From Dyella terrae (lineage in GTDB: Bacteria; Pseudomonadota; Gammaproteobacteria; Xanthomonadales; Rhodanobacteraceae), in NCBI RefSeq assembly GCF_004322705.1, contig NZ_SIZZ01000003.1:124001-188000 (forward strand): DNA of 64,000 bases. Reading direction: 5' to 3'. A model generated the notes under the pieces. It was not told the origin of the DNA. It was given only the letters and a program-made list of their open reading frames with translations, and made no database searches. Position numbers and translations under genes: made by a program. Positions 1-64,000 of the stretch are shown here, piece by piece; within the stretch, counting starts at the first letter, position 1, and each line of letters begins with the position of its first letter.

Positions 1-120
1 ACCCTAAAGGCTCCCCGAGTGGCGTGTCAACAGTTTCTTGTGAAATTATGAGAAAAAGTTTTGGCCGATCACATTTGGACGTCCAGATGGCTGAATGCGT
101 CGACGTCAAAGCAGGCACCT

Positions 121-152
121 CTTCGCGCGCGCGTACGCGAGGGCGCGCGAAG
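121..152. repeat. Inverted repeat in the leading non-coding stretch
   Basis: Perfect 10-bp arms (CTTCGCGCGC at 121-130, its reverse complement at 143-152) flank a 12-nt loop. No T-run follows, so it is not a standard intrinsic terminator. The rest of 1-249 holds no supportable gene; an AT-richer patch at about 30-60 could belong to a promoter but no clear -35/-10 pair is visible. Confidence 0.4.
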
Positions 153-249
153 AGGGCTTAGAACCTTTTGTGCATGAAGAATGTTTCACGGGCCATGGAC
201 CCTGCCAGAAGCCCATAATTGAGCGTTTTCAACGCTCTGGAGGCCCCCG

Positions 250-825
250 ATGGACAAGCTCGACCCCCGCTCGACCGCCCTGGTGCTGATCGATCTGCAG
301 ATGGGCATCACTGCGTACGCCGGTGGCCCGCACACCGCGCAGGAAGTCTTCCAGCGTGCCGGCAAGCTCGCCGCGCGCTTTCGCGAAGTAGGCGCACCGG
401 TGATTCTGGTCCGGGTCGGCTACGCCCAGGATTTCGCTGATGCGCTGCGGCAACCGGTCGACCGCCCCACTCAGTTCCCCGCCGGCGGCCTGCCGCCGCA
501 GTGGTGGGACTTCCCGCCCGAGCTCGGCGTGGCCGAATCGGACATCCAGGTGATCAAGCACCAGTGGGGCGCGTTCTACGGCACCGAGCTGGAGCTGCAG
601 CTGCGTCGTCGTGGCGTGCGCACCCTCGTGATGGGCGGCGTGTCGACCAACATCGGCGTCGAGTCGACCGCGCGCACGGCCTGGGAGATGGGCTTCGAGC
701 AGGTGCTGGTGGAGGACGCCATGAGCGCCGCCAACGCCGAACAACACCAGTTCGCGGTCGACCATATTTTCCCGCGCATCAGCCGGGTGCGGAGCACCGC
801 CCAGGTGCTTGAAGCCCTGGCCTAA
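250..825 (+). CDS. yecD: YecD-like isochorismatase-family hydrolase
   Basis: A 191-aa cytosolic protein of the isochorismatase/cysteine-hydrolase fold. It reads like E. coli YecD along its length: [11 protein letters not shown] with the Asp of the triad near the N terminus, [11 protein letters not shown] around the Lys, and [14 protein letters not shown] in the nucleophile loop. The usual catalytic Cys of that loop is Gly here, as in YecD itself and in true isochorismatases, so a Cys-dependent amidase reaction is unlikely; the substrate is unknown. The start is set by TGGAGG 8 nt upstream of the ATG. The gene is convergent with thrC and their ends overlap by 4 nt. Confidence 0.85.
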
Positions 826-2168
826 CTCGCCCAGGCGCTTTCGCGGTGCTCGCCCCCGGCCACTTCGCCGGTCAGCAGCCAGCGCCGCAATGCCTCGTCC
901 GTGGCCTCGATCGGTTCGGCAAACGCCGACCGGTCGAGCATGCGGGCCAGTGCAGCCGGAACCGGCACGGCCTGTCCGATCAGTGGCTCGATCACGGTTT
1001 CAAACTTGGCCGGATGCGCCGTGGACACCACGGCCCATCCGTCCGCCCCGTCCGGCAACTGGTCCAGCCGGTGCATGGCGGTGGCCGTGTGCGGGCAGAA
1101 TATCTCGCCGTGCATGTGTGCGTGATGGCGAACCGTGGCGCGAATCGTCGGGTCGTCGACGCTGTGCGCCGTCGTCGCCTGGCGAAGCTCCTCATCGTGC
1201 GGGAAGGTCCAGTGCAGCCGCTCGAAGTTGCTCGGGGCGCCCACGTCCATGGCATTGGCCAGGGTCGCGATGGCGGCACGAGGGGTGTACGTCCCGCCGT
1301 CGAAATAGTCGGGCAGCGTGGGGTTGGCATTACAGGCGAGCTCAACTTGGCCGATCGGCAAACCCATCTCGCGAGCCCAGAGCGCGGCCAGCGCATTGCC
1401 CAGGTTCCCCGTCGGGACGATGAAATTCAGCGGCTTGCCGTGCTCGCGTTCCCACGCCAGCGACGCATGCGCGTAGTACGACATTTGCGGAAGAAGACGA
1501 CCCAGACTGATGCTGTTAGCCGACGATAGCGGACGTTGCGCCTGGAGCGCCGCGTCGTTGAGCGCCGCCTTGACCATGCGCTGGCAGTCGTCGAAACGAC
1601 CGGCCACGCGCAGGGCGTGCACGTTCTCTCCGAAGCAACCGAGCTGGTGTGCCTGGCGGGGTGACACCAACCCATCGGGGTACAGGATCACCACCTGCAC
1701 GCCCGGCTGGCGATGGAACGCGGCCGCCACGGCGGCACCGGTATCGCCCGAGGTGGCGACAAGAATGGTCAGCGGTCGCGCGTGGTCCTTGCGCAGATGC
1801 CGGAAGCAGCTGGCGAGAAAGCGGGCGCCGAAGTCCTTGAACGCAGCACTGGGGCCGTGGAACAGCTCCAGCATGCTCGCGCCCGGATGCTGCGGCAGCG
1901 CGCGCAACGGGGCTTCGAAATCGAAGGCTTCGCGGCAGATCGACGGCAGCGCCTCGGCCAGCGCATGCCCGCGGAAGAACGGTTTCAGCAGGCGCTCGGC
2001 GGTATCGGCGAGGCGCGCGTCCAAAGCGAAGTCAGCCTTGGCAAGCCGCGGCAGTGCCTCGGGAACGTACAGGCCGCCGTCGGGCGCCAGGCCCGCGGTA
2101 ATGACTTCCTCGATGCTCGCGCCGTGCCGTGCACCGCGCGTGCTGTGGTAAAGCAGGGGCTCGCTCAT
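822..2168 (-). CDS. thrC: Threonine synthase
   Basis: 448 aa. Converts O-phosphohomoserine to threonine in the cytosol, using PLP. The Schiff-base lysine is K111 in the motif [13 protein letters not shown]. The N-terminal YHSTRG and the glycine-rich phosphate loop (TSGDTGAA) are typical of the longer proteobacterial ThrC class. It is the last gene of the hom-thrB-thrC operon; its ATG overlaps the thrB stop by 4 nt, and CGGAGA lies upstream, implying translational coupling. No terminator is evident in the overlap with the convergent yecD-like gene. Confidence 0.95.
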
Positions 2169-3160
2169 GCGAGGGTCTCCGAGGGCAGCAGGGCAGCTGC
2201 CGGTCCATGGATCGGGGACACGAGCGTATCGCTGTCCAGCCCGGCGTCGCTGAAGGCCGAGGCCATCGCAGAGGCGGCGGCCATGGCTGCTTCACGATCC
2301 TCGAACCAGCCGAACACGCTGGGGCCGGCACCCGAAATGCTCGCGCCGAGCGCGTGATGATCCATGGCCGCCTGCTTCACGCGCGTGAAGCCCGGAATCA
2401 AGGGTGCGCGGCGGGGTTCCACCAGCACGTCGTCGAGCCCTTCGCGCACGAGGCCGGCGTCACCGCGGAAGCATCCGGCAAGCACCAGCGCGAGATTCGC
2501 ACTCTGCGCCACGAACTCGCCCAGGCGGTAATCGCCGGCGAGGGCTTCGCGCGCCTTGCGCGTCTCCAGCACCATGTGCGGGTGGACCAGGGCGCAGTGC
2601 CACGACGCCGGCACCGGCACGCGCACCAGCCGGTCGCGCGTGGCCAGCACGAGACCGCCGAGCAGCATCGGACCCACGTTGTCGCCATGACGGCCGCCGC
2701 TGGCGACGGCTTCGCCTTCCAGCGCGAAGTCGTAAAGCGATTCGGGATTCAGCGGTCGATCGAGCAGGGCATTGGCGGCCACCAGCGCGGCGACACAGGA
2801 CGACGCCGATCCGCCCATGCCCGAACCCAGCGCAATGCCCTTGTGCAGTTCGAGCTCGAAACCGTGGCGGAGGCCCAGCGCCTTGCGCAGAGCCATCAGC
2901 GCCATGCCGGCGGTGTTGCGGGCCGGATCCAGCGGCAGCTCCTGCACACACCCGGTGATGGCCGCGATGCGCACAACCGGTTCGTCGATGCGCCGGACCT
3001 GCGCGCGATCACCGGCACCGGCCACGCTGTGCCCGAGAATGTCGAAACCCACGCCGACATTGCCCACGCTGGCGGGAGAAAGGGCTTCGGCGCTGAGGGC
3101 GCGTTGTGGAGCTTTGGGCATCGATTCCACCAGGGGAGCATTCAAAAGTCGGGCATTCAT
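2165..3160 (-). CDS. thrB: Homoserine kinase (GHMP family)
   Basis: 331 aa. Phosphorylates homoserine with ATP. GHMP-kinase features are visible: the N-terminal [13 protein letters not shown] segment, and the phosphate-binding loop [10 protein letters not shown] at about residues 112-121. The C-terminal half holds the [13 protein letters not shown] motif of the family. The start at 3160 is backed by TGGAGG 8 nt upstream and by the 4-nt overlap with hom; a second in-frame ATG at codon 14 is possible but has no better ribosome site. It is the middle gene of the threonine operon. Confidence 0.95.
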
Positions 3161-4302
3161 GCGCGCACCTCCAGCGACTCGGCGATGCGCAGCAGGTCGC
3201 CGAACACGCCGGCTGCCGTGACGTCGGGGCCGGCGCCGGGGCCCTGCACCAGCAGCGGATTATCGTGGTATCGGCGCGTGGTGAATTGCACCACGTTATC
3301 GGTCAGGCGCGTGTGCGCGAAAGGGTGGGACGCGGGCAGGATGGCCAGTTGTACGCGCGCCTTGCCGTGGCGGTCGAGGCTGGCGACATGGCGCAGCACG
3401 CCGCCTTCGGCACGTGCGCGGGCAAGCAGGCCGGCCATGGGCGAATCCAGCTCATCCATGTACTGCATGAAATCTTCGGCTGAAAGCGCAGCCAGCGACG
3501 GCGGTACGAGGCTCTGCACTTCCACCTCGCCCAGCGACAAGGCCCAGCCCGCTTCGCGTGCGAGGATCACCAGCTTGCGCGCGACATCCATGCCCGACAA
3601 GTCATCGCGCGGATCGGGCTCGGTGTAGCCCAGCTCGTGCGCCTCGCGCACCAGCGCGGAAAACGGCTGGCTGCCGTCGAAGCGGTTGCACAGCCACGCC
3701 AGCGTGCCGGAGAACATGCCGTCGACGGCAAGCAATTCGTCGCCGGTATCGAGCAGGTCGCGCAGCGTCTGCACCACGGGCAGGCCGGCACACACCGTGG
3801 CTTCGTAGCGAAACCGGACGCCTTCGCAACACGCGGCGCGGATGGCTTCCCAGCGCTGCAGCGAGCCGCTGCCGGCAAGCTTGTTCGGGGTAACCACGTG
3901 CACGCCCATGGCCAGCCATTCGGCGTAATGGGAGGCCACGTCGTCGTTGGCGCTGCAGTCGATCAGCAGGGCATGGCGGTCCTGTCCGAGCACGTGCTCG
4001 GCGAATTGCGCCAGGTCGGTGGGACGCCAGATCTGCGCGCGATCGCAGCGGTAATTCAGATCAGGATCGTCGCAATCGAGCCACATGCGCTTGCTGGCGG
4101 CGACGCCGCACACCTTCAGTTCCAGCCCGGCGGTGGCCAGGCGTGTCTGCGCCGCACGCAGTTGAGTGAGCAGGGCGCTGCCGACGCGACCAGGGCCAAT
4201 CAGACCCACGGCCAGCGTACGGCGGCGGGAAGTGGACATCGGCAGCGCCCGGGCATGCAGGGGATGTTTGGGGTGTTCGAGTTGTGGGGCGATAGCGTTC
4301 AC
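3157..4302 (-). CDS. hom: Homoserine dehydrogenase, monofunctional
   Basis: 381 aa. Reduces aspartate semialdehyde to homoserine with NAD(P)H. It matches the dehydrogenase half of enteric ThrA: dinucleotide loop [17 protein letters not shown], the catalytic region with [19 protein letters not shown], and [18 protein letters not shown] at the C terminus. No aspartate kinase domain is fused upstream. The GTG start at 4302 is chosen because CGGAG lies 7 nt before it; the ATG at 4239 has no visible ribosome site and would trim 21 residues. It is the first structural gene after the Thr-rich leader. Confidence 0.93.
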
Positions 4303-4350
4303 GGTGGTCTCCGGATGGGACCCCGTCTCGCTGGCGGTTCGGTGTGTGCC

Positions 4351-4375
4351 GGCCCGCCTCATCGAGGGCGGGGCC
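4351..4375 (-). terminator. Candidate attenuator hairpin of the thr operon
   Basis: A GC-rich hairpin begins about 14 nt after the leader-peptide stop: GGCCCGCCTC (4351-4360) pairs with a GAG-GGCGGGGCC segment to 4375, with two bulged bases. No U-run follows, so if this is the attenuator it is not canonical; it might instead require Rho or act on translation of hom. Position relative to the leader peptide is the main argument. Confidence 0.45.
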
Positions 4376-4388
4376 GTGGCGTGTGTGA

Positions 4389-4541
4389 TTACTCGCGCGC
4401 GGACACCCACCCGTAGCCGGTGGTACCGGTACCGGTGGTAATCGTCGTGGCGGAGTGGGACATGGCGCCGAGGCGCGCCAGCTCACGCCCGGTGATGACC
4501 GGGTTCGAAAGCATGGCGGTGAGCGGGCTCAGGGGCGACAT
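4389..4541 (-). CDS. thrL: Thr operon leader peptide
   Basis: An open frame that ends in SATTITTGTGTTGYGWVSARE. It holds a dense run of Thr codons plus one Ile codon, as in enteric ThrL. Ribosome stalling on these codons when charged tRNA-Thr is scarce would report threonine supply and control hom-thrB-thrC. No Shine-Dalgarno is visible before any ATG. The predicted transcription start falls on or next to the ATG at 4541, so a leaderless 50-aa peptide is proposed. ATGs at 4514 (41 aa) and 4463 (24 aa) are alternatives. Confidence 0.7.
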   Translation of the reverse strand: MSPLSPLTAMLSNPVITGRELARLGAMSHSATTITTGTGTTGYGWVSARE

Positions 4542-4548
4542 GGTCTTG

Positions 4549-4577
4549 AACATACGAGCGTTGATGCGGTGCGTCAA
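4549..4577 (-). promoter_or_regulatory. Sigma70-type promoter of the thr operon
   Basis: On the minus strand TTGACG (4577-4572) is separated by exactly 17 bp from TATGTT (4554-4549). The predicted start of transcription is about 4541-4542, which gives a leader RNA of about 240 nt before the hom GTG. Confidence 0.65.
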
Positions 4578-4591
4578 CAGGTACAGGTGAA

Positions 4592-4684
4592 ACGGTTAAC
4601 GGAGGAACGGTGAACGGAGAAGGGTAGAAGCGGCTCAGGTCGGGGGAGGCTCGCTTTTACCCTTTACCGTTGACAGTTCACCGT
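4592..4684. repeat. ACGGTGAAC-type short repeats between thr promoter and cpdB
   Basis: Two direct copies of ACGGT(T/G)AACGG lie at 4592-4602 and 4607-4617. An inverted copy of the 9-mer ACGGTGAAC is found as GTTCACCGT at 4676-4684. They sit upstream of the thr promoter and just past the cpdB stop. They could be regulator half-sites or only low-complexity sequence. Confidence 0.3.
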
Positions 4685-6667
4685 TTACCGCAGCTCCAAG
4701 GCATACGTGGCGGTGCCGTCGCCGTGGTCCTTGAGCTGCCTCACGTTCTTTACGCCAGCGGCTGCGCCCACCGCCTGCTTCCCCGCAGCCCCCTTGAACA
4801 CCACCAGCCCCTTCGTCTTCACCGGCGCGAAATGCCAGGAAGCGGCGGGCAGGTTTTTCGTGGTGAGTTCCTTGTTGAACTCGATCCACTTGGCCAGGAT
4901 CTCGCGGGTGCCGTCCGGCGCAGCGAGCACCACGTTGCTGCCGTCCAGGCCCGGGAAGTTGCCGCCGCCGCTCGCGCGATAGTTGTTGGTGACGATGATG
5001 AAGGGCTGTTTCGGATCGACCGGCTTGCCTTTCCAGCGCAGCGAGGTGATGCGCTCGCCGACCGGCTTGGTCACATCGATGACGTAGTCGATGTCGCCCT
5101 GCAGCTGGTCGAAGTTGTAGCCGGGCATGCGGTCGTTGATGAGCTGCTGTTCATCCGTGCGCGAAGGGTCGATCTGGTTGAAGCGTTCGGCGGATTTTTC
5201 CAGCCACGCCTTCATGCCGGCGCCGTCGGTTTTCACGGCGGCGAGGGTGTTCGGATAGAAGTACAAGTCGGCGGCGCTGCGCAGGCTGAGCGGGCCGGCC
5301 GGCACGTCGGTGTAGTCATCCGGGCCGCCGAAACCGGTGCGGAAGGCCGCGGCGGCGGACACTACCGGCACGTTGGCCAGTTCCGGATGCAGGCGGGGCA
5401 GTTCTTCCTGCACGTAGGCGCGCTGGGCGGCGTTCACCGCGGCCAGTGCCGTCATGTTGCCTTCGTCGGTGAAGTAGCTGGTCATGTGCACGCGGCTCTC
5501 GCCGATCGGCGTGTTCACATGCGCCAGCGCGGCCTGGTGCGCCTTGGCGACCAGCGGGGCGATGGACTTGTCCGGCTCGACGCACTGGTTCTTCTGCGGG
5601 CAGATCGGGCGCACTTCGCTGTGCGTATCGGACTTGTCGATCACCCACTTGTCGCCCTTGCGGGCCAGCGCCAGCTTGATGACGCCCAGGTCCTTGCCGA
5701 AGAAGCCGGCCATGACGGCGGGCGTGCCGCGCACGAAACCGCGGTCGGCGTCGACGTCCTTCATGCCCTTGTAGCGCGGCCCCGGGAACTCGGTGTGCGA
5801 ATGGCCGAGCAGCAGCACGTCGATGCCCGGCACGCCGGCGAGGTACCAGCCGCCGTTCTCCATGTCCTGGTTGTACGGGTTGGTGTTGAGGCCGCCGTGC
5901 AGGACGGCGACGATCAGGTCAGGGTGCTGGGCCTGAAGCTCCGGCAGGTACTTCTTCGCCGCTTCCATTACCCCCATCACGGTGACCTTGCCCTGCAGGT
6001 TCTGCTTGTCCCACTCCAGGATCGGCGGCGGGGTGAAGCCGATGATGCCGACCTTGAGCGGCACGCTCATCTTGCTGCCGTCGGGGGTGTAGGCGTCGAT
6101 GTTCTTTTCGACCACGGCCCAGGGCTTGAAGATCGGCGCGCCGTCGCGGGCGCTGAACACGTTCGCCAGCACCAGCGGGAAATGCGGGCCGGCGCACTTC
6201 TCGGTGCGGCCGCCATCCACGTTCATGGGGGTGCCGGTGACCTGTGACAGGAAGGACAGGCCGTAGTTGAATTCGTGGTTGCCGGCGGTGCCGCCGTCGT
6301 AGCCGACCGCGTTCATGGCCTTGTAGATCGCCAGTTCCTCGTCGCAGCCGATCGGCTTCACCTGGGCCTGGTAGTCGGCCAGAACCGTGCCCTGAATGGT
6401 GTCGCCGCTGTCGAACAGGAAGGTATTGGGAAATTCCTGGCGGGCCTGGCGGATCAGGGTGGCGGTGCGCTCGTAGCCCACCGTCGGGTCCGCCTTGAGC
6501 TTGTAATAGTCGTAGCTCAGGACGTTGGCATGGACGTCGGTCGTTTCCAGGATTGCCACGTCGGCGCGGGCGCCTTCCGGGAGCTTGCCGGGCTTGAACG
6601 TCTGGCTGGCGCACCCGGCCAGCAGAGCGGCGGTCAGGGCGGCAAGAGGGAGCAGGCGAGGGGTCAT
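4685..6667 (-). CDS. cpdB: 2',3'-cyclic-nucleotide 2'-phosphodiesterase/3'-nucleotidase, lipoprotein
   Basis: 660 aa. A periplasmic metallophosphoesterase plus 5'-nucleotidase C-terminal domain, like CpdB, that salvages nucleosides and phosphate from cyclic and 3' nucleotides. The N terminus is a lipoprotein signal with lipobox LAGC (Cys19). Metal-binding motifs are in order: ETTDVHAN (about 41-48), DSGDTIQG, GNHEFNYG, and GHSHTEFPG. The substrate-binding domain with the YRASGGGNFPG loop follows. It is transcribed towards the thr operon and away from the LtaS-like gene; the spacing gives no operon partner. Confidence 0.9.
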   Translation of the reverse strand: MTPRLLPLAALTAALLAGCASQTFKPGKLPEGARADVAILETTDVHANVLSYDYYKLKADPTVGYERTATLIRQARQEFPNTFLFDSGDTIQGTVLADYQAQVKPIGCDEELAIYKAMNAVGYDGGTAGNHEFNYGLSFLSQVTGTPMNVDGGRTEKCAGPHFPLVLANVFSARDGAPIFKPWAVVEKNIDAYTPDGSKMSVPLKVGIIGFTPPPILEWDKQNLQGKVTVMGVMEAAKKYLPELQAQHPDLIVAVLHGGLNTNPYNQDMENGGWYLAGVPGIDVLLLGHSHTEFPGPRYKGMKDVDADRGFVRGTPAVMAGFFGKDLGVIKLALARKGDKWVIDKSDTHSEVRPICPQKNQCVEPDKSIAPLVAKAHQAALAHVNTPIGESRVHMTSYFTDEGNMTALAAVNAAQRAYVQEELPRLHPELANVPVVSAAAAFRTGFGGPDDYTDVPAGPLSLRSAADLYFYPNTLAAVKTDGAGMKAWLEKSAERFNQIDPSRTDEQQLINDRMPGYNFDQLQGDIDYVIDVTKPVGERITSLRWKGKPVDPKQPFIIVTNNYRASGGGNFPGLDGSNVVLAAPDGTREILAKWIEFNKELTTKNLPAASWHFAPVKTKGLVVFKGAAGKQAVGAAAGVKNVRQLKDHGDGTATYALELR

Positions 6668-6792
6668 GGAAGCGTCTCTGGAGCAGTTTGACCGGGCAAC
6701 CTAGCAGATTGTGATGACCAAACGGGGCGCCCGGCGGGCAAACGGCGGCTGAATCCTGATGGGGCGGGCGTTTGACCGTTACCTCCGGTTCT

Positions 6793-6838
6793 GTCTGTTA
6801 CGGTTTGCAGACCGTAAAATTGCGCCCGAATGACAGAC
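6793..6838. promoter_or_regulatory. Nested inverted repeat in the cpdB / LtaS-like divergent region
   Basis: TTACGGT (6798-6804) and ACCGTAA (6811-6817) are perfect 7-bp arms around TTGCAG. Outer arms GTCTGT (6793-6798) and ACAGAC (6833-6838) extend the symmetry. It lies 27 bp before the proposed ATG at 6865, in the only divergent intergenic stretch here. It could be an operator or a 5' UTR hairpin. Confidence 0.4.
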
Positions 6839-6864
6839 TGGCCGGACAGGGGGCCTCGCGCAAC

Positions 6865-8586
6865 ATGCAACGAAACAAGTTTCGCTTCACGCGGAACAGC
6901 GCGGCGTGGCTGTGCGCAACGCTCTTTTTCGCCGGATGCGTCCGCGCCACGGCTGGCCAGGAGCCGGTATTCCAGCAGCAGGCCTTCATCCTGGCCCTGA
7001 TGCTGTGCGCCTTCGGCGTGCTGCTGTTCGCCTTTGCCCGCATCGCCACGGCCCTGGTGGTCAGCGGCGGCCTGTTCCTGGCGCTGAGCTTCATGTCGGT
7101 GATGAAGCTGCGCTACCTCGACTCGCCGCTGATGCCGTCGGACTTCGTCTACTACCTGCGCTCAAGCCTGGTCGAGACGCTGGCGCACTATCCGCACCTG
7201 TTCGAGCTGACCCTGGGCATCGTCATCCTGGTGCCGCTGATGCTGTGGCTGGTCTGGCGCGGTGACCGCCGCATCCTGGCCGGCCATCCGCGCGGCAAAT
7301 CATGGCTGATGCGCCTGGGCGGGATGGCCGTCTGCGCGCTGGCGTTCTGGGCGTGCCTGCTGCCCGTGGGCCCGTTCTCCAGCGTCCACGCCAAGGACGT
7401 GTGGGACAAGCTGTCCGACGACGCCCAGCTGACCAACTTCTTCGTCAATTTCCGCGACTCGGACATCGTGCTGCCGCCGATGACCTCCGATGCCATGGCC
7501 GAACAGGAATGGAGCGCGACGGCACAGGGCTTGCCTGGTGCCGCGGCCAGCACGGCCTACCCCGACATCATCCAGGTGCTGGAAGAAAGCACCTTCGATC
7601 CGTCCAACTACGTCCAGTGCAACATCCCGCAGTGCCGCGTGCAGATGTTCAAGGCCGACAAGTACACCGTGTCGACCGGACCGATGCGCGTGCACACGTT
7701 CGGCGGCGGTACCTGGGTGAGCGAATTCGCCGCGCTCACCGGCATGCCGCAGGACATCTTCGGCACCGGCGGCATGTACGCGCCCTACGTGCTGGCGCCG
7801 CACGTGCGCGATGCGCTGCCGCAGCAGCTGCAGCGCCTGGGTTACCTCACGGTCGCGATCTATCCCACCAACGGCGCGTTCCTCAACGGTCGCAACGCCT
7901 ACAAGGCCTACGGCTTTGATCAGTTCTACGATGCCAAGGAACTGGGCCTGGAGGAATGGGAAGAAACCGACACGCAGATGTTCGACGCCGCGCGCCGCAT
8001 CTATGACAAGGTGAAGAAGCCCGGCCAGCCAGTCTTCATGATGATCCTCACGCTCGCGCAGCATGGCCCGCACGACACCGACCCGCTGTCCTCGCTGCCG
8101 GCGCCGTTCAACCGTGGCTTGCTGAAAGACCTGCCGGCCAAGCCCGCGCTGAACTTCAATACGTACCTCTCGAACCTGCACAACTCCGACGTGGCGATGG
8201 GCGAGCTGGAAAAGCACTTCCTGGATCGTCCGGAGCCGACCGTCATCGTGCACTTCGGTGATCACCAGCCGAGCTTCGGCGGCCTGATCCGCGACATGCC
8301 GCGCACGCTGCCGCCGGCGCTGGTGCCGTACAAGCACTACCTCACGTACTACATGATCAAGAGCAACGTGAAAGACCGGCGCATGCCGAGCTATCCGATG
8401 CTCGACATCGCGCACCTTCCGAACATGGTGCTGCAGTCGGCCGGCCTGCCGATGGACCCGTATTTTTCGGCGGCGATGGAACTGCGCACGCGCTGCCATG
8501 GCCTGTACAGCGATTGCATCGACCAGGACCTGGTGAAGTCCTATCACGCCTGGACGTTCAATCATCTGCACGTGTACGACCCTTGA
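6865..8586 (+). CDS. LtaS/MdoB-like membrane sulfatase-fold transferase
   Basis: 573 aa. The N-terminal half has four to five transmembrane helices. The periplasmic half has the alkaline-phosphatase/sulfatase fold of LTA synthase and phosphoglycerol transferases: IIQVLEESTFDPSNY carries the Ser/Thr nucleophile region, and VHFGDHQPSFGG the distal metal site. By family it could transfer phosphoglycerol or phosphoethanolamine from lipid to a periplasmic glycan; the acceptor is not evident. I prefer the ATG at 6865, since the inverted repeat at 6793-6838 occupies the upstream frame, although the ribosome site (AGGGGG) is rather far. Confidence 0.75.
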   Translation: MQRNKFRFTRNSAAWLCATLFFAGCVRATAGQEPVFQQQAFILALMLCAFGVLLFAFARIATALVVSGGLFLALSFMSVMKLRYLDSPLMPSDFVYYLRSSLVETLAHYPHLFELTLGIVILVPLMLWLVWRGDRRILAGHPRGKSWLMRLGGMAVCALAFWACLLPVGPFSSVHAKDVWDKLSDDAQLTNFFVNFRDSDIVLPPMTSDAMAEQEWSATAQGLPGAAASTAYPDIIQVLEESTFDPSNYVQCNIPQCRVQMFKADKYTVSTGPMRVHTFGGGTWVSEFAALTGMPQDIFGTGGMYAPYVLAPHVRDALPQQLQRLGYLTVAIYPTNGAFLNGRNAYKAYGFDQFYDAKELGLEEWEETDTQMFDAARRIYDKVKKPGQPVFMMILTLAQHGPHDTDPLSSLPAPFNRGLLKDLPAKPALNFNTYLSNLHNSDVAMGELEKHFLDRPEPTVIVHFGDHQPSFGGLIRDMPRTLPPALVPYKHYLTYYMIKSNVKDRRMPSYPMLDIAHLPNMVLQSAGLPMDPYFSAAMELRTRCHGLYSDCIDQDLVKSYHAWTFNHLHVYDP

Positions 8587-8611
8587 TCGTCGTGCACCGG
8601 GGGAAGGGGAT

Positions 8612-8794
8612 ATGAAAGTAGTTTGCGGTATTTGCGCCAAGGGCATAGAGAAGACGCAGGACGACCCGCTGAAGGTCAGCCTGCGACCCGAAGGCAAGGG
8701 CTGGGTTGGCGAGACCACCGTGCAGCATTTCCACGTGCACACGCAGTGCCTGCGCAAGGTCATCGATCCGGCGCTTCCCCTGCTCTGCGACTGA
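8612..8794 (+). CDS. Small Cys/His-rich protein of unknown function
   Basis: 60 aa, preceded by a strong AAGGGG ribosome site 4 nt before the ATG and only 25 nt after the LtaS-like gene, so probably co-transcribed. Cys5-x-x-Cys8 at the N terminus and a cluster HFHVHTQC further on look like a small zinc site, but I recognise no named family. No signal peptide. The codon usage matches its neighbours, which supports a real gene. Confidence 0.65.
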   Translation: MKVVCGICAKGIEKTQDDPLKVSLRPEGKGWVGETTVQHFHVHTQCLRKVIDPALPLLCD

Positions 8795-8867
8795 GCGCTT
8801 TTCACTCCTTCACGACGCTCACCCGGTAGGGTGTCGCCTGCCGATCATTGGGGATCGAAGGGGGCGC

Positions 8868-10523
8868 GTGAACACCAGGCTGTTGCGATTCCTGCAGTCA
8901 CTGTCCGGGTTCGGCCTGTTGCTGGCCGCGCTGATGTTCGCCGCATCGTTCACGCCGTCGCTGGTGCCGCGCGCCTGGTGGGCGCAGGGACTGGTCAGCG
9001 CCTCGTGCGCCATCGCGGGTTACCTGCTTGGCAACCTGGTCCGATGGATCTGGAACTTCCTGGAGTTGCCGTGGTGGCGTGGCCATCTCGCCAGGGCGCT
9101 GTGGCTGGTGGGCACCGTGGTATGCATCGCGCTGGTGATGCTGGCGCTGTGGCAGGCAGCGGCCTGGCAGGATTCGATCCGGCTGCGCATGGGGATGGAA
9201 TCCGAGTCGCGCTTCTTCGCGCCCATGGCCTGCCTGCTGGCCGTGGTGCTTTTCGTGATCCTGCTTATGCTGGGGCGCTTGTTCGCCTTCGTGCTGCGCT
9301 GGGTCGACCTGCGCACGCGGCGGTTCCTGCCGCGTCGCGTGGCGCTGCTGCTGAGCATTGCCTTGACGCTGGCGCTGTTCTGGTCGATCGGCAATGGCGT
9401 GTTCTTCCGACTGTGGCTAAAGGCGGCTGACTCGTCCTATCGCCAGTACGACGAGCTCGTTGACGAGCACACCTTGCTGGCCGCCTTGCCCGAGCGCACG
9501 CGCGGGTACCTGACCGCGACGCAATGGAAAGACATCGGCCGTCGCGGACGTGACTTCCTGGCCACCGGACCGACGGCAGCACAGATCGCCGACTTTTACG
9601 GCGCAGATGCCAAGGCGCCCATCCGCGTCTACGTCGGCCTGCGTTCGGCGGAAACGGCCCGGGCGCGTGCCGCGCTCGCGCTTGATCAGCTCAAGCAGGC
9701 ACATGCCTTCAATCGCGCGGCACTGATCGTGATGACGCCCACTGGCAGCGGGTGGATCGACCCCGGCGCGGTCGACAGCGTGGAGTACCTGATGCGCGGC
9801 GACGTCGCCAGCGTCACCGTGCAGTACTCCTACCTTTCCAGCCCCTTGTCGCTGCTGACGGAACCCGAATACGGCGCCGAGACCTCGCGCGAACTGTTCC
9901 GCGCGATCTATGGCTACTGGCATGAGCTGCCGCATGACCGACGCCCCCGGCTCTATCTGCATGGACTGAGCCTGGGCGCGATGAACTCCGAGCGCTCGAC
10001 GGAATGGCTGACGTTGCTGGGCGATCCCTTCGATGGCGCGATGTGGAGCGGTCCGCCCTTCCCGAGTGAGTTGTGGCAGTGGTTCACCGCGCACCGTAAC
10101 CCGGGCTCGCCCGCGTGGCTGCCGACCTATGGCGACGGCACTCTCGTGCGCTTTGTGGGGCAAGAGCCTCTGCGTGGCGAAAGCGCGGCAGGTCATGCGC
10201 GCATCGCGTACCTGCAATACGCCACGGATGCCATCGCCTTCTACAGTCATCGCTACTTCCTGCATCGCCCGGACTGGCTCGATGCACCACGCGGTCCCGA
10301 AGTGTCGCCCGCGATGCGCTGGTTCCCGCTGGTCACCGGTATCCAGCTTGTCTTCGACATGCCCGCTGCGATCAACTCGCCCGAAGGGCATGGACATGCC
10401 TACGCACCGGCCAGTTATGTCGATGCATGGGCGGTTCTGCTCGACCGACATGACGACTCGCCCGAAACCATCGCGCGCCTGAAGCGTCGATTGACGCAAG
10501 CCGCGGGCGATCACGCGCTGTAG
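8868..10523 (+). CDS. Membrane-anchored alpha/beta-hydrolase (Abhydrolase_9 type)
   Basis: 551 aa. Four or more N-terminal transmembrane helices, then a hydrolase domain with the nucleophile elbow GLSLG in YLHGLSLGAMNSE. This architecture is that of the predicted membrane alpha/beta hydrolases of the Abhydrolase_9 family; the substrate is unknown. The open frame extends further upstream, but the GTG at 8868 has AAGGGGG 5 nt before it and begins the hydrophobic N terminus, so it is taken as the start. It follows the 60-aa gene by 73 nt on the same strand and is convergent with the next gene. Confidence 0.8.
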   Translation: MNTRLLRFLQSLSGFGLLLAALMFAASFTPSLVPRAWWAQGLVSASCAIAGYLLGNLVRWIWNFLELPWWRGHLARALWLVGTVVCIALVMLALWQAAAWQDSIRLRMGMESESRFFAPMACLLAVVLFVILLMLGRLFAFVLRWVDLRTRRFLPRRVALLLSIALTLALFWSIGNGVFFRLWLKAADSSYRQYDELVDEHTLLAALPERTRGYLTATQWKDIGRRGRDFLATGPTAAQIADFYGADAKAPIRVYVGLRSAETARARAALALDQLKQAHAFNRAALIVMTPTGSGWIDPGAVDSVEYLMRGDVASVTVQYSYLSSPLSLLTEPEYGAETSRELFRAIYGYWHELPHDRRPRLYLHGLSLGAMNSERSTEWLTLLGDPFDGAMWSGPPFPSELWQWFTAHRNPGSPAWLPTYGDGTLVRFVGQEPLRGESAAGHARIAYLQYATDAIAFYSHRYFLHRPDWLDAPRGPEVSPAMRWFPLVTGIQLVFDMPAAINSPEGHGHAYAPASYVDAWAVLLDRHDDSPETIARLKRRLTQAAGDHAL

Positions 10524-10560
10524 CCGTCGTCGCTCCAGCTCGATCCGGTCGACGACTGAT

Positions 10561-12570
10561 TCAGTGTCGCTCCGCCGATGCCTGGTCGAAGTAGGTCCAG
10601 GTGGCGCCGTCCGCATTGCGCAGTTGTTTGAGTTGCACCACGAAGCTGAAGTTCGTCGGCTTCGCCTTGCTGCCGTCGATGCGAACTGTTTCCAGTCCGC
10701 TGGCCACTTGCGTGGGGCGCAGAGCCGATGGCGTCGTCGTGTAGCTCTCTACCGGGCGGCCAAGTGCGCCGGTCAGTGATTCGTGCAGCACGCGACCCTG
10801 CGCCCTGGGCAGGGCGAGTCCGAGCAGGGCGGCGACGGTGGGGGCGACGTCGACGTTGCCGCTGGGCAGGGTGTCTTTGAAACCCGTGCGAAAACCCGGG
10901 CCGGCAGCCAGCAGCGTGTTGTGAACGTCGATCGGACTGAAGCTGCCATGCTCGCCGCGTTCGCTCGGAAGCTCCGGGAACACGGTCGAGTATTCCGTTC
11001 CGCGGAAGCCCTGGATGGCCGCATCCGCGTCCCAGGCGTAGCTGACGATGATGTCCGGGCCGCGGCCGGGATGCTCCAGATGCACTTGCTCGGCAGGCAG
11101 CGTACCCGGCAACGCGCCGTAACGCTTTGCCACGAAAACGGTGGCGACGTACTCGCGCGACTGCAGGAAGCGCACCGCGCGCTTGACCAGCTCGGCGTTG
11201 TGTTCCGGCTGGTAGAAGTATTCGGTGCCGCCATTGGGCGCGAGCACGAAGGCGTTCCTCGGGAGCTGTTCCGGTACCGGATAGGCCGGCCACGTGTACG
11301 GGCCCGGCTTGCCGCAGATGCGGCCGTCGTCGTCATAGCGGGTTGGCATCAGTTGCGAACCATCGGCGCGAAGGCCGCTCATCACCGGCGCATAGACGCA
11401 GCCCTGGCCGTCGAACGCGATGAGCCCGTCGCGCGTCATCTCATGCGCCATGCGCACGCCGCCGGAGACGGAGTAGCCCCAGTCATTGTCGATGCCGGTG
11501 ACCCGACCGTCGTTGATCTGGCGAAGCGGAAACAGTTCGCGTGGACCGGCAATGTTGCTGTGGCCGTGGTCGGACACCACGATGATGTTGGTGTCCTCGG
11601 CCATCCCCAGCTCCTTCAGCTTGGCTTCGAGCTGACCGAGCAGGGCGTCCTGCGCCTGCAGGGCGAGGTGGAACTCGGGCGAGCCGACCCCGTAGATGTG
11701 CTGCGTGGTATCGGGATTGCGCAGCCACACGACGCTCAAATCAGGACGATGGCGCGGCAGAATTTCTTCGAGGTAGGCCTTCATCATCCAGGCGTTGGCG
11801 GCGGTCGGCGGCGTGTCCGCACCGGCGGTGGCATCGCTGGTGGCGTTGTCCTTGAGCAACGCCGGCTTGGGCCGATCAGTGGGGCCGCCGTTGTCTTCGC
11901 GCAGTGCGAGCACGCCTTCGGTGTAGACGTTTGGCGCGGTCCTGGGCAGCGGATAGCCGGCTTGCTGAAGCTCCTTCGCGAAGGACAGCGGCAGCACGAT
12001 CTTCTCGTCCAGCAGCACGCCATCGCGATCGGGATTGGCGTCATTGCCTAGTTGGCGATTCTGCAGGAAAGCGGCGCCAGACTTGCCGACGGCCGCGGTC
12101 TTCAGTCCTGCACGCTGCGCCGCCATGAACAGCGTCGGCAGTTCCAGCAGTTCGCCGCTGGTGGCCTTGTCGAGCGCACGCAGCACCATGTCGTCTTCGG
12201 TGTAGACCGGATTGCGCAGCGAAATGTCGTCACCGCCGGTGCCGCGCGTCGACGGCGGTGTCTTCATGCCCGCCTGTGGCGTGGCCCAGAAGCGATTGCC
12301 ATAAAAGCCCAGCGGACCGGGGAACGCGCCGGTGGCAAATGTCGAAGCGTTCGCCATGGTGAAGGTCGGGTACGTGGAGTGGTTGTCGTCGAACCAGGTC
12401 CCACGCTTCGCCAACGCCAGGAGGTTGGGCGTGTCTTCCGCGCTTACTGCGTCCGGTCGCATGCCGTCCCACACGAACACGATCACGCGCGGATGCGGAG
12501 CGGCGTGGGCCCCCAGCGGCGAGAGGGCCAGGAGCGCCAGGGCGAGGTAGCGAAGCAGCGGGCGAAGCAT
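10561..12570 (-). CDS. Secreted alkaline-phosphatase-superfamily phosphodiesterase
   Basis: 669 aa with a signal peptide ending at AHA (about 24). The fold is that of type I phosphodiesterase / nucleotide pyrophosphatase: VFVWDGMRPDAV carries the first metal Asp, STYPTFTMANAST the nucleophile Thr, and VSDHGHSN the second metal site. It probably acts on phosphate mono- or diesters in the periplasm or outside. It is longer than typical NPP domains because of insertions in the middle. The 37-bp gap to the convergent neighbour has no clear terminator. Confidence 0.8.
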   Translation of the reverse strand: MLRPLLRYLALALLALSPLGAHAAPHPRVIVFVWDGMRPDAVSAEDTPNLLALAKRGTWFDDNHSTYPTFTMANASTFATGAFPGPLGFYGNRFWATPQAGMKTPPSTRGTGGDDISLRNPVYTEDDMVLRALDKATSGELLELPTLFMAAQRAGLKTAAVGKSGAAFLQNRQLGNDANPDRDGVLLDEKIVLPLSFAKELQQAGYPLPRTAPNVYTEGVLALREDNGGPTDRPKPALLKDNATSDATAGADTPPTAANAWMMKAYLEEILPRHRPDLSVVWLRNPDTTQHIYGVGSPEFHLALQAQDALLGQLEAKLKELGMAEDTNIIVVSDHGHSNIAGPRELFPLRQINDGRVTGIDNDWGYSVSGGVRMAHEMTRDGLIAFDGQGCVYAPVMSGLRADGSQLMPTRYDDDGRICGKPGPYTWPAYPVPEQLPRNAFVLAPNGGTEYFYQPEHNAELVKRAVRFLQSREYVATVFVAKRYGALPGTLPAEQVHLEHPGRGPDIIVSYAWDADAAIQGFRGTEYSTVFPELPSERGEHGSFSPIDVHNTLLAAGPGFRTGFKDTLPSGNVDVAPTVAALLGLALPRAQGRVLHESLTGALGRPVESYTTTPSALRPTQVASGLETVRIDGSKAKPTNFSFVVQLKQLRNADGATWTYFDQASAERH

Positions 12571-12728
12571 GCGCGGACCTTGGGGCGATGGCGAAGCCGT
12601 CCATGCTGGGCACGGCGTGTTGCAGTTTGGTGTCGGACACGCAGGACTACTTAGCCCCCTTAGGCAAATCTACGGTGGCGAAGCTTCCTGCGGTCGCTCA
12701 CGCTTGGGTGGACCCCAGAGCGCCGGCC

Positions 12729-13226
12729 ATGAACAAACCGTCCAACGAGCACGAGCACCTATGGCCCGGCAAGCGTCCGGTGGCCACGTTCGAGCACTGG
12801 ATCCTTTCAGCCATCCAGATGCTGCTCATGCTGCTGGTGTTGATCGGCGTGCTGTCCCTGATCTATCTGCTGGGTCGTGCCGTGTGGGAACAGACCGGCA
12901 CGATCCACGACGTACCCATGCTCCAGACGCGCCTGCAGAACGCCTTCTCGGGCGTGCTGCTGACGCTGATCGGCCTGGAACTGATCGAAACCGTGCGCGC
13001 GTATCTGCAAAGCCATTACGTGCGGCTGGAAGTGGTGGTGATCATCGCGCTGATCGCGTTGGGTCGTCACATTGTGGAGCTCAATCCGCATGAGCTGGAT
13101 GGGCCCAGGCTGATCGGCCTGGGGGTGTTGGTGTTTTCGCTGGGGGTTTGCTACTTCGTGGTGCGGCTGACGTCGGACCGGCGGTCGAAGTTCTTCAGGG
13201 GGAGGGGCGGGAACGAAGACGTTTGA
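12729..13226 (+). CDS. PsiE-like membrane protein
   Basis: 165 aa from the ATG at 12729, with four predicted transmembrane helices. The pattern ILSAIQMLLMLLV ... VLLTLIGLELIETVRAYL ... VRLEVVVIIALIALGRHIVE matches the phosphate-starvation-inducible PsiE family. The role of PsiE is not established. An upstream in-frame ATG (12588) would add 47 residues that look non-coding, so the inner start is preferred even though its ribosome site is weak. It is divergent from the phosphodiesterase gene. Confidence 0.7.
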   Translation: MNKPSNEHEHLWPGKRPVATFEHWILSAIQMLLMLLVLIGVLSLIYLLGRAVWEQTGTIHDVPMLQTRLQNAFSGVLLTLIGLELIETVRAYLQSHYVRLEVVVIIALIALGRHIVELNPHELDGPRLIGLGVLVFSLGVCYFVVRLTSDRRSKFFRGRGGNEDV

Positions 13227-13302
13227 AAATGCGCTGCGTCACCGTCTTCGACATTCCTTGCTGCGTGTACCAACCGCAGCCCTGGCTAACACCGCGATCG
13301 CA

Positions 13303-13406
13303 GCGGCCCGTTCGCGGGATCGCACAGATGAGCGTGATCGCCCCTGGATGCCGGCTTTCGCCGGCATGACGACGTGAGAGGGTAGGGCGACAACCGTGTG
13401 AGGTCG
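13303..13406 (+). repeat. Long direct repeat, copy 1
   Basis: About 104 bp that recur at 13726-13829 in the same orientation with only scattered differences. The repeat contains one REP hairpin (13345-13370) plus about 40 bp on each side, so the duplicated unit is larger than the REP itself. Confidence 0.75.
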
Positions 13407-13725
13407 TCACTGGGTGCCTGCCTGCGCAGGCATGACGGTGTTTTTGGGATGCGGTGTACAAACCGTGCGTGGTCGCCCATGGATTATTCGCTGCGCTCAC
13501 CCCTTCGATGCCCACGTTCGATCGTTCTCCACCCCGCTTTCGGCGGTGGGGCGGATAGCAAGCAATCGGACGTTAGTTGGCCCCACCGGTGATGACTTGA
13601 GCCTGCGCATCCCGTGAGACACGCATCTAACGCGAGCGCACCCCCGCTCTCAGGCCATTTTCTTTGGGTTACTTTTATTTTGGGCCTCGGCCGGCGGCAG
13701 CCAGGTCGAAACGCCCGCTGCGTAA

Positions 13726-13829
13726 GCGGCCCGGTCGCGGTATCGCACAGATGAGCGTGGCCGCCCCTGGATGCCGGCTTTCGCCGGCATGACGACGTGA
13801 GAGTGTGAGGCGACAACCGTGTGTGGTCG
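13726..13829 (+). repeat. Long direct repeat, copy 2
   Basis: Second copy of the unit at 13303-13406; its REP hairpin is 13768-13793. The two copies are 320 bp apart, with unrelated sequence between them. Confidence 0.75.
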
Positions 13830-14014
13830 CCACGTGCCCGCCAGCCACGGGACGGCAAGACCAAAGCGCGCGACCTCTACTCCCACCATCTTTGAATCGC
13901 CGCTAAGGACCTGCGTGACCCGGAGTAGAAGTGCCCACGATGTCCTGGCACACCTGTGATCCATATCCCCGGTCCGCACACTTGCGCCGGAATGACGACG
14001 GAGTACAGAAAGAG

Positions 14015-15178
14015 TTACACCCCGTACCGAACCCCACCCACCCACGTCTCCTGCACCACCAACCCGGCATCGAGCACCGCAAAATCCGCCCGCTGCCCGG
14101 CAACGATGCGTCCGTGCGACGACTCCAGCCCGATCCACGCGGCCGGATACGCACTGGCCATGCGCGATGCTTCGGCCAGCGTCACGCCCACATGGTCGAC
14201 GAGATTGCGCACACCCGTCGCCATGTCCAGCGCGGAACCGGCCAACACGCCCGCATCACTCTGGCAGATGCCATCGCGCGCCGTGATGGTCTGGCCGTTC
14301 AGCACATACGTCGGGTTCTCCGACCCCACCGGCGGCATCGCGTCAGTCACCAGCACGCTCTTGCCCTGCGCCTTGGCCGCAATGGCAATACGCAGGCTGG
14401 CCGGATGCACATGGTGGAGATCGACGATCAGACCGCACCAGCTGTGCGGGTCGTCCATGGCGGCGCCGACCACGCCCGGGTCGCGTGAACCCAATGGCGT
14501 CATGGCGTTATAGAGGTGGGTGAAACCTCGTACGCCGGCATTCAGTGCCGAACGCGTCGTGTCGTAATCGGCCGCGGTATGTCCGGCAACCACGACGACG
14601 CCGGCTTCAGCCAGACGAGTGATGACCTCATGCGGCACACGCTCGGGCGCCAGCGTCAGCATCACCACGCCGCGATGTTTCGCGGCGAGTTCGGCAATGT
14701 CGTTGGCATCGGGCACGCGGAAGAGATCCGCGTTGTGGATGCCCTTGCGCGCCGTCGCCAGGAACGGTCCTTCGATATGGATGCCGAGGATGCCCGGCAC
14801 GCCTTCGGCAATGGCCGCGTCCACAGCTTGCAGCGCCTTGTGCATCACATCGAACGTGTCGGTGATCAGCGTCGGCAGCATGCCCGTCGTGCCGAACTTG
14901 CGATGCGCGGCGGCAATGCCGCGCAAGGTGTCGACCGTCGGCGCATCGTTGAAAAGCAGCCCGCCACCGCCATTGACCTGCACGTCGATGAAGCCTGGCA
15001 ACAGCAGGCGACCCTGGAGGTCGTGCGGCTTTGCCTGCGCGATGCGTTCGTCGCCGCGCGGCACGATGGCTTCAATGCGCTCGCCGCGAACCAGCACGAC
15101 GAGATCGTCCTGCAGGCCGTGGTCGGCCATCACGCGGCCGTTGACGAGCGCCAGGAGGGGCTGGGCTGCTGTGTTCAT
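14015..15178 (-). CDS. nagA: N-acetylglucosamine-6-phosphate deacetylase
   Basis: 387 aa. Removes acetate from GlcNAc-6-P, the first committed step after phosphorylation. Amidohydrolase motifs are intact: LPGFIDVQVNGGGG, HIEGPFL with the metal Glu, AGHTAADY and THLYNAMTPLGSR with metal His residues, and VTDAMPPVG with the catalytic Asp. The ATG at 15178 overlaps the stop of the SIS-domain gene upstream, and GGAG lies 9 nt before it; a GTG at 15181 is equally close. It ends the minus-strand nag operon. Confidence 0.93.
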   Translation of the reverse strand: MNTAAQPLLALVNGRVMADHGLQDDLVVLVRGERIEAIVPRGDERIAQAKPHDLQGRLLLPGFIDVQVNGGGGLLFNDAPTVDTLRGIAAAHRKFGTTGMLPTLITDTFDVMHKALQAVDAAIAEGVPGILGIHIEGPFLATARKGIHNADLFRVPDANDIAELAAKHRGVVMLTLAPERVPHEVITRLAEAGVVVVAGHTAADYDTTRSALNAGVRGFTHLYNAMTPLGSRDPGVVGAAMDDPHSWCGLIVDLHHVHPASLRIAIAAKAQGKSVLVTDAMPPVGSENPTYVLNGQTITARDGICQSDAGVLAGSALDMATGVRNLVDHVGVTLAEASRMASAYPAAWIGLESSHGRIVAGQRADFAVLDAGLVVQETWVGGVRYGV

Positions 15179-16212
15179 CACATCGTCTCCGTCACCTTGC
15201 GCAGATGCGGCGGTACATCCGGATCGAAGCCACGCGACAGCGCGAGCGCGCTGGCCGCGCGATAGAAACTCTGCACCGCCAGCAGCGGCGTCACGATCGG
15301 CTCGATGCCCGAGGGCAGTGGCAGCACGCCTTCGCCTTCGATGCCCGGTGCGGCCACCCACACGTGCGCACCGCGTGCGCGGAACTCGCGTGCGACGGAA
15401 AGCGTGTTGTCCAGCGTGCCATCGTCCTGCGCGAAGAACAGCACCGGGAAGCCTTCGCCGACCAGCGCCATAGGGCCGTGCTTCACTTCCGCGGCACTGA
15501 ATGCTTCCGCATGCAGGCCGCAGGTTTCCTTCAGCTTGAGCGCTGCTTCCAGCGCCGCGCCAAAACCGTAGCCACGACCCACCACGAAAAGATTGCTGGT
15601 CTGCTTCAGGCCTTCGCTCAGCGCGGACCAGTCGGCGTCCCAGCCGCGACGCAGATCGTCGGGAAGGCGGCGAACGGCCTCATGCAGCGCATCGTCGTTG
15701 CCCCAGTGGGCGGCCAGCTGCAGCGTCGCGGCCAGCGTGGCCAGATAGCTCTTGGTCGCTGCAACGCTGAGCTCAGGGCCCGCCTTCAGCGGAATGACGG
15801 TATGCGCCAGTTCCGCCAGCGGCGAATCCTCGACATTGACCATCGCCACGACCAGCGCACCAGCATCCTTCGCCGCTTGCGCGCTGCGCAGCAGGTCCGG
15901 GCTCTTGCCCGACTGCGAGATCGCGATAAACAGCGCGCCGTCCAGCTTGAGATCCGCATCGTAGATCGACGCGATCGACGGCGACGCCGACGCGGTGATC
16001 AGGCCAAGGCGCGTTTCGAAAACATACTTGGCGTAAGCCGCCGCATGATCGGAACTGCCGCGAGCGCAGGTGACGATGAAGCGCGGCGGGTGCGCGCGCA
16101 GGTGGGCGCCCAGGGCGCTCAACACGCCGACGTTGGCGGTGAGCTGGCGCTCGATGACCTCGGCGGCCTCCTGGGCCTCGCGGTACATCAGGGTGTCACT
16201 GGCTTGCTTCAT
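15178..16212 (-). CDS. nagB-II: Glucosamine-6-phosphate deaminase, SIS type (NagB-II)
   Basis: 344 aa with two SIS domains and no glutaminase domain. Motifs CARGSSDHAAAYAKY, AISQSGKSPDLL, ELSVAATKSYLAT and EVKHGPMALV match the isomerase half of GlmS. Beside nagA this size and architecture identify NagB-II, which turns glucosamine-6-P into fructose-6-P and ammonia, replacing the unrelated NagB of enterics. It lies between the LacI regulator (49-nt gap) and nagA (overlap), so one transcript is likely. Confidence 0.88.
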   Translation of the reverse strand: MKQASDTLMYREAQEAAEVIERQLTANVGVLSALGAHLRAHPPRFIVTCARGSSDHAAAYAKYVFETRLGLITASASPSIASIYDADLKLDGALFIAISQSGKSPDLLRSAQAAKDAGALVVAMVNVEDSPLAELAHTVIPLKAGPELSVAATKSYLATLAATLQLAAHWGNDDALHEAVRRLPDDLRRGWDADWSALSEGLKQTSNLFVVGRGYGFGAALEAALKLKETCGLHAEAFSAAEVKHGPMALVGEGFPVLFFAQDDGTLDNTLSVAREFRARGAHVWVAAPGIEGEGVLPLPSGIEPIVTPLLAVQSFYRAASALALSRGFDPDVPPHLRKVTETM

Positions 16213-16261
16213 GGTGGCGATCTCGATACAGGCGTGGCGCGACCGCGACGGATGGCCGTCG

Positions 16262-17344
16262 TCAGGTCTTGCGCGGGGAGTTGTTTTGCGGTGGAGCGGT
16301 GGAGCCGCGTACCACCAGCTCGGGGATGAAACATTCGTTGGCCAAAGCGTTCGCGCTTTCGCCGTTTTCGTTCTGCAGGTCCGCCATCAGATGCAATGCC
16401 GCATGGCGACCGATCTCGGACGTGGACTGGCGCGCCGTGGTCAGCGCGGGCCACGCCTGCTTGGAGAAGGGGCTGTCTTCGAAGCCGGCGATCGACAGAT
16501 CCCACGGCACATCGAGGCCGCTGGAACGCGCGGCGGCAAGCACGCCCGCTGCGATTTCGTCGTTGCTGCCGAAGATGGCGGTCGGCGGGTCTTTCAGCGC
16601 GAGCAGTTTGCGCGCACCACGGAAGCCGTCGTCGAAGGCATAGCGGCCCTGCAGCACCAGCTTCTTGTCCTGCGCGATGCCGTAATCCTTCAACGCGTTC
16701 GCATAGCCCTGGTAACGTTCGGGGCTCGAACGATGGTGCGGTTCGCCCCACAGGAAGCCGATGCGGCGATGGCCCAGCTGGATCAGGTGTTCAGTGATCG
16801 CATAGGCGGCGCTGCGGTCGTCGACGTAGACGCAGGGCAGGCCGTCGTGGGGATCTTCGCGCGAAGAAATGATGCGCACGAACTTGATGTCGTGTTTCAT
16901 CAACGTCTTCACCAGTTCCGCCTGTTCGGACATCGGCGGCGCCAGCACGAGGCCGGCCAGACGATTGCGCTCGACCAGGCTGACCAGTTCATCGGCCAGT
17001 CCCGCCGAGGTCGAATCGCAGGGGTGGATCTGCAGGCCGAAACCGCGCTCGCGGCACGCCGACAGAACGCCGTCCTGCATGCTGATGACGTAGTGCGCGT
17101 TGGGGTTGTCGTAGACCAGCCCGATCGCATAGGCATGCGTGGCGCGCAGGCCGCGTGCCGACGGATTGGGCTGGTAACCCAGCGCTTCGATCGCTCGCTC
17201 CACCTTTTCGCGGGTGTCGGTACGCACCGAGGCCTCGCGGTTGATGACACGCGAGACCGTTTTCAGCGAGACGCCGGACCATTTGGCGACGTCTTTGATG
17301 GTGGGGTTGCGCAACGCGGCTGACTCCGGGGAACGGGTGGGCAT
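16262..17344 (-). CDS. LacI-family repressor of the GlcNAc locus (NagQ/NagR-like)
   Basis: 360 aa. The N-terminal helix-turn-helix reads TIKDVAKWSGVSLKTVSRVIN, followed by the hinge helix region PNPSARGL and a periplasmic-binding-type effector domain (SIAGFEDSPFSKQAWPALTT). The position inside the nag operon argues for GlcNAc-6-P or a related sugar phosphate as inducer, as known for the Xanthomonas and Shewanella regulators. The likely operator is the perfect palindrome at 19030-19043. An ATG 6 codons upstream (17362) is an alternative start; neither has a strong ribosome site. Confidence 0.88.
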   Translation of the reverse strand: MPTRSPESAALRNPTIKDVAKWSGVSLKTVSRVINREASVRTDTREKVERAIEALGYQPNPSARGLRATHAYAIGLVYDNPNAHYVISMQDGVLSACRERGFGLQIHPCDSTSAGLADELVSLVERNRLAGLVLAPPMSEQAELVKTLMKHDIKFVRIISSREDPHDGLPCVYVDDRSAAYAITEHLIQLGHRRIGFLWGEPHHRSSPERYQGYANALKDYGIAQDKKLVLQGRYAFDDGFRGARKLLALKDPPTAIFGSNDEIAAGVLAAARSSGLDVPWDLSIAGFEDSPFSKQAWPALTTARQSTSEIGRHAALHLMADLQNENGESANALANECFIPELVVRGSTAPPQNNSPRKT

Positions 17345-17409
17345 CGTAGCCCAGCCGCTCAAGGGGAAGGTTGCGGAACCATAAAGGCCTTATGGCTCCG
17401 CGGGGACGT

Positions 17410-18699
17410 TCAGTGCTCGGGGTGCTGACCCACCTTGTGACCGGCCACGCCGTAGTAAAGGATGTACAGGTAGCAGGGCACCATCAGCGCCATGAAGACC
17501 AGCTGGAAGTTGAAGTGCTCCTTGAGGTGCACGAACAGCTGCGGCACCAGCGCACCACCCACGATACCCATGATCAGCAGTGCGGAACCGGCCTCGGTAT
17601 GGCGACCCAGGCCCTTGATCGCGAGCGGGAAAATCGCCGGCCACATCATGGCGTTGGCGAAGCCCAGCGCCGCGACGAAGGCGACCGAGGTGTAGCCGGT
17701 GGTGACGTAGGCGCCGATGGTGAAGGCGACGCCGAGGATGGCCGAGACGGCCAGGTAGCTCTGCTGGGAGATGACCTTCGGGATCAGGGCCAGGCCTGCC
17801 ACGTAGCCGGCCAGCATGGCGAACAGCGTGTACGAGGTGAAATGCTTGGTGGCATCCAGCGGCAGGCCAAGGCCCTGGCCGTAGGTGCCAATGGCATCGC
17901 CAGCCATCACTTCAACGCCAACGTAGAGGAACAGGCACAGCACGCCCAGCCACAGGTGCGGGAAGCTGAAGATGCTGCCCTTGGTGTGGCCGATCTCATG
18001 CTCGCTGTTGGCGCCGGCAGGTTTGATTTCCGGCAGCGCCGAACGCACGACCCACACGGCAAGTGCAGCAAGCAGCGCGGCCATCACCATGTACGGCATG
18101 TGCACCTTGGCGGCGAAGGCAGTGAGCAGTGCTTCGCGCGCTTCCGCCGTCGGTGCGGCGCTGACTTTCTCGCCGAAGGTATCGATGCCCTGCAAAACCA
18201 GTGCGCCGAACGCATACGGCGCGAGTGCGCCCGCCACCTTGTTGCAGATGCCCATGAAGGCAATACGCTGCGCGGCGCTGTCGATCGGGCCAAGGATGCT
18301 GATATACGGGTTCGATGCCGTCTGCAGCAGCGAAAGACCCGCGCCGATCGTGAACAGCCCGAAGAGGCCGCCGTAGTAGATGCGCATCGTGATGAACTGG
18401 CCGAACAGCACCGCGCCGATGGCCATCACGAACAAGCCCAGCGCCATGCCCTTCTTCATGCCCGTGCGGCGCAGCACCCAGGACGAAGGTAGCGCCAGCA
18501 CGAAGTAGGAAAGATAGAACGCCATCGGCACCAGGAAGGCGTTGACGTCATTGAGGTTGAAAGCGAGCTTGACGAAGGTGATCAGCGGGCCGTTGAGCCA
18601 GGTCACGAAGCCGAAGATGAAAAACAGCACGCCGATGATCAGCATCGGCAAAACGCTTGAATGTTGCTGCTCGCCGGCGGCAAGCGAAGTGGACGTCAT
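17410..18699 (-). CDS. nagP: GlcNAc transporter, MFS/FucP type
   Basis: 429 aa with 12 predicted transmembrane helices. It resembles the NagP/FucP sugar:proton symporters: FFIFGFVTWLNGPLI in helix 1, and LLQTASNPYISILGP with FMGICNKVAGALAPYAFG in helices 4-5. It would carry GlcNAc across the inner membrane once the outer-membrane receptor has brought it to the periplasm. The ATG at 18699 has GGGGAG 9 nt upstream; the ATG at 18705 is only about 3 nt from that site. It leads the minus-strand operon. Confidence 0.88.
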   Translation of the reverse strand: MTSTSLAAGEQQHSSVLPMLIIGVLFFIFGFVTWLNGPLITFVKLAFNLNDVNAFLVPMAFYLSYFVLALPSSWVLRRTGMKKGMALGLFVMAIGAVLFGQFITMRIYYGGLFGLFTIGAGLSLLQTASNPYISILGPIDSAAQRIAFMGICNKVAGALAPYAFGALVLQGIDTFGEKVSAAPTAEAREALLTAFAAKVHMPYMVMAALLAALAVWVVRSALPEIKPAGANSEHEIGHTKGSIFSFPHLWLGVLCLFLYVGVEVMAGDAIGTYGQGLGLPLDATKHFTSYTLFAMLAGYVAGLALIPKVISQQSYLAVSAILGVAFTIGAYVTTGYTSVAFVAALGFANAMMWPAIFPLAIKGLGRHTEAGSALLIMGIVGGALVPQLFVHLKEHFNFQLVFMALMVPCYLYILYYGVAGHKVGQHPEH

Positions 18700-18784
18700 G
18701 GACATAGGCTCCCCGTGGTGTCGCATCGGCCACGCACCGCACTCCGGTGGCGCCGCCCTCAAGGCAGGTTTTATCGGCGCTAAC

Positions 18785-18798
18785 GTGCAACGTTGTCA
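18785..18798. promoter_or_regulatory. Imperfect LacI-type operator on the nagP side
   Basis: GTGCAACGTTGTCA matches 11 of 14 positions of the perfect palindrome at 19030-19043, including the central CAACGTTG. It lies 86 bp before the nagP start, which would suit repression of the minus-strand operon. Confidence 0.6.
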
Positions 18799-19029
18799 AT
18801 TGGCATGACGCACAGGACAAAAAGTCCCGGCCGGGTCAGTCCCGCCCCGGGGTGACCGATGGCCTAGTCATGATGCGGTGCCGCAAACGCCTGTCAGTAC
18901 GGGCAAAAATCGTGCAAACCCTTATTCCCGCTGATTTCACGGGCTCTTAAGAAGAGCAGGTTCTTGCGACCGCCCCCGGACCTGTTGCGCTGCGAAATGA
19001 GATGTTACGAACTCGGAAAAAAGTCCTGT

Positions 19030-19043
19030 TGACAACGTTGTCA
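19030..19043. promoter_or_regulatory. Perfect LacI-type operator
   Basis: TGACAACGTTGTCA is a perfect 14-bp palindrome with the central CG typical of LacI-family sites. It overlaps a TTGACA hexamer, so repressor binding would block a promoter of the kinase and TonB-receptor genes. Its form agrees with operators I recall for GlcNAc regulators of this family. Confidence 0.8.
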
Positions 19044-19128
19044 TCCGTTACCAGACTCCGGCCGACATTGGGGTTGTTGACAGACACGTGACACCCGCAT
19101 GACGGGTGTCCACACCGAGGGGAAGGAC

Positions 19129-20181
19129 GTGGCGGAACTGGGCAACCAAGGCGGCGCGCTTAAGAGCACCCTTCCAGGGGCGCCCTTTCTTGCGGCCGAC
19201 GTCGGCGGTACCCATGCCCGCATCGGCCTGGTCAGCGACCGTCCCGACGGGACGCGCCCGGTCACCGTTCTCCAGTACCACCGCTACGCCTGCGCCGAAT
19301 GGCCCAGCCTCACCGCGGTGCTCAAGGATTTCGTCAGCCAGCTGGGTACCAGCGTGCACGTCGATCAGTGCGCGGTCGCCAGTGCGGGCTATGTCCTGGG
19401 CGATTCGATCGTCAACGACAACCTGCCGTGGCCGGTGTCCATCCGTGACATCCGCGACAGCCTGGGCATCAACCAGCTGGCGGTGATCAACGATTTCGAA
19501 GCGGTGGCCTACGCCACCCAGTTCCTGGCCAAGGCCGATACCACACCGGTGATCGAAGCCGAAGCGCCCGGTGGCGAAGGTCCGGTGCTGGTCATGGGGC
19601 CGGGCACGGGCCTGGGTTCGGCCGTGCTGTTGCCGGGCAAGCCGCACGCCTCGGTGCTCGCCACCGAAGCCGGCCAGATCGCACTTTCTCCCGGCAACGA
19701 GCGCGAGATCGAGATCCTTCGCCTGCTGGCCAAGGATCGTCCGTACGTGTCGTTCGAACACGCGCTGTCGGGGCCCGGCCTGCTCAACCTGTATCGCGCC
19801 ATTTCCACGCTGCGCGGCACGGCGGCAAGCAAGACACGTCCAAGCGACGTGACGCGCGCTGCGCTCGACTACAGCGACGAAGCGGCGGTGGAAGCACTGG
19901 AAGTTTTCTGCGGCCTGCTGGGCAGCTTCGTGGGTGATCTCACGCTGCTGTATGGCGCACGCGGTGGCGTGTTCCTCGCCGGCGGCATCCTGCCGCAGAT
20001 TCGTGAAGTGTTGCTGGCCAGCACGTTCCGGCAGCGCTTCTTCAACAAGGGCGTGATGCGCCCTTTCTTGCAGCAGGTTTCAGTTCGCTTGATGGACCAC
20101 GGGCAACTCGGGGTGATCGGTGCCGCCGGCCTTTACCTGGATGGCCGACCCCACTCCGCGCAGGAAATCGCAGGACAGTAA
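19129..20181 (+). CDS. glk: Glucokinase-family sugar kinase
   Basis: 350 aa of the bacterial glucokinase (Glk) family: AADVGGTHARIGL binds ATP, INDFEAVAYA carries the sugar-binding Asp, and VMGPGTGLGSAVL and FLAGGILP follow. In this locus it probably supplies the phosphorylation step that NagA needs, but the family usually acts on glucose, so GlcNAc specificity is an inference. The GTG at 19129 is chosen for GAGGGG 6 nt upstream; the ATG at 19099 has no ribosome site. It precedes the TonB receptor by 114 nt on the same strand. Confidence 0.8.
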   Translation: MAELGNQGGALKSTLPGAPFLAADVGGTHARIGLVSDRPDGTRPVTVLQYHRYACAEWPSLTAVLKDFVSQLGTSVHVDQCAVASAGYVLGDSIVNDNLPWPVSIRDIRDSLGINQLAVINDFEAVAYATQFLAKADTTPVIEAEAPGGEGPVLVMGPGTGLGSAVLLPGKPHASVLATEAGQIALSPGNEREIEILRLLAKDRPYVSFEHALSGPGLLNLYRAISTLRGTAASKTRPSDVTRAALDYSDEAAVEALEVFCGLLGSFVGDLTLLYGARGGVFLAGGILPQIREVLLASTFRQRFFNKGVMRPFLQQVSVRLMDHGQLGVIGAAGLYLDGRPHSAQEIAGQ

Positions 20182-20295
20182 TACCCAAGCAGTCGACACA
20201 TCGGAACGGGCGAAGAGCCTGAGTGCAGCAACTCCACCGCGGACGGCGCGCCGAGTCATCCGCAACAACGTTTTTCCTTTGAGGGGAGGACAATC

Positions 20296-23055
20296 ATGTC
20301 ACATCGCAAGAAGCTACTCGCCATCAGTATCGTGGCCAGTCTGTGTATCTCCGGCGCGGCCTTCGCCCAGGACAGCACGCAGACCACCCAGCAGCAGGGC
20401 AACCAGAAGCCTGCCAAGAACCCCAACCAGGCCGGTGGCGATAAGCAGACCACCGACCTGCAGGGCGTGACCGTCACCGGCATCCGCGCCAGCCTCCAGC
20501 AGTCGCTGGACACCAAGCGCAACGCTGACGCCGTCGTCGAAGCGGTTACCGCCGAAGACATCGGCAAGTTCCCGAACACCAACGTCGCCGAAGCGATGGC
20601 GCTGATTCCGGGCGTCACCATCGACCGTCAGTTCGGCCAGGGCGATCGCGTCAGCATCGACGGCACCGATCCCAGCCTCAACCTGACGTTCCTCAATGGC
20701 CAGCCGGTCGCACAGACGCCGTGGCAGTACGGCGCCCAGCCGAACCGCGGCTTTGACTACACCATGCTCGCTCCCGAGCTGGTCGGTCGCCTTGAGATCT
20801 ACAAGAGCCCCGAAGCCCGCCTGATCGAAGGCAGCCTGGGCGGTACCGTGCTGATGCACACCCTGCAGCCGCTGGACCTGCCGGCCAACACCATTCGTGG
20901 TTCGTTCGGCCTGAACTACAACGACCAGGCAAGTAAGCAGCGCCCGGCCGCGTCGGCTCTCTACAGCTGGCACAACGACGCCAAGACCTTCGGCATCATC
21001 GCCTCGCTCGGTCACTTCGAAGAGAAGATCGATCGCCAGGGCATCGAAATCTTCAACTACCACCCGGTCTCCGATTACGCCGGCAGCCCGGCGATCGCCG
21101 CCGGCATTGCCAACGGCACGCTGAGCCCGAATGCGCTGGTGCCGGATGAAATCAACTCCGCGTACTTCCAGCAGACGCGCAAGCGCGACACCGCGACACT
21201 GGGCATGCAGATCCATCCCACCAGCAATTGGGATATCGATTTCAACAGCCTGTACGTGCGCGAAAACTTCAACAACTGGAACCAGTCGCTGTATCCGTTC
21301 ACCCATGCCACGGTGAACCAGATCACCAGCTTCAACCAGGGTAAGGGCGGCGCCAACGGCATCATCACGGGCGGCCACGTGTGCGGCAGCGTCGACGATC
21401 CGACCTGCCCGGACATCGCCCAGGGCACGTTCGATTCCAACGTCCGCAAGTCGATCGTCAAGACCACCGCGCTCGACCTCAAGAGCACCTATCGCGGTGA
21501 CGGCTGGACCATTGGCGGCGCCATCGGTTACAGCAAGGCCGACAACAACGACATGTCGCAGGTCGCCATGGAGCCGGTGTACGGCGGTGGCTACACCTGG
21601 GATATCAACAAGGGCTTCAAGTTCGACAGCCCGAACCTGGCGCGCGATCCGGCCAACTGGCATATCGGTGACGTGGCGGGCCTCGGCGGCTGGCCGGGCA
21701 ACTACGGCGTGTTCAACGCGAGCGCCAAGGACCAGTACGCCCAGCTCGACTTCACCAAGGACTTCGACAGCTTCTTCAACACCCTGCTCGTCGGCGCGCG
21801 CTACAGCAAGCACGATGAAAGCATGGTGCAGCATGTCTACGGTCCGAATGCACCGACCAACCTGGCCGCTCTCGGCACCTGGGGTTACACCGACACGCTC
21901 GGCGGCTTCGATGGCATGTGGTCCGATGCCGCCAGCCACGTCCAGCCGAACTCGAACGCCGAGTGGAACTGGGTGCGCAGCACCAACGGTGGCAATGACG
22001 ATCCGGGCTCGTACCTCAACGGCACCTGGAAGATCACGGAAAAGACCACGGCTGCGTATGTGCAGCTCGACTTCGGCTCGGGTCCGTTCCGCGGCAACAT
22101 CGGTGGCCGTTACGTCCACACGGTGACCGATGGTTCCGGCTACAACTTCAGCGGCGTACCGATCCTTCCGCCGCCGGCCGGCTGGTGGCAGACCGCCTCC
22201 AACACGCACAACGACTTCCTGCCGTCGTTGAACATGTCGTATGACGTCACCGATGAACTGGTACTGCGCGGCGCCGCCGCCAAGGTCATCGCCCGCGCGC
22301 CGTACAACATGCAGGTGAACAACCTGTTCCTCAACGACTCGGTGCTCACCGGCTCGGGCGGCAACCCGAATCTCGATCCGTACAAGTCGAACAACTTCTC
22401 GCTGGCGGCTGAGTGGTACTTCGCTCCGCAGTCGGTGCTGGCGTTGACCGGCTTCTACAAGGACATCGGCAGCTACATCTTCATCGACTCCGCCGTCGAG
22501 CAGCACTACAACTCGGCGCACGACAACGACCCGGCGACGTTTGCCCGTCTCGTCGCCAACGGCCAGTGCACGGCCAACGGCTTCTGCGGCTACAACATCA
22601 GCCGTCCGCGTGACGTCGGTGGCGGCAAGGTGAAGGGCGTGAGCCTGTCGTACCAGCAGCCGTTCGCCGATACCGGTTTCGGTGCAGTGGCCAACTACAC
22701 CTACGCCGATGCGAAGCTCGACAGCGGCGGCGCCCTGCCGTACAGCTCGAAGAACTCGTACTCGCTGAGCCCGTACTACGAGAAGGGTCCGTTCAGCGCC
22801 CGCCTGACCTGGAACTGGCGTAGTGCCTACCTCGCCGGCGGTTACATCGCCGGTGCGCCGCCGGCCACCACGGGCACGTACAAGGACCTCGGTGCGTCGC
22901 TGGGCTACAAGCTCAATGACAACATCTCGTTCACGCTCGACGGCATGAACCTGACCAACACCACCTACGTCCAGTACCTGGGCACGAAGGACATGCCGCT
23001 CAACAAGTACACGACCGGTCGTCGTTACATGCTGACCGCGCATTTCAACCTCTGA
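20296..23055 (+). CDS. TonB-dependent receptor, probable GlcNAc/chitooligosaccharide uptake
   Basis: 919 aa. A signal peptide (about 1-26, ending SGAAFAQ), a linker rich in Gln/Asn, then a plug starting near VTVTGIRASLQQSLDTKR and NVAEAMALIPGVTIDR, and a 22-strand barrel. The plug sequence is the type common in Xanthomonas and Caulobacter carbohydrate receptors. The last residues are AHFNL, so the usual terminal aromatic residue is at the third position from the end. GAGGGGAGGAC precedes the ATG. Position in the nag cluster and the regulator sites suggest GlcNAc oligomers as the substrate. Confidence 0.88.
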   Translation: MSHRKKLLAISIVASLCISGAAFAQDSTQTTQQQGNQKPAKNPNQAGGDKQTTDLQGVTVTGIRASLQQSLDTKRNADAVVEAVTAEDIGKFPNTNVAEAMALIPGVTIDRQFGQGDRVSIDGTDPSLNLTFLNGQPVAQTPWQYGAQPNRGFDYTMLAPELVGRLEIYKSPEARLIEGSLGGTVLMHTLQPLDLPANTIRGSFGLNYNDQASKQRPAASALYSWHNDAKTFGIIASLGHFEEKIDRQGIEIFNYHPVSDYAGSPAIAAGIANGTLSPNALVPDEINSAYFQQTRKRDTATLGMQIHPTSNWDIDFNSLYVRENFNNWNQSLYPFTHATVNQITSFNQGKGGANGIITGGHVCGSVDDPTCPDIAQGTFDSNVRKSIVKTTALDLKSTYRGDGWTIGGAIGYSKADNNDMSQVAMEPVYGGGYTWDINKGFKFDSPNLARDPANWHIGDVAGLGGWPGNYGVFNASAKDQYAQLDFTKDFDSFFNTLLVGARYSKHDESMVQHVYGPNAPTNLAALGTWGYTDTLGGFDGMWSDAASHVQPNSNAEWNWVRSTNGGNDDPGSYLNGTWKITEKTTAAYVQLDFGSGPFRGNIGGRYVHTVTDGSGYNFSGVPILPPPAGWWQTASNTHNDFLPSLNMSYDVTDELVLRGAAAKVIARAPYNMQVNNLFLNDSVLTGSGGNPNLDPYKSNNFSLAAEWYFAPQSVLALTGFYKDIGSYIFIDSAVEQHYNSAHDNDPATFARLVANGQCTANGFCGYNISRPRDVGGGKVKGVSLSYQQPFADTGFGAVANYTYADAKLDSGGALPYSSKNSYSLSPYYEKGPFSARLTWNWRSAYLAGGYIAGAPPATTGTYKDLGASLGYKLNDNISFTLDGMNLTNTTYVQYLGTKDMPLNKYTTGRRYMLTAHFNL

Positions 23056-23106
23056 CGCTTTAACTGAAGCACGCCGCGGGCCGGGAAGGCCCGCGGACTC
23101 CCCAGC

Positions 23107-23141
23107 GGGCCCGATGATGGTTTGATCGGGCCCTTTTTTTT
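23107..23141 (+). terminator. Intrinsic terminator after the TonB receptor
   Basis: GGGCCCGAT (23107-23115) pairs perfectly with ATCGGGCCC (23125-23133) across a 9-nt loop, followed by eight T residues (23134-23141). It separates the receptor from the hexosaminidase gene, which then needs its own promoter or read-through. Confidence 0.9.
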
Positions 23142-23211
23142 GGGTGAGCCATGGACCCGGGAGGCGCTATGGTGTCGCGGTGCCCCGGGCCGTAATGATG
23201 GAGAGATGAAG

Positions 23212-25530
23212 ATGATCGTGAAGCAGGGAAGTCGTTGGTCAGTCGCTTTGCTGGCGCTGGCACTGTGCAGCATGACCGGCCTGGCCACCGCGGAAGACGC
23301 GACAAAGCCGCTGCCGTTGATGCCGATGCCGGCGAAGGTCGAGCGTTCGCAGGCGCAGGTGCTGTTTCCCGAAGGGACGGCGCTGCGCTTCGATGCCCAA
23401 CAGGCCGGCGTCGCGAAGGTCGCAAAGCAGTTCGCCGATCGCCTTGCGAGCGAACGCGGCCTGCACGTGTCGGAATCGCCTTCGGGCGCAACGATTCAGT
23501 TCGCCATCGATCCCAAACTCAAGCTTGGCGACGAGGGCTATCGGCTGCTCGTTGACAAGGACGGCGCGAACGTCACCGCCGCGACGTCGCGCGGACTTTT
23601 CTACGGCAGCGTGACGCTGCTGCAGCTGATGACGCCCGATGATGGCGCACAGGGCGCGGTGAGCGTTCCAGGCGTGCGCATCGAGGATCGCCCGCGATTC
23701 CGATGGCGCGGCCTCATGATTGATTCGGTCCGCCATATGCAGACTATCGACGAAATGCACTCGATCATCGACCAGATGGCGATGCACAAGCTCAACACGC
23801 TGCACTGGCACCTGAGCGACGACCAGGGCTGGCGCATCGAAATCAAGCGCTATCCGAAGCTCACTGAGATCGGCGCCTGGCGCACGCCGCCGGATGCCGG
23901 CGAAGACGGTGCGCCCACGCGATACGGTGGTTTCTACACGCAGGACGAGATTCGCGCGATGGTCGCGTATGCGGCGGAGCGCAACATCACCATCGTTCCC
24001 GAGATCGACATGCCCGGCCATGCCCAGGCCGCCGTAGCGTCGTATCCGGAGCTGGGCGTCACCGGCAAGCAACCGCCGGTGTCCGTCGACTGGGGCGTCA
24101 ACACGTATCTGTACAACGTCGACGACCACACCTTCACTTTCATCCAGAACGTGCTTGATGAAGTGATGGCGCTGTTTCCCTCGCGTTACATCCACCTCGG
24201 TGGCGATGAAGCGGTCAAGGATCAGTGGGAAGCGTCGCCCGCCGTGCAGGCGAAGATCAAATCGCTTGGCCTGAAAGACGAAGAAGCCCTGCAAGGCTGG
24301 TTCATGGCGCGTCTTGGCCGCTATCTTCAGTCGCATGGTCGTCGCATGATCGGCTGGGACGAAATCCTCGCTGGCAACGTGCCGGCCAGCGCCACGGTGA
24401 TGTCGTGGCGTGGCCTCAAGGGCGCCGTAGAAGCGGCGCAGAAGGGGCACGACGTTGTGTCGTCGCCCGCGCCGGATCTCTATCTCGACCAGATGCAGAG
24501 CGATCGCGCGGATGAAACCACCGGGCGCATGCCGGTGCGCGACCTCTCGTCGATCTATCACTTCGATCCCGTGCCTTCCGAACTGACGCCGAAGCAGGCG
24601 GCACGCGTGATCGGCGCGCAGGCCAACGTCTGGGCCGAACACATGCCGACGGCAGCGCATCGCCAGCACGCGATCTTCCCGCGCCTGGATGCGCTGTCCG
24701 AGGTGTTGTGGTCACCCCCGGCGAAGCAGGACTGGAACGGTTTCCTGCAGCGCCTGCCCACACAGCTGGCGCGCTATCGCGCGGACGGCGTGAAGTACGC
24801 CGACAGCGCGTTCGCCGCGAACATCGTGCTCGATCGCAACGAGGCTATCGTCAGCGGCAAGGCAACGGTGAGCCTGAACAACCAGGCAAAGTTCGGTGAG
24901 CTGCACTACACGACGAACAACACCGCGCCAAAGCTGGATTCGCCGCGCTACGACCAGCCGTTTGAAGTAACCCTGCCGGCGATCGTGCGCGCGGTCGCGT
25001 TCGATGCCCAGGGCCAGCCGCTGGCGGGAGAACGTGCGCAGGCGATCGATATCGCTCATCTGGCCACGCGACTCAGCGGCGAGATGCCGAATTGCCCCGG
25101 GAACAACTTCCGCCTGCGCGTGCAGCCCACGCCCGATGCCACCAGTCTGTCGCCAACTTACGCGGTGAATCTGTTCGACAACTGCCAGATGTATCCGCAG
25201 GCGCGACTCGACGGCGTGCGCAGCATCCATGTCGATGCGGTGCGACTGGAGCGGAACTACTCGCTGGCGCATGAGCAGAAGCTGGTGGTGGAGCGTCCGG
25301 CGCAAACGGCCTTCGGCGAGCTCGTCATCCACAAGGACACCTGCGACGGCCCGGTGCTGGCGAGCATGCCTTTGCCCGATCCGAAGGCAAGCGGGCGCCG
25401 CATTCCGTTGACGGCCACGTTGCCGGCCACGACGGGCGTCCACGACCTGTGCCTGGCCTTTACCGGCCCCATCTCCGGTCCGCTATACGGCATCGCCCAG
25501 GTCAGCGTGATTCCGCAAGCTGCGAAGTAA
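23212..25530 (+). CDS. Beta-N-acetylhexosaminidase, GH20
   Basis: 772 aa, secreted. After the signal peptide (ending near ATAE) comes the GH20b-type N-terminal domain, then the catalytic barrel: FRWRGLMIDSVRHM, LHWHLSDDQGWRIEI, and HLGGDEAV with the Asp332-Glu333 catalytic pair. A chitobiase-type C-terminal domain with LHYTTNN follows. It releases GlcNAc from chitooligosaccharides in the periplasm or outside and feeds nagP. The ATG at 23212 is preferred over 23206 because GGAG is 8 nt upstream. Confidence 0.92.
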   Translation: MIVKQGSRWSVALLALALCSMTGLATAEDATKPLPLMPMPAKVERSQAQVLFPEGTALRFDAQQAGVAKVAKQFADRLASERGLHVSESPSGATIQFAIDPKLKLGDEGYRLLVDKDGANVTAATSRGLFYGSVTLLQLMTPDDGAQGAVSVPGVRIEDRPRFRWRGLMIDSVRHMQTIDEMHSIIDQMAMHKLNTLHWHLSDDQGWRIEIKRYPKLTEIGAWRTPPDAGEDGAPTRYGGFYTQDEIRAMVAYAAERNITIVPEIDMPGHAQAAVASYPELGVTGKQPPVSVDWGVNTYLYNVDDHTFTFIQNVLDEVMALFPSRYIHLGGDEAVKDQWEASPAVQAKIKSLGLKDEEALQGWFMARLGRYLQSHGRRMIGWDEILAGNVPASATVMSWRGLKGAVEAAQKGHDVVSSPAPDLYLDQMQSDRADETTGRMPVRDLSSIYHFDPVPSELTPKQAARVIGAQANVWAEHMPTAAHRQHAIFPRLDALSEVLWSPPAKQDWNGFLQRLPTQLARYRADGVKYADSAFAANIVLDRNEAIVSGKATVSLNNQAKFGELHYTTNNTAPKLDSPRYDQPFEVTLPAIVRAVAFDAQGQPLAGERAQAIDIAHLATRLSGEMPNCPGNNFRLRVQPTPDATSLSPTYAVNLFDNCQMYPQARLDGVRSIHVDAVRLERNYSLAHEQKLVVERPAQTAFGELVIHKDTCDGPVLASMPLPDPKASGRRIPLTATLPATTGVHDLCLAFTGPISGPLYGIAQVSVIPQAAK

Positions 25531-25544
25531 AGCGCCCAGGGCCG

Positions 25545-25576
25545 TTGATCGCGGCGAATTTCATCGCTGCGATCAA
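25545..25576. terminator. Strong hairpin after the hexosaminidase
   Basis: TTGATCGCGGCGA pairs with TCGCTGCGATCAA (13 bp with one G-U) around ATTTCA. No T-run follows, so it may protect the 3' end or stop transcription inefficiently rather than act as a canonical terminator. Confidence 0.5.
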
Positions 25577-25690
25577 CCACCTGCGCGTTCATATTCCGCC
25601 TGAGAACCGTGTCGCGGGCGACTCGCGTCATGCGATCCCGCTATGATCCCCCGTTCACTGACACGAAGCTGACGAAAAGGGATCCGAAGG

Positions 25691-27439
25691 ATGAGTCATT
25701 TGAAGGCGCTGACGCGTCAAGGACTTGCAGTGGCCACCGCCGCGCTGTTGAGCGCGTGCGCCAGCCAGGCGGTGACGCCCGCGACATCCGCGGCAAACCA
25801 TGCGGCGATCGACGTGCCGCAGATCAAGCGCCCGGACGGCGAGACGCCGCAGTGGTGGTTCCGCAACGGCGCGGCGCAGGCAGCCAAGTCGGCCGCGCAG
25901 GCCAACACCCGGGGCCAGAAGGCGAAGAATGTTATCGTCTTCCTCGGCGACGGCATGAGCATTCCGACCATCGCCGCCTCGCACGTCTATGCCGGCCAGA
26001 AGCGCGGCGTGGATGGTGAAAGCTATCGCCTGAGCTTCGAGCAATTCCCCTTCAGTGCACTCAGCCGCACGTACGAAACCGACCAGCAGACGCCCGATTC
26101 CGCCGGCACCATGACCGCGATCATGAGCGGCGTGAAGACGCGAGGCGGCTTTATCGGCGTATCGCAGGTGCCGCGTCGACAGGATTGCGCGGCCACCCGC
26201 GGCCAGGAACTGGTCAGCACGCTGGAGCTGGCCGCTGCGGCGGGCATGAGTACCGGTGCGGTCACCACCACGCGCATCACGCATGCGACGCCGGCCGCCA
26301 CGTATGGGCATCTTCCGGAGCGCAACTGGGAAGTCGACGCGGAACTCACGCCCGAAGCCAGGGCACAGGGTTGCAAGGATTTTGCCGCCCAGCTGGTGGA
26401 CTTCCCCTCGGCGAACGGCCTGACGGTTGCCATGGGCGGTGGACGCACGGAGTTCATGCCCGCAGGCGCCGAAGATCCCGAGTACGCCAACAAGGTGGGC
26501 CAGCGCCTCGACGGTCGCGACCTGATCGGCGAATGGAAGGCCAAACACCCGGGTGGCGCCTATGTGTGGAACGCGCAGCAGCTGAAGTCGCTGGATCTGT
26601 CGCGCACCCCGCGCCTGCTGGGCCTGTTCGAACCGTCGCACATGAACTTCGAACACGAGCGCGCCAAAGACAAGGCCGGCGAGCCGAGCCTTGCGGAAAT
26701 GACCACCGCCGCGATCGAAGTGCTCAAGCAGAATCCCAACGGCTTCTTCCTGATGGTCGAAGGCGGTCGCATCGATCACGCGCTGCATGCGGGTAACGCG
26801 TTCCGCGCGCTCGACGAAACCGACTCCCTGTCCGACGCCGTGGCTGCCGCGCTGGCGCATACCGATCCGGACAACACGCTGATCGTCGTCACCGCCGACC
26901 ACGCCCACACGCTGACGTTTGCCGGTTACCCCAAGCGCGGCAACGGCATCCTCGACCTCGTGCGCGGCCACACCGACAGCTACGACGAAGAAGGCGGTGC
27001 CGGCATGGCGCGTGATGCCGCGGGCAAGCCCTACACGACGCTCGGCTTCGCCAATGGCCCGGGCTATACCGGCGCAAGCGATCGCCAGCCGGAAGGTCCA
27101 AAGAAGTATCCGCACAGCCCCGGCAGCTATTCGCACATCGAGAAGGGTCGTCCTGACCTGGCCAAGGTCAACACGCAGGACCCGAATTACATGCAGGAAT
27201 CGATCGTCCCGCTCAAGGCCGAATCGCACGGTGGCGAAGACGTGGCGATCTTCGCCACGGGCCCCGGCGCTGCCGCTTTCCACGGTGAGATCGAGCAGAA
27301 CGCCATCTATCACATCATCGTGCAGCACAGTCCTCTGTTGCGCGGCGAACTGTGCAAGCTCGGCAGCTGCAATTCCGAAGGCGTGCCGGTGGATCGTCCG
27401 ACCTATCAGGCGTGGCTCGATCAGGTGAAAGCGAAGTAA
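25691..27439 (+). CDS. phoA: Alkaline phosphatase, lipoprotein
   Basis: 582 aa. Hydrolyses phosphate monoesters in the periplasm. A lipobox LSAC near residues 20-23 replaces the cleaved signal of E. coli PhoA. VIVFLGDGMS holds the first metal Asp, QTPDSAGTMTA the nucleophile Ser137, VEGGRIDHALHAG and VVTADHAHTLTF the remaining metal ligands. It is longer than PhoA, with an insertion before the final metal His (near SHGGEDV). AAAAGGG lies 9 nt before the ATG. It opens a block of phosphate-ester genes on the plus strand. Confidence 0.9.
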   Translation: MSHLKALTRQGLAVATAALLSACASQAVTPATSAANHAAIDVPQIKRPDGETPQWWFRNGAAQAAKSAAQANTRGQKAKNVIVFLGDGMSIPTIAASHVYAGQKRGVDGESYRLSFEQFPFSALSRTYETDQQTPDSAGTMTAIMSGVKTRGGFIGVSQVPRRQDCAATRGQELVSTLELAAAAGMSTGAVTTTRITHATPAATYGHLPERNWEVDAELTPEARAQGCKDFAAQLVDFPSANGLTVAMGGGRTEFMPAGAEDPEYANKVGQRLDGRDLIGEWKAKHPGGAYVWNAQQLKSLDLSRTPRLLGLFEPSHMNFEHERAKDKAGEPSLAEMTTAAIEVLKQNPNGFFLMVEGGRIDHALHAGNAFRALDETDSLSDAVAAALAHTDPDNTLIVVTADHAHTLTFAGYPKRGNGILDLVRGHTDSYDEEGGAGMARDAAGKPYTTLGFANGPGYTGASDRQPEGPKKYPHSPGSYSHIEKGRPDLAKVNTQDPNYMQESIVPLKAESHGGEDVAIFATGPGAAAFHGEIEQNAIYHIIVQHSPLLRGELCKLGSCNSEGVPVDRPTYQAWLDQVKAK

Positions 27440-27625
27440 GGCACATGGCGCGCGCGGGGCTGATGCACGTCAGCTCCGCGAAAGCGGTTCATTCACGCGT
27501 TTGTGTGATTGACATCGCATACGACATTCGCGCAACGCTAGTGTCAAAGAAGCGACACGTGATAACGCCACGATGGACGGATGACCGGCGCACGTCGGTG
27601 ACACATCCCCCTTGGACTGGCACTC

Positions 27626-27961
27626 ATGATGAACCGGAACATGCTCGTCGTGGCCATGGCCATGGCCATGGCCGCGGCGCTGGCCTCGCTTCCGCCGTTG
27701 GTCCTGGCGAACGATCTCTACACGCCGGTGGCCGATGCCAGCGCGAAGCCGGATGCGGCGAAGAACCTCGAAGGCGTCTCGGTAATTGGCCAGGGTGAAA
27801 CGCGCCAGGTTCAGCGCGTGACCCCGGCCGATACGCTGGCGCTTCCGGCCGGCACGAGCATTCAGAAAGTCCTCAACCGCATGCCCGGCGTCGACGTGCA
27901 GTCGAACGACGCCTTTGGCGCCCCGCTCCAGGCCTTTGTCACGCTGGACGTGAAGTTCTGA
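27626..27961 (+). pseudogene. Internally deleted TonB-dependent receptor (111 aa)
   Basis: The frame codes for a signal peptide (about 1-29), then LEGVSVIGQGETRQVQR and the first part of a plug (IQKVLNRMPGVDVQSND), and jumps straight to a barrel-like last strand, AFVTLDVKF. The full receptor at 30777 shares VIGQGETRQVQR exactly and has about 640 further residues at that point. It looks like an in-frame deletion that kept both ends. It could be a dead remnant or a small exported protein. The signal region carries a TGGCCA hexamer repeat (27651-27673). The ribosome site is weak. Confidence 0.65.
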
Positions 27962-28012
27962 TCGCACGGGCAGGGCGGTCCACCGCCATGCCAAAACGAA
28001 GGAATCGCTCGG

Positions 28013-29107
28013 ATGAAACCGCTAAGCTCTGTCGTCGTCCTCGCCCTGAGTCTGGCCCTGATGCCCAGTGCCTACGCCATGGAAAAACCCATCGCCGCCA
28101 AGGTGCTGGTCATCGGCCATCGCGGTGCCAGTGCGCTGCGGCCCGAACACACGCTGGCGTCGTATGCCAAGGCGATCAACGACGGCGCGGATTTCATCGA
28201 GCCGGACCTGGTCATGACGAAGGACGGTGTACCCGTCGCTCGCCATGAAAACGAGATCGGTGGCACGACCGACGTAGCGAGCCATCCGGAATTCGCCAGT
28301 CGCAAAACCACAAAAACCATCGATGGGCACGCGGTCACAGGCTGGTTCACCGAGGACTTCACGCTCGACGAGCTCAAGACCCTGCGCGCACGCGAGCGTC
28401 TCCCGGAGCTCAGGGGGACAAAGTACGACGGCCAGTTCCAGGTTCCGACGCTGGAGGAAATCATCGATTTCACTGCCGCTGAGTCGGCGGCGCGCGGCCG
28501 CACCATCGGTCTCATTCCGGAGATCAAGCACGGCACGTACTTCCAGGCACACGGGCTTGCCATGGAAGATCGCGTGCTGGCTATCCTCGACGCCCACGCT
28601 TACACGCGCAGCGCGCCGGTGGAAATCCAGTCCTTCGAAATCGCCAATCTGCGTTACCTGCGCGGCAAGCTTGGCAAGAGCCATCCCAACATCCGCCTGT
28701 TGCAGCTGTTGGACGATGGCAAGGAGCAGCCGTACGACGTCGTGGTGGCCAAGGGCAAGCTCACCTACGCCGACATGGTGAAGCCGGCTGGCCTGCGCGA
28801 CATCGCCACGTATGCAGACGCCATCGGTCCCAACATCCGCGCCATCATTCCGCTGAAAGCCGATGGCGGCCTCGGGCAGCCGACGGCGCTCGTTCGCGAT
28901 GCCCACGCAGCGAAGCTGGAACTGCATCCGTACACCTTCCGCCCGGAGAACTATTTCCAGGCGAAGAACTTTTGGAAGGGCAGCGATCCGAAGGCGTTCA
29001 ATGAAGACGGTTCGGTTGCCGAAATCCGCGCCTATCTGGATGCCGGGATCGACGCGTTCTTCACGGATGATCCTGCGCTCGGCCGCAAAGCTGTCGACCA
29101 GCGCTGA
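28013..29107 (+). CDS. glpQ: Periplasmic glycerophosphodiester phosphodiesterase
   Basis: 364 aa, close in length and pattern to E. coli GlpQ. Signal peptide ends at SAYA (about 22). The catalytic HRGASALRPEHT with the metal-binding ADFIEPDLVMTKDG, then IPEIKH and the C-terminal FTDDP, are all present. It splits glycerophosphodiesters from phospholipids into glycerol-3-phosphate and alcohol. GAAGGAA is 9 nt before the ATG. It sits between the truncated receptor and an NPP-type enzyme, which fits phosphate-ester scavenging. Confidence 0.92.
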   Translation: MKPLSSVVVLALSLALMPSAYAMEKPIAAKVLVIGHRGASALRPEHTLASYAKAINDGADFIEPDLVMTKDGVPVARHENEIGGTTDVASHPEFASRKTTKTIDGHAVTGWFTEDFTLDELKTLRARERLPELRGTKYDGQFQVPTLEEIIDFTAAESAARGRTIGLIPEIKHGTYFQAHGLAMEDRVLAILDAHAYTRSAPVEIQSFEIANLRYLRGKLGKSHPNIRLLQLLDDGKEQPYDVVVAKGKLTYADMVKPAGLRDIATYADAIGPNIRAIIPLKADGGLGQPTALVRDAHAAKLELHPYTFRPENYFQAKNFWKGSDPKAFNEDGSVAEIRAYLDAGIDAFFTDDPALGRKAVDQR

Positions 29108-29120
29108 GGTGTCGCATAGC

Positions 29121-29148
29121 TGATGTACCACTGTCACCGCGATGCAAC
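29121..29148 (+). promoter_or_regulatory. Candidate PhoB-type tandem site
   Basis: TGATGT, TGTCAC and TGCAAC recur at exact 11-bp steps (29121, 29132, 29143), the spacing of Pho-box half-sites. Only the middle element matches the half-site consensus well. It lies 46 bp before the NPP-type gene. Confidence 0.3.
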
Positions 29149-29193
29149 TGCGCAGGCGTCCACTAGCGGCGCCTCCAGCCTGACGGTGATCCC

Positions 29194-30525
29194 ATGCGAT
29201 TCCTGCCCCGCTGTGCCGCTCTCGCCATGCTCGCGGTCGCTTCACTCGGCACCGCGCAGGCCGTGCCGGTCCTGCTGATTTCCATCGACGGCCTGCGGCC
29301 CGGCGATGTACTCGAAGCACGGCAACGCGGCATGCACTTGCCCAACCTGTCGCGTTTCGTGAAAGAAGGAAGCTATGCCGCCGGCGTGCAGGGCGTGCTC
29401 CCCACGCTTACCTATCCGAGCCACACCACGCTGATCACCGGTGTGTCGCCCAACGTGCATGGCATCGGCGGCAACTTCACCTTCGATCCCATCAACGAAA
29501 ATCAGGAAGGCTGGGCGTGGTACGCGAGTGACATTCGCGTGCCAACGTTGTGGGATGCCGCGCATGCGGCGGGATTGACCACGGGCAACGTGCACTGGCC
29601 GGTGAGCGTCGGTGCGAATATCGACTGGAACCTCCCGCAGATCTGGCGTGCCGGCACGCCGGACGACCGCAAGCTCCTCGCCGCCCTGTCGACGCCCGGG
29701 TTGCTCGCGCCGATGGAACGCGAGCTCGGGCCCTATGCCGATGGCGTGGATGAAAGCATCGAAGCGGACGCCAATCGCGCCCGCTTCGCCGTTCGCCTGC
29801 TCGAAGAGCATCATCCGGATTTCATGACAACGTACTTCGCTTCGCTCGATCATCAGGAGCATGCGAATGGCCCTGACAGCGAGGCAGCACGCCGTACGCT
29901 GGAGCAACTCGATCGCCTGGTCGGCGAACTCGTGGAAGCGGCGCAGCGAGTGCACCCTGATGGTGTCGTCGCCGTGGTATCCGACCATGGCTTTCTCCCG
30001 GTCAAGCACGACGTCAACTTGTACGCGCCTTTCATCAAGGTCGGCCTCATCACCGTGAAGGACGGCCAGATCGCCGACTGGAAAGTGGTGCCGTGGAACG
30101 ACGGCGGCAGTGCGGCGATCGTGCTGCGCGATCCCAGCGACGAAGCCGTGAAGGCGCGCGTGGGCGCCATCCTCGATGACATTCGAAACAACCCCGACTA
30201 CGGTATTGCCCGCGTGCTCGACAAGGATGCGCTCGTGGCGAAGGGCGGTACGTCACAGGCAACGTGGTTCATTACGCTCAAGCCCGGCTACGAGGCCACG
30301 GGACGCATCAACGCACCCGTGCCCTCGGACAGCCCGGTTCATGGCATGCACGGATACGATCCCAGCGAACCGGCGATGCGTTCGGTCTTCATGATGCTGG
30401 GCAAGGGCGTGCCCGAAGGCCGCGACCTTGGCGTGATCGACATGCGCGACATCGCGCCGACGCTCGCCAGCTGGATGGGCGTCAGCCTCACGCAAGCTCG
30501 CAGTCATCCACTCATCGCGCCGTAA
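29194..30525 (+). CDS. Secreted NPP-type nucleotide pyrophosphatase/phosphodiesterase
   Basis: 443 aa with a signal peptide ending at AQA (about 23). Motifs of the NPP family appear in order: LLISIDGLRPGD (metal Asp), PTLTYPSHTTLITG (nucleophile Thr), SLDHQEHANG, and VVSDHGFLPVKH with GMHGYDP at the end. It would release phosphate from nucleotide or other diesters in the periplasm. It has the usual length for a bacterial NPP domain. It follows glpQ by 86 nt on the same strand. Confidence 0.88.
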   Translation: MRFLPRCAALAMLAVASLGTAQAVPVLLISIDGLRPGDVLEARQRGMHLPNLSRFVKEGSYAAGVQGVLPTLTYPSHTTLITGVSPNVHGIGGNFTFDPINENQEGWAWYASDIRVPTLWDAAHAAGLTTGNVHWPVSVGANIDWNLPQIWRAGTPDDRKLLAALSTPGLLAPMERELGPYADGVDESIEADANRARFAVRLLEEHHPDFMTTYFASLDHQEHANGPDSEAARRTLEQLDRLVGELVEAAQRVHPDGVVAVVSDHGFLPVKHDVNLYAPFIKVGLITVKDGQIADWKVVPWNDGGSAAIVLRDPSDEAVKARVGAILDDIRNNPDYGIARVLDKDALVAKGGTSQATWFITLKPGYEATGRINAPVPSDSPVHGMHGYDPSEPAMRSVFMMLGKGVPEGRDLGVIDMRDIAPTLASWMGVSLTQARSHPLIAP

Positions 30526-30580
30526 ACACTTTCGGTTTCGTTGCAGTTGTGCGCGAACGGTTTCACTTTTCGCGCGGCGA

Positions 30581-30597
30581 TGACATGTCGATGTAAA
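30581..30597 (+). promoter_or_regulatory. Candidate PhoB-type site upstream of the receptor
   Basis: TGACAT (30581-30586) and TGTAAA (30592-30597) lie at an 11-bp step; the first matches a Pho-box half-site in 5 of 6 positions. Its distance (180 bp) leaves room for a promoter and the structured leader. Evidence is weak without a matrix scan. Confidence 0.3.
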
Positions 30598-30639
30598 TCG
30601 CGCTTCACAGAACGCTTCCATGCTTTTGCGTACGGCTGA

Positions 30640-30776
30640 AGGTGATCTGCATCCGGCCTTGCACATAGCGCGCAAGACCGGAGGCGAGGCTCCAGGGGGC
30701 AGCCGTCGACGAACCCATTCACTCGACGACGTGGCTCCCCGCCAGGGGGACGGCTGCGCAAAAAGGAATCGCACGC
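30640..30776 (+). promoter_or_regulatory. Structured 5' leader of the TonB receptor
   Basis: Several nested inverted repeats fill this stretch. One is a 10-bp hairpin with one mismatch at about 30654-30682, CCGGCCTTGC pairing with GCAAGACCGG. GCAGCCGTC (30699-30707) pairs with GACGGCTGC (30749-30757), and between them are GTCGA/TCGAC arms. I recognise no known riboswitch core, including cobalamin. The receptor ribosome site AAAAAGGAA follows directly. Confidence 0.4.
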
Positions 30777-33062
30777 ATGTCAGTTCGAAAGCACCCGGCT
30801 CGCCTTACCGCCATGACCCTTGCCTTGTTCGCCGTACTTCACGGCCATGCGTTTGCCGCCGACGGCGACGACAACACACCGACGGCGGACGCGTCGACGG
30901 ACAAGGCCAAGACGCTGGATACCGTTTCGGTCATCGGCCAGGGCGAAACGCGCCAGGTCCAGCGCATTACGGTGGAAGACGTAAAGATCCTTCCGCCCGG
31001 CACCAGCGCACTCAAAGTGCTGGCCAGCAAGCCCGGCGTGCACTTCGAGTCCTCCGACCCGTTTGGCAACTACGAGTGGTCGACGCGCTTCAGCCTGCGC
31101 GGCTTCAATCAGAACCGACTGGGTTTTACGCTGGACGGCATTCCGCTGGGTGACATGAGCTACGGCAACAACAACGGCCTGCACATCAGTCGCGCCTTGA
31201 TTGCCGAGAACCTGGGCAGCGCCGAACTGGCCGAAGGCATCGGTGCGCTGGGTACCGCATCGACGAGTGACCTCGGCGGCACGGTGCAGTTCTACTCGTC
31301 GGACCCGACGCCCGACTACGGTTTTACCTTTGGCCAGAGCTTCGGCACCGACGCGGCGCGCCGCACGTACGCGCGCCTGGATACCGGCAACGTCAACGGC
31401 TTTGCCATGTACATGTCCGGCGCCTATTCCACGGTCGACAAGTGGAAGGGTGACGGCGCGCAGGAGCAGATGCAGTTCAACATCAAGGCGACGTATGACA
31501 TCGGCGAAAGCCGCGTGGGTGCATTGATCACGACGTCCGATCGCGATGAGACCGATTACCAGGATCTCTCGCTCGACATGCTGCATCGCCTTGGCTGGAA
31601 CTGGGACAACTACGCGCCGGACTGGAATCGCGCGGTGAACGCCGCCAAGGGCATCTACACGGGCGGCGTGACCAATGCCGACGACGCTTACTACGCCGGC
31701 CGCGGCGTGCGGCGAGATACGGTGGCAAGCCTGTTCGGGGACTTTGCGCTCGCCGAAGGCCTGCGCCTGAAGGCCACCACGTACTACCACAACGATCGCG
31801 GCCAGGGTCACTGGTTCACGCCGTACCAGGCCTCGTTCCCGGGTACGCCGCAGGAAGTGCCGATCTCCATCCGCACCACTGAATACGGCATCGATCGCGG
31901 CGGCGTGACGGCGGCGCTCAACTGGGACATCGGCGCGCACCATCTGGAGGCGGGCGTCTGGTACGAGGACAGCAACCACAACGTGCAGCGCAACTACTAC
32001 TTCATCAGCGGGCCGGTGGATGACCGCAAGTTTCTCAGTCATCCGGACATCCGCCTGTTCTATCAGCACTACAACACCACGACGCAGCAGTATTACATCC
32101 AGGACAGCATGCATTTCCTGGATGACCGCCTGGGCATCGACATCGGCTTCAAGTCACCCGATACCAAGGTGAAGGCGACGACGTTGCCGGGCACGGCCAC
32201 GTTCGGCAAGCCCAACAGCTATGCGAATGGCGAGCTGACGGCGAAGAAGGATTTCCTGCCGCAGGTGGGTGCCAGTTACCAGTTAGGCGGCGGCTTTGAG
32301 ATCTTCGGTTCGTATGCCCAGAACATCGCCGCCTTCCAGGCCGGCATTACCGGTCCGCTGGCCACGACCCAGGTGGCGTTCGATACCTTCGGTCGCAAGC
32401 TCAAGCCGGAAGAGTCACGTACGTTTGAAGGTGGCATGCGCGCGGTGAGCGATTTTTACGAGGCGTCGCTCGCGCTGTATGACGTGAAGTTCGACAACCG
32501 TTTGCTGGTGATCTCGCAGTGCAGCGGCATCGTTGGCTGTCCCAGTGCCTATGCAAACGTCGGTTCGGTGACGAGCCGCGGCGCGGAGCTTGCGCTCAAC
32601 TTCCGCCTCGCCTCCGAGCTGCGCTGGAACAACTCCTTGTCCTACAACCGCTCGCGCTATGACGACGATTACCAGGACGGCAACACCGTGGTGCCGACCA
32701 AGGGCAAGACTGTGGTCGACAGCCCCAGGCAGCTGTTCTTCAGCGAGCTGGCGTGGGTGTCGGGTCCGTGGGATCTGCGCGCCTCGGCCAACTACACGGG
32801 CAAGCGCTATTACACGTACACCAACGACGCGTCGGTGCCGTCGTACTGGTTGTTCAATGCGGCGGCCGCTTACAGCTTTGGCAAGCTGGGGTACGTGCGC
32901 GATCTGACGGTGGCACTCAACATCACCAATATCGCGGACAAGAAGTACTTCGGCTCCATCGGCACGAACGGTTTCATCGCGGCTGATCCGCAGGGGCAGT
33001 TCGCGACGCTGCAGGTGGGTGCGCCGCGGACGGCGATGTTGACGGCGACGTTCAAGTTTTAA
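30777..33062 (+). CDS. TonB-dependent receptor of the phosphate-ester block
   Basis: 761 aa. Signal peptide (to about 31), a short linker with the TonB-box-like region VSVIGQGETRQVQR, a plug (ALKVLASKPGVHFESSD, FSLRGFNQNRLGFTLDGIPLGDMSYGN) and a barrel ending in TATFKF with the terminal Phe typical of outer-membrane proteins. The substrate is not readable from sequence; the neighbours (alkaline phosphatase, GlpQ, NPP) suggest an organic phosphate compound. AAGGAA lies 8 nt before the ATG. Confidence 0.88.
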   Translation: MSVRKHPARLTAMTLALFAVLHGHAFAADGDDNTPTADASTDKAKTLDTVSVIGQGETRQVQRITVEDVKILPPGTSALKVLASKPGVHFESSDPFGNYEWSTRFSLRGFNQNRLGFTLDGIPLGDMSYGNNNGLHISRALIAENLGSAELAEGIGALGTASTSDLGGTVQFYSSDPTPDYGFTFGQSFGTDAARRTYARLDTGNVNGFAMYMSGAYSTVDKWKGDGAQEQMQFNIKATYDIGESRVGALITTSDRDETDYQDLSLDMLHRLGWNWDNYAPDWNRAVNAAKGIYTGGVTNADDAYYAGRGVRRDTVASLFGDFALAEGLRLKATTYYHNDRGQGHWFTPYQASFPGTPQEVPISIRTTEYGIDRGGVTAALNWDIGAHHLEAGVWYEDSNHNVQRNYYFISGPVDDRKFLSHPDIRLFYQHYNTTTQQYYIQDSMHFLDDRLGIDIGFKSPDTKVKATTLPGTATFGKPNSYANGELTAKKDFLPQVGASYQLGGGFEIFGSYAQNIAAFQAGITGPLATTQVAFDTFGRKLKPEESRTFEGGMRAVSDFYEASLALYDVKFDNRLLVISQCSGIVGCPSAYANVGSVTSRGAELALNFRLASELRWNNSLSYNRSRYDDDYQDGNTVVPTKGKTVVDSPRQLFFSELAWVSGPWDLRASANYTGKRYYTYTNDASVPSYWLFNAAAAYSFGKLGYVRDLTVALNITNIADKKYFGSIGTNGFIAADPQGQFATLQVGAPRTAMLTATFKF

Positions 33063-33112
33063 GGGGTGGGGCGCGACTGGGGGGATTAAGTCGCGTCGTC
33101 TCTCCAAGGGGC

Positions 33113-33228
33113 CGTCATTCCGGCGCAGGCCGGAATCCAGTGAAGTACGTCGTGGGCAGCACTCCCACTTTAGTCAGAGTGCTTCGCACACCTTTTTTCA
33201 CTGGATTCCGGCCTGCGCCGGAATGACG
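33113..33228. repeat. REPIN-like inverted pair of REP hairpins
   Basis: Two 32-bp arms (33113-33144 and 33197-33228) are perfect reverse complements across a 52-bp spacer. Each arm contains its own hairpin, ATTCCGGC-GCAG-GCCGGAAT. The arm belongs to the same family as the REPs at 13.3-13.8 kb. It lies just after the receptor gene and could also end its transcript; the spacer finishes in six T residues on the plus strand. Confidence 0.85.
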
Positions 33229-33348
33229 AAAATGGAAGGGGCATTGATCCCGGGGAGGGTCCCCCATTTGCGTTTGCAGCATCGAATCTTTCCCCGCCGC
33301 GGCCCGGCCACACCTATGATCTAGCCAGCCCAACGCCGCCCGCGACAC

Positions 33349-34077
33349 ATGTCCTCGATTCCCGCCACCTCGACGCCCCCCACTTCGCTGCGCCGGACAG
33401 GCTTAGCCGTCTGTCTCCTGGCCATCGGCGCCATCGCAGGTTCCGTCGGTGCGGGCAGTGATCCGGACAGTGCGTGGCTCTGGCTGCACTGGCTCTGCAA
33501 ACCTACCGTGACCTTGTTGATCCTCTGGGTCGCCTGGAGCAGTCCGAACCCGGTCTCCATGCGTTACCAGCGCTGGATCGTTGGCGGCACCGCGGCCTCG
33601 ATGGCCGGCGACATCTTCCTGATGCTTCCGGGCGACTTCTTCGTCCATGGGCTGGTTTCCTTCCTGCTCGCGCACCTGGCATTCCTGGTGGCGCTGACCA
33701 CGGATGCCCGATTCGGCGTTCGCCCGGTGGCCTTGCTGGCGTGCCTTGCCTACGGCGCCTTCAATCTCTGGGCGTTGTGGCCCAGCCTGCCCGATGAACT
33801 GCATATCCCGGTGATCGTCTACATCGCCGTGCTCGCCTCGATGGGTGGCCAGGCCGTGGCGCGTGCCTGGCATCACGTGCATGCGCATGACGCACTGGCG
33901 GGCCCGGCGTGGCTCGCGGCCGCGGGTGCGTTGTTGTTCCTCCTGAGCGACACGCTGCTGGCCTGGAACAAGTTCCGCATCGTGCTGCCCTGGTCGGCGC
34001 TGTGGGTGCTGGGCACTTACTACGGTGCGATGTGGTTGCTCGCCCGCTCGGTGGCACAGGCGGAGCGCGACGCATGA
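33349..34077 (+). CDS. YhhN/TMEM86-family lysoplasmalogenase-like membrane protein
   Basis: 242 aa with about eight transmembrane helices. The family signature is clear: AGDIFLMLPGDFFVHGLVSF in the middle and LLFLLSDTLLAWNKF near the end, both with the conserved Asp residues. Characterised relatives (human TMEM86B, bacterial YhhN proteins) hydrolyse the vinyl-ether bond of lysoplasmalogens. The stop overlaps the start of the next gene by 4 nt. No strong ribosome site before the ATG. Confidence 0.85.
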   Translation: MSSIPATSTPPTSLRRTGLAVCLLAIGAIAGSVGAGSDPDSAWLWLHWLCKPTVTLLILWVAWSSPNPVSMRYQRWIVGGTAASMAGDIFLMLPGDFFVHGLVSFLLAHLAFLVALTTDARFGVRPVALLACLAYGAFNLWALWPSLPDELHIPVIVYIAVLASMGGQAVARAWHHVHAHDALAGPAWLAAAGALLFLLSDTLLAWNKFRIVLPWSALWVLGTYYGAMWLLARSVAQAERDA

Positions 34078-35333
34078 ACACCCAGGAAACCATCATCACC
34101 TGGGCCACGCCCGTCTTCTTTGCCCTGATCGCGCTGGAGCTGCTCGTGGCGCGCTGGCGCGGGCGCAAGGTCTATCACGCCAGCGATGCGATCAACAGCC
34201 TCGGCCTTGGCGTGATCTCGCAGATCGTCGCCGTATTCTCGAAGGTGCTGACCTTCGGTATCTATGCCTGGTTTGTCAGTCACGTAGCGCTCTTCAGGCT
34301 GCCGGCCGACAGCCTGTGGGTGTGGGTCAGTGCCCTGGTCCTGTACGATTTCCTCTACTACTGGCTGCACCGCGCCGGGCATGAGGTGAACATCCTCTGG
34401 GCCGCACACGTCGTGCATCACCAGAGCGAGGACTACAACCTCAGCACCGCCTTGCGCCAGACGGGCAGCGGCGTCGTATTGGGTTGGATCTTCTACCTGC
34501 CGATGGCGCTGATCGGCTATCCGCTGGAAGTCTTCGTCGTGGTGGCGCTGATCGATCTGCTCTACCAGTTCTGGGTTCACACCGAGCTGGTGGGACGGTT
34601 GGGCTGGTTCGATCGCGTGTTCTGCTCGCCGTCCAACCATCGCGCCCATCATGCGGTGAATGATCGCTACCTCGATCGCAACTATGGCGGCATCCTGATC
34701 CTGTGGGACCGGTTGTTCGGAACCTTCATCGAAGAAGACGACACCGACCCGCCCATCTACGGCACGCGTTCACCGCTGCGCAGCTGGAATCCCTTGTGGG
34801 CGAACGCCGAGGTGTACTGGGCCACGCTCAAGGACGCCCGGCATGCACGTCGCTGGCGCGACAAGCTGCTGGTCTGGATCAAGCCGCCTGGCTGGCGTCC
34901 CGCCGACGTGGCCGCCCGCTATCCCAAGCCGGATTTCGATATCGCCAGGTCGCGATACCAACCCCAGCTGTCGCGCCTCATGATTGCCTACGCCATCGTC
35001 CAGTTCGCCCTGCTGCTGGTGATGGCGGTGCATTTCCTGGACATGGCCAAGCGACTACCACCTTCCGGGTTGGTCGCCTATGCGAGTTTTCTCGTGCTTA
35101 GCCTGACGGCGCTGGGTATCTGGTCGGAAGGGCGCCCGATGGGCCGCTGGCTGGAGCTGATTCGGCTAGGCGCAACGGCCGGCATCGTCGTGCTCACGGG
35201 TGGCTGGTTCGGCGTGCCACCGGGTGGGGCTGCCCTGCCTGCGGCACTCCTTATCCTGTGTCTGCTCAATGTCTTGGCGCTGATCGGGGTCAGCGCGCAC
35301 GGACGGATGCAGGAGGCCCGGCCGGCACATTGA
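34074..35333 (+). CDS. Alkylglycerol monooxygenase-like membrane hydroxylase
   Basis: 419 aa of the sterol desaturase/fatty-acid hydroxylase superfamily. The eight-His di-iron pattern is intact: WLHRAGHE, WAAHVVHHQSEDYN and SNHRAHHAVND. The stretches SEDYNLSTALRQ and RNYGGILILWDRLFGTF are the ones seen in animal AGMO (TMEM195), which cleaves alkyl ethers of glycerolipids with tetrahydrobiopterin. Several N- and C-terminal transmembrane helices. The ATG (34074) has GGAG 9 nt upstream and overlaps the lysoplasmalogenase gene, so both are probably translated together. Confidence 0.85.
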   Translation: MNTQETIITWATPVFFALIALELLVARWRGRKVYHASDAINSLGLGVISQIVAVFSKVLTFGIYAWFVSHVALFRLPADSLWVWVSALVLYDFLYYWLHRAGHEVNILWAAHVVHHQSEDYNLSTALRQTGSGVVLGWIFYLPMALIGYPLEVFVVVALIDLLYQFWVHTELVGRLGWFDRVFCSPSNHRAHHAVNDRYLDRNYGGILILWDRLFGTFIEEDDTDPPIYGTRSPLRSWNPLWANAEVYWATLKDARHARRWRDKLLVWIKPPGWRPADVAARYPKPDFDIARSRYQPQLSRLMIAYAIVQFALLLVMAVHFLDMAKRLPPSGLVAYASFLVLSLTALGIWSEGRPMGRWLELIRLGATAGIVVLTGGWFGVPPGGAALPAALLILCLLNVLALIGVSAHGRMQEARPAH

Positions 35334-35416
35334 GGCCATGTGGCGCGGCGCAGGCGCAGCATGGCGCGGGGGGACGCATTCGTTATGATCGCGATTCCTT
35401 TCCGGGGAAGATCGCG

Positions 35417-36856
35417 ATGAGTGTTGTAAGCAAGCTGTTGCGCCACAAATCCGTCGAGGCCTTGCAGGCCGAAGCGGGTAAGCGTGGCGATTTCCGTAGG
35501 GTGCTCGGTCTGTGGCAGCTCACTGCCATCGGCATCGGCGGCATCATTGGCGTGGGCGTTTTCGTACTTGCGGGCCAGCAGGCCGCAGTGAATGCCGGCC
35601 CCGCCGTGGCCCTGGCCTTCCTGATCGCCGGCATTGCCAGCGCGGCGGCGGCCCTGTGCTATGCCGAATTCGCCGGCATGATCCCGGTTACCGGCAGCGC
35701 CTACACCTACGGCTACGCCGTGCTGGGTGAACTGGCGGCCTGGCTGATTGGCTGGGATCTGTTGCTGGAGTACGCACTGATCGTCGCGGTGGTGGCGATC
35801 GGCTGGTCTGGCTATGTGCAGTCGCTGCTGGCGGGTGTCTTTGGCATCCATCTTCCCGTCTGGGCGCAAGGCGCGATGGGTACGGGCGAAGGCCGCGTGT
35901 TCAACGTGGTGGCCGCGCTCATTACCCTGGGCGTCGCGACGCTGCTGGTCATGCGCACGGAGTGGGGTGCGCGCTTCAATACGCTGATCGTCACCATCAA
36001 GGTCATCGCCGTGCTGCTGGTGATCGGCGTGGGCGTGTTCTACATCAATCCGGCCAACTGGCATCCCTTCATTCCGGAACGCGTGGTGGACGCCGATGGC
36101 GTCGGTCATTTCGGCATGCAGGGCATCGGTACCGCCGCCGCCGTGGTGTTCTTCGCGGTGTTCGGCTACGACACGCTGACCACGGCCGCGGAGGAATCGA
36201 AGAATCCGCAGCGCGATCTTCCCCGTGCGGTGCTCCTGTCGCTGGGCGTGTCGATGGTGATGTACCTGGCCGTCTCGCTGGTGCTTACTGGCATCGCGCA
36301 CTACAGCACGCTCAACTCCGACGCACCCGTATCCGATGCGTTCAAGGGCCTGGGCCTGCCGTGGATCGCCAATGCGATTTCCTTCTCGGCCGTCGTCGGC
36401 ATCGCCAGCGTGTTGTTCGCCTTCATGCTGGGCGCGTCGCGCATCTGGTTTGCGCTGTCGCGTGACGGGCTGCTGCCGGGCTGGTTTGCCAAGGTGCATC
36501 CGCAGTACGGCACGCCGCATCGCCCGACCATCGTGCTGGGCGTGTTCACCGCGCTCGTTGCCGGGCTGCTGCCGATCGTCGAAGTCGCCAAGCTGGTGAA
36601 TATCGGCGTGCTGTCGGCATTCATCGTGATCTGCAGCTCGATCATCGTGCTGCGCGTGCGCAAGCCGGACCTGCACCGTTCGTTCCGCACGCCATGGGTG
36701 CCGGTGATCCCGCTGATCGGCATCGCCTTCTCGATCTGGCTGCTGGCCGAGCTGTCGCTGACGACCTGGAAGGTCTTCCTGATCTGGGTGTCGATCGGCC
36801 TGGTGGTGTATTTCACCTACGGCATCAAGCACAGCAAGCTCAATCAGGCGAAGTAA
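35417..36856 (+). CDS. Amino-acid permease, APC superfamily (CAT/YfnA type)
   Basis: 479 aa, 12 predicted transmembrane helices. The first helix has GIGGIIGVGVFVLAG, the substrate-binding unwound helix of APC carriers; VFFAVFGYDTLTTAAEESKNPQRDLP is the conserved helix-6 region with the following loop, and IWFALSRDGLLP the helix-8 region. It matches cationic or general amino-acid permeases such as YfnA; the exact substrate cannot be read. GGGGAAG lies 7 nt before the ATG. An intrinsic terminator follows. Confidence 0.88.
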   Translation: MSVVSKLLRHKSVEALQAEAGKRGDFRRVLGLWQLTAIGIGGIIGVGVFVLAGQQAAVNAGPAVALAFLIAGIASAAAALCYAEFAGMIPVTGSAYTYGYAVLGELAAWLIGWDLLLEYALIVAVVAIGWSGYVQSLLAGVFGIHLPVWAQGAMGTGEGRVFNVVAALITLGVATLLVMRTEWGARFNTLIVTIKVIAVLLVIGVGVFYINPANWHPFIPERVVDADGVGHFGMQGIGTAAAVVFFAVFGYDTLTTAAEESKNPQRDLPRAVLLSLGVSMVMYLAVSLVLTGIAHYSTLNSDAPVSDAFKGLGLPWIANAISFSAVVGIASVLFAFMLGASRIWFALSRDGLLPGWFAKVHPQYGTPHRPTIVLGVFTALVAGLLPIVEVAKLVNIGVLSAFIVICSSIIVLRVRKPDLHRSFRTPWVPVIPLIGIAFSIWLLAELSLTTWKVFLIWVSIGLVVYFTYGIKHSKLNQAK

Positions 36857-36873
36857 CCCCATTCGCCAGGCAC

Positions 36874-36903
36874 AAAAAAAGGGCGCCTCGCGGCGCCCTT
36901 TTT
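36874..36903. terminator. Bidirectional intrinsic terminator
   Basis: GGGCGCC (36881-36887) and GGCGCCC (36892-36898) form a 7-bp stem with loop TCGC. Seven A residues precede it and five T residues follow, so it can end both the permease transcript and the convergent barrel gene. Confidence 0.92.
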
Positions 36904-36915
36904 CTTATCGCGAGA

Positions 36916-37500
36916 TCAGAACTTGTACTCGACGCCTGCCGAGTAGGTCGACACATTGGCCTTCAGGCGCGGGATCGGCTGATCGCCACGCTGGTAGTTG
37001 ACCTTGTAGTTGTCGTAGTTGATCGACAGGGCAACGTTCTCGGTCACGTTGTAGCCGATGCCGGCGCCGGCGTACCAACCGTTGTTCCAGGCCTTCTGGC
37101 GAGCGGAGATATCGCCAGCCTGAACCTGGAAGTTGCCGCGCGAACGCAGGTAACCGCCGTGACCGGTGACGAACCACGGGCCGTAAAAGTCGTACTTGGC
37201 GTTCACGCCGATGATGGCGGCGCGCGTCTTGACGCTCTGCGACACGAAACCGTTGGTGTCCTTGGCCACGCCCAGGTAGGTGTAGCCGACTTCGCCACCG
37301 ATGATGTTGTTCCAGCGGTAGCCGACGCGCACGCTCTGGAAGACGTCAGCCTTGTCGGAGATGCCGCCGAGGCGGTAGTTGCTCTGGCCCAGGTTGCCGG
37401 AGACGAAGAAGTTGTTGAGCGGGCTGCTCTGATCGGCCTTGGCGGCCAGGGGGGACAGCGAAACGACGGCCAACGCGGCCGCAAGCAAAGTCTTCTGCAT
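36916..37500 (-). CDS. Small outer-membrane beta-barrel protein
   Basis: 194 aa. A signal peptide (MQKTLLAAALAVVSLSPLAAKA) is followed by alternating amphipathic strands and a terminal Phe in SAGVEYKF, consistent with an eight-stranded barrel of the OmpA/Ail size class. VRVGYRWNNIIGGEVGYTYLG is typical of such barrels. No role can be assigned. The start at 37500 is set by GGAG 6 nt upstream; the longer frame to 37542 has no ribosome site. Confidence 0.82.
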   Translation of the reverse strand: MQKTLLAAALAVVSLSPLAAKADQSSPLNNFFVSGNLGQSNYRLGGISDKADVFQSVRVGYRWNNIIGGEVGYTYLGVAKDTNGFVSQSVKTRAAIIGVNAKYDFYGPWFVTGHGGYLRSRGNFQVQAGDISARQKAWNNGWYAGAGIGYNVTENVALSINYDNYKVNYQRGDQPIPRLKANVSTYSAGVEYKF

Positions 37501-37813
37501 GGAGAACTCCATCTTCTTTTTTGTTGACCGTGACAACGCCAAAGGGGGGAGTGCGTGTCACGGGCCCGCGTGGGGATCGCGGGATGCGCAGGATAAAGGG
37601 ATTTTTCGTACGAGTACCTTTCCAAAGTGCCGCAGGGATGGGCGAGGTTCAGCGACCTTGTGATGCCGCATTGCAATAAGGATGGGCGAGACCTTCGCCA
37701 CCGTTGTCATGACCAATGGCAGGGGGTTGGGAAGCCTGTCGCGGTTAGCATCGCCCAGTCAGTTGCCGTTCAACGTCCGTTGCGGGCGTGCGGTTTTGCC
37801 ATAGGAGATCGTT
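37501..37813. other. Divergent intergenic region
   Basis: 313 bp between the barrel gene and the M61 peptidase with no gene. It must hold both promoters, but no convincing -35/-10 pair stands out. A 6-bp hairpin CCCGCG/CGCGGG lies at 37565-37583, and an AT-rich patch at about 37590-37625 could belong to the barrel promoter. Confidence 0.5.
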
Positions 37814-39712
37814 TTGAAAGCTTCGCGCCTCGCTTCCGCCATCGTGGCTTCGGCCCTGGGCCTGGGCAGTCTCGCCGCCCATGCCGACGTACCACCGCCG
37901 CAGGATGTGGCTTACAACGGCACGCTCAAGATCAATGTGGACGCCACCGATATCGGTCGTCGCATCTTCCGCGTGCATGAAGTGATTCCGGCGTCGGCCG
38001 GTCCGCTGACCCTCCTGTACCCGCAGTGGCTGCCGGGCAACCACTCGCCGAGCGGTTCCATCGACAAGATGGCAGGCCTGAAGATCACGGCCGGTGGCAA
38101 GGAGCTGAAGTGGACGCGCGATCCGCTCAATGTCTTCGCTTTCCACGTTGACGTGCCCGCTGGCGTGGACAACGTCGAAGTCGAGTTCCAGTTCCTCTCC
38201 GCGCAGGATCGCAGCCAGGGTCGCGTCGTGATGACCCCGGAAATGCTGAACCTGCAGTGGAACTCGGTCAGCATGTACCCGGCCGGCTATTACGCCAGCC
38301 GCATCAAGGCCGAAGTGGCCGTCAAGTTCCCGACCGGCTGGCAGTACGGCAGCGCGCTGGAACTGGCTTCGCGCAGCGGCGACACGGTGAACTTCAAGCC
38401 GATCGACTATGACGATCTCGTCGATTCGCCGATCTACGCCGGCAAGTACTTCAAGCGCGTCGACCTGGATCCGGGTGCGAAGGCACCGGTGTTCCTGAAC
38501 ATCGTCGCGGATGATCCGAAGTACCTGGAAATCAAGCCCGAACAGCTCAAGCTTCACCAGAACCTGGTGCAGCAGATGTACAAGACCTACGGCGCGCACC
38601 ACTACGATCATTACGACTTCCTCCTGTCGCTGAGCGACAAGATGAGCGGCAATGGCCTGGAGCATCACCGTTCCAGCGAGAACGGCGTGAGCCCGGGCTA
38701 CTTCACCGAGTGGGAAAAGAGCGCGCTGGGCCGCGACCTGCTGCCGCATGAGTTCAACCACTCGTGGGACGGCAAGTACCGTCGCGGCGCGGATCTCGCC
38801 ACGCCGAACTTCAACGTGCCGATGCAGGACAGCCTCCTGTGGGTGTACGAAGGCCAGACCCAGTTCTGGGGCTACGTGATGGCCGCCCGTTCGGGCCTGT
38901 GGAAGGAAGAAGAAGCGCGCGACATGCTCGCCATGGTTGCCGCCAACTACGACAAGGGCCGTCCGGGCCTGCAGTTGTGGCGCAACATCCAGGACACGAC
39001 CAACGATCCGATCATCGCCCAGCGTCGTCCGTTGCCTTACCGCAACTACCAGATGAGCGAGGATTACTATTCGGGCGGCCAGATGATCTGGCTCGACGTC
39101 GAAGGCAAGCTGCGTGAGCTGTCGGGCAACAAGAAGTCGATCGACGATTTCGCCAAGTCGTTCTTCGGCATGGAAAACGGCAAATGGGATGTGAATCCCT
39201 ACACGTTCGACGACGTCGTCAAGACGCTCAACGACATCCAGCCATACGACTGGGCCAAGTACCTGCGCGAGCGCCTTGATGGCCACGGTCCGCTGATCGG
39301 CGGCATCGAAGCCAGCGGCTGGAAGCTCGTCTACAACGACAAGCCGTCGGGTGCCGCCAAGGCAGCCGAAGCCCGCTTCGGCGGCGCCAACCTGGTGTAT
39401 TCGCTGGGTCTGTCGCTGGGCAAGGGCGGTGACATCTCCGACGTGCTGTGGGACGGCCCGGCCTTCAAGGCTGGCCTGTCGCCGGGCATGAAGCTGATCG
39501 CCGTCAATGGCAAGGAGTTCTCCGGCGATGCCGTCAAGGACGCCGTGACCGCTGCCGCCAAGGACAAGAGCGCTCCGATCGAACTGCTGGTCAAGAACTT
39601 CGACCAGTACCAGACCATCCGCATCGACTACCACGATGGCCTGAAGTACCCGCACCTCGAGCGCATCACCGGCAAGCCGGACCGCCTGGCGGAACTGCTG
39701 AAGTCGCGCTGA
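37814..39712 (+). CDS. M61-family metallopeptidase with PDZ domain
   Basis: 632 aa, exported (signal peptide ending AAHA, about 24). The N-terminal beta-sandwich domain is followed by the gluzincin site HEFNH (312-316) with Glu346 in VYEGQTQFWG as third zinc ligand, and a C-terminal PDZ-like domain (SLGKGGDISDVLWDGPA). M61 enzymes are glycyl aminopeptidases or broad exopeptidases. The start is TTG, fixed by GGAG 7 nt upstream and by the signal peptide. Confidence 0.9.
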   Translation: MKASRLASAIVASALGLGSLAAHADVPPPQDVAYNGTLKINVDATDIGRRIFRVHEVIPASAGPLTLLYPQWLPGNHSPSGSIDKMAGLKITAGGKELKWTRDPLNVFAFHVDVPAGVDNVEVEFQFLSAQDRSQGRVVMTPEMLNLQWNSVSMYPAGYYASRIKAEVAVKFPTGWQYGSALELASRSGDTVNFKPIDYDDLVDSPIYAGKYFKRVDLDPGAKAPVFLNIVADDPKYLEIKPEQLKLHQNLVQQMYKTYGAHHYDHYDFLLSLSDKMSGNGLEHHRSSENGVSPGYFTEWEKSALGRDLLPHEFNHSWDGKYRRGADLATPNFNVPMQDSLLWVYEGQTQFWGYVMAARSGLWKEEEARDMLAMVAANYDKGRPGLQLWRNIQDTTNDPIIAQRRPLPYRNYQMSEDYYSGGQMIWLDVEGKLRELSGNKKSIDDFAKSFFGMENGKWDVNPYTFDDVVKTLNDIQPYDWAKYLRERLDGHGPLIGGIEASGWKLVYNDKPSGAAKAAEARFGGANLVYSLGLSLGKGGDISDVLWDGPAFKAGLSPGMKLIAVNGKEFSGDAVKDAVTAAAKDKSAPIELLVKNFDQYQTIRIDYHDGLKYPHLERITGKPDRLAELLKSR

Positions 39713-39733
39713 TCTGACGTGATGTGAAGCGAG

Positions 39734-39769
39734 AGCGCCGTCCGGGCAACCGGGCGGCGCTTTCTTTTT
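39734..39769 (+). terminator. Intrinsic terminator after the M61 peptidase
   Basis: A 12-bp stem with one G-U pair (39734-39745 with 39750-39761), loop GCAA, then TTTCTTTTT. Confidence 0.92.
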
Positions 39770-39888
39770 GGGGCTGGCACCCGGGGAGCGCGAGGACCTC
39801 GGGACGAGGGACGGGGGGAGGCAACTCCGCTATACTCCCCCTCCGCCGCGCCGGTTTCGCGCCTGCGCCGGCCCTGCCGCACCACCAC

Positions 39889-39965
39889 GCGCCCGTAGCT
39901 CAGCCGGATAGAGTAGTGGCTTCCGAAGCCATTGGTCGGGGGTTCGAATCCCTCCGGGCGCGCCA
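39889..39965 (+). tRNA. tRNA-Arg(CCG)
   Basis: Full cloverleaf: acceptor GCGCCCG (39889-39895) pairs with CGGGCGC (39955-39961), the D arm contains GCTCAGCCGGATAGAGT, the anticodon loop TTCCGAA places anticodon CCG at 39923-39925, and the T loop is GGTTCGAATCC-like. The 3' CCA is encoded (39963-39965) and a T-run follows. It reads CGG codons. Confidence 0.97.
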
Positions 39966-40115
39966 TTTTTCCTCGTTTTCCCTGCCGTTTCGCGCCCAGG
40001 CATCGCCCGGATCGCGCGCATTCGTCCGCCTGTGCATGACCACTGGCCCAGTTCACACAGTGACTTCCTGCCTATAGTGACTCGGTTGTTTCAGGGGACA
40101 TCGAGGAAACGTCTG

Positions 40116-42086
40116 ATGAAGAAGCTCGTCCTGGCCGGCGCGGTTGCCGCGGGCCTGTTTGTCGCTGGCGCCATGACGGCACCGGCCTACGCCGATGGCA
40201 CGGACGCCGCTTACGACCCGCAGGTGCTCTTCGCGCCGCTGTCCTTGCCCGATGCCGCCAATGCTTTCCGCGACGGTGCCGGCAAGCCGGGTCCGCAGTT
40301 CTGGCAGAACCGCGTCGACTACGCGATCCAGGCCACCATCGATCCGAACACGCACGCCCTGAGCGGCGACGAGACGATCACCTATACCAATCACAGCCCC
40401 GACGCGCTCGACGTGCTGTGGGTGCAGCTGGACCAGAATATCTACCGCCGCGACTCACGCGGTTCGCTCACCTCGCCGCGTCCGCCGCGCAACGAATTCA
40501 CCGACGGCTATCAGATCGATGCCGTGGAAGTGGATGGCAAGGCGGTGAAGTTCCTGGTCGACGATACGCGCATGCGCGTGGACCTGGCGCAGGCGCTGGA
40601 AGGCAAGGGCAAGCAGCTGAAGCTGCGCATCCGCTATCACTACACCGTGCCGGGTACCTGGGGTGGCCGCACTGCGGTGACACCGACGAAGAACGGCGAC
40701 ATCTACGAGATCGCCCAGTGGTTCCCGCGCATGGCCGTGTACGACGATCTGCGCGGATGGGATACGCAGCCTTACCTCGGCTCGGAGTTCTACCTTGAGT
40801 ACGGCGACATCGACTACGCCGTCACCGTGCCGTGGAACTACATCGTCGCCGGCTCCGGCGAGCTTACCAATCCGAAGGAAGTGCTCACCGCCACGCAGCA
40901 GCAGCGACTCGCCGATGCCGCCAGGAGCGACAGCACGGTGACGATCCGCTCGCCGCAGGAAGTGACCGACCCGTCCAGCCGTCCGAAGCAAAACGGCACG
41001 CAGACGTGGCGTTTCCACATGGCGCACACGCGCGACGTGGCTTTCGCCGCATCGCCGGCTTTCGTATGGGATGCCGCGCGCATCAACCTGCCCGAAGGCA
41101 AGCATGCGATGGCGATGTCCGTGTATCCGGTCGAAGGCGTTGGCAAGGACAAGTGGGATCGCTCCACTGAATACGTGAAGGGCGCGATCGAACACTTCTC
41201 GTCGAAGTGGTTTGCCTATCCGTGGCCGGCGGCGATCAATCTCGGTGGTCACGGCGCCGGCATGGAATACCCTGGCATCGTCTTCGACGGTTACGAAGAC
41301 AAGGGCCCGATGCTGTTCTGGATCACCGCGCATGAACTGGGCCACGGCTGGTTCCCGATGATCGTCGGCTCCAACGAACGCCGCCATGCGTTCATGGACG
41401 AAGGCTTCAACACCTTCATCGACATCTATGCGTCGGATGCCTTCAACAAGGGCGAATTCGCGCCCAAGCGCGACAGCGAATACGCGCCGAAGGGCGGCAA
41501 TCCGGTGGATGAAATCCTGCCGGTGCTCGCCGATCCGAATGCGCCGACCCTGATGGCACCGGCCGACTCGGTCCCCGAGAAGTACCGCCACTCGGTGAGC
41601 TACTTCAAGGGCGCCCTGGGCCTGGTGCTGCTGCGTGAGCAGATCCTGGGGCCGGAGCGTTTTGATCCGGCGTTCCGCAAGTACATCGCCACCTGGGCGT
41701 ATCGCCATCCCACGCCGTCGGACTTCTTCCGTTTCATGAGCAGCGAAGCGGGCGAGGAACTGTCCTGGTGGTGGCGCGGCTGGTACCTCAACAACTGGCA
41801 GCTCGATCTGGGCATTACCGGCGCGACGTACATCAAGGACGATCCGGCCAACGGTGCGCAGGTCATGCTGGTCAGCAAGCAGAAGCTGGTGATGCCGGCG
41901 ACGCTGCGTGTCGACTACGCCGATGGCAGCCATGAGGACATCCGCATTCCCGTGGAGGCATGGCGCCAGAGCGCGACGCCTAAGCTGGCGCTGCGCACGA
42001 CCAAGCGCATCGGCAAGCTGACGATCGATCCGGATCACAAGCTGCCGGATGCCGATCGTGCCAACAACAGCTTCTCGATGCCCTGA
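40116..42086 (+). CDS. M1-family metallopeptidase, exported
   Basis: 656 aa. Signal peptide ends at APAYA (about 25). The gluzincin site is HELGH (406-410) with Glu429 in FMDEGFNTF, the exact 18-residue spacing of M1 enzymes; GHGAGMEYPGIVFDG is the substrate GxMEN-like loop in its M1-relative form. It probably trims peptides in the periplasm. GAGGA lies 9 nt before the ATG at 40116. It starts 150 nt after tRNA-Arg. Confidence 0.9.
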   Translation: MKKLVLAGAVAAGLFVAGAMTAPAYADGTDAAYDPQVLFAPLSLPDAANAFRDGAGKPGPQFWQNRVDYAIQATIDPNTHALSGDETITYTNHSPDALDVLWVQLDQNIYRRDSRGSLTSPRPPRNEFTDGYQIDAVEVDGKAVKFLVDDTRMRVDLAQALEGKGKQLKLRIRYHYTVPGTWGGRTAVTPTKNGDIYEIAQWFPRMAVYDDLRGWDTQPYLGSEFYLEYGDIDYAVTVPWNYIVAGSGELTNPKEVLTATQQQRLADAARSDSTVTIRSPQEVTDPSSRPKQNGTQTWRFHMAHTRDVAFAASPAFVWDAARINLPEGKHAMAMSVYPVEGVGKDKWDRSTEYVKGAIEHFSSKWFAYPWPAAINLGGHGAGMEYPGIVFDGYEDKGPMLFWITAHELGHGWFPMIVGSNERRHAFMDEGFNTFIDIYASDAFNKGEFAPKRDSEYAPKGGNPVDEILPVLADPNAPTLMAPADSVPEKYRHSVSYFKGALGLVLLREQILGPERFDPAFRKYIATWAYRHPTPSDFFRFMSSEAGEELSWWWRGWYLNNWQLDLGITGATYIKDDPANGAQVMLVSKQKLVMPATLRVDYADGSHEDIRIPVEAWRQSATPKLALRTTKRIGKLTIDPDHKLPDADRANNSFSMP

Positions 42087-42097
42087 TCGACCACCCG

Positions 42098-42122
42098 CAC
42101 CGTCCCCCTCGCGGGGACGGTG
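42098..42122 (+). terminator. Hairpin between the M1 peptidase and acylase genes
   Basis: CACCGTCCCC and GGGGACGGTG form a perfect 10-bp stem with loop CTCGC. There is no T-run and the next ATG is 18 nt on, so it may be a leader hairpin of the acylase gene rather than a terminator. Confidence 0.45.
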
Positions 42123-42139
42123 CCACCAGAGCAGACACC

Positions 42140-44317
42140 ATGCGCGCCTCGCTGACGCTTTCTCTTGCCGTATTGCTTGCGCTCGGTGGCGCGGGCACCG
42201 CACACGCCGATGACACCGCCCGCCTCAAGGCGCGCGCGCAGTCGATCACCGTCACGCGCGATGACTGGGGCATCGCCCACGTCCACGGCAAGACCGATGC
42301 CGATGCCGTGTTCGGCATGGCCTACACGCAGGCGGAAGACGACTTCAATCGCGTCGAAACCAACTATCTCAATTCTCTCGGCTGGCTCGCCCAGGCCGAA
42401 GGCGATAAGGCGATCTGGTCCGACTTGCGTCAACGCCTGTGGATCGACACGGCTGAACTCAAGCGCCTGTATGCCAAGAGCCCGGCCTGGTTGCGCGACC
42501 TGATGAATGCGTGGGCCGACGGACTGAACTACTACCTCGCCACGCATCCGGATGTGCACCCGCGCGTTATCACGCATTTCGAACCGTGGATGGCCCTGAG
42601 TTTCACGGAAGGCAGCATCGGCGGCGACATCGAGCGCGTATCGCTGAAGGATCTCCAGGCCTTCTATGGCAAGTCGACCGATCACGTTGCGTTTGTCGAC
42701 ACGCCGTCGAGCTGGGTCGAACCGACGGGCTCCAACGGCATCGCCATCGCGCCCAAGCTCAGCGCCAGCGGCCATGCCTTGCTGCTGATCAATCCGCACA
42801 CCTCGTTCTTCTTCCGCTCCGAACTGCAGATGTCGAGCGACGCGGGACTGGATGTGTATGGCGCCGTGACCTGGGGTCAGTTCTTTATCTACCAGGGCTT
42901 CAACAAGCACATCGGCTTCATGCACACCTCGACCACGGCGGATGCCGTGGATGAGTTCGAAGAAACCATCGTGCGCGACGGCGACAAGCTCAGCTATCGC
43001 TACGGCAAGGAACTGCGTGCCATCACGAGCAAGCCGGTGACCGTGGCCTATCGCAGGGCCGACGGATCGATGGGTGAGCGCACGTTCACGACGTACGCTA
43101 CGCACCACGGCCCTGTCGTGCGCGAGGAAGGTGGCAAATGGGTGACGACGGCGCTGATGAACAAGCCGCTCGAAGCATTGCAGCAAAGTTGGTTGCGCAC
43201 CAAGGCCACGGATTTCACCAGCTTCATGAAGATCGCCGAGCTGAAGGCGAACTCGTCCAACAACACCATATTTGCCGATGACAAGGGCGAGATCGCGTAC
43301 CTGCATCCGCAGTTCATGCCCAAGCGCGACAATCGCTTCGACTACAACAAGCCCGTCGATGGCAGCGATCCGGCCACCGACTGGCAGGGACTGACGCCAT
43401 TGGACGCCTTGCCGCGCCTGCGCAATCCCAACATCGGCTGGATCATGAACACCAACAACTGGCCGTATTCGGCGGCCGGTCCGGACAGCCCGAAGCGCGC
43501 CGACTTTCCGCGCTACATGGACACGGTGGGCGAGAACCCGCGTGGCATTCACGCCACGATGGTGCTGACCGACAAGCGCGACTTCACCCTGTCGTCGCTG
43601 ATCACCTCGGCGTTTGATTCTTACCTGCCCGCGTTCGCGCGCCAGATCCCGATCCTGATCAAGGACTACGACACGCTGCCGGCGAACGATCCGCTGAAGA
43701 AAAAGCTCGCCGGCCAGATCGCCTTGCTGCGGGGCTGGGATTTCCGCTGGGGCATGGCGTCGATGCCGACCTCGCTGGCGGTGTTCTGGGGTGACATCCT
43801 GTGGGACAAGGTGGACAAGTCGGACGCCGAAGAAAGCCTGACCGTGTATGACATCATGGCCGAACGCGCGGGCGCGAAGGCGCGTCTTGACGCACTGGTG
43901 GAAGCGTCCGATCGCCTCGAACAGGACTTCGGCAGCTGGGGCGTGCCGTGGGGCGAGGTCAATCGCTACCAGCGCATCAACGGCGACATTCGCCAACCGT
44001 TCGACGACAGCAAGCCCAGCATCCCTGTGCCGTTTACCTCGTCACGCTGGGGATCGCTGGCATCCTTCGGCGCGCATCGCTGGCCGGGCACGCGGCGGTA
44101 CTACGGCACCAGCGGCAACAGCTTCGTCGCGGCGGTGGAATTCGGTGACAAAGTGCGCGCACGCGCGATTTCCGCAGGTGGCGAGAGTGGTCATCCGGAT
44201 TCGCCGCACTTCAACGACCAGGCCGAGCGCTACACCACGGGCAATTTCCGCGCGGTGTATTTCTGGCCCGAGGATCTGAAGGGTCACGTGGTGCGGACGT
44301 ACCGTCCCGGCGGGTGA
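42140..44317 (+). CDS. Penicillin/acyl-homoserine-lactone acylase family protein
   Basis: 725 aa Ntn hydrolase made as a precursor: signal peptide (ending AHA, about 23), alpha chain, a spacer, then the beta chain that begins at Ser198 in PTG-SNGIAIAPK, the autocatalytic cleavage point and nucleophile. LLINPHTSFFFRSE is the conserved segment after the nucleophile, and IMNTNNWP the oxyanion/Asn region. Family members hydrolyse N-acyl bonds of beta-lactams or acyl-homoserine lactones; the substrate here is open. The ribosome site is weak. Confidence 0.87.
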   Translation: MRASLTLSLAVLLALGGAGTAHADDTARLKARAQSITVTRDDWGIAHVHGKTDADAVFGMAYTQAEDDFNRVETNYLNSLGWLAQAEGDKAIWSDLRQRLWIDTAELKRLYAKSPAWLRDLMNAWADGLNYYLATHPDVHPRVITHFEPWMALSFTEGSIGGDIERVSLKDLQAFYGKSTDHVAFVDTPSSWVEPTGSNGIAIAPKLSASGHALLLINPHTSFFFRSELQMSSDAGLDVYGAVTWGQFFIYQGFNKHIGFMHTSTTADAVDEFEETIVRDGDKLSYRYGKELRAITSKPVTVAYRRADGSMGERTFTTYATHHGPVVREEGGKWVTTALMNKPLEALQQSWLRTKATDFTSFMKIAELKANSSNNTIFADDKGEIAYLHPQFMPKRDNRFDYNKPVDGSDPATDWQGLTPLDALPRLRNPNIGWIMNTNNWPYSAAGPDSPKRADFPRYMDTVGENPRGIHATMVLTDKRDFTLSSLITSAFDSYLPAFARQIPILIKDYDTLPANDPLKKKLAGQIALLRGWDFRWGMASMPTSLAVFWGDILWDKVDKSDAEESLTVYDIMAERAGAKARLDALVEASDRLEQDFGSWGVPWGEVNRYQRINGDIRQPFDDSKPSIPVPFTSSRWGSLASFGAHRWPGTRRYYGTSGNSFVAAVEFGDKVRARAISAGGESGHPDSPHFNDQAERYTTGNFRAVYFWPEDLKGHVVRTYRPGG

Positions 44318-44370
44318 AATGTTGTTCCGTGAAGGGCGTGCGCGCGGGAATCACTCCTCGCCCACGTCCC

Positions 44371-46194
44371 TCACCGCTCCAGCACGACCTTCTTCTCGCC
44401 CGCCGCAAAAGGGAGGATGGTGGCGCCATCCTCGCGACCGGACACGACGCGGTTGCGACCATCGCGCTTGGCCTTGTACAAGGCGTGGTCCGCGTTGATG
44501 AGCAATTGCCGGAACTGATAGCCGCTGTATTCGGTGGTGACCACGCCGAGGCTCGCCGAAATATTGATATCGGTCGGCGCGTCGGTGATGCGCGCATTGG
44601 CGATGGCCGCGCGAACTTCTTCCGCGCGGTGCAACGCATGCGCGTGATTGGAGTCGGACAGGATGATCGCGAATTCTTCGCCGCCGAGCCGGCCGAACAG
44701 GTCGCGGTGCCCCAGCAGCGGAATGCATGCATCCACGGCACGCTTGAGTACCTGGTCACCCACGGTATGCCCGTGCGTGTCATTGACCAGCTTGAAATGA
44801 TCCAGGTCGATCAGCAGCAATGCCACCGGCTTGCCGGCTTTCTCCGCATGCCTGAGCAGGCCTTCGGCCGCCTCGATGAAATGCTTGCGGTTGCAGATGC
44901 CGGTGAGGCTGTCCTGGCGCGATAGCCACATGAAACGCAGCTGCGAACGCTTCAGGCGATAGACCCAGAACACGATGAAGGCGATCACCGTGAGCAGCAG
45001 CGTGATGTACAGGCGGCTGTTTTCCACCGCCTTGCGATCGAGCGCCTGTTCCAGCTTCAGGATCACGTTCTGCTTGTTCAGGGCCTGCACTTCCTGGCGC
45101 TTGCCCTGCACCTGCTGGCTGACGATCTGGTAGGCGAGCGCGGTCGCGCTGATGTCGTCCAGGTAGCCCTTGTCGGCCGCCATGAATTTCTCGTGGTAAT
45201 CGAGCGCGTCGCGGTAATCGCCGCGACCCTCGGCGATGCGATAGAGCACGTCATACGCCATGCTCAACGGCTCCGTCACGCCGCTCTTGCTGTTGGATGC
45301 CACGGCCAGGCGTGCGAATTTTTCGGCCGTGGGGACATCGCCCAGCTTCCAGTTCGCCAAGGCCAGCATGGCCTCGAACTGCGCGCTGACCGGAATGTAC
45401 TGGTCGCGCAAGGCGTCGGCGTAGTTGCGTTGAAGCAGGGCCTGGGCTTCGGTGGCGCGACCCATCCGCAGCATCACGCCTGCGGCGTCAGCGCGCATGG
45501 CATTGGCGAACACCGATTGTCCGGAGCTGGTGCACGCGGCAATGCCGTCGCGCAGCATCGGATCTTCCGTGTCGCCCAGCGTGCCGCTGCGATAGCGGGC
45601 GTGAAGCTTGAAGTACATCGCCTTGCAGGTGCTCTCACCCGGCGGGATGTGGGCGAGCATCTGATCGGCATACGAGGTAGCCAGGTCATACTGGCCGGCA
45701 GAGATCAGCAGTTGCGCCGCTTCGCCCAGGCCCTGGTAGCGCACGGCGTCGTCGGTGATCTGCGGCAACTGGTCCTGCATCTGGCTCAGGCGCAGGAACG
45801 CCTCCTGATAGCGCCGGCCGTCGCCAAGAATATTGATGAGTGTTGCCGACGCGCGAAAACGCAGCACGTCGTCGTCCGACTTTTCCAGCACTTCATCGAG
45901 GATGGCGCGCGAACGATCGTAGTCGCCCTGGTACGCCGCCTGCCAACCGCGCAGGTATTGCAGGTGCCAGCGCTGTTCGGACGTCAGCTCGTTGCGACGA
46001 ACGTCGAGCTGGTCGAGCAGGCGGGCGAACTGCGCGTGATCGGAAAGCTTGATGCCACTGTCGGCTCGATCAAGCAGCGACGCCGGCGTCGGTGACACGG
46101 GTACGGTGGGCATGGCCACCGCACCCGCGCCGCATCCCAGGCACAGCAGCCCTGCGAGTCCAAATCGACGCAAGGTCTGGCCGGGATGGTACAT
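44371..46194 (-). CDS. GGDEF diguanylate cyclase with TPR-type sensor region
   Basis: 607 aa. N-terminal signal or anchor helix, about 330 residues of helical TPR-like repeats in the periplasm, one transmembrane helix (LYITLLLTVIAFIVFWVYRL), then a GGDEF domain. The active site GGEEF (504-508) is intact, so cyclic-di-GMP synthesis is expected. The inhibitory RxxD site is GHRD and so lacks its Arg. The ATG is 3 nt after the borosin precursor stop, without a good ribosome site, which indicates translational coupling. Confidence 0.9.
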   Translation of the reverse strand: MYHPGQTLRRFGLAGLLCLGCGAGAVAMPTVPVSPTPASLLDRADSGIKLSDHAQFARLLDQLDVRRNELTSEQRWHLQYLRGWQAAYQGDYDRSRAILDEVLEKSDDDVLRFRASATLINILGDGRRYQEAFLRLSQMQDQLPQITDDAVRYQGLGEAAQLLISAGQYDLATSYADQMLAHIPPGESTCKAMYFKLHARYRSGTLGDTEDPMLRDGIAACTSSGQSVFANAMRADAAGVMLRMGRATEAQALLQRNYADALRDQYIPVSAQFEAMLALANWKLGDVPTAEKFARLAVASNSKSGVTEPLSMAYDVLYRIAEGRGDYRDALDYHEKFMAADKGYLDDISATALAYQIVSQQVQGKRQEVQALNKQNVILKLEQALDRKAVENSRLYITLLLTVIAFIVFWVYRLKRSQLRFMWLSRQDSLTGICNRKHFIEAAEGLLRHAEKAGKPVALLLIDLDHFKLVNDTHGHTVGDQVLKRAVDACIPLLGHRDLFGRLGGEEFAIILSDSNHAHALHRAEEVRAAIANARITDAPTDINISASLGVVTTEYSGYQFRQLLINADHALYKAKRDGRNRVVSGREDGATILPFAAGEKKVVLER

Positions 46195-46197
46195 ACA

Positions 46198-46476
46198 TCA
46201 GGCCACGACAGACGTCAGGCGATCTTCGGCCGGACCTTCCTCGTCCTCGCCTTCACCTTCGCCTTCTTCGTCTTCATCTTCGTCCGGCATCAGCACGGCG
46301 AACATCGGGCCCTTGCCGAGCAAGGCCTGCAACTGTTCACCGTCTTGCGCACGAATGGCATCGCGTACCGGCTGCTCGATCTGGGCTTCGTCCAGCGCCT
46401 GCTCAAGCTCGCTTGCCGCTGCATCGCGCAGGTTGGCGTCTTGACCCATCCGTTCCAGGAAGTCGATCACGTCCAC
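46198..46476 (-). CDS. Split-borosin precursor peptide (SonA-like)
   Basis: 92 aa from a GTG with GGGGG 6 nt upstream. Residues 1-53 form a predicted helical domain (MDVIDFLERMGQDANLRDA ... VRDAIRAQDGEQLQALLG) resembling the borosin binding domain of Shewanella SonA, which has a FFTQLGQDAQL-like start and the same short helices. The probable core begins at PMFAVLMPDED (57-67), aligning with the SonA segment that is methylated, and continues as a Glu/Asp/Gly tail ending TSVVA. Substrate of the methyltransferase encoded 135 nt upstream; the next gene starts 3 nt downstream. An ATG at 46515 would add 13 residues but lacks a ribosome site. Confidence 0.82.
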   Translation of the reverse strand: MDVIDFLERMGQDANLRDAAASELEQALDEAQIEQPVRDAIRAQDGEQLQALLGKGPMFAVLMPDEDEDEEGEGEGEDEEGPAEDRLTSVVA

Positions 46477-46611
46477 GGCATTCCCCCATGTTGTTGGCGG
46501 TGTTTCCCCAAACACGCTTGTCCCATCCAGCGCTGCCGGCCGGGCGGGACCGGGCGATGATAGCCCTTCTTTGCCCCAGGCGCGTTGGGTCGGGTGGGGT
46601 ATGCCTTTTGA

Positions 46612-47412
46612 TCAGGCCGGGCTGCGGTCCAGTTCGGCCAGCCGCTGGCGGATGGCCGGGTCGGGCAGCATGGCGGTCGCCGGGGCAATCGCCAGGGTGT
46701 CGGCCATGGTCATGTCAGCTTCGGGCAAGCGAGCCAGCGTGGTGTGCTCGATCCGCGGACCGTGCACGGGGAGGGTGGCGGCGCGGTAGATGATCACCTC
46801 GTGATCCAGCGGGTAGTCACGCGCCAGCACGTCCACCAGCACCTGGCGATAGGCGGGACCGGTGTGGAACCGCGTCTGGGACCGGTCGCCGACCAGGCCG
46901 GCCTGCCACAGGATCAGCCAGGCGCTGGTGTCGATCCGGCGGCTGTAATAAAGCAGCTGGCTGGCTTCGTAGTGCTGGCAGCCACAGGTGCCCGGATCGA
47001 TGCCAAGGTCCGCATACAGGCAGTCTTCGGCGGAAATCCCTGGCTCCATGTGCGCCCGGTATCCCTCGGCCCGCGCCATCTGGATCGATTTGTGTGGCGC
47101 CCACGCGAACACGCCCGGATGACCGTAAAACACCCCGCATACGCGCTTGCCCGCGCGCACCTCGGTGAGGATCGCCTCGACCATCTCGCGGTAGGTCTGC
47201 ATGCGTTGCTTGCCTTCGGCGTAGTAGCGCTGAAGGCTGCGCACGTCCGGATGCATGCGCTCGACCCATTGCTCGACGAGGCCATCGGACACGGCTGCAA
47301 ACACCACGTCGGCCTGCTCGATATGGCTGCGCGCCAAGGGACTGATATGCGAACCCAGCGTCATGCCAATGCCGACGCAGACAAGGCTGCCTTTGCGTTG
47401 CGGTGTGCTCAC
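46612..47412 (-). CDS. Borosin alpha-N-methyltransferase (SonM/OphMA-type)
   Basis: 266 aa of the tetrapyrrole-methylase fold. It matches Shewanella SonM along most of its length: GSLVCVGIGMTLGSHISPLA (SAM loop; GIG 14-16), catalytic YY..R..TY pattern (Tyr63, Tyr64, Arg70, Tyr74), YGHPGVFAW (96-104), MEPGISAEDCLYADLGIDPG (122-141), YPLDHEVIIY. Such enzymes methylate backbone amide nitrogens of a ribosomal peptide with SAM. No precursor is fused to the C terminus, so this is the split type. GTG start at 47412 has GGGGGAG 5 nt upstream; the longer ATG frame is non-coding in character. Confidence 0.9.
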   Translation of the reverse strand: MSTPQRKGSLVCVGIGMTLGSHISPLARSHIEQADVVFAAVSDGLVEQWVERMHPDVRSLQRYYAEGKQRMQTYREMVEAILTEVRAGKRVCGVFYGHPGVFAWAPHKSIQMARAEGYRAHMEPGISAEDCLYADLGIDPGTCGCQHYEASQLLYYSRRIDTSAWLILWQAGLVGDRSQTRFHTGPAYRQVLVDVLARDYPLDHEVIIYRAATLPVHGPRIEHTTLARLPEADMTMADTLAIAPATAMLPDPAIRQRLAELDRSPA

Positions 47413-47737
47413 GTCCACTCCCCCTGTGGTGACGATGCCGGTCGCCTGGCGCCCCCGCGCCAACCGGCGATCCGAGTATGCCTGCCGCACGCCCTTCCGG
47501 CACCGTCGGCGAGCGTCGGACACCGCACCTGACTTCCGGCTACTACCTATGGCTGTGGGCGTTGCAGGTCGCAGGTTCCTCCGAAAGAGGCACGCCATGC
47601 GGGTATGTGTGGCGCGCGCTTTGAAAACGCGCCGCTCCATGTGCTGCAAGTTATAGGCCGAATGGTGTCGTCACGCGCCGAAAGCGGCGGGGTATCGTGG
47701 TTTTGCTTCAAATCACCGCCCACTCGGACCTGCTTCC
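47413..47737. other. Divergent region between the borosin and polysaccharide operons
   Basis: 325 bp with no supportable gene. A hairpin GGCGCGC...GCGCC lies at about 47610-47632. Promoters for both operons must lie here, but none is clear by eye. Confidence 0.5.
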
Positions 47738-48361
47738 ATGAAGATTCTTCGTCATCTTCTCCTGCTGTGTCTGATCCTGACACTGGCAGCGTGTGCCTCC
47801 AACGGCATCACTACGCCGCCACCCAAGATCGACCCGGCCACCCAGGCCGTTGACACCTATCGCATCGGCGTCGACGACCAGCTTCAGATCACCGTCTGGC
47901 AGAACCCGGACCTGAGCACGAGTGTGCCGGTGCGTCCCGACGGCAAGATCACCGCACCGCTGATCGGCGACGTCATGGCCGGTGGCAAGACGCCCGAAGA
48001 AGTGGCGGCGGAGATCAAGGACAAGCTGAAGGCGTACGTGCGTGATCCGCAGGTGGCGGTGATCCTCACGGCGCTGCGCAGCCATGAATACCTCTCCCGC
48101 GTTCGCGTCACCGGCGCGGTACGCACGCCCGTGTCGTTGCCGTATCGCCAGGGCATGACCGTGCTCGATGCCGTGCTCGCCGCCGGCGGCACCACCGAGT
48201 TCGCCGCGCCCGATCGCACTGAGCTCTACCGCGAAGACGGCAAGGGCGTGACGACGCCGTACGCCGTTCGCCTGGACAAGGTGCTGCAACAGGGCGACCT
48301 GGCGACCAACTACCCGGTGCAACCGGGCGACGTCATCACCGTGCCATTGCGCGCTTTCTGA
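47738..48361 (+). CDS. Polysaccharide export lipoprotein (Wza/GumB-like)
   Basis: 207 aa. Lipoprotein signal with LAAC near residue 19, then the polysaccharide-export domain (YRIGVDDQLQITVWQNPDLS, VRPDGKITAPLIGDVMAGGKT) and one SLBB domain (VRVTGAVRTPVSLPYRQGMTVLDAVLAAGG). It forms the periplasmic/outer-membrane channel of a capsule or exopolysaccharide system. At this short length it matches the export proteins of exosortase-A-type loci rather than full Wza. It is the first gene of a ten-gene operon. Confidence 0.9.
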   Translation: MKILRHLLLLCLILTLAACASNGITTPPPKIDPATQAVDTYRIGVDDQLQITVWQNPDLSTSVPVRPDGKITAPLIGDVMAGGKTPEEVAAEIKDKLKAYVRDPQVAVILTALRSHEYLSRVRVTGAVRTPVSLPYRQGMTVLDAVLAAGGTTEFAAPDRTELYREDGKGVTTPYAVRLDKVLQQGDLATNYPVQPGDVITVPLRAF

Positions 48362-48401
48362 GCGCGATGACCACAGGGATCGAAAAGGGGGCAGGGGTGC
48401 C

Positions 48402-49946
48402 ATGAATGGCGAACTCACACCGTTTGGCAACATCGTTCCGGCGCTGGTAAGCGAAGGTCGCCGTCGTCGTCTGGCGATGGCCCTGGTCTTCGCCGCCATC
48501 GCGCTGGCGGCGCTGGTCACCGGCATGCTGTGGCCGAAAAAGTACGAGGCATCGACCACGATCCTCGCCCAGGAAAGCAGCATCATCACGCCTATCCTGG
48601 AAGGCGCGGCATCCACGACCGGCAACAAGAACCGCGCCGGCATCGCGCGCGACGTGATCTTTAGCCGCAAGGTGATGGACCAGATACTGGCCGAGGGTGG
48701 CTGGATGTCCACCAACCCGAACCCGATCGAGCAGGACCGCATCATCGAAGGGATCAAGGGCCGCACCCAGGTCAAGACCACCCGCGACAACCTGATCACC
48801 ATCAGCTACTTCGATTCCGATGCCAAGCGTGCGTACGACGTGACGCGCACGTTCGCGCAGCTCTTCATCAGCGAGAGCCTGGCGTCCAAGCAGCGCGAGA
48901 GCCGCGAAGCCTACGAGTTCATCAACAACCAGGTGGATGCGTATCGCAAGAAGCTCACCGATGCGGAAGAGAAGCTCAAGGCGTACCGCGACAGCAATCC
49001 TGACGCGCGTCCCGGCAGCGAAGCGGACACCAACGCCCGCATCGCCACCTTGCGCACGCAGATCGAGAATGCACGCATGGATGCGATGGATCGTCGTTCG
49101 CAGGCAGCATCGCTGAGTGGCCAGTTGAGCGGCGAATCGGAAGTCAACGCGATCCAGACGACGGGCGGCATCTACCAGAGCCGCCTGGCGGAACTGCAGT
49201 CGCAGCTCGACAAGCTGCTGCTCACGTATACCGACGAATACCCGGATGTGATCCGCATCCGTCACCAGATGGATGACCTGCGCAAGCAGATGATTTCGGC
49301 CGACGCCAACCGCCAGGCCGCCCAGGCGCAGGGCATTCCCACGCCGGTCGACAGCGCCGTGCAGATCAATCCGGTGTATCAGCAGATGAAGACGCAGCTG
49401 GTCACCGTGCGTGGTGATGCTGCGGCCGCCTCGGCGCGCCTGTCAGCCAGCGAATCGATGCTTCAAGCGGAGCTTGAGCGCAGCAAGCGCATTGCCAACT
49501 CCGAGGATGTCACCGCCGAGCTGACGCGTGATTACACCGTCAACCGCGACGTCTACCAGGATCTGCTCAAGCGCCGCGAGAACGCCCGCGTGTCGATGAA
49601 CCTCGACGCCGAGCAGCGTGGCCTGACGTTCCTGATCCAGAACCCCGCCGTGATGCCACTGACCCCGTCGGGCCTGCGCTTCCTGCACTTCGGTGCGGCC
49701 GGCATGGCGCTGGCGATCGCGATCCCGCTGGGCCTGCTGTTTGCGCTGGTGCGTTTCGACCCGCGCGTGCGTTCGGTCGAGAAGCTCGAACACGACACCG
49801 GCCTGACCGTGCTGGCGACCATTCCCTTCTATCCCACGCCGCGCGACCGCCGTCGCGACCGCCTGCAGAGCCTGATGATGGTGGCCGCGGTGGTAGGCGT
49901 GGCGGTGGTTTACCTGGCCATTCTCTGGCTGAGGCTCAAGCGATGA
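48402..49946 (+). CDS. Polysaccharide chain-length determinant (Wzz/GumC-like)
   Basis: 514 aa. Two transmembrane helices, one near the N terminus (LAMALVFAAIALAALVTGMLW) and one at the end (MMVAAVVGVAVVYLAILWL), flank a long periplasmic coiled coil (about 160-430). The Wzz signature PLTPSGLRFLHFG-like Pro-rich segment precedes a further helix. It sets chain length and works with the kinase-like protein next to it. AAAAGGGGG and AGGGG lie just upstream of the ATG; its stop overlaps the next start by 4 nt. Confidence 0.9.
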   Translation: MNGELTPFGNIVPALVSEGRRRRLAMALVFAAIALAALVTGMLWPKKYEASTTILAQESSIITPILEGAASTTGNKNRAGIARDVIFSRKVMDQILAEGGWMSTNPNPIEQDRIIEGIKGRTQVKTTRDNLITISYFDSDAKRAYDVTRTFAQLFISESLASKQRESREAYEFINNQVDAYRKKLTDAEEKLKAYRDSNPDARPGSEADTNARIATLRTQIENARMDAMDRRSQAASLSGQLSGESEVNAIQTTGGIYQSRLAELQSQLDKLLLTYTDEYPDVIRIRHQMDDLRKQMISADANRQAAQAQGIPTPVDSAVQINPVYQQMKTQLVTVRGDAAAASARLSASESMLQAELERSKRIANSEDVTAELTRDYTVNRDVYQDLLKRRENARVSMNLDAEQRGLTFLIQNPAVMPLTPSGLRFLHFGAAGMALAIAIPLGLLFALVRFDPRVRSVEKLEHDTGLTVLATIPFYPTPRDRRRDRLQSLMMVAAVVGVAVVYLAILWLRLKR

Positions 49947-50731
49947 ACAGCAACGACGCATCCAACGACCGCAGCCTGCCCGAGAGCATCGAGAGCGTGC
50001 TGGAAGCGGCCGCGCGCAACCTGGAAAAGCGCCCGACCGCCGGCCACAGCATCGCCCGCATGCAGGAGAACGTCGGCCTGCTGGCGCCTCGCCAACTGGA
50101 AGAGCGTCGCCTGATCCATCGCGACGCGTCGGTGCGTCCGCACTCCGATGCCTTCCGTGAAATCCGCACGCGCCTGCTCGGGCTGGGCGGCACGCAGAAC
50201 TTCGTCACGCTCGTCGTATCGGTGAGCCCGCGTTCGGGTTGCAGCTTCGTTGCGCGCAACCTTGCGGCAGCCTTCGCCTTCGACGAGGCCAAGACCAGTC
50301 TGCTGATCGACTGCAACCTGCGTTATCCCAACCAGCATCGAGCCCTGGGCGTCGATCCGACGGCGGGTGGCCTGGTCGACCTGCTCGAGCACCCGGTGCT
50401 GGGCATGGAGCGCATCGTCTATCACACGGGCATCCCGCATCTGCGCCTGATTCCGGCCGGTCGCGTGCACGAGAACAGCGGCGAGTATTTCTCCTCGTTC
50501 CGCATGTCCGCCGTGCTCGACCAGCTGCGTACGCGCTACACGGATCGCTACCTGTTCCTGGACGGCCCGGCGATCAAGGGCTCGCCCGACGCACGCATTC
50601 TTTCGGACCTGGCGGACTTCGTGGTGGTCGTGGCCGGCTACGGCCGCGACACGCCCGCAGCGATCAGCCAGGCGGTAACGCATTTCGATCCGGCCAAGAT
50701 GGCGGGCGTCGTGTTCAACCACGTTCCCTGA
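49943..50731 (+). CDS. Degenerate BY-kinase-like protein
   Basis: 262 aa with the fold of bacterial tyrosine autokinases (CapB/Wzc cytosolic domain). The P-loop reads SPRSGCS (95-101): the ATP-binding Lys of GKS/T is Cys. The second Walker motif is LLIDCNLR and the third LFLDGPA. The C terminus (GVVFNHVP) has no Tyr cluster. It therefore probably cannot act as a normal kinase and may serve as a partner of the chain-length protein. Overlaps the chain-length gene by 4 nt. Confidence 0.82.
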   Translation: MNSNDASNDRSLPESIESVLEAAARNLEKRPTAGHSIARMQENVGLLAPRQLEERRLIHRDASVRPHSDAFREIRTRLLGLGGTQNFVTLVVSVSPRSGCSFVARNLAAAFAFDEAKTSLLIDCNLRYPNQHRALGVDPTAGGLVDLLEHPVLGMERIVYHTGIPHLRLIPAGRVHENSGEYFSSFRMSAVLDQLRTRYTDRYLFLDGPAIKGSPDARILSDLADFVVVVAGYGRDTPAAISQAVTHFDPAKMAGVVFNHVP

Positions 50732-50781
50732 TCGTCCGTGCCATCGACCGAACAACACGATATTGCCATTGGGGAACCTAC

Positions 50782-52107
50782 ATGCTTGCGTCGCGCACAC
50801 TCGCACGCTCGATCGCACTGGCTCTCCTGGCCGCGGCAGGGAGTGCCAGGGCGGCGCAATTCAATTACCAGCTCTACGTGGGCGTGGAGCACAGCGACAA
50901 CATCGCGCTGAGTGACACCAACCGCATCCGCGAGGATGTACTGACGCCCGGTGCCAACTTCACGTACCTGCAACAGGGCTCCACCGTGCAGGCCAACGTC
51001 GCCGGCACCGTGGAGTATCGCGATTACCTGCACGGGAAATTCGATAACCAGTTGCAGGGCCAGCTCGCCGGCCAGGTGAACTGGACCATGATCCCGCAGC
51101 GCCTGGACTTGCTGACCGAAGACTACGCTGGCGTGCAGCCGGTGGACTCGCTCGTGTCCAACGCGCCGGACAACCAGCAGCAGACCAACGTCTTCGCCAT
51201 CGGCCCGATCCTGCATTTCCGCATGGGCGAGGCGATGACGGGCCAGGCGGAGCTGCGCTACGTCAACAGCTATGCGTCGAAGGTGAAGGACTTCAACTCC
51301 TCCCGTGGGGTCGGCGCGCTGCGCTTCTATCGCGACCTCAGCCAGACCGACCAGCTGTCGTTCAACATGGAAGCGCAGCACACCAATTTCGACCAGAGCA
51401 CCAGTGGCCCGGACTACAACCGCTACGAGATCTACGGTCGCTACACGAGCCAGCTGAAAGACCTGGACCTGGACGCCATGCTCGGCTGGTCGCGCATCAA
51501 TTTCGATCAGAACGGTTCGGACTCCAAACCCATTGCGCGCTTCTCGGCGAACTGGCGGGCCTCGCAGCACAACACCTTCATCTTCGCCGGCGCCTATCAG
51601 TTCGCTGATGCCGCGCAGGACATGGCGCAGGCACCGAACCGAGCGGTCGGCACGCTGCCCAACCAGATCAGCGCGCTGAGCACCATGCAGGGCATCAGCG
51701 TCGGCAACGTGGTGGTGAGTTCGCAGGTGTACCTGGAAAAGCGACTCGATTTGACCTACGAGTACCGCACCGAACGCTTCAGTCTGTCGCTGACACCCGC
51801 CTGGCGCGATCTTGATTACATCAACGACCACACGCTGGACCAGCACGGCGGCAGCGTTGGTGTGAGCGGACAGTACCGGATCCGCCCCACCCTGACGCTG
51901 TCCGGCTTCGTCGATGCGGAGCGCCTGACCTATTCGACGCTCGACCGCACCGACAAAACCTATCGCTATGGCATCGACCTGACCCACCAGTTTGCGCAGA
52001 ACTGGAGTTGGCGCGCGGAAGTCACGCACCAGCGGCGCGACAGTACGTTCGTCGGCCAGAGCTACCACGAGACGACGATCTACTTCGGCGTGGTGTATCA
52101 GCGATGA
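50782..52107 (+). CDS. Outer-membrane beta-barrel of the polysaccharide locus
   Basis: 441 aa, signal peptide ending ARA (about 24), then about 16 amphipathic strands to the C terminus (IYFGVVYQR). The pattern FNYQLYVGVEHSDNIALS at the start of the mature part is that of outer-membrane proteins found beside exosortase-A export loci. It may be the export pore or an alginate-type secretin. The ATG at 50782 has GGGGAA upstream; the open frame extends further back but only as a shadow of the kinase gene. The stop overlaps the next start. Confidence 0.85.
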   Translation: MLASRTLARSIALALLAAAGSARAAQFNYQLYVGVEHSDNIALSDTNRIREDVLTPGANFTYLQQGSTVQANVAGTVEYRDYLHGKFDNQLQGQLAGQVNWTMIPQRLDLLTEDYAGVQPVDSLVSNAPDNQQQTNVFAIGPILHFRMGEAMTGQAELRYVNSYASKVKDFNSSRGVGALRFYRDLSQTDQLSFNMEAQHTNFDQSTSGPDYNRYEIYGRYTSQLKDLDLDAMLGWSRINFDQNGSDSKPIARFSANWRASQHNTFIFAGAYQFADAAQDMAQAPNRAVGTLPNQISALSTMQGISVGNVVVSSQVYLEKRLDLTYEYRTERFSLSLTPAWRDLDYINDHTLDQHGGSVGVSGQYRIRPTLTLSGFVDAERLTYSTLDRTDKTYRYGIDLTHQFAQNWSWRAEVTHQRRDSTFVGQSYHETTIYFGVVYQR

Positions 52108-52898
52108 GTGCACAGCTTTCCCATGCCGAGCTGCCGCTGGAAACGCCGTTTTTCTTCGGTCGCAACGGCGAGCTGTTCGGTTTCTACCATCCATCGGACG
52201 ACCGGGCCCGGCGCGCCGCGTTGCTGTGCCCGCCGCTGGGCCAGGACTACATCCGTTGCCACCGCCTGTATCGCCAGCTTGCGCATGCGCTGGCGGAAGA
52301 GGGTTTCGCGGTGCTGCGCTTCGACTACTTCGGCACCGGTGATTCGGCAGGCAGCAGCGATGAAGTCGACTGGGAGCGTTGCATCGACGACACGATTACG
52401 GCCGCCGCCGAGCTGCGCATGCGCAGTGGCGTGAAGTCGGTGGTGGCCTTCGGCGCGCGCCTGGGTGGCAGTCTGGCGCTTGCCGCCGCGCCCGATGCCG
52501 GCTTTGCCGATGTTGTGGCCTGGGATCCGGTGATCGATGGCCCGGCCTATGTCGAGGAACTCGATGAGTTGCAGGCGGCGCTGCGCCAGGACGCCACGCG
52601 CTTCACGCGCCCGCGTCGCGAATCCGATGTCGAACAACAGTGGACCGGCTTTGCCGTCAGTGGCGCGCTGCGTCGCCAGATCCAGCGCCTGCACCTGCAG
52701 CCAGCACTGTCGCCTTCGCTGGTGTTCGATTCGTTGCCCGAGACATCGAAGCACCGTTGGCCGATGCGTGAAGGTGGACCCACCCAGGTCAAGCCGTTGG
52801 CGCCCACGCCGTGGAGCGACCTCCATCGTCTTGAGCTGGCGATCCTTTCGCATCCCCTGATCCAGGGCGTGACGCATCATTTACGGGGGGCGGCATGA
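52104..52898 (+). CDS. Alpha/beta-hydrolase-fold protein with degenerate nucleophile (exosortase-A-associated type 2)
   Basis: 264 aa. FGFYHPSDDRARRAALLCPPLGQDY is the strand and oxyanion region, and LRFDYFGTGDSAG the following loop. The nucleophile elbow, normally GxSxG, reads GARLG (117-121), so Arg replaces Ser. This is the pattern I associate with hydrolase 2 of exosortase-A loci. Function unknown; possibly a binding protein. Start and stop overlap both neighbours. Confidence 0.75.
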   Translation: MSAQLSHAELPLETPFFFGRNGELFGFYHPSDDRARRAALLCPPLGQDYIRCHRLYRQLAHALAEEGFAVLRFDYFGTGDSAGSSDEVDWERCIDDTITAAAELRMRSGVKSVVAFGARLGGSLALAAAPDAGFADVVAWDPVIDGPAYVEELDELQAALRQDATRFTRPRRESDVEQQWTGFAVSGALRRQIQRLHLQPALSPSLVFDSLPETSKHRWPMREGGPTQVKPLAPTPWSDLHRLELAILSHPLIQGVTHHLRGAA

Positions 52899-53731
52899 TG
52901 CGCGAGCGCGCCTTCCGCTTTGGCCGGGCCCAGCATCTGATCGGGATTGCGGGCTTCCCGGCGAGCTTCGCCAGCAACGTGGGCGTGATCGTGCTCAATG
53001 CCGGCCTGGTGCATCGCGTGGGGCCGTTCCGCCTGCATGTTGATCTCACCCGCCGCCTCAATGAGAGCGGCTACGCCACGGTGCGCTTCGATCAGTCGAC
53101 GATTGGCGACAGCGGGTCGAGCGGGGAGTCGCAGACCAAGCTGCAGCAGATCTGCGCCGACGTGAATGACGCCATGACCCTGCTCAAGGAACAGGCCGGC
53201 TGCACGCGGTTTGTCCTGTTTGGCCTCTGCTCGGGCGCCCAGAACGCCCATTCCGTGGCCTGCGTCGACGATAAAGTGGTCGGCGCGATCTTCCTGGACG
53301 GCTATGCCTACCGGACCCTCGGTTACCGCATCCGCCGGTATCTGCCGTCGGTGCTTCAGGTCGATCGCTGGAAGCGTCTTTTGGGCCGGAAAACGGCACC
53401 TACGACAATGAAATCGGCGGGCAGCGAAATCGTCTTCAAGCCACCACCGTCACCGCTACCCGTGGTGCGGGCCGACTACGCCGGCATGGTGGAGCGGGGA
53501 ATGAAGCTCTGCCTGATCTACAGCGGCGGCATCAGCATGTACTTCAACCACGTTCGCCAGTTCCGCGAATGCTTCGGTCGCACCATGAGCACCCCCAACG
53601 TCACCACCAGCTTCCATCGCGAGATCGACCACACCTACGTGCTGGTCAAGGACCGGGCGCGCCTGGTCGATCGCGTCCAGGGCTGGCTGGAGCAGAACTT
53701 CCCCATTGCCCATGCAGGATCCTCGCCATGA
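52895..53731 (+). CDS. Alpha/beta-hydrolase (exosortase-A-associated type 1)
   Basis: 278 aa. VIVLNAGLVHRVGPFRLHV is the oxyanion region, and VRFDQSTIGDSG follows. The nucleophile elbow is GLCSG (110-114), which places Cys112 at the nucleophile position with Ser113 next to it. IDHTYVLVKD near the end supplies the His. It looks like hydrolase 1 of exosortase-A loci. It overlaps the preceding hydrolase and galE by 4 nt each. Confidence 0.77.
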   Translation: MMRERAFRFGRAQHLIGIAGFPASFASNVGVIVLNAGLVHRVGPFRLHVDLTRRLNESGYATVRFDQSTIGDSGSSGESQTKLQQICADVNDAMTLLKEQAGCTRFVLFGLCSGAQNAHSVACVDDKVVGAIFLDGYAYRTLGYRIRRYLPSVLQVDRWKRLLGRKTAPTTMKSAGSEIVFKPPPSPLPVVRADYAGMVERGMKLCLIYSGGISMYFNHVRQFRECFGRTMSTPNVTTSFHREIDHTYVLVKDRARLVDRVQGWLEQNFPIAHAGSSP

Positions 53732-54720
53732 ATGGTGTTCTGGTTACCGGCGGAGCCGGGTACATCGGTAGTCACGTCGTGCAGCAGCTGGCCGCGCGCG
53801 GCGAACGCGTCGTCGTGATCGACAATCTCTCCACCGGCTTCCGCGAGTCCGTGCGCGATGCCGAGCTGATCGTCGGCAACGTGGGCGACCCGGCGCTGGT
53901 GTCGCAGGTGCTTCACGAACACCGCATCGATGCCGTGATGCACTTCGCCGCGCATACGGTGGTGCCGGAGTCCGTACGCGATCCGCTCAAGTATTACGGC
54001 AACAACACCTGCAACACCGAGAACCTGCTTGCCTGCTGCGCCGACGCCGGCGTGGACAAGTTCATCTTCTCATCGACGGCGGCCGTCTATGGCATGACCG
54101 AAAGCGGCATCGCCGACGAAGACACGCCGACCCAGCCGATCAATCCCTACGGCACCTCGAAGCTGATGTCGGAAACCATGCTGCGCGACTACTGCGCCAC
54201 CGGCGCGATGCGGCATGTGATCCTGCGCTACTTCAACGTCGCCGGCTGCGATCCCGAAGGCCGCATCGGTCACTCGACCCCGCACGCCACGCTGCTGGTG
54301 AAAGTGGCCTGCGAACACGCCATCGGCAAGCGCCCGAGCCTGGCGATCTACGGCACCGACTACAACACGCCCGACGGCACGGGTATCCGCGACTACATCC
54401 ATGTGGAAGATCTGGCGGCCGCGCATCTGCGCGCACTCGACCATCTGCGCGAAGGCGGCAAGTCGCTCACGCTCAATTGTGGTTACGGCCATGGCTACAG
54501 CGTGCGCGAAGTCATCGACGCCGTGTCGCGTGTCAGCGGCGCGCGCATGAACGTGGTCGAGCAGCCGCGCCGCGACGGCGACACGCCCATGCTGATCGCC
54601 CGTTCCACGCGCCTGCAACATGCGCTGGCCTGGCAGCCGCGTTATGACGACCTCGATTTCATCGTTCGCACCGCTTTCCTTTGGGAGCAGCAACTCGCAC
54701 GACGGGCCGAGCATGCGTAA
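53728..54720 (+). CDS. galE: UDP-glucose 4-epimerase
   Basis: 330 aa short-chain epimerase. VLVTGGAGYIGSHV binds NAD, and SSTAAVYG with NPYGTSKLMSE gives the Ser/Tyr-x-x-x-Lys catalytic set (YGTSK). RYFNVAGCDPEGRIGHSTP and RDYIHVEDLA are characteristic of GalE. It interconverts UDP-Glc and UDP-Gal, or the acetylated pair, to supply polysaccharide precursors. ATG overlaps the hydrolase stop. Confidence 0.93.
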   Translation: MNGVLVTGGAGYIGSHVVQQLAARGERVVVIDNLSTGFRESVRDAELIVGNVGDPALVSQVLHEHRIDAVMHFAAHTVVPESVRDPLKYYGNNTCNTENLLACCADAGVDKFIFSSTAAVYGMTESGIADEDTPTQPINPYGTSKLMSETMLRDYCATGAMRHVILRYFNVAGCDPEGRIGHSTPHATLLVKVACEHAIGKRPSLAIYGTDYNTPDGTGIRDYIHVEDLAAAHLRALDHLREGGKSLTLNCGYGHGYSVREVIDAVSRVSGARMNVVEQPRRDGDTPMLIARSTRLQHALAWQPRYDDLDFIVRTAFLWEQQLARRAEHA

Positions 54721-56452
54721 CGGTTTCGCCGCCACGAGCGACTTTGCGTCCCGTGGCATGGCGGTGTGGGTACGCTGCATGGTGTGTCTGGCAATCCTGG
54801 TGCTATGCGGCGGCGCGCAGGCGGCCCATCGGGGGCGCGATCATGTGACGAACCTTCAGCCCGTCCCTGTTTCGCCGGAACTGCTGCCGGAGCAACGCAT
54901 CGTCCTGCATCGCAATGCGGGCACGGCCGAAGACGTGATGGTTTCCGCGGGCATTCCGTTCCCGCCCGGCGTGCTGCGGGATCCGCACGACTTGCGCATC
55001 CTCGACGAGTCCGGCCAGGAAGTGCCGACCTCCGTGCAGCCCCTGCTCACGTGGTACTTCCGGGATCAGAGCATCCGCGCCGTGCGCGCGCAGTTCCATG
55101 CGCAGCTCGACGGCCCGGAGAAAACCTACTACTTCGCCATCGGCAAGCCTCGCCAGAAAGACGCGTCCGGCTGGCCGTACACGGCAGGGCTGGTCGATGG
55201 CGCGCAAGGCCTGCACGTGCCTGCCGTACTGGCGACGCTGACGCCGGCATGGCTGTGCGCCTCGCTGATCGCCGGGCCGCAGTTGCCGGTATCGCCCGGC
55301 GAGGCGTACGCCGCCTATGTCGATGCGCAGTTCAAATGGGCGCAGAAGCTGCCGACGGAAGATGCCTCGGCGTGGTTGTTCGACCGGCCCTCGACGCTGT
55401 TCAAGGCTTATATCCGCACGGGTCGTTTCGATTACCTGCAGGCCGCCGACCAGAGCTACCGCTTCTACATGAAATACATCAAGCGGGGCGCGCTGCCGAT
55501 CAGCCCGATCTGCGCGGGTGGCTTCACTTTTGGCGACAAGCCCTGCGACGTGAAGTACATCTACATCGAACCCATCCTGCTGGCCGTCGCCCTGACCGGC
55601 AACGACGCCGACCACGATCAAAGCACCGTCGACAACATGATGGCGCTGTGGAACAACGGCGGCTGGAACCCGCGACCGGGCCCGTACGAAAAGGCCACGC
55701 AGTACTTCACGGAGCGTCTTGCGGGCCTCGGCCTGCTGGCGACGGTCAGTGCGTACGAGCTGACCGGCGAGCGCCGGTTCCTGGATGACATCAGCAAGCG
55801 GGTCGGGTGGTTGTCCGAGCACCAGCGCCACAACCCGGACGGGCTTGGCGACGACGGCTCCTGGCGCAATAGCTGGAGCATGCACGAGGACGATCATTAC
55901 GACCCGGCGACCGACTCGCGCGGATCGTCGCCGTGGATGAGCGAGAACATCATCGATGGCCTGTGGCACGCCTGGCTCGCCACGGGCGACAAGCGCATCC
56001 CGCCCATGATCACCGGCTTTGGGCGCTATCTGGAGCGCTTCGGCTGGATCGACACCGACTTGCTGGTGAACCCGCATGACTGGCGCAGCGGTTGCGCGGG
56101 CGAGAACGGGCAGATTGCCTGGTACTGGTCTTCCGCGCATGCGAGCGACAAGGCGCTGATGGCCATCCAGGAATCCGACGGCTGGTACAGCGATGCGCAC
56201 AACGTCGAACTGACGCTGCCCGTCGCGGCAGCCTGGTATTTCGAAAGCGATCCCAAAGAAGCCGCGGCCCTGAAGCGTCGCCTGGACAAGCTCAGCGGCT
56301 CGTACAGTTCCCAATGCGCCGCCGCCAGCGACACCCTGCGCCGCTTCAACTGGAACAACCGCGGCGCCGGCGTCGTGCAGTGGCTGATCCGGCAGCCTGC
56401 CGGCAGCGGCCTGACCCATCCCTTGCCGCAACTGGCGGCGCAATCCCCATGA
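54713..56452 (+). CDS. Exported alpha/alpha-barrel protein, possible polysaccharide lyase
   Basis: 579 aa with an uncleaved or late signal (CMVCLAILVLCGGAQA, about 23-38). The first 140 mature residues (VMVSAGIPFPPGVLRDPHDLRILD) resemble the RIFT-barrel domain of exo-rhamnogalacturonan-lyase-like proteins (YetA type). The central 300 residues look like an alpha/alpha toroid (WNNGGWNPRPGPYEKATQYFTERLAGLGLL). Catalytic residues are not identified. In this operon it could trim or release the secreted glycan. The start overlaps galE by 8 nt; a later ATG at 54758 is possible. Confidence 0.6.
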   Translation: MRNGFAATSDFASRGMAVWVRCMVCLAILVLCGGAQAAHRGRDHVTNLQPVPVSPELLPEQRIVLHRNAGTAEDVMVSAGIPFPPGVLRDPHDLRILDESGQEVPTSVQPLLTWYFRDQSIRAVRAQFHAQLDGPEKTYYFAIGKPRQKDASGWPYTAGLVDGAQGLHVPAVLATLTPAWLCASLIAGPQLPVSPGEAYAAYVDAQFKWAQKLPTEDASAWLFDRPSTLFKAYIRTGRFDYLQAADQSYRFYMKYIKRGALPISPICAGGFTFGDKPCDVKYIYIEPILLAVALTGNDADHDQSTVDNMMALWNNGGWNPRPGPYEKATQYFTERLAGLGLLATVSAYELTGERRFLDDISKRVGWLSEHQRHNPDGLGDDGSWRNSWSMHEDDHYDPATDSRGSSPWMSENIIDGLWHAWLATGDKRIPPMITGFGRYLERFGWIDTDLLVNPHDWRSGCAGENGQIAWYWSSAHASDKALMAIQESDGWYSDAHNVELTLPVAAAWYFESDPKEAAALKRRLDKLSGSYSSQCAAASDTLRRFNWNNRGAGVVQWLIRQPAGSGLTHPLPQLAAQSP

Positions 56453-56476
56453 GCCTGTCCACGTGAGTCCGTCCCC

Positions 56477-58024
56477 ATGAGTCGCCGCCTCGCCGTTCTG
56501 CGCAGCATCACCATCGTTTCCGTGTCGAGCTACATCGAGTACGCGCTCGGCCTGGTGATGAGCGTGTGGATCGCGCGCGCGCTGGGGCCGGCGGATTTTG
56601 GTCGGTACGCCTTTACCGTGTGGCTGTGCAGCTGGCTGATCACTTGCAGCAACCATGCGCTGACGACCTCGTCGACCAAATTCATTGCCGAAGCCGAGGG
56701 TGCGGGCAGCATGAGCGTGGCTTCCCACCTGGCCGGCAATCTCAATCGCGTGCAGCACGTCAGTTCGATGATCGTGATGGCGGGCTTCCTGGGTGTCATC
56801 GCCATCCTGCAGCCCGTCGAATGGCGCAGCAATCTCTTCCCGGTGATCGTGCTGGTCGTTATTGCCACGGTGGCCAAGGCCAACTTCGCCATGACGGTGG
56901 CGATCGAGAAGGGCCAGGAGCGTTTCGAGCCGGAAGCCATCTCCACCGTGCTGACCGGATTCATCGGCATTGCACTGGTGACCGTGGCGACGGTCTTCCA
57001 CGCGGGGCTGCTGGCGTTTGTCGCGATCTTCGCGATCTCCCAGTTGCTGCTTAACCTGATCAATCGCATGGCGTTCCGGCATTTCTGCACGCCGTTCGTT
57101 GCAGGCCCCGTGCCCGGGGAAATGCACACGCGCCTGACGCGCCACCTCAAGCTGACGGCGGTGCTGGTGATCCTGGCGGCCTGCAAGGCGGGTACGGTGG
57201 AAGTGTTTCTGCTGAATACCTTTGCCACGTCCGTGGCGGTGGGTTTCTTCTCCATCGCCATCACGCTCACGCGCGGCGCGGTGCAGCTTTTCTCCGTGGG
57301 CCTGACCACCACCTTGTTGCCCTACATGGCCAAGACCTTCGGCGAAAAAGGCCAGGAGCACGCCGCGCGTTTCCTGTCCGAGGCGACGCGCTTTTACTGG
57401 GCCGTGGGGCTGATGATTGCCGGGCTGGGCCTGATCACGACGCGTCAGATCGTCACCCTGATGTACGGCACCAAGTACATCGACGCCATCCCCGCGATCG
57501 AAACCTTCCTGGTGCTGGCGGGCTTGCTGCTGCTGCTCAATGGCATCAGCGCCTTCCAGACCGTGGTCGACCGGCAGGACGATCGCGTGCGCATCGGTGT
57601 CGTCGCCATGGTAGTCAACATCGTGCTTGGCCTGATCCTTGTGCCGATGTTCGGCCTCAAGGGCGCGGTATTCACCTATGCCGGTACGCGACTGACCGAG
57701 CTGCTGATGTCGACGTACTACCTGCGACGCCTGGCACGCGGTGCCGTGCCGTGGACTGCGATGGCGCGACTGGCTGTCGTGGCGGTGTTGTCGACGGCGC
57801 TTGGCGTGGCCGTGGTGGAAGTCGTGCCCGGCCATTTCGGCTTCGTGGTGGGGGCGCTGGTATTCGTCGCCGTCTTCCTGCCTTGCAGCATCCTGGTGCG
57901 CTACTGGAATGAAGACGACCTGCGCCTGATCGGCAGCATCGCCGGTCGGCTGGGGGCCCCGGGGCGCATGCTCATGCGCGGGCTCTCCAGCCTTCAGCGC
58001 CACAGCGTCGGGAGCGTGCCATGA
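56477..58024 (+). CDS. Wzx-type flippase (polysaccharide transporter)
   Basis: 515 aa, about 14 transmembrane helices, MOP superfamily. VSSYIEYALGLVMSVWIARALGPADFGRYAF is the signature N terminus of O-antigen flippases (shown here in parts: IARALGPADFG). It would turn lipid-linked oligosaccharide across the inner membrane. No Wzy polymerase lies next to it. The stop overlaps the next start. Confidence 0.88.
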   Translation: MSRRLAVLRSITIVSVSSYIEYALGLVMSVWIARALGPADFGRYAFTVWLCSWLITCSNHALTTSSTKFIAEAEGAGSMSVASHLAGNLNRVQHVSSMIVMAGFLGVIAILQPVEWRSNLFPVIVLVVIATVAKANFAMTVAIEKGQERFEPEAISTVLTGFIGIALVTVATVFHAGLLAFVAIFAISQLLLNLINRMAFRHFCTPFVAGPVPGEMHTRLTRHLKLTAVLVILAACKAGTVEVFLLNTFATSVAVGFFSIAITLTRGAVQLFSVGLTTTLLPYMAKTFGEKGQEHAARFLSEATRFYWAVGLMIAGLGLITTRQIVTLMYGTKYIDAIPAIETFLVLAGLLLLLNGISAFQTVVDRQDDRVRIGVVAMVVNIVLGLILVPMFGLKGAVFTYAGTRLTELLMSTYYLRRLARGAVPWTAMARLAVVAVLSTALGVAVVEVVPGHFGFVVGALVFVAVFLPCSILVRYWNEDDLRLIGSIAGRLGAPGRMLMRGLSSLQRHSVGSVP

Positions 58025-59160
58025 ACATGCAGGTGGCGTGCGTGGCATCGGCGCAGGATCTGCGCGAGATCCACGATGAACTGGACGACCTGGCGCGCAT
58101 GCCCGGCGCCGCGTCGGGGATCGTGCAGCATCCCGACTGGGCCCTGTTCGAACTGGAGAGCCGCGGCCCGGCGGCGAGTCTCCATCTTCTGGTAGTGCGC
58201 GACGAAGACGGTCACCTCACTGGCTACGCGCCGCTCATCGCCGAGAAACAACACGCACGGCTCACCGTGGCCGGGCGGCACCTGCCGCTCTATCACGGAC
58301 GCGTGCTGCGTTTGCTTGGCGAAGGCGTCGTCGCCATGCCGGAGCATCGCGACGCCGTCGAGAAGGCCGTGGTCGACGCGTTGCGCCGCGACCGCCATGC
58401 GCACGTCCTGCGCATCGACGAAAGCAAGCTACCGAACACCTTCGCGCAGGCCATGGGCGAGGGCAGGGGGCGCTTTCGTACCGTGCACGCAAACCTGCTC
58501 GATCAGATCAACTGGGTGATCGACGCCCAGCCGACGGTCCATGCTTATCTGGCAACCCTGGGTTCCCGGCGCCGCAGCGACCTCGCCCGTCGCCTCAAGA
58601 ACATGTACAGCAAGCTCGGCGACACGGCGCGCATGCGCGTCTTTGAAACGCCGGAAGAGATCGGCGAATACTGTGCCCTGCTCAACGACGTTTACGCACG
58701 CACCTGGCATGCGAAGGAGCGCCCGCTCGACTGGCAGCTGCTGCCGCGCATGCGTCTCTTCCACGCCCTGGCTCGCGCGCACCGCGTGATCGGCCATGTA
58801 CTGATGGTCGGCGACCGCCCCATTGCCTATGTCCACGGCTACCGTCTGGGCAACCGCTACCAGTTCGACGACATCGGCTACGACGAGGCCTATACGGCGA
58901 TGGGCGTCGGCTCTTCCCTCGTCTTCCAGACCATCCAGGACATCGTCGCCCGCTTCCCCGATGAGCCGCTGGATTTCGGCTACGGCGACAACGTGTACAA
59001 GCGCGTCTTCTCCAATCGCGACGTGCCTTGCGGGTCGCTCTACCTGGTGCGTGGCGTGGTGCCTATGCTGCGGTTCCAGGTGGTGGGGCCGGTGCGTTGG
59101 TTGTACAGGAAGGTGCGCAAGATGGTGAAGAAGGACGTGGGGAAGGCGGTCCCTGCCTGA
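58021..59160 (+). CDS. GNAT-type acyltransferase (BioF2/FemAB-like)
   Basis: 379 aa cytosolic protein. The C-terminal 200 residues have the GNAT/FemAB pattern used by BioF2-like transferases: RRSDLARRLKNM, VYARTWHAKE, IGHVLMVGDRPIAYVHGYRLGNRYQFDDIGYDEAYTAMGVGSSL (in part), DFGYGDNVYKRVFSN. Such proteins are frequent in exopolysaccharide loci and may acylate the glycan or its lipid carrier. It ends the operon. A short CCCTGC/GCAGGG hairpin overlaps the stop. Confidence 0.8.
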   Translation: MNMQVACVASAQDLREIHDELDDLARMPGAASGIVQHPDWALFELESRGPAASLHLLVVRDEDGHLTGYAPLIAEKQHARLTVAGRHLPLYHGRVLRLLGEGVVAMPEHRDAVEKAVVDALRRDRHAHVLRIDESKLPNTFAQAMGEGRGRFRTVHANLLDQINWVIDAQPTVHAYLATLGSRRRSDLARRLKNMYSKLGDTARMRVFETPEEIGEYCALLNDVYARTWHAKERPLDWQLLPRMRLFHALARAHRVIGHVLMVGDRPIAYVHGYRLGNRYQFDDIGYDEAYTAMGVGSSLVFQTIQDIVARFPDEPLDFGYGDNVYKRVFSNRDVPCGSLYLVRGVVPMLRFQVVGPVRWLYRKVRKMVKKDVGKAVPA

Positions 59161-59431
59161 CGCAGGGCGATCGGTCAGCAAGCGCTGCGGCTTCTTGCCT
59201 GACGTCATTTCAGGGGGCGCTGCGCGCGGCCGTTCCGCACGATGGGTAGCCTGTCAGGGCTAACGTCCAGAGCCGTCGCGCAAGCCAAATTCACTGAGTA
59301 GGCCGTCCGCACCCGACGATTCGTCCACCGCGATGCGCCGCCACCGCACTGGCCTGGAGTGACGAGACTAGGCACTATGGGGGCCAGGACGGGCGCCCTT
59401 GCGGCGCTCCACAACCCTTGGGGGAGGGACT

Positions 59432-60076
59432 ATGCAGTGGAAGCAGTGGATAGTGCTGGCGTGCGCCGGCTTGGCCATGGGGGCCTTCGCTACCGAGCCC
59501 AAGTTTGAATTGTCCCGCGATGCGGGGTGGCGTGCGGCCATCCTCCGCGGCGACACCCGGCTGCTGCCGCCCCCGGAACGCAGTGCCGTTGCCTACGCCA
59601 TCGACCTGGGCTACTTCGATGTTGCCCTGTTGCGACTGCGGCAACCGGGCGTAAGCGACGAAGAAGGCCAGCAGGCGCTTTATGGTGCCATCCAAAACGG
59701 CAACGAGAGTGCCATTCGACTGCTGTTGGCAGCGGGTGTGTCTCCCGATGCTCCTTACCAGGGCTGGTACTTCTTGCCGGAAGCGGCGAAACACGGGCGC
59801 ATCGACCTGATGTGCCTCATAGCCGACTACGGCGCCCATGTCAGCCTCCGAAATACAAAGATGGGCAATGTGCGCCTGGCGCTGGTGGACCGCCATATCG
59901 ACGCCGCGATGCTGCTGATGCAGATGGGCTATCAGCCGGACAAGGACGAGATGGACGGCGTGCGCAAGATGGGCGCGCGCGCTGGCACCAGCGATTTGTA
60001 CGAGGCTGTACTCAAGACGACGGTCGATCCGGTTCGGGTAGCCGAGCGTTGTCGCAACGCGGTAAGCCCTGCATAA
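59432..60076 (+). CDS. Exported ankyrin-repeat protein
   Basis: 214 aa. Signal peptide (ending GAFATE, about 22) followed by three to four ankyrin-like repeats: GQQALYGAIQNGNESAIRLLLAAGV, AAKHGRIDLMCLIADYGAHV and ALVDRHIDAAMLLMQMGY. Ankyrin proteins of this size often bind partners; several are immunity or accessory proteins near toxin systems. GGGGAGGG lies directly before the ATG. It opens a run of small secreted genes with no polysaccharide link. Confidence 0.75.
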   Translation: MQWKQWIVLACAGLAMGAFATEPKFELSRDAGWRAAILRGDTRLLPPPERSAVAYAIDLGYFDVALLRLRQPGVSDEEGQQALYGAIQNGNESAIRLLLAAGVSPDAPYQGWYFLPEAAKHGRIDLMCLIADYGAHVSLRNTKMGNVRLALVDRHIDAAMLLMQMGYQPDKDEMDGVRKMGARAGTSDLYEAVLKTTVDPVRVAERCRNAVSPA

Positions 60077-60148
60077 GATCCAGACGGCAAGGGTTGGCCA
60101 TGGCGTCGATCCGAGTGGCGGAAGCCAGGCAAACAGGGAGCAACAGCC

Positions 60149-60619
60149 ATGCGAAGGTTATTGGCGGCGGTCGTGCTATGTGTTCTTGCCATCGGCGCGC
60201 GCGCACAGGCGTGCGAGATCAAGAGCATGACGTTTCCTGTTCCCTACTCGGAGCTCGTGGCCGTTGCACCAGACGGGCAACTCCCTCTCGACAGCTGCGC
60301 CTGGTTCTCGGTTGAGAAGCTATCTGACCAGGCACCCCAAGGCATCGCCGAGGCCGCGGATATGATCATTGAGATCATGCCTCATTGGATGCAACTTTCA
60401 CTTCAGAGGCCGCACAGAGACTTCACTTGCATGGTCTCGGTCAATGACCGCGATTTCGTATCCATCCTGATCGGTGCTCAGCTGGAGTATTGGAGAGACC
60501 GGGGCGGGAATACGCTGAACTGGTTGCCCGGTCAGGATGGCGATGACGTCTTGCTCAATGCGATCGATGATGAAGTCTGCCGAAAGGTGAGTCGCTCGCC
60601 TTCGGGCCCTGCGCCATGA
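60149..60619 (+). CDS. Small secreted protein of unknown function
   Basis: 156 aa with a signal peptide (MRRLLAAVVLCVLAIGARAQA). The mature part has four Cys residues that could pair (Cys near 22, 50, 94 and 144). I recognise no family. Its stop overlaps the start of the Sel1 gene by 4 nt, so the two are coupled. Confidence 0.65.
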   Translation: MRRLLAAVVLCVLAIGARAQACEIKSMTFPVPYSELVAVAPDGQLPLDSCAWFSVEKLSDQAPQGIAEAADMIIEIMPHWMQLSLQRPHRDFTCMVSVNDRDFVSILIGAQLEYWRDRGGNTLNWLPGQDGDDVLLNAIDDEVCRKVSRSPSGPAP

Positions 60620-61011
60620 AGCGCCCGAAGTCCAGCGTTCCACCCACGTTGCGCGCAACCATGGCTCGATGCTTCCTCGAAGCGTCGTGCTATCTCGAGG
60701 AGCTGGGCGCGATGGAGGAGGCAATATCTCTCCTGCGCCGCGCCGCTTCCATGGGAAGCGTGGAGGCGCAGGTCAATCTTGGCGTTGCCTTCTCATACGG
60801 CATGGGCGTCGATCAGGACGAAGGGATATCACGCCAGTGGCTGAAACGCGCCGCGCAGGCAGGGAGCTCGCAGGGTGCGCACAACCTCGCCTTGAGCTAT
60901 CTCGAACACGATGACCCGCGTTGGGCGATTTACTGGTTCAAGCGGGCTGATGCGCTTGGGGATGAGGATGCGCGGGCGTATCTGGATGCGTTGGAAGGGG
61001 TACGTGGATGA
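60616..61011 (+). CDS. Sel1-repeat protein
   Basis: 131 aa with three Sel1-like repeats, for example AQVNLGVAFSYGMGVDQDEG and GAHNLALSYLEHDDPRWA. No signal peptide. Sel1 proteins are scaffolds for protein contacts. It overlaps the secreted protein upstream by 4 nt and ends 30 nt before the next proposed start. Confidence 0.75.
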   Translation: MKRPKSSVPPTLRATMARCFLEASCYLEELGAMEEAISLLRRAASMGSVEAQVNLGVAFSYGMGVDQDEGISRQWLKRAAQAGSSQGAHNLALSYLEHDDPRWAIYWFKRADALGDEDARAYLDALEGVRG

Positions 61012-61040
61012 ACGAGTTTGCCTGTCGGCAAGGAGCCGCC

Positions 61041-61628
61041 ATGACTTACTTCGGTTCGCTGCGTTTCGCAGTATTGATCTTGCTCACACTGGTCCTGGCG
61101 TTGTCTCATGCCAGTACCACACCGCAGATGTTTCCCAAGGGCATCAAAGGCCTCGTCGACGTCCATAGCTATGTCGCGCGCGTCCATATCGAACGGGCAA
61201 CGCTGCTTGGCAATCACCGTGTTTGCTATGAGGTGAGCACGACCACCGAGTACAAAGGTAAGGCAGCGAACCCGGGCAAATTCATGGCGCTGGTGGGTGC
61301 GATGGTGGACGGTGACTACCTCATTGCCGGCGACCAGCTCGCCCAGCCTGACGAGGGATGCCAAGGCGCAAGCTGGGTTCGCAGCGACATCGGTACCGTG
61401 TTCTATCCCATCGTCCACGAGGATCTGCTGGAAGGCGGCAAGCCGTGGGTCATCATGAAAGGACTGGACCTTTACGGCGTCAAGGAAGCGGTGTCAGCCG
61501 ACTTGTGCCGGGTGCAAAAGGGATCGGAGGAATTCAGGGTCTGCAACCTTTATGGTGATGTGCTGCCCTGGGGTTACGTCGAGCGTGAATTGCTCCGGGC
61601 GAAAGCTGCATCTGGCGACAGGAACTGA
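61041..61628 (+). CDS. Exported protein of unknown function
   Basis: 195 aa. The N terminus (LRFAVLILLTLVLALSHA) is a signal peptide. The mature part is mixed alpha/beta with several Cys residues. I recognise no family. The start at 61041 is set by AAGGAG 5 nt upstream; an ATG at 61008 overlaps the Sel1 stop and would add 11 residues. Confidence 0.65.
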   Translation: MTYFGSLRFAVLILLTLVLALSHASTTPQMFPKGIKGLVDVHSYVARVHIERATLLGNHRVCYEVSTTTEYKGKAANPGKFMALVGAMVDGDYLIAGDQLAQPDEGCQGASWVRSDIGTVFYPIVHEDLLEGGKPWVIMKGLDLYGVKEAVSADLCRVQKGSEEFRVCNLYGDVLPWGYVERELLRAKAASGDRN

Positions 61629-61683
61629 CTGAAGATCACGACATGGGACAAAACACCGCTGCCCGCCTTCGGTCAAGGGGCGC

Positions 61684-61720
61684 ACGAATCATCGCGATCA
61701 CGTGGATCGCGATGATTCGT
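61684..61720. repeat. Long perfect hairpin
   Basis: Two 16-bp arms, ACGAATCATCGCGATC (61684-61699) and its exact reverse complement (61705-61720), flank a 5-nt loop. No T-run follows, so it is not a standard terminator, though it lies 56 bp after a stop codon. Confidence 0.8.
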
Positions 61721-61838
61721 TTGGTGGGTATCTTCATGATCGACTTCTGGCAAATGCTCCCGCCATTTGTGACTTGCGGACTTGCCGTCGCGGAATAGCC
61801 GCACAAATCATTGGGTGACTTGTAGCCAGGTGCGCCGG

Positions 61839-61864
61839 GAACATTCGAATGTTCTTTAACATTC
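61839..61864. promoter_or_regulatory. Palindromic operator candidate before the YCII gene
   Basis: GAACATTCGAATGTTC (61839-61854) is a perfect 16-bp palindrome, and a third half-site AACATTC follows at about 61858-61864. It lies 52 bp before the ATG at 61916, where a repressor would block transcription. Confidence 0.6.
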
Positions 61865-61915
61865 AAAGCAGCGGCGTAAGCTCGAGAGCTCCCGACATAC
61901 AGCAAGGACTGAATC

Positions 61916-62269
61916 ATGAAACAGTTTCTGGCGGTCTATCTCGGCAACGAAGCGTCGTTCAAAGCATCCGGATGGAATGACCTGAGCGAAGACGAGCGCA
62001 AGGTACGCGAGCAGGAAGGCATCAAGGCGTGGTCGGCCTGGGTGGAGGCGAACAAGGCATCCATCATCGACACCGGTGCGCCGCTGGGCAAAACGCTGCG
62101 GACATCAAAGAGCGGCATCGAAAGCACACGCAACAACCTCACGGCCTATACCGTGGTTCGCGCTGAGACACTGGATGCGGCGGCCAGGCTGTTTGAAGGG
62201 CATCCGCACTTTACGGTATTTCCCGGCGATGCGATTGAGATCGTGGAGTGTTTGCCGATGCCTGGGTGA
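61916..62269 (+). CDS. YCII-like small protein
   Basis: 117 aa, no signal. The ferredoxin-like fold of YCII/DGPF proteins is suggested by the start MKQFLAVYLGNEASF, the helix region EGIKAWSAWVEANKASII, and the end ETLDAAARLFEGHPHFTVFPGDAIEIVECLPM. Family members are often regulated small enzymes of unknown substrate. AAGGA is 8 nt before the ATG. Confidence 0.8.
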   Translation: MKQFLAVYLGNEASFKASGWNDLSEDERKVREQEGIKAWSAWVEANKASIIDTGAPLGKTLRTSKSGIESTRNNLTAYTVVRAETLDAAARLFEGHPHFTVFPGDAIEIVECLPMPG

Positions 62270-62458
62270 GGAAACACTCTACGGACTGAGCAAACCATTC
62301 AATGCGGCAGCACCAAGCCTGTCGACCAGTGGAAGACAATGAAAGGCGTCGGACGGACAGTTAGGGAACGACCGATTGCCAAGGAGAGCAAGCAGTTTCC
62401 TATGCCCAGCAACCATGCCAAAGATTACCGGTTCATACTCTTTGTAGGATGGATTGCA

Positions 62459-62896
62459 ATGAATAGTTCTCGCATTGCAAAGGCCCTTGGGTTGATGGTT
62501 CTGGCGTTCGGCCCGTTGTTCGCCGACGTCGCGCTTGCCCAATCCTGCCCAGAATCCATAGACATCACCGAGAGGCGACAGGAGCCGTCACCTGGTTGGG
62601 ATGCCGCTGAAGCGAGGTCCAACAGACCATTGAGGGGTGTAATCATCGTTGAAGGCGAGTTGCATCAAGATCGCAGCGACAATGCGTCACTCAAGCCGGC
62701 AATCGACCGCGAAGGTCAAGCAAGCTGGAAATTCGTGGGACCCATAGGTGATGCTGAGCTTTGGATGCAATGCATCTATGAAGGATCAAAAATCCTATTG
62801 AGCAAAAGGATTGAGCCTCAAGTGCGGCAGTGCTCTGCGAAATGGACGAAGTCAACGACTGATGGAAGGAAGACGATGCAGGCGGCCTGCCAATAG
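62459..62896 (+). CDS. STY0301-family secreted protein
   Basis: 145 aa. Signal peptide (ending VALAQ, about 26) and the short Cys-containing pattern of STY0301-type proteins: SCPESIDI at the start of the mature part, ASWKFVG, MQCIYEGSKILLSKRI and QCSAKW. Such proteins are frequent near type VI secretion effector genes but the role is not proven. GTAGGATGG lies upstream of the ATG. Confidence 0.72.
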   Translation: MNSSRIAKALGLMVLAFGPLFADVALAQSCPESIDITERRQEPSPGWDAAEARSNRPLRGVIIVEGELHQDRSDNASLKPAIDREGQASWKFVGPIGDAELWMQCIYEGSKILLSKRIEPQVRQCSAKWTKSTTDGRKTMQAACQ

Positions 62897-63283
62897 TCGC
62901 ATCGATGGGGGCTGAAGGGTCAGGAAACTTTTTGCCGGTCGACCGTGTGGTCGCATGTGGGTGTGCGGCCAACTTAGACCTGGATGCTTGCCCGAGATCG
63001 CTTCGGCCCCAAGGCCTGCTGCAAGAGCAGTGATCCGGCCCTGCGGTTTCCGGAATGGAGCGGCTGGTGATGTGAATGCACAGAAGATGAAGTGGCAAAT
63101 GGACCGGCCAAGCTTTCGTAGTCACCTCTGTCGTTGCCATCCATTATGGCCTCAGATGTGTCTACGAAAGCTTGGCCGGTCCAGGAAAGTGTTCTGACCC
63201 CTTAGTTCCTGTCAGCCAATTCTTGTCGGAAAATTGTTCGGACCCCTTAGGTTCCGCATCGTGACAGTCGGAGATCCTCAGCA
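62897..63283. other. Non-coding accessory stretch with repeats
   Basis: 387 bp without a supportable gene. It contains an 84-bp inverted-repeat element (63100-63183) and copies of an AAGGGGTCAGA-type sequence (about 62906, and in reverse at about 63193 and 63236). The small overlapping frames on both strands show no family features. Confidence 0.6.
63100..63183. repeat. 84-bp element with 22-bp inverted repeats
   Basis: The arms (63100-63121 and 63162-63183) are perfect reverse complements: TGGACCGGCCAAGC... at the left. The 40-nt centre has a small GCCAT/ATGGC hairpin. Size and symmetry suggest a miniature inverted-repeat element or the remnant of one. Confidence 0.7.
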
Positions 63284-63775
63284 ATGATCATAGGGATTGT
63301 ATTTGCCGCGCTTCTTGCTGCTGCATCGCCGCCGCAATCCGGTCTCGAGTACCGATACGTCAACTTTGCCACGCCACAATCGTTCAATAACGGCCAGTCC
63401 GGCTTCGTTATCGATATGGTAGAGAGAGGTATTTCAGCAGGTCACACGTTTTCCACGTTCCGAAACTGCGAGCGTCCGTCAGACTATGTTTGTCTGTGGA
63501 CCAACAATATCCATTTTGTCGTTCCCAAGGACAAGCTATATGAAGGGCGGTCCTGGATATCGGACGGTGATTCCTTCCATGTACTTGGAGAGGGAGTCAT
63601 TCGGGTACTTGGTGTATCGCGCAGAGTGTGGTTTATTGCGTCTCGCCAAGAATTCTACAACGCAACATTCTCTTATTCAGATGACTTGGGACTTCTGGCC
63701 ATGAAGTTCACTGATAGATCTACAGAGACTATCGAATACTACTTTGTGGAGGGTCAGAAAGGGTTTCCAAAGTAA
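63284..63775 (+). CDS. Exported protein of unknown function
   Basis: 163 aa. Starts with a short hydrophobic signal-like segment (MIIGIVFAALLAAASPP). The rest is beta-rich with no family I know. GGAGATCC lies 10 nt before the ATG. Its base composition is clearly lower in GC than the core genes, which with the surrounding repeats suggests horizontal acquisition. Confidence 0.6.
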   Translation: MIIGIVFAALLAAASPPQSGLEYRYVNFATPQSFNNGQSGFVIDMVERGISAGHTFSTFRNCERPSDYVCLWTNNIHFVVPKDKLYEGRSWISDGDSFHVLGEGVIRVLGVSRRVWFIASRQEFYNATFSYSDDLGLLAMKFTDRSTETIEYYFVEGQKGFPK

Positions 63776-64000
63776 CTGGTCAATCTAAGGCGAGCAATCT
63801 AAGGGGTCAGAATAAGCCACCCCCGATATCTCGGACGGGCTAATTAAGCCACCGGCCGATTGTGCTCGTAGTCGACCGGCGTTTGGTAGCTGAGACTGCT
63901 GTGCAGTCGTTGCCGACCAAAGGGGTCAGAACCTGAGGTTTCCCCACGTTCCGGCAAGTCCTATCAACCAGATGCGATCACTCTGATTGGATAGAGTTGC
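63776..64000. other. Right-hand end with GGGGTCAGA repeats
   Basis: Direct copies of AAGGGGTCAGAA lie at about 63800 and 63918. Between them is the transposase remnant described separately. The last 80 bp hold no gene that can be recognised before the window ends. Confidence 0.5.
63844..63918 (-). pseudogene. IS3-family transposase C-terminal remnant
   Basis: On the minus strand the frame codes GRQRLHSSLSYQTPVDYEHN then RPVA and a stop at 63846-63844. This is the typical end of IS3-family OrfB transposases (the RxHSxLGYxSPxxYE region). The match stops abruptly at the AAGGGGTCAGAA repeat (about 63918), so only the last 25 codons remain. Confidence 0.75.

Follow-up and report, generated by a model that had tools for sequence, protein, structure and literature searches.

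A split borosin pair in Dyella terrae is encoded beside a TPR-GGDEF sensor, suggesting a link to c-di-GMP signaling

In a 64,000-nucleotide stretch of the Dyella terrae genome (contig NZ_SIZZ01000003.1, positions 124,001 to 188,000; hereafter the window), three genes follow one another on the minus strand: those for a methyltransferase of the SonM type, a precursor of the SonA type, and a membrane sensor predicted to make c-di-GMP. By homology, the first two genes constitute a type IV split borosin, and the recurrence of all three in related genomes gives good support to the view that they form one genetic unit. The sensor gene, absent from the original prediction, is the component of the locus that is most informative. 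The association of the pair with a membrane sensor predicted to make c-di-GMP suggests a role in cell signaling for the little-understood borosin family.

Results

The methyltransferase gene (46612..47412, minus strand) runs from a GTG at 47412 to a TGA at 46612 and encodes 266 aa, predicted from SonM homology to be a backbone alpha-N-methyltransferase. A G-rich, Shine-Dalgarno-like stretch is found 5′ of the GTG in this gene, as in the precursor gene. When the protein was compared with the PDB, the SonM chains were the best matches (E 1.1e-77, 50% identity over 250 aa), followed by borosin enzymes of the OphMA type. Pfam returned TP_methylase alone, while the nine NCBIfam models matched all fell far below their cut-offs, the best scoring 30 bits against 525. 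Because no NCBIfam cut-off was reached and SonM is closer, a CobA/CysG-type tetrapyrrole methylase, i.e., a cobalamin or siroheme enzyme, was rejected; the original prediction, which had named a closer kinship to CobA/CysG than to SonM as grounds against itself, is upheld on this point. Its catalytic pattern was likewise recovered: residues Y64, R70, and Y74 correspond to SonM Y58, R67, and Y71, whose catalytic roles are described in sections of PMC8429565, and are invariant across a 30-row alignment. As had also been claimed, the precursor is not fused to the enzyme, the two being distinct minus-strand genes.

The precursor gene (46198..46476, minus strand; GTG at 46476, TGA at 46198) encodes 92 aa, of which residues 1 to 54 (46315..46476) make up the predicted borosin binding domain. 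Searched against the PDB as a single sequence, the precursor gave nothing credible (best E 0.36). When 25 related precursors, 24 from family-type loci and one from Steroidobacter (L083), with no SonA orthologue among them, were combined into a profile, SonA chains occupied ranks 1 to 7, a weak match (best E 0.006) but to SonA only; the SonA match of another profile, A4, was not counted as a test, as that profile contained SonA orthologues. The family precursor model also picked up a close SonA orthologue in locus L242 (E about 6e-7 within that set of open reading frames [ORFs]). In an AlphaFold model of the precursor and methyltransferase as one joined chain, the methyltransferase part matched SonM chains best and the start of the precursor formed five helices (block pLDDT 63 to 91), resembling the five-helix bundle of SonA described in sections of PMC8429565. 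The core and tail had pLDDT below 50, the pTM was 0.61, and OphMA chains could be aligned to the full model only with an rmsd of about 20 Å. The SonA-like binding domain that had been proposed is thus backed by both the profile and the model.

In SonA, the methylated residues are L63 and I65, and the matching stretch of the window precursor is the short, hydrophobic, core-like segment PMFAVLMP (residues 57 to 64; 46285..46308), in agreement with the position proposed for it. Since prolines 57 and 64 lack an amide hydrogen, putative N-methylation is restricted to M58 to M63; of the range of residues 58 to 64 expected previously, only P64 has to be given up. In an alignment of 125 family precursors, 111 of the 122 rows filled at position 64 have this proline; small or charged residues come next, and an acidic tract after them.

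By composition, the acidic tail of the window precursor covers residues 65 to 85 (46222..46284). The earlier description of it as almost pure Glu/Asp/Gly is accurate for residues 65 to 81, of which 13 of 17 are Asp or Glu and the other four Gly, whereas residues 82 to 92 are ordinary. An acidic tract, defined as at least 6 Asp/Glu per 12-residue stretch, was present in 125 of 130 precursors situated before a sensor, so the tail is typical of the lineage and not special to this precursor, and a reading of it as an unusual case is not supported. It is absent from SonA, from the close relatives of SonA, and from the precursors of a genus with fused sensors (see below). The precursor composition count retained 113 of 138 sequences, after removal of duplicates and of sequences that had fewer than 65 aa or were truncated at the end of a contig. 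Among the precursors, those of loci L010, L011, L021, L154, and L155 are 88 aa long and have a repeated core-like stretch, e.g., CCLLVPAQVRCLLVPG, and may be two-core precursors; the one in locus L076 (3297-4133) has a lysine-rich instead of an acidic tail.

The sensor gene (44371..46194, minus strand) encodes 607 aa with a signal peptide, a TPR domain, a membrane helix, and a GGDEF domain. Its ORF begins three bases past the precursor stop and lacks a clear Shine-Dalgarno sequence, which suggests that its translation is coupled to that of the precursor. All three genes share one reading frame broken only by TGA codons, to which we attach no meaning. The TPR domain (residues 28 to 392; 45019..46113), predicted to be periplasmic, was recognized with AlphaFold and Foldseek, the Pfam TPR matches being below cut-off; the mean pLDDT of the model was 93.7 (residues 28 to 395). 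It is followed by a membrane helix assigned by hydropathy (residues 393 to 411; 44962..45018) and by the GGDEF domain (residues 427 to 582; 44449..44916; PF00990, E 3.3e-41), in which the GG[DE]EF signature is intact as GGEEF, so that c-di-GMP synthesis is predicted. Among 73 full-length relatives of the sensor, GGEEF and the membrane helix were each found in 73, a signal-peptide-like N terminus in 63, and the RxxD inhibitory-site pattern in 65; by our reading, the window protein has GxxD at that site. When the TPR model was searched with Foldseek, complexes of the eukaryotic LGN protein came first, and Rap peptide-pheromone receptors made up 11 of the 50 hits listed, with moderate resemblance (TM 0.52 to 0.60). 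This likeness to peptide-binding superhelices is a generic TPR resemblance and is only suggestive. A gene for a Penicillin amidase family protein (42140-44314; Pfam E 3.5e-116) lies downstream of the sensor gene in convergent orientation.

Conservation of the locus was assessed in 110 loci around relatives of the methyltransferase, fetched as two partly overlapping sets of 80 and 30. Homologous methyltransferase-precursor pairs were present in 105 of the 110, some loci representing the same genome twice; this recurrence, together with the SonM match, eliminates chance or an annotation artifact as the origin of the pair. The sensor was located downstream on the same strand in all 69 related loci that extended far enough (at least 2.5 kb) to show it, while the other neighbors in the window returned in just 0 to 2 of the 80 loci. 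The divergent polysaccharide export/synthesis-type genes at 47738-54717 (Poly_export, BBP2_2, epimerase) are not conserved near borosin genes; as relatives of these genes were found close to the methyltransferase in 1 of 80 loci, a function tied to these adjoining genes was discarded. No PADLOC match was obtained for the methyltransferase, precursor, or sensor, and anti-phage defense was also dismissed. In 63 loci with flanks on both sides, counted with overlapping frames set aside by position, no family beyond the three recurred in more than 13, and no recurrent protease, transporter or export, immunity-like, or metal-linked gene was found.

Across 233 genomes of the family, the methyltransferase was detected in 162 and the sensor in 158; both were present in 157, the methyltransferase only in 5, the sensor only in 1, and neither in 70. 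The sensor-only genome (G081) is an 86% complete assembly with no methyltransferase at E 1e-10. The five methyltransferase-only genomes belong to one genus and encode signal peptide, TPR, GGDEF, and methyltransferase as a single polypeptide, with a precursor ORF directly upstream. Six such fusion copies were identified (L212 4306-6921, L213 twice, L214, L215, and L216), one of them without a TPR match. The source genome itself has two borosin methyltransferases and two sensors, each methyltransferase having its own precursor and sensor; the second cassette lies outside the window (L116 9511-12592; C3 about 198000-201100) and comprises a precursor with the core QVTQTPGHEEE and a TPR-GGDEF gene.

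The most constant feature of these loci is the precursor beside the sensor, with the methyltransferase gene before, after, divergent, fused, or elsewhere. A precursor ORF was found upstream of the sensor in 29 of the 30 best sensor-similarity matches (L117-L146). This is a fairer figure than the 131 of 153 obtained for all sensors sampled, because the larger sample is biased by including loci fetched by methyltransferase. Of the 22 sensors without a precursor, 7 are second copies behind another sensor, 4 have weak precursor matches, and 11 have none, although a precursor-like ORF is visible by eye at two of the 11; on a tree of the 153 sensors, precursor presence requires 7 changes. TPR-GGDEF relatives without a precursor in L163-L165, L176, L179, L181, and L217 are from one genus, and five of them cluster on the sensor tree. 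In 40 further stretches, hand-chosen around tandem or isolated sensors, 21 had precursor and sensor without a methyltransferase in the stretch, 13 had all three, and 6 had no precursor. Eight loci have one methyltransferase followed by two precursor-sensor units, whose order varies while the pairing is constant; when precursors were swapped within these loci, r 0.90 was reached by the true arrangement only, of 256, a result to which shared descent contributes, as all eight are from one genus. Tail charge and TPR charge were not correlated (n = 130, Spearman −0.08, P = 0.38), so binding of the acidic tail to a basic TPR groove by simple charge is not supported.

Beyond the family, an order-level sample yielded a methyltransferase match in 61 of 247 genomes. 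In 20 loci from other families, hand-chosen from these 61 genomes, the methyltransferase was beside a TPR-GGDEF gene in 16 and a TPR-histidine kinase gene in 4, with a precursor or precursor-like ORF, some recognized by eye only, directly before the sensor. In L255 and L257 the precursor comes first, then the sensor, then the methyltransferase; the precursor-like ORF of L247 follows the strand of the sensor. L256 (5122-6775) has a tandem pair of methyltransferase genes before a TPR-histidine kinase. At one chosen locus, the methyltransferase is 92% identical to SonM and a TPR-GGDEF gene lies directly after the SonA-like gene, and therefore close relatives of the founding borosin also have the sensor. 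A class-level sample gave six matches outside the family, two of them with a TPR sensor (L202 with both GGDEF and kinase kinds, L204 with a kinase); no TPR sensor was found near the other four (36 to 45% identical), whose neighbors were searched without a Pfam scan. Two of these four distant methyltransferases (L206 and L207) are followed by an apparent major facilitator-like transporter gene, recognized by eye.

Discussion

We propose that the borosin product is a dedicated ligand of the neighboring TPR sensor and sets its cyclase activity, so that the peptide controls c-di-GMP, a proposal to which we give about an even chance. The three head-to-tail genes would then act as a signaling cassette. 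As homology suggests, the methyltransferase would bind the helical domain of the precursor and methylate at least one backbone amide between M58 and M63; the product, which would be the methylated core either alone or together with the acidic tail, would bind the TPR domain of the neighboring sensor and set its cyclase activity, steps for which gene linkage argues. More speculatively, the leader would be removed and the peptide would reach the periplasm through machinery encoded elsewhere. Because TPR input and precursor remain constant while the output varies between GGDEF and histidine kinase, the TPR domain is the product's likely target. Methylation, release, export, and binding are all predicted steps, and the main weakness of the proposal lies in topology: the precursor has no recognizable secretion signal, though the TPR domain of the sensor is predicted to be periplasmic, and the genes are not accompanied by a recurrent protease or transporter gene.

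It is for this reason that we entertained a cytoplasmic switch, in which the precursor is never secreted and either the precursor-methyltransferase complex or the methylated precursor gates the cyclase or kinase from the cytoplasmic side. The lack of a recurring protease or transporter fits such a switch, as does the fusion of the methyltransferase C-terminal of GGDEF in five genomes, which places the enzyme on the cytoplasmic side and is compatible with a purely cytoplasmic role too; a precedent is RcbB, a TPR-GGDEF protein that is under the control of a partner encoded in the same operon, according to portions of PMC12282931. We nonetheless consider it unlikely, if the least so of the alternatives, since variation of the output with retention of TPR input and precursor suggests that contact is made with the input domain, which is predicted to be periplasmic. 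Slightly less probable still is that the sensor stands upstream, regulating the making of a borosin with another job, such as an antibiotic, metal ligand, or surface product, and that the linkage is regulatory only. Biosynthetic genes commonly have sensors encoded beside them, and histidine kinase versions do exist here, though GGDEF yields c-di-GMP and not direct gene control; against this, the precursor-sensor pairing holds without a nearby methyltransferase in 21 of the 40 chosen stretches, two sensors of one locus each have their own precursor, and no export or immunity-like gene recurs.

The idea raised originally, in which the acidic tail signals a product class of its own or a peptide that binds metals or cations, seems to us improbable. 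The density of Asp and Glu over residues 65 to 81 and the retention of acidic tracts in nearly all precursors would suit it, yet tail-less precursors, namely SonA, those of its close relatives, and those of the fused-sensor genus, retain the same sensor partnership, one precursor (L076) carries lysines instead, and no metal-linked gene recurs. If the product is indeed a sensor ligand, the tail becomes a matter of receptor specificity, release, or solubility rather than the sign of an odd natural product. A dedicated sensor partner would give the borosin family of RiPPs a function along with a direct test of it, and orphan TPR-type cyclases would gain a candidate ligand. A wider possibility, which we hold tentatively and with less confidence than the proposal for this locus, is that split borosins are the first backbone-methylated peptide signals. 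One shared methyltransferase would mature a number of precursors, each of which would be the ligand of a dedicated TPR receptor in the periplasm, and c-di-GMP and a phosphorelay would be interchangeable outputs.

Split borosin types V to X are reportedly defined in two papers of 2022, by Cho et al. and Imani et al. Both are named, as papers on split borosin types, in a part of PMC11285071. Among openly licensed PubMed Central papers, none was found for borosin with diguanylate, for backbone N-methyltransferase with GGDEF, or for SO1480, and PMC11395268 was the sole match for borosin with GGDEF; the terms GGDEF and cyclase are absent from the main text of PMC8429565. According to the legend of figure 1 in PMC11395268, the architectures of borosins include one with a GGDEF domain, so a borosin type of this kind is already known. 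Such an architecture is thus in print, while a wider borosin-sensor link of the kind suggested by the gene neighborhoods above was not found in openly licensed PubMed Central papers.

Several known systems share parts of this arrangement. Rap/RNPP receptors, which are cytoplasmic regulators of Gram-positive bacteria, have a peptide-binding TPR superhelix that the window TPR model resembles; unlike these unanchored proteins, the window sensor starts with a putative signal peptide and contains both a membrane helix and a cyclase domain. With SonM/SonA of Shewanella oneidensis, the type IV split borosin described in sections of PMC8429565, the window pair shares a separate enzyme and precursor, the catalytic residues, and a binding domain followed by a core, but the window precursor is longer (92 aa versus 71 aa for SonA) and its core is bounded by prolines and followed by an acidic tail. 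The GGDEF borosin type of PMC11395268, compared through its legend text, includes GGDEF in the borosin architecture, as do the five genomes with fusions, whereas the window cyclase is a separate gene. In RcbAB of Vibrio vulnificus, the partner is itself a TPR protein, unlike the window's precursor, and peptide methylation is not mentioned in the portions of PMC12282931 that describe it; there, too, however, a protein encoded in the same operon determines how active the TPR-GGDEF protein is, as proposed here, in that this partner can relieve the repression that the TPR part is able to exert on the cyclase.
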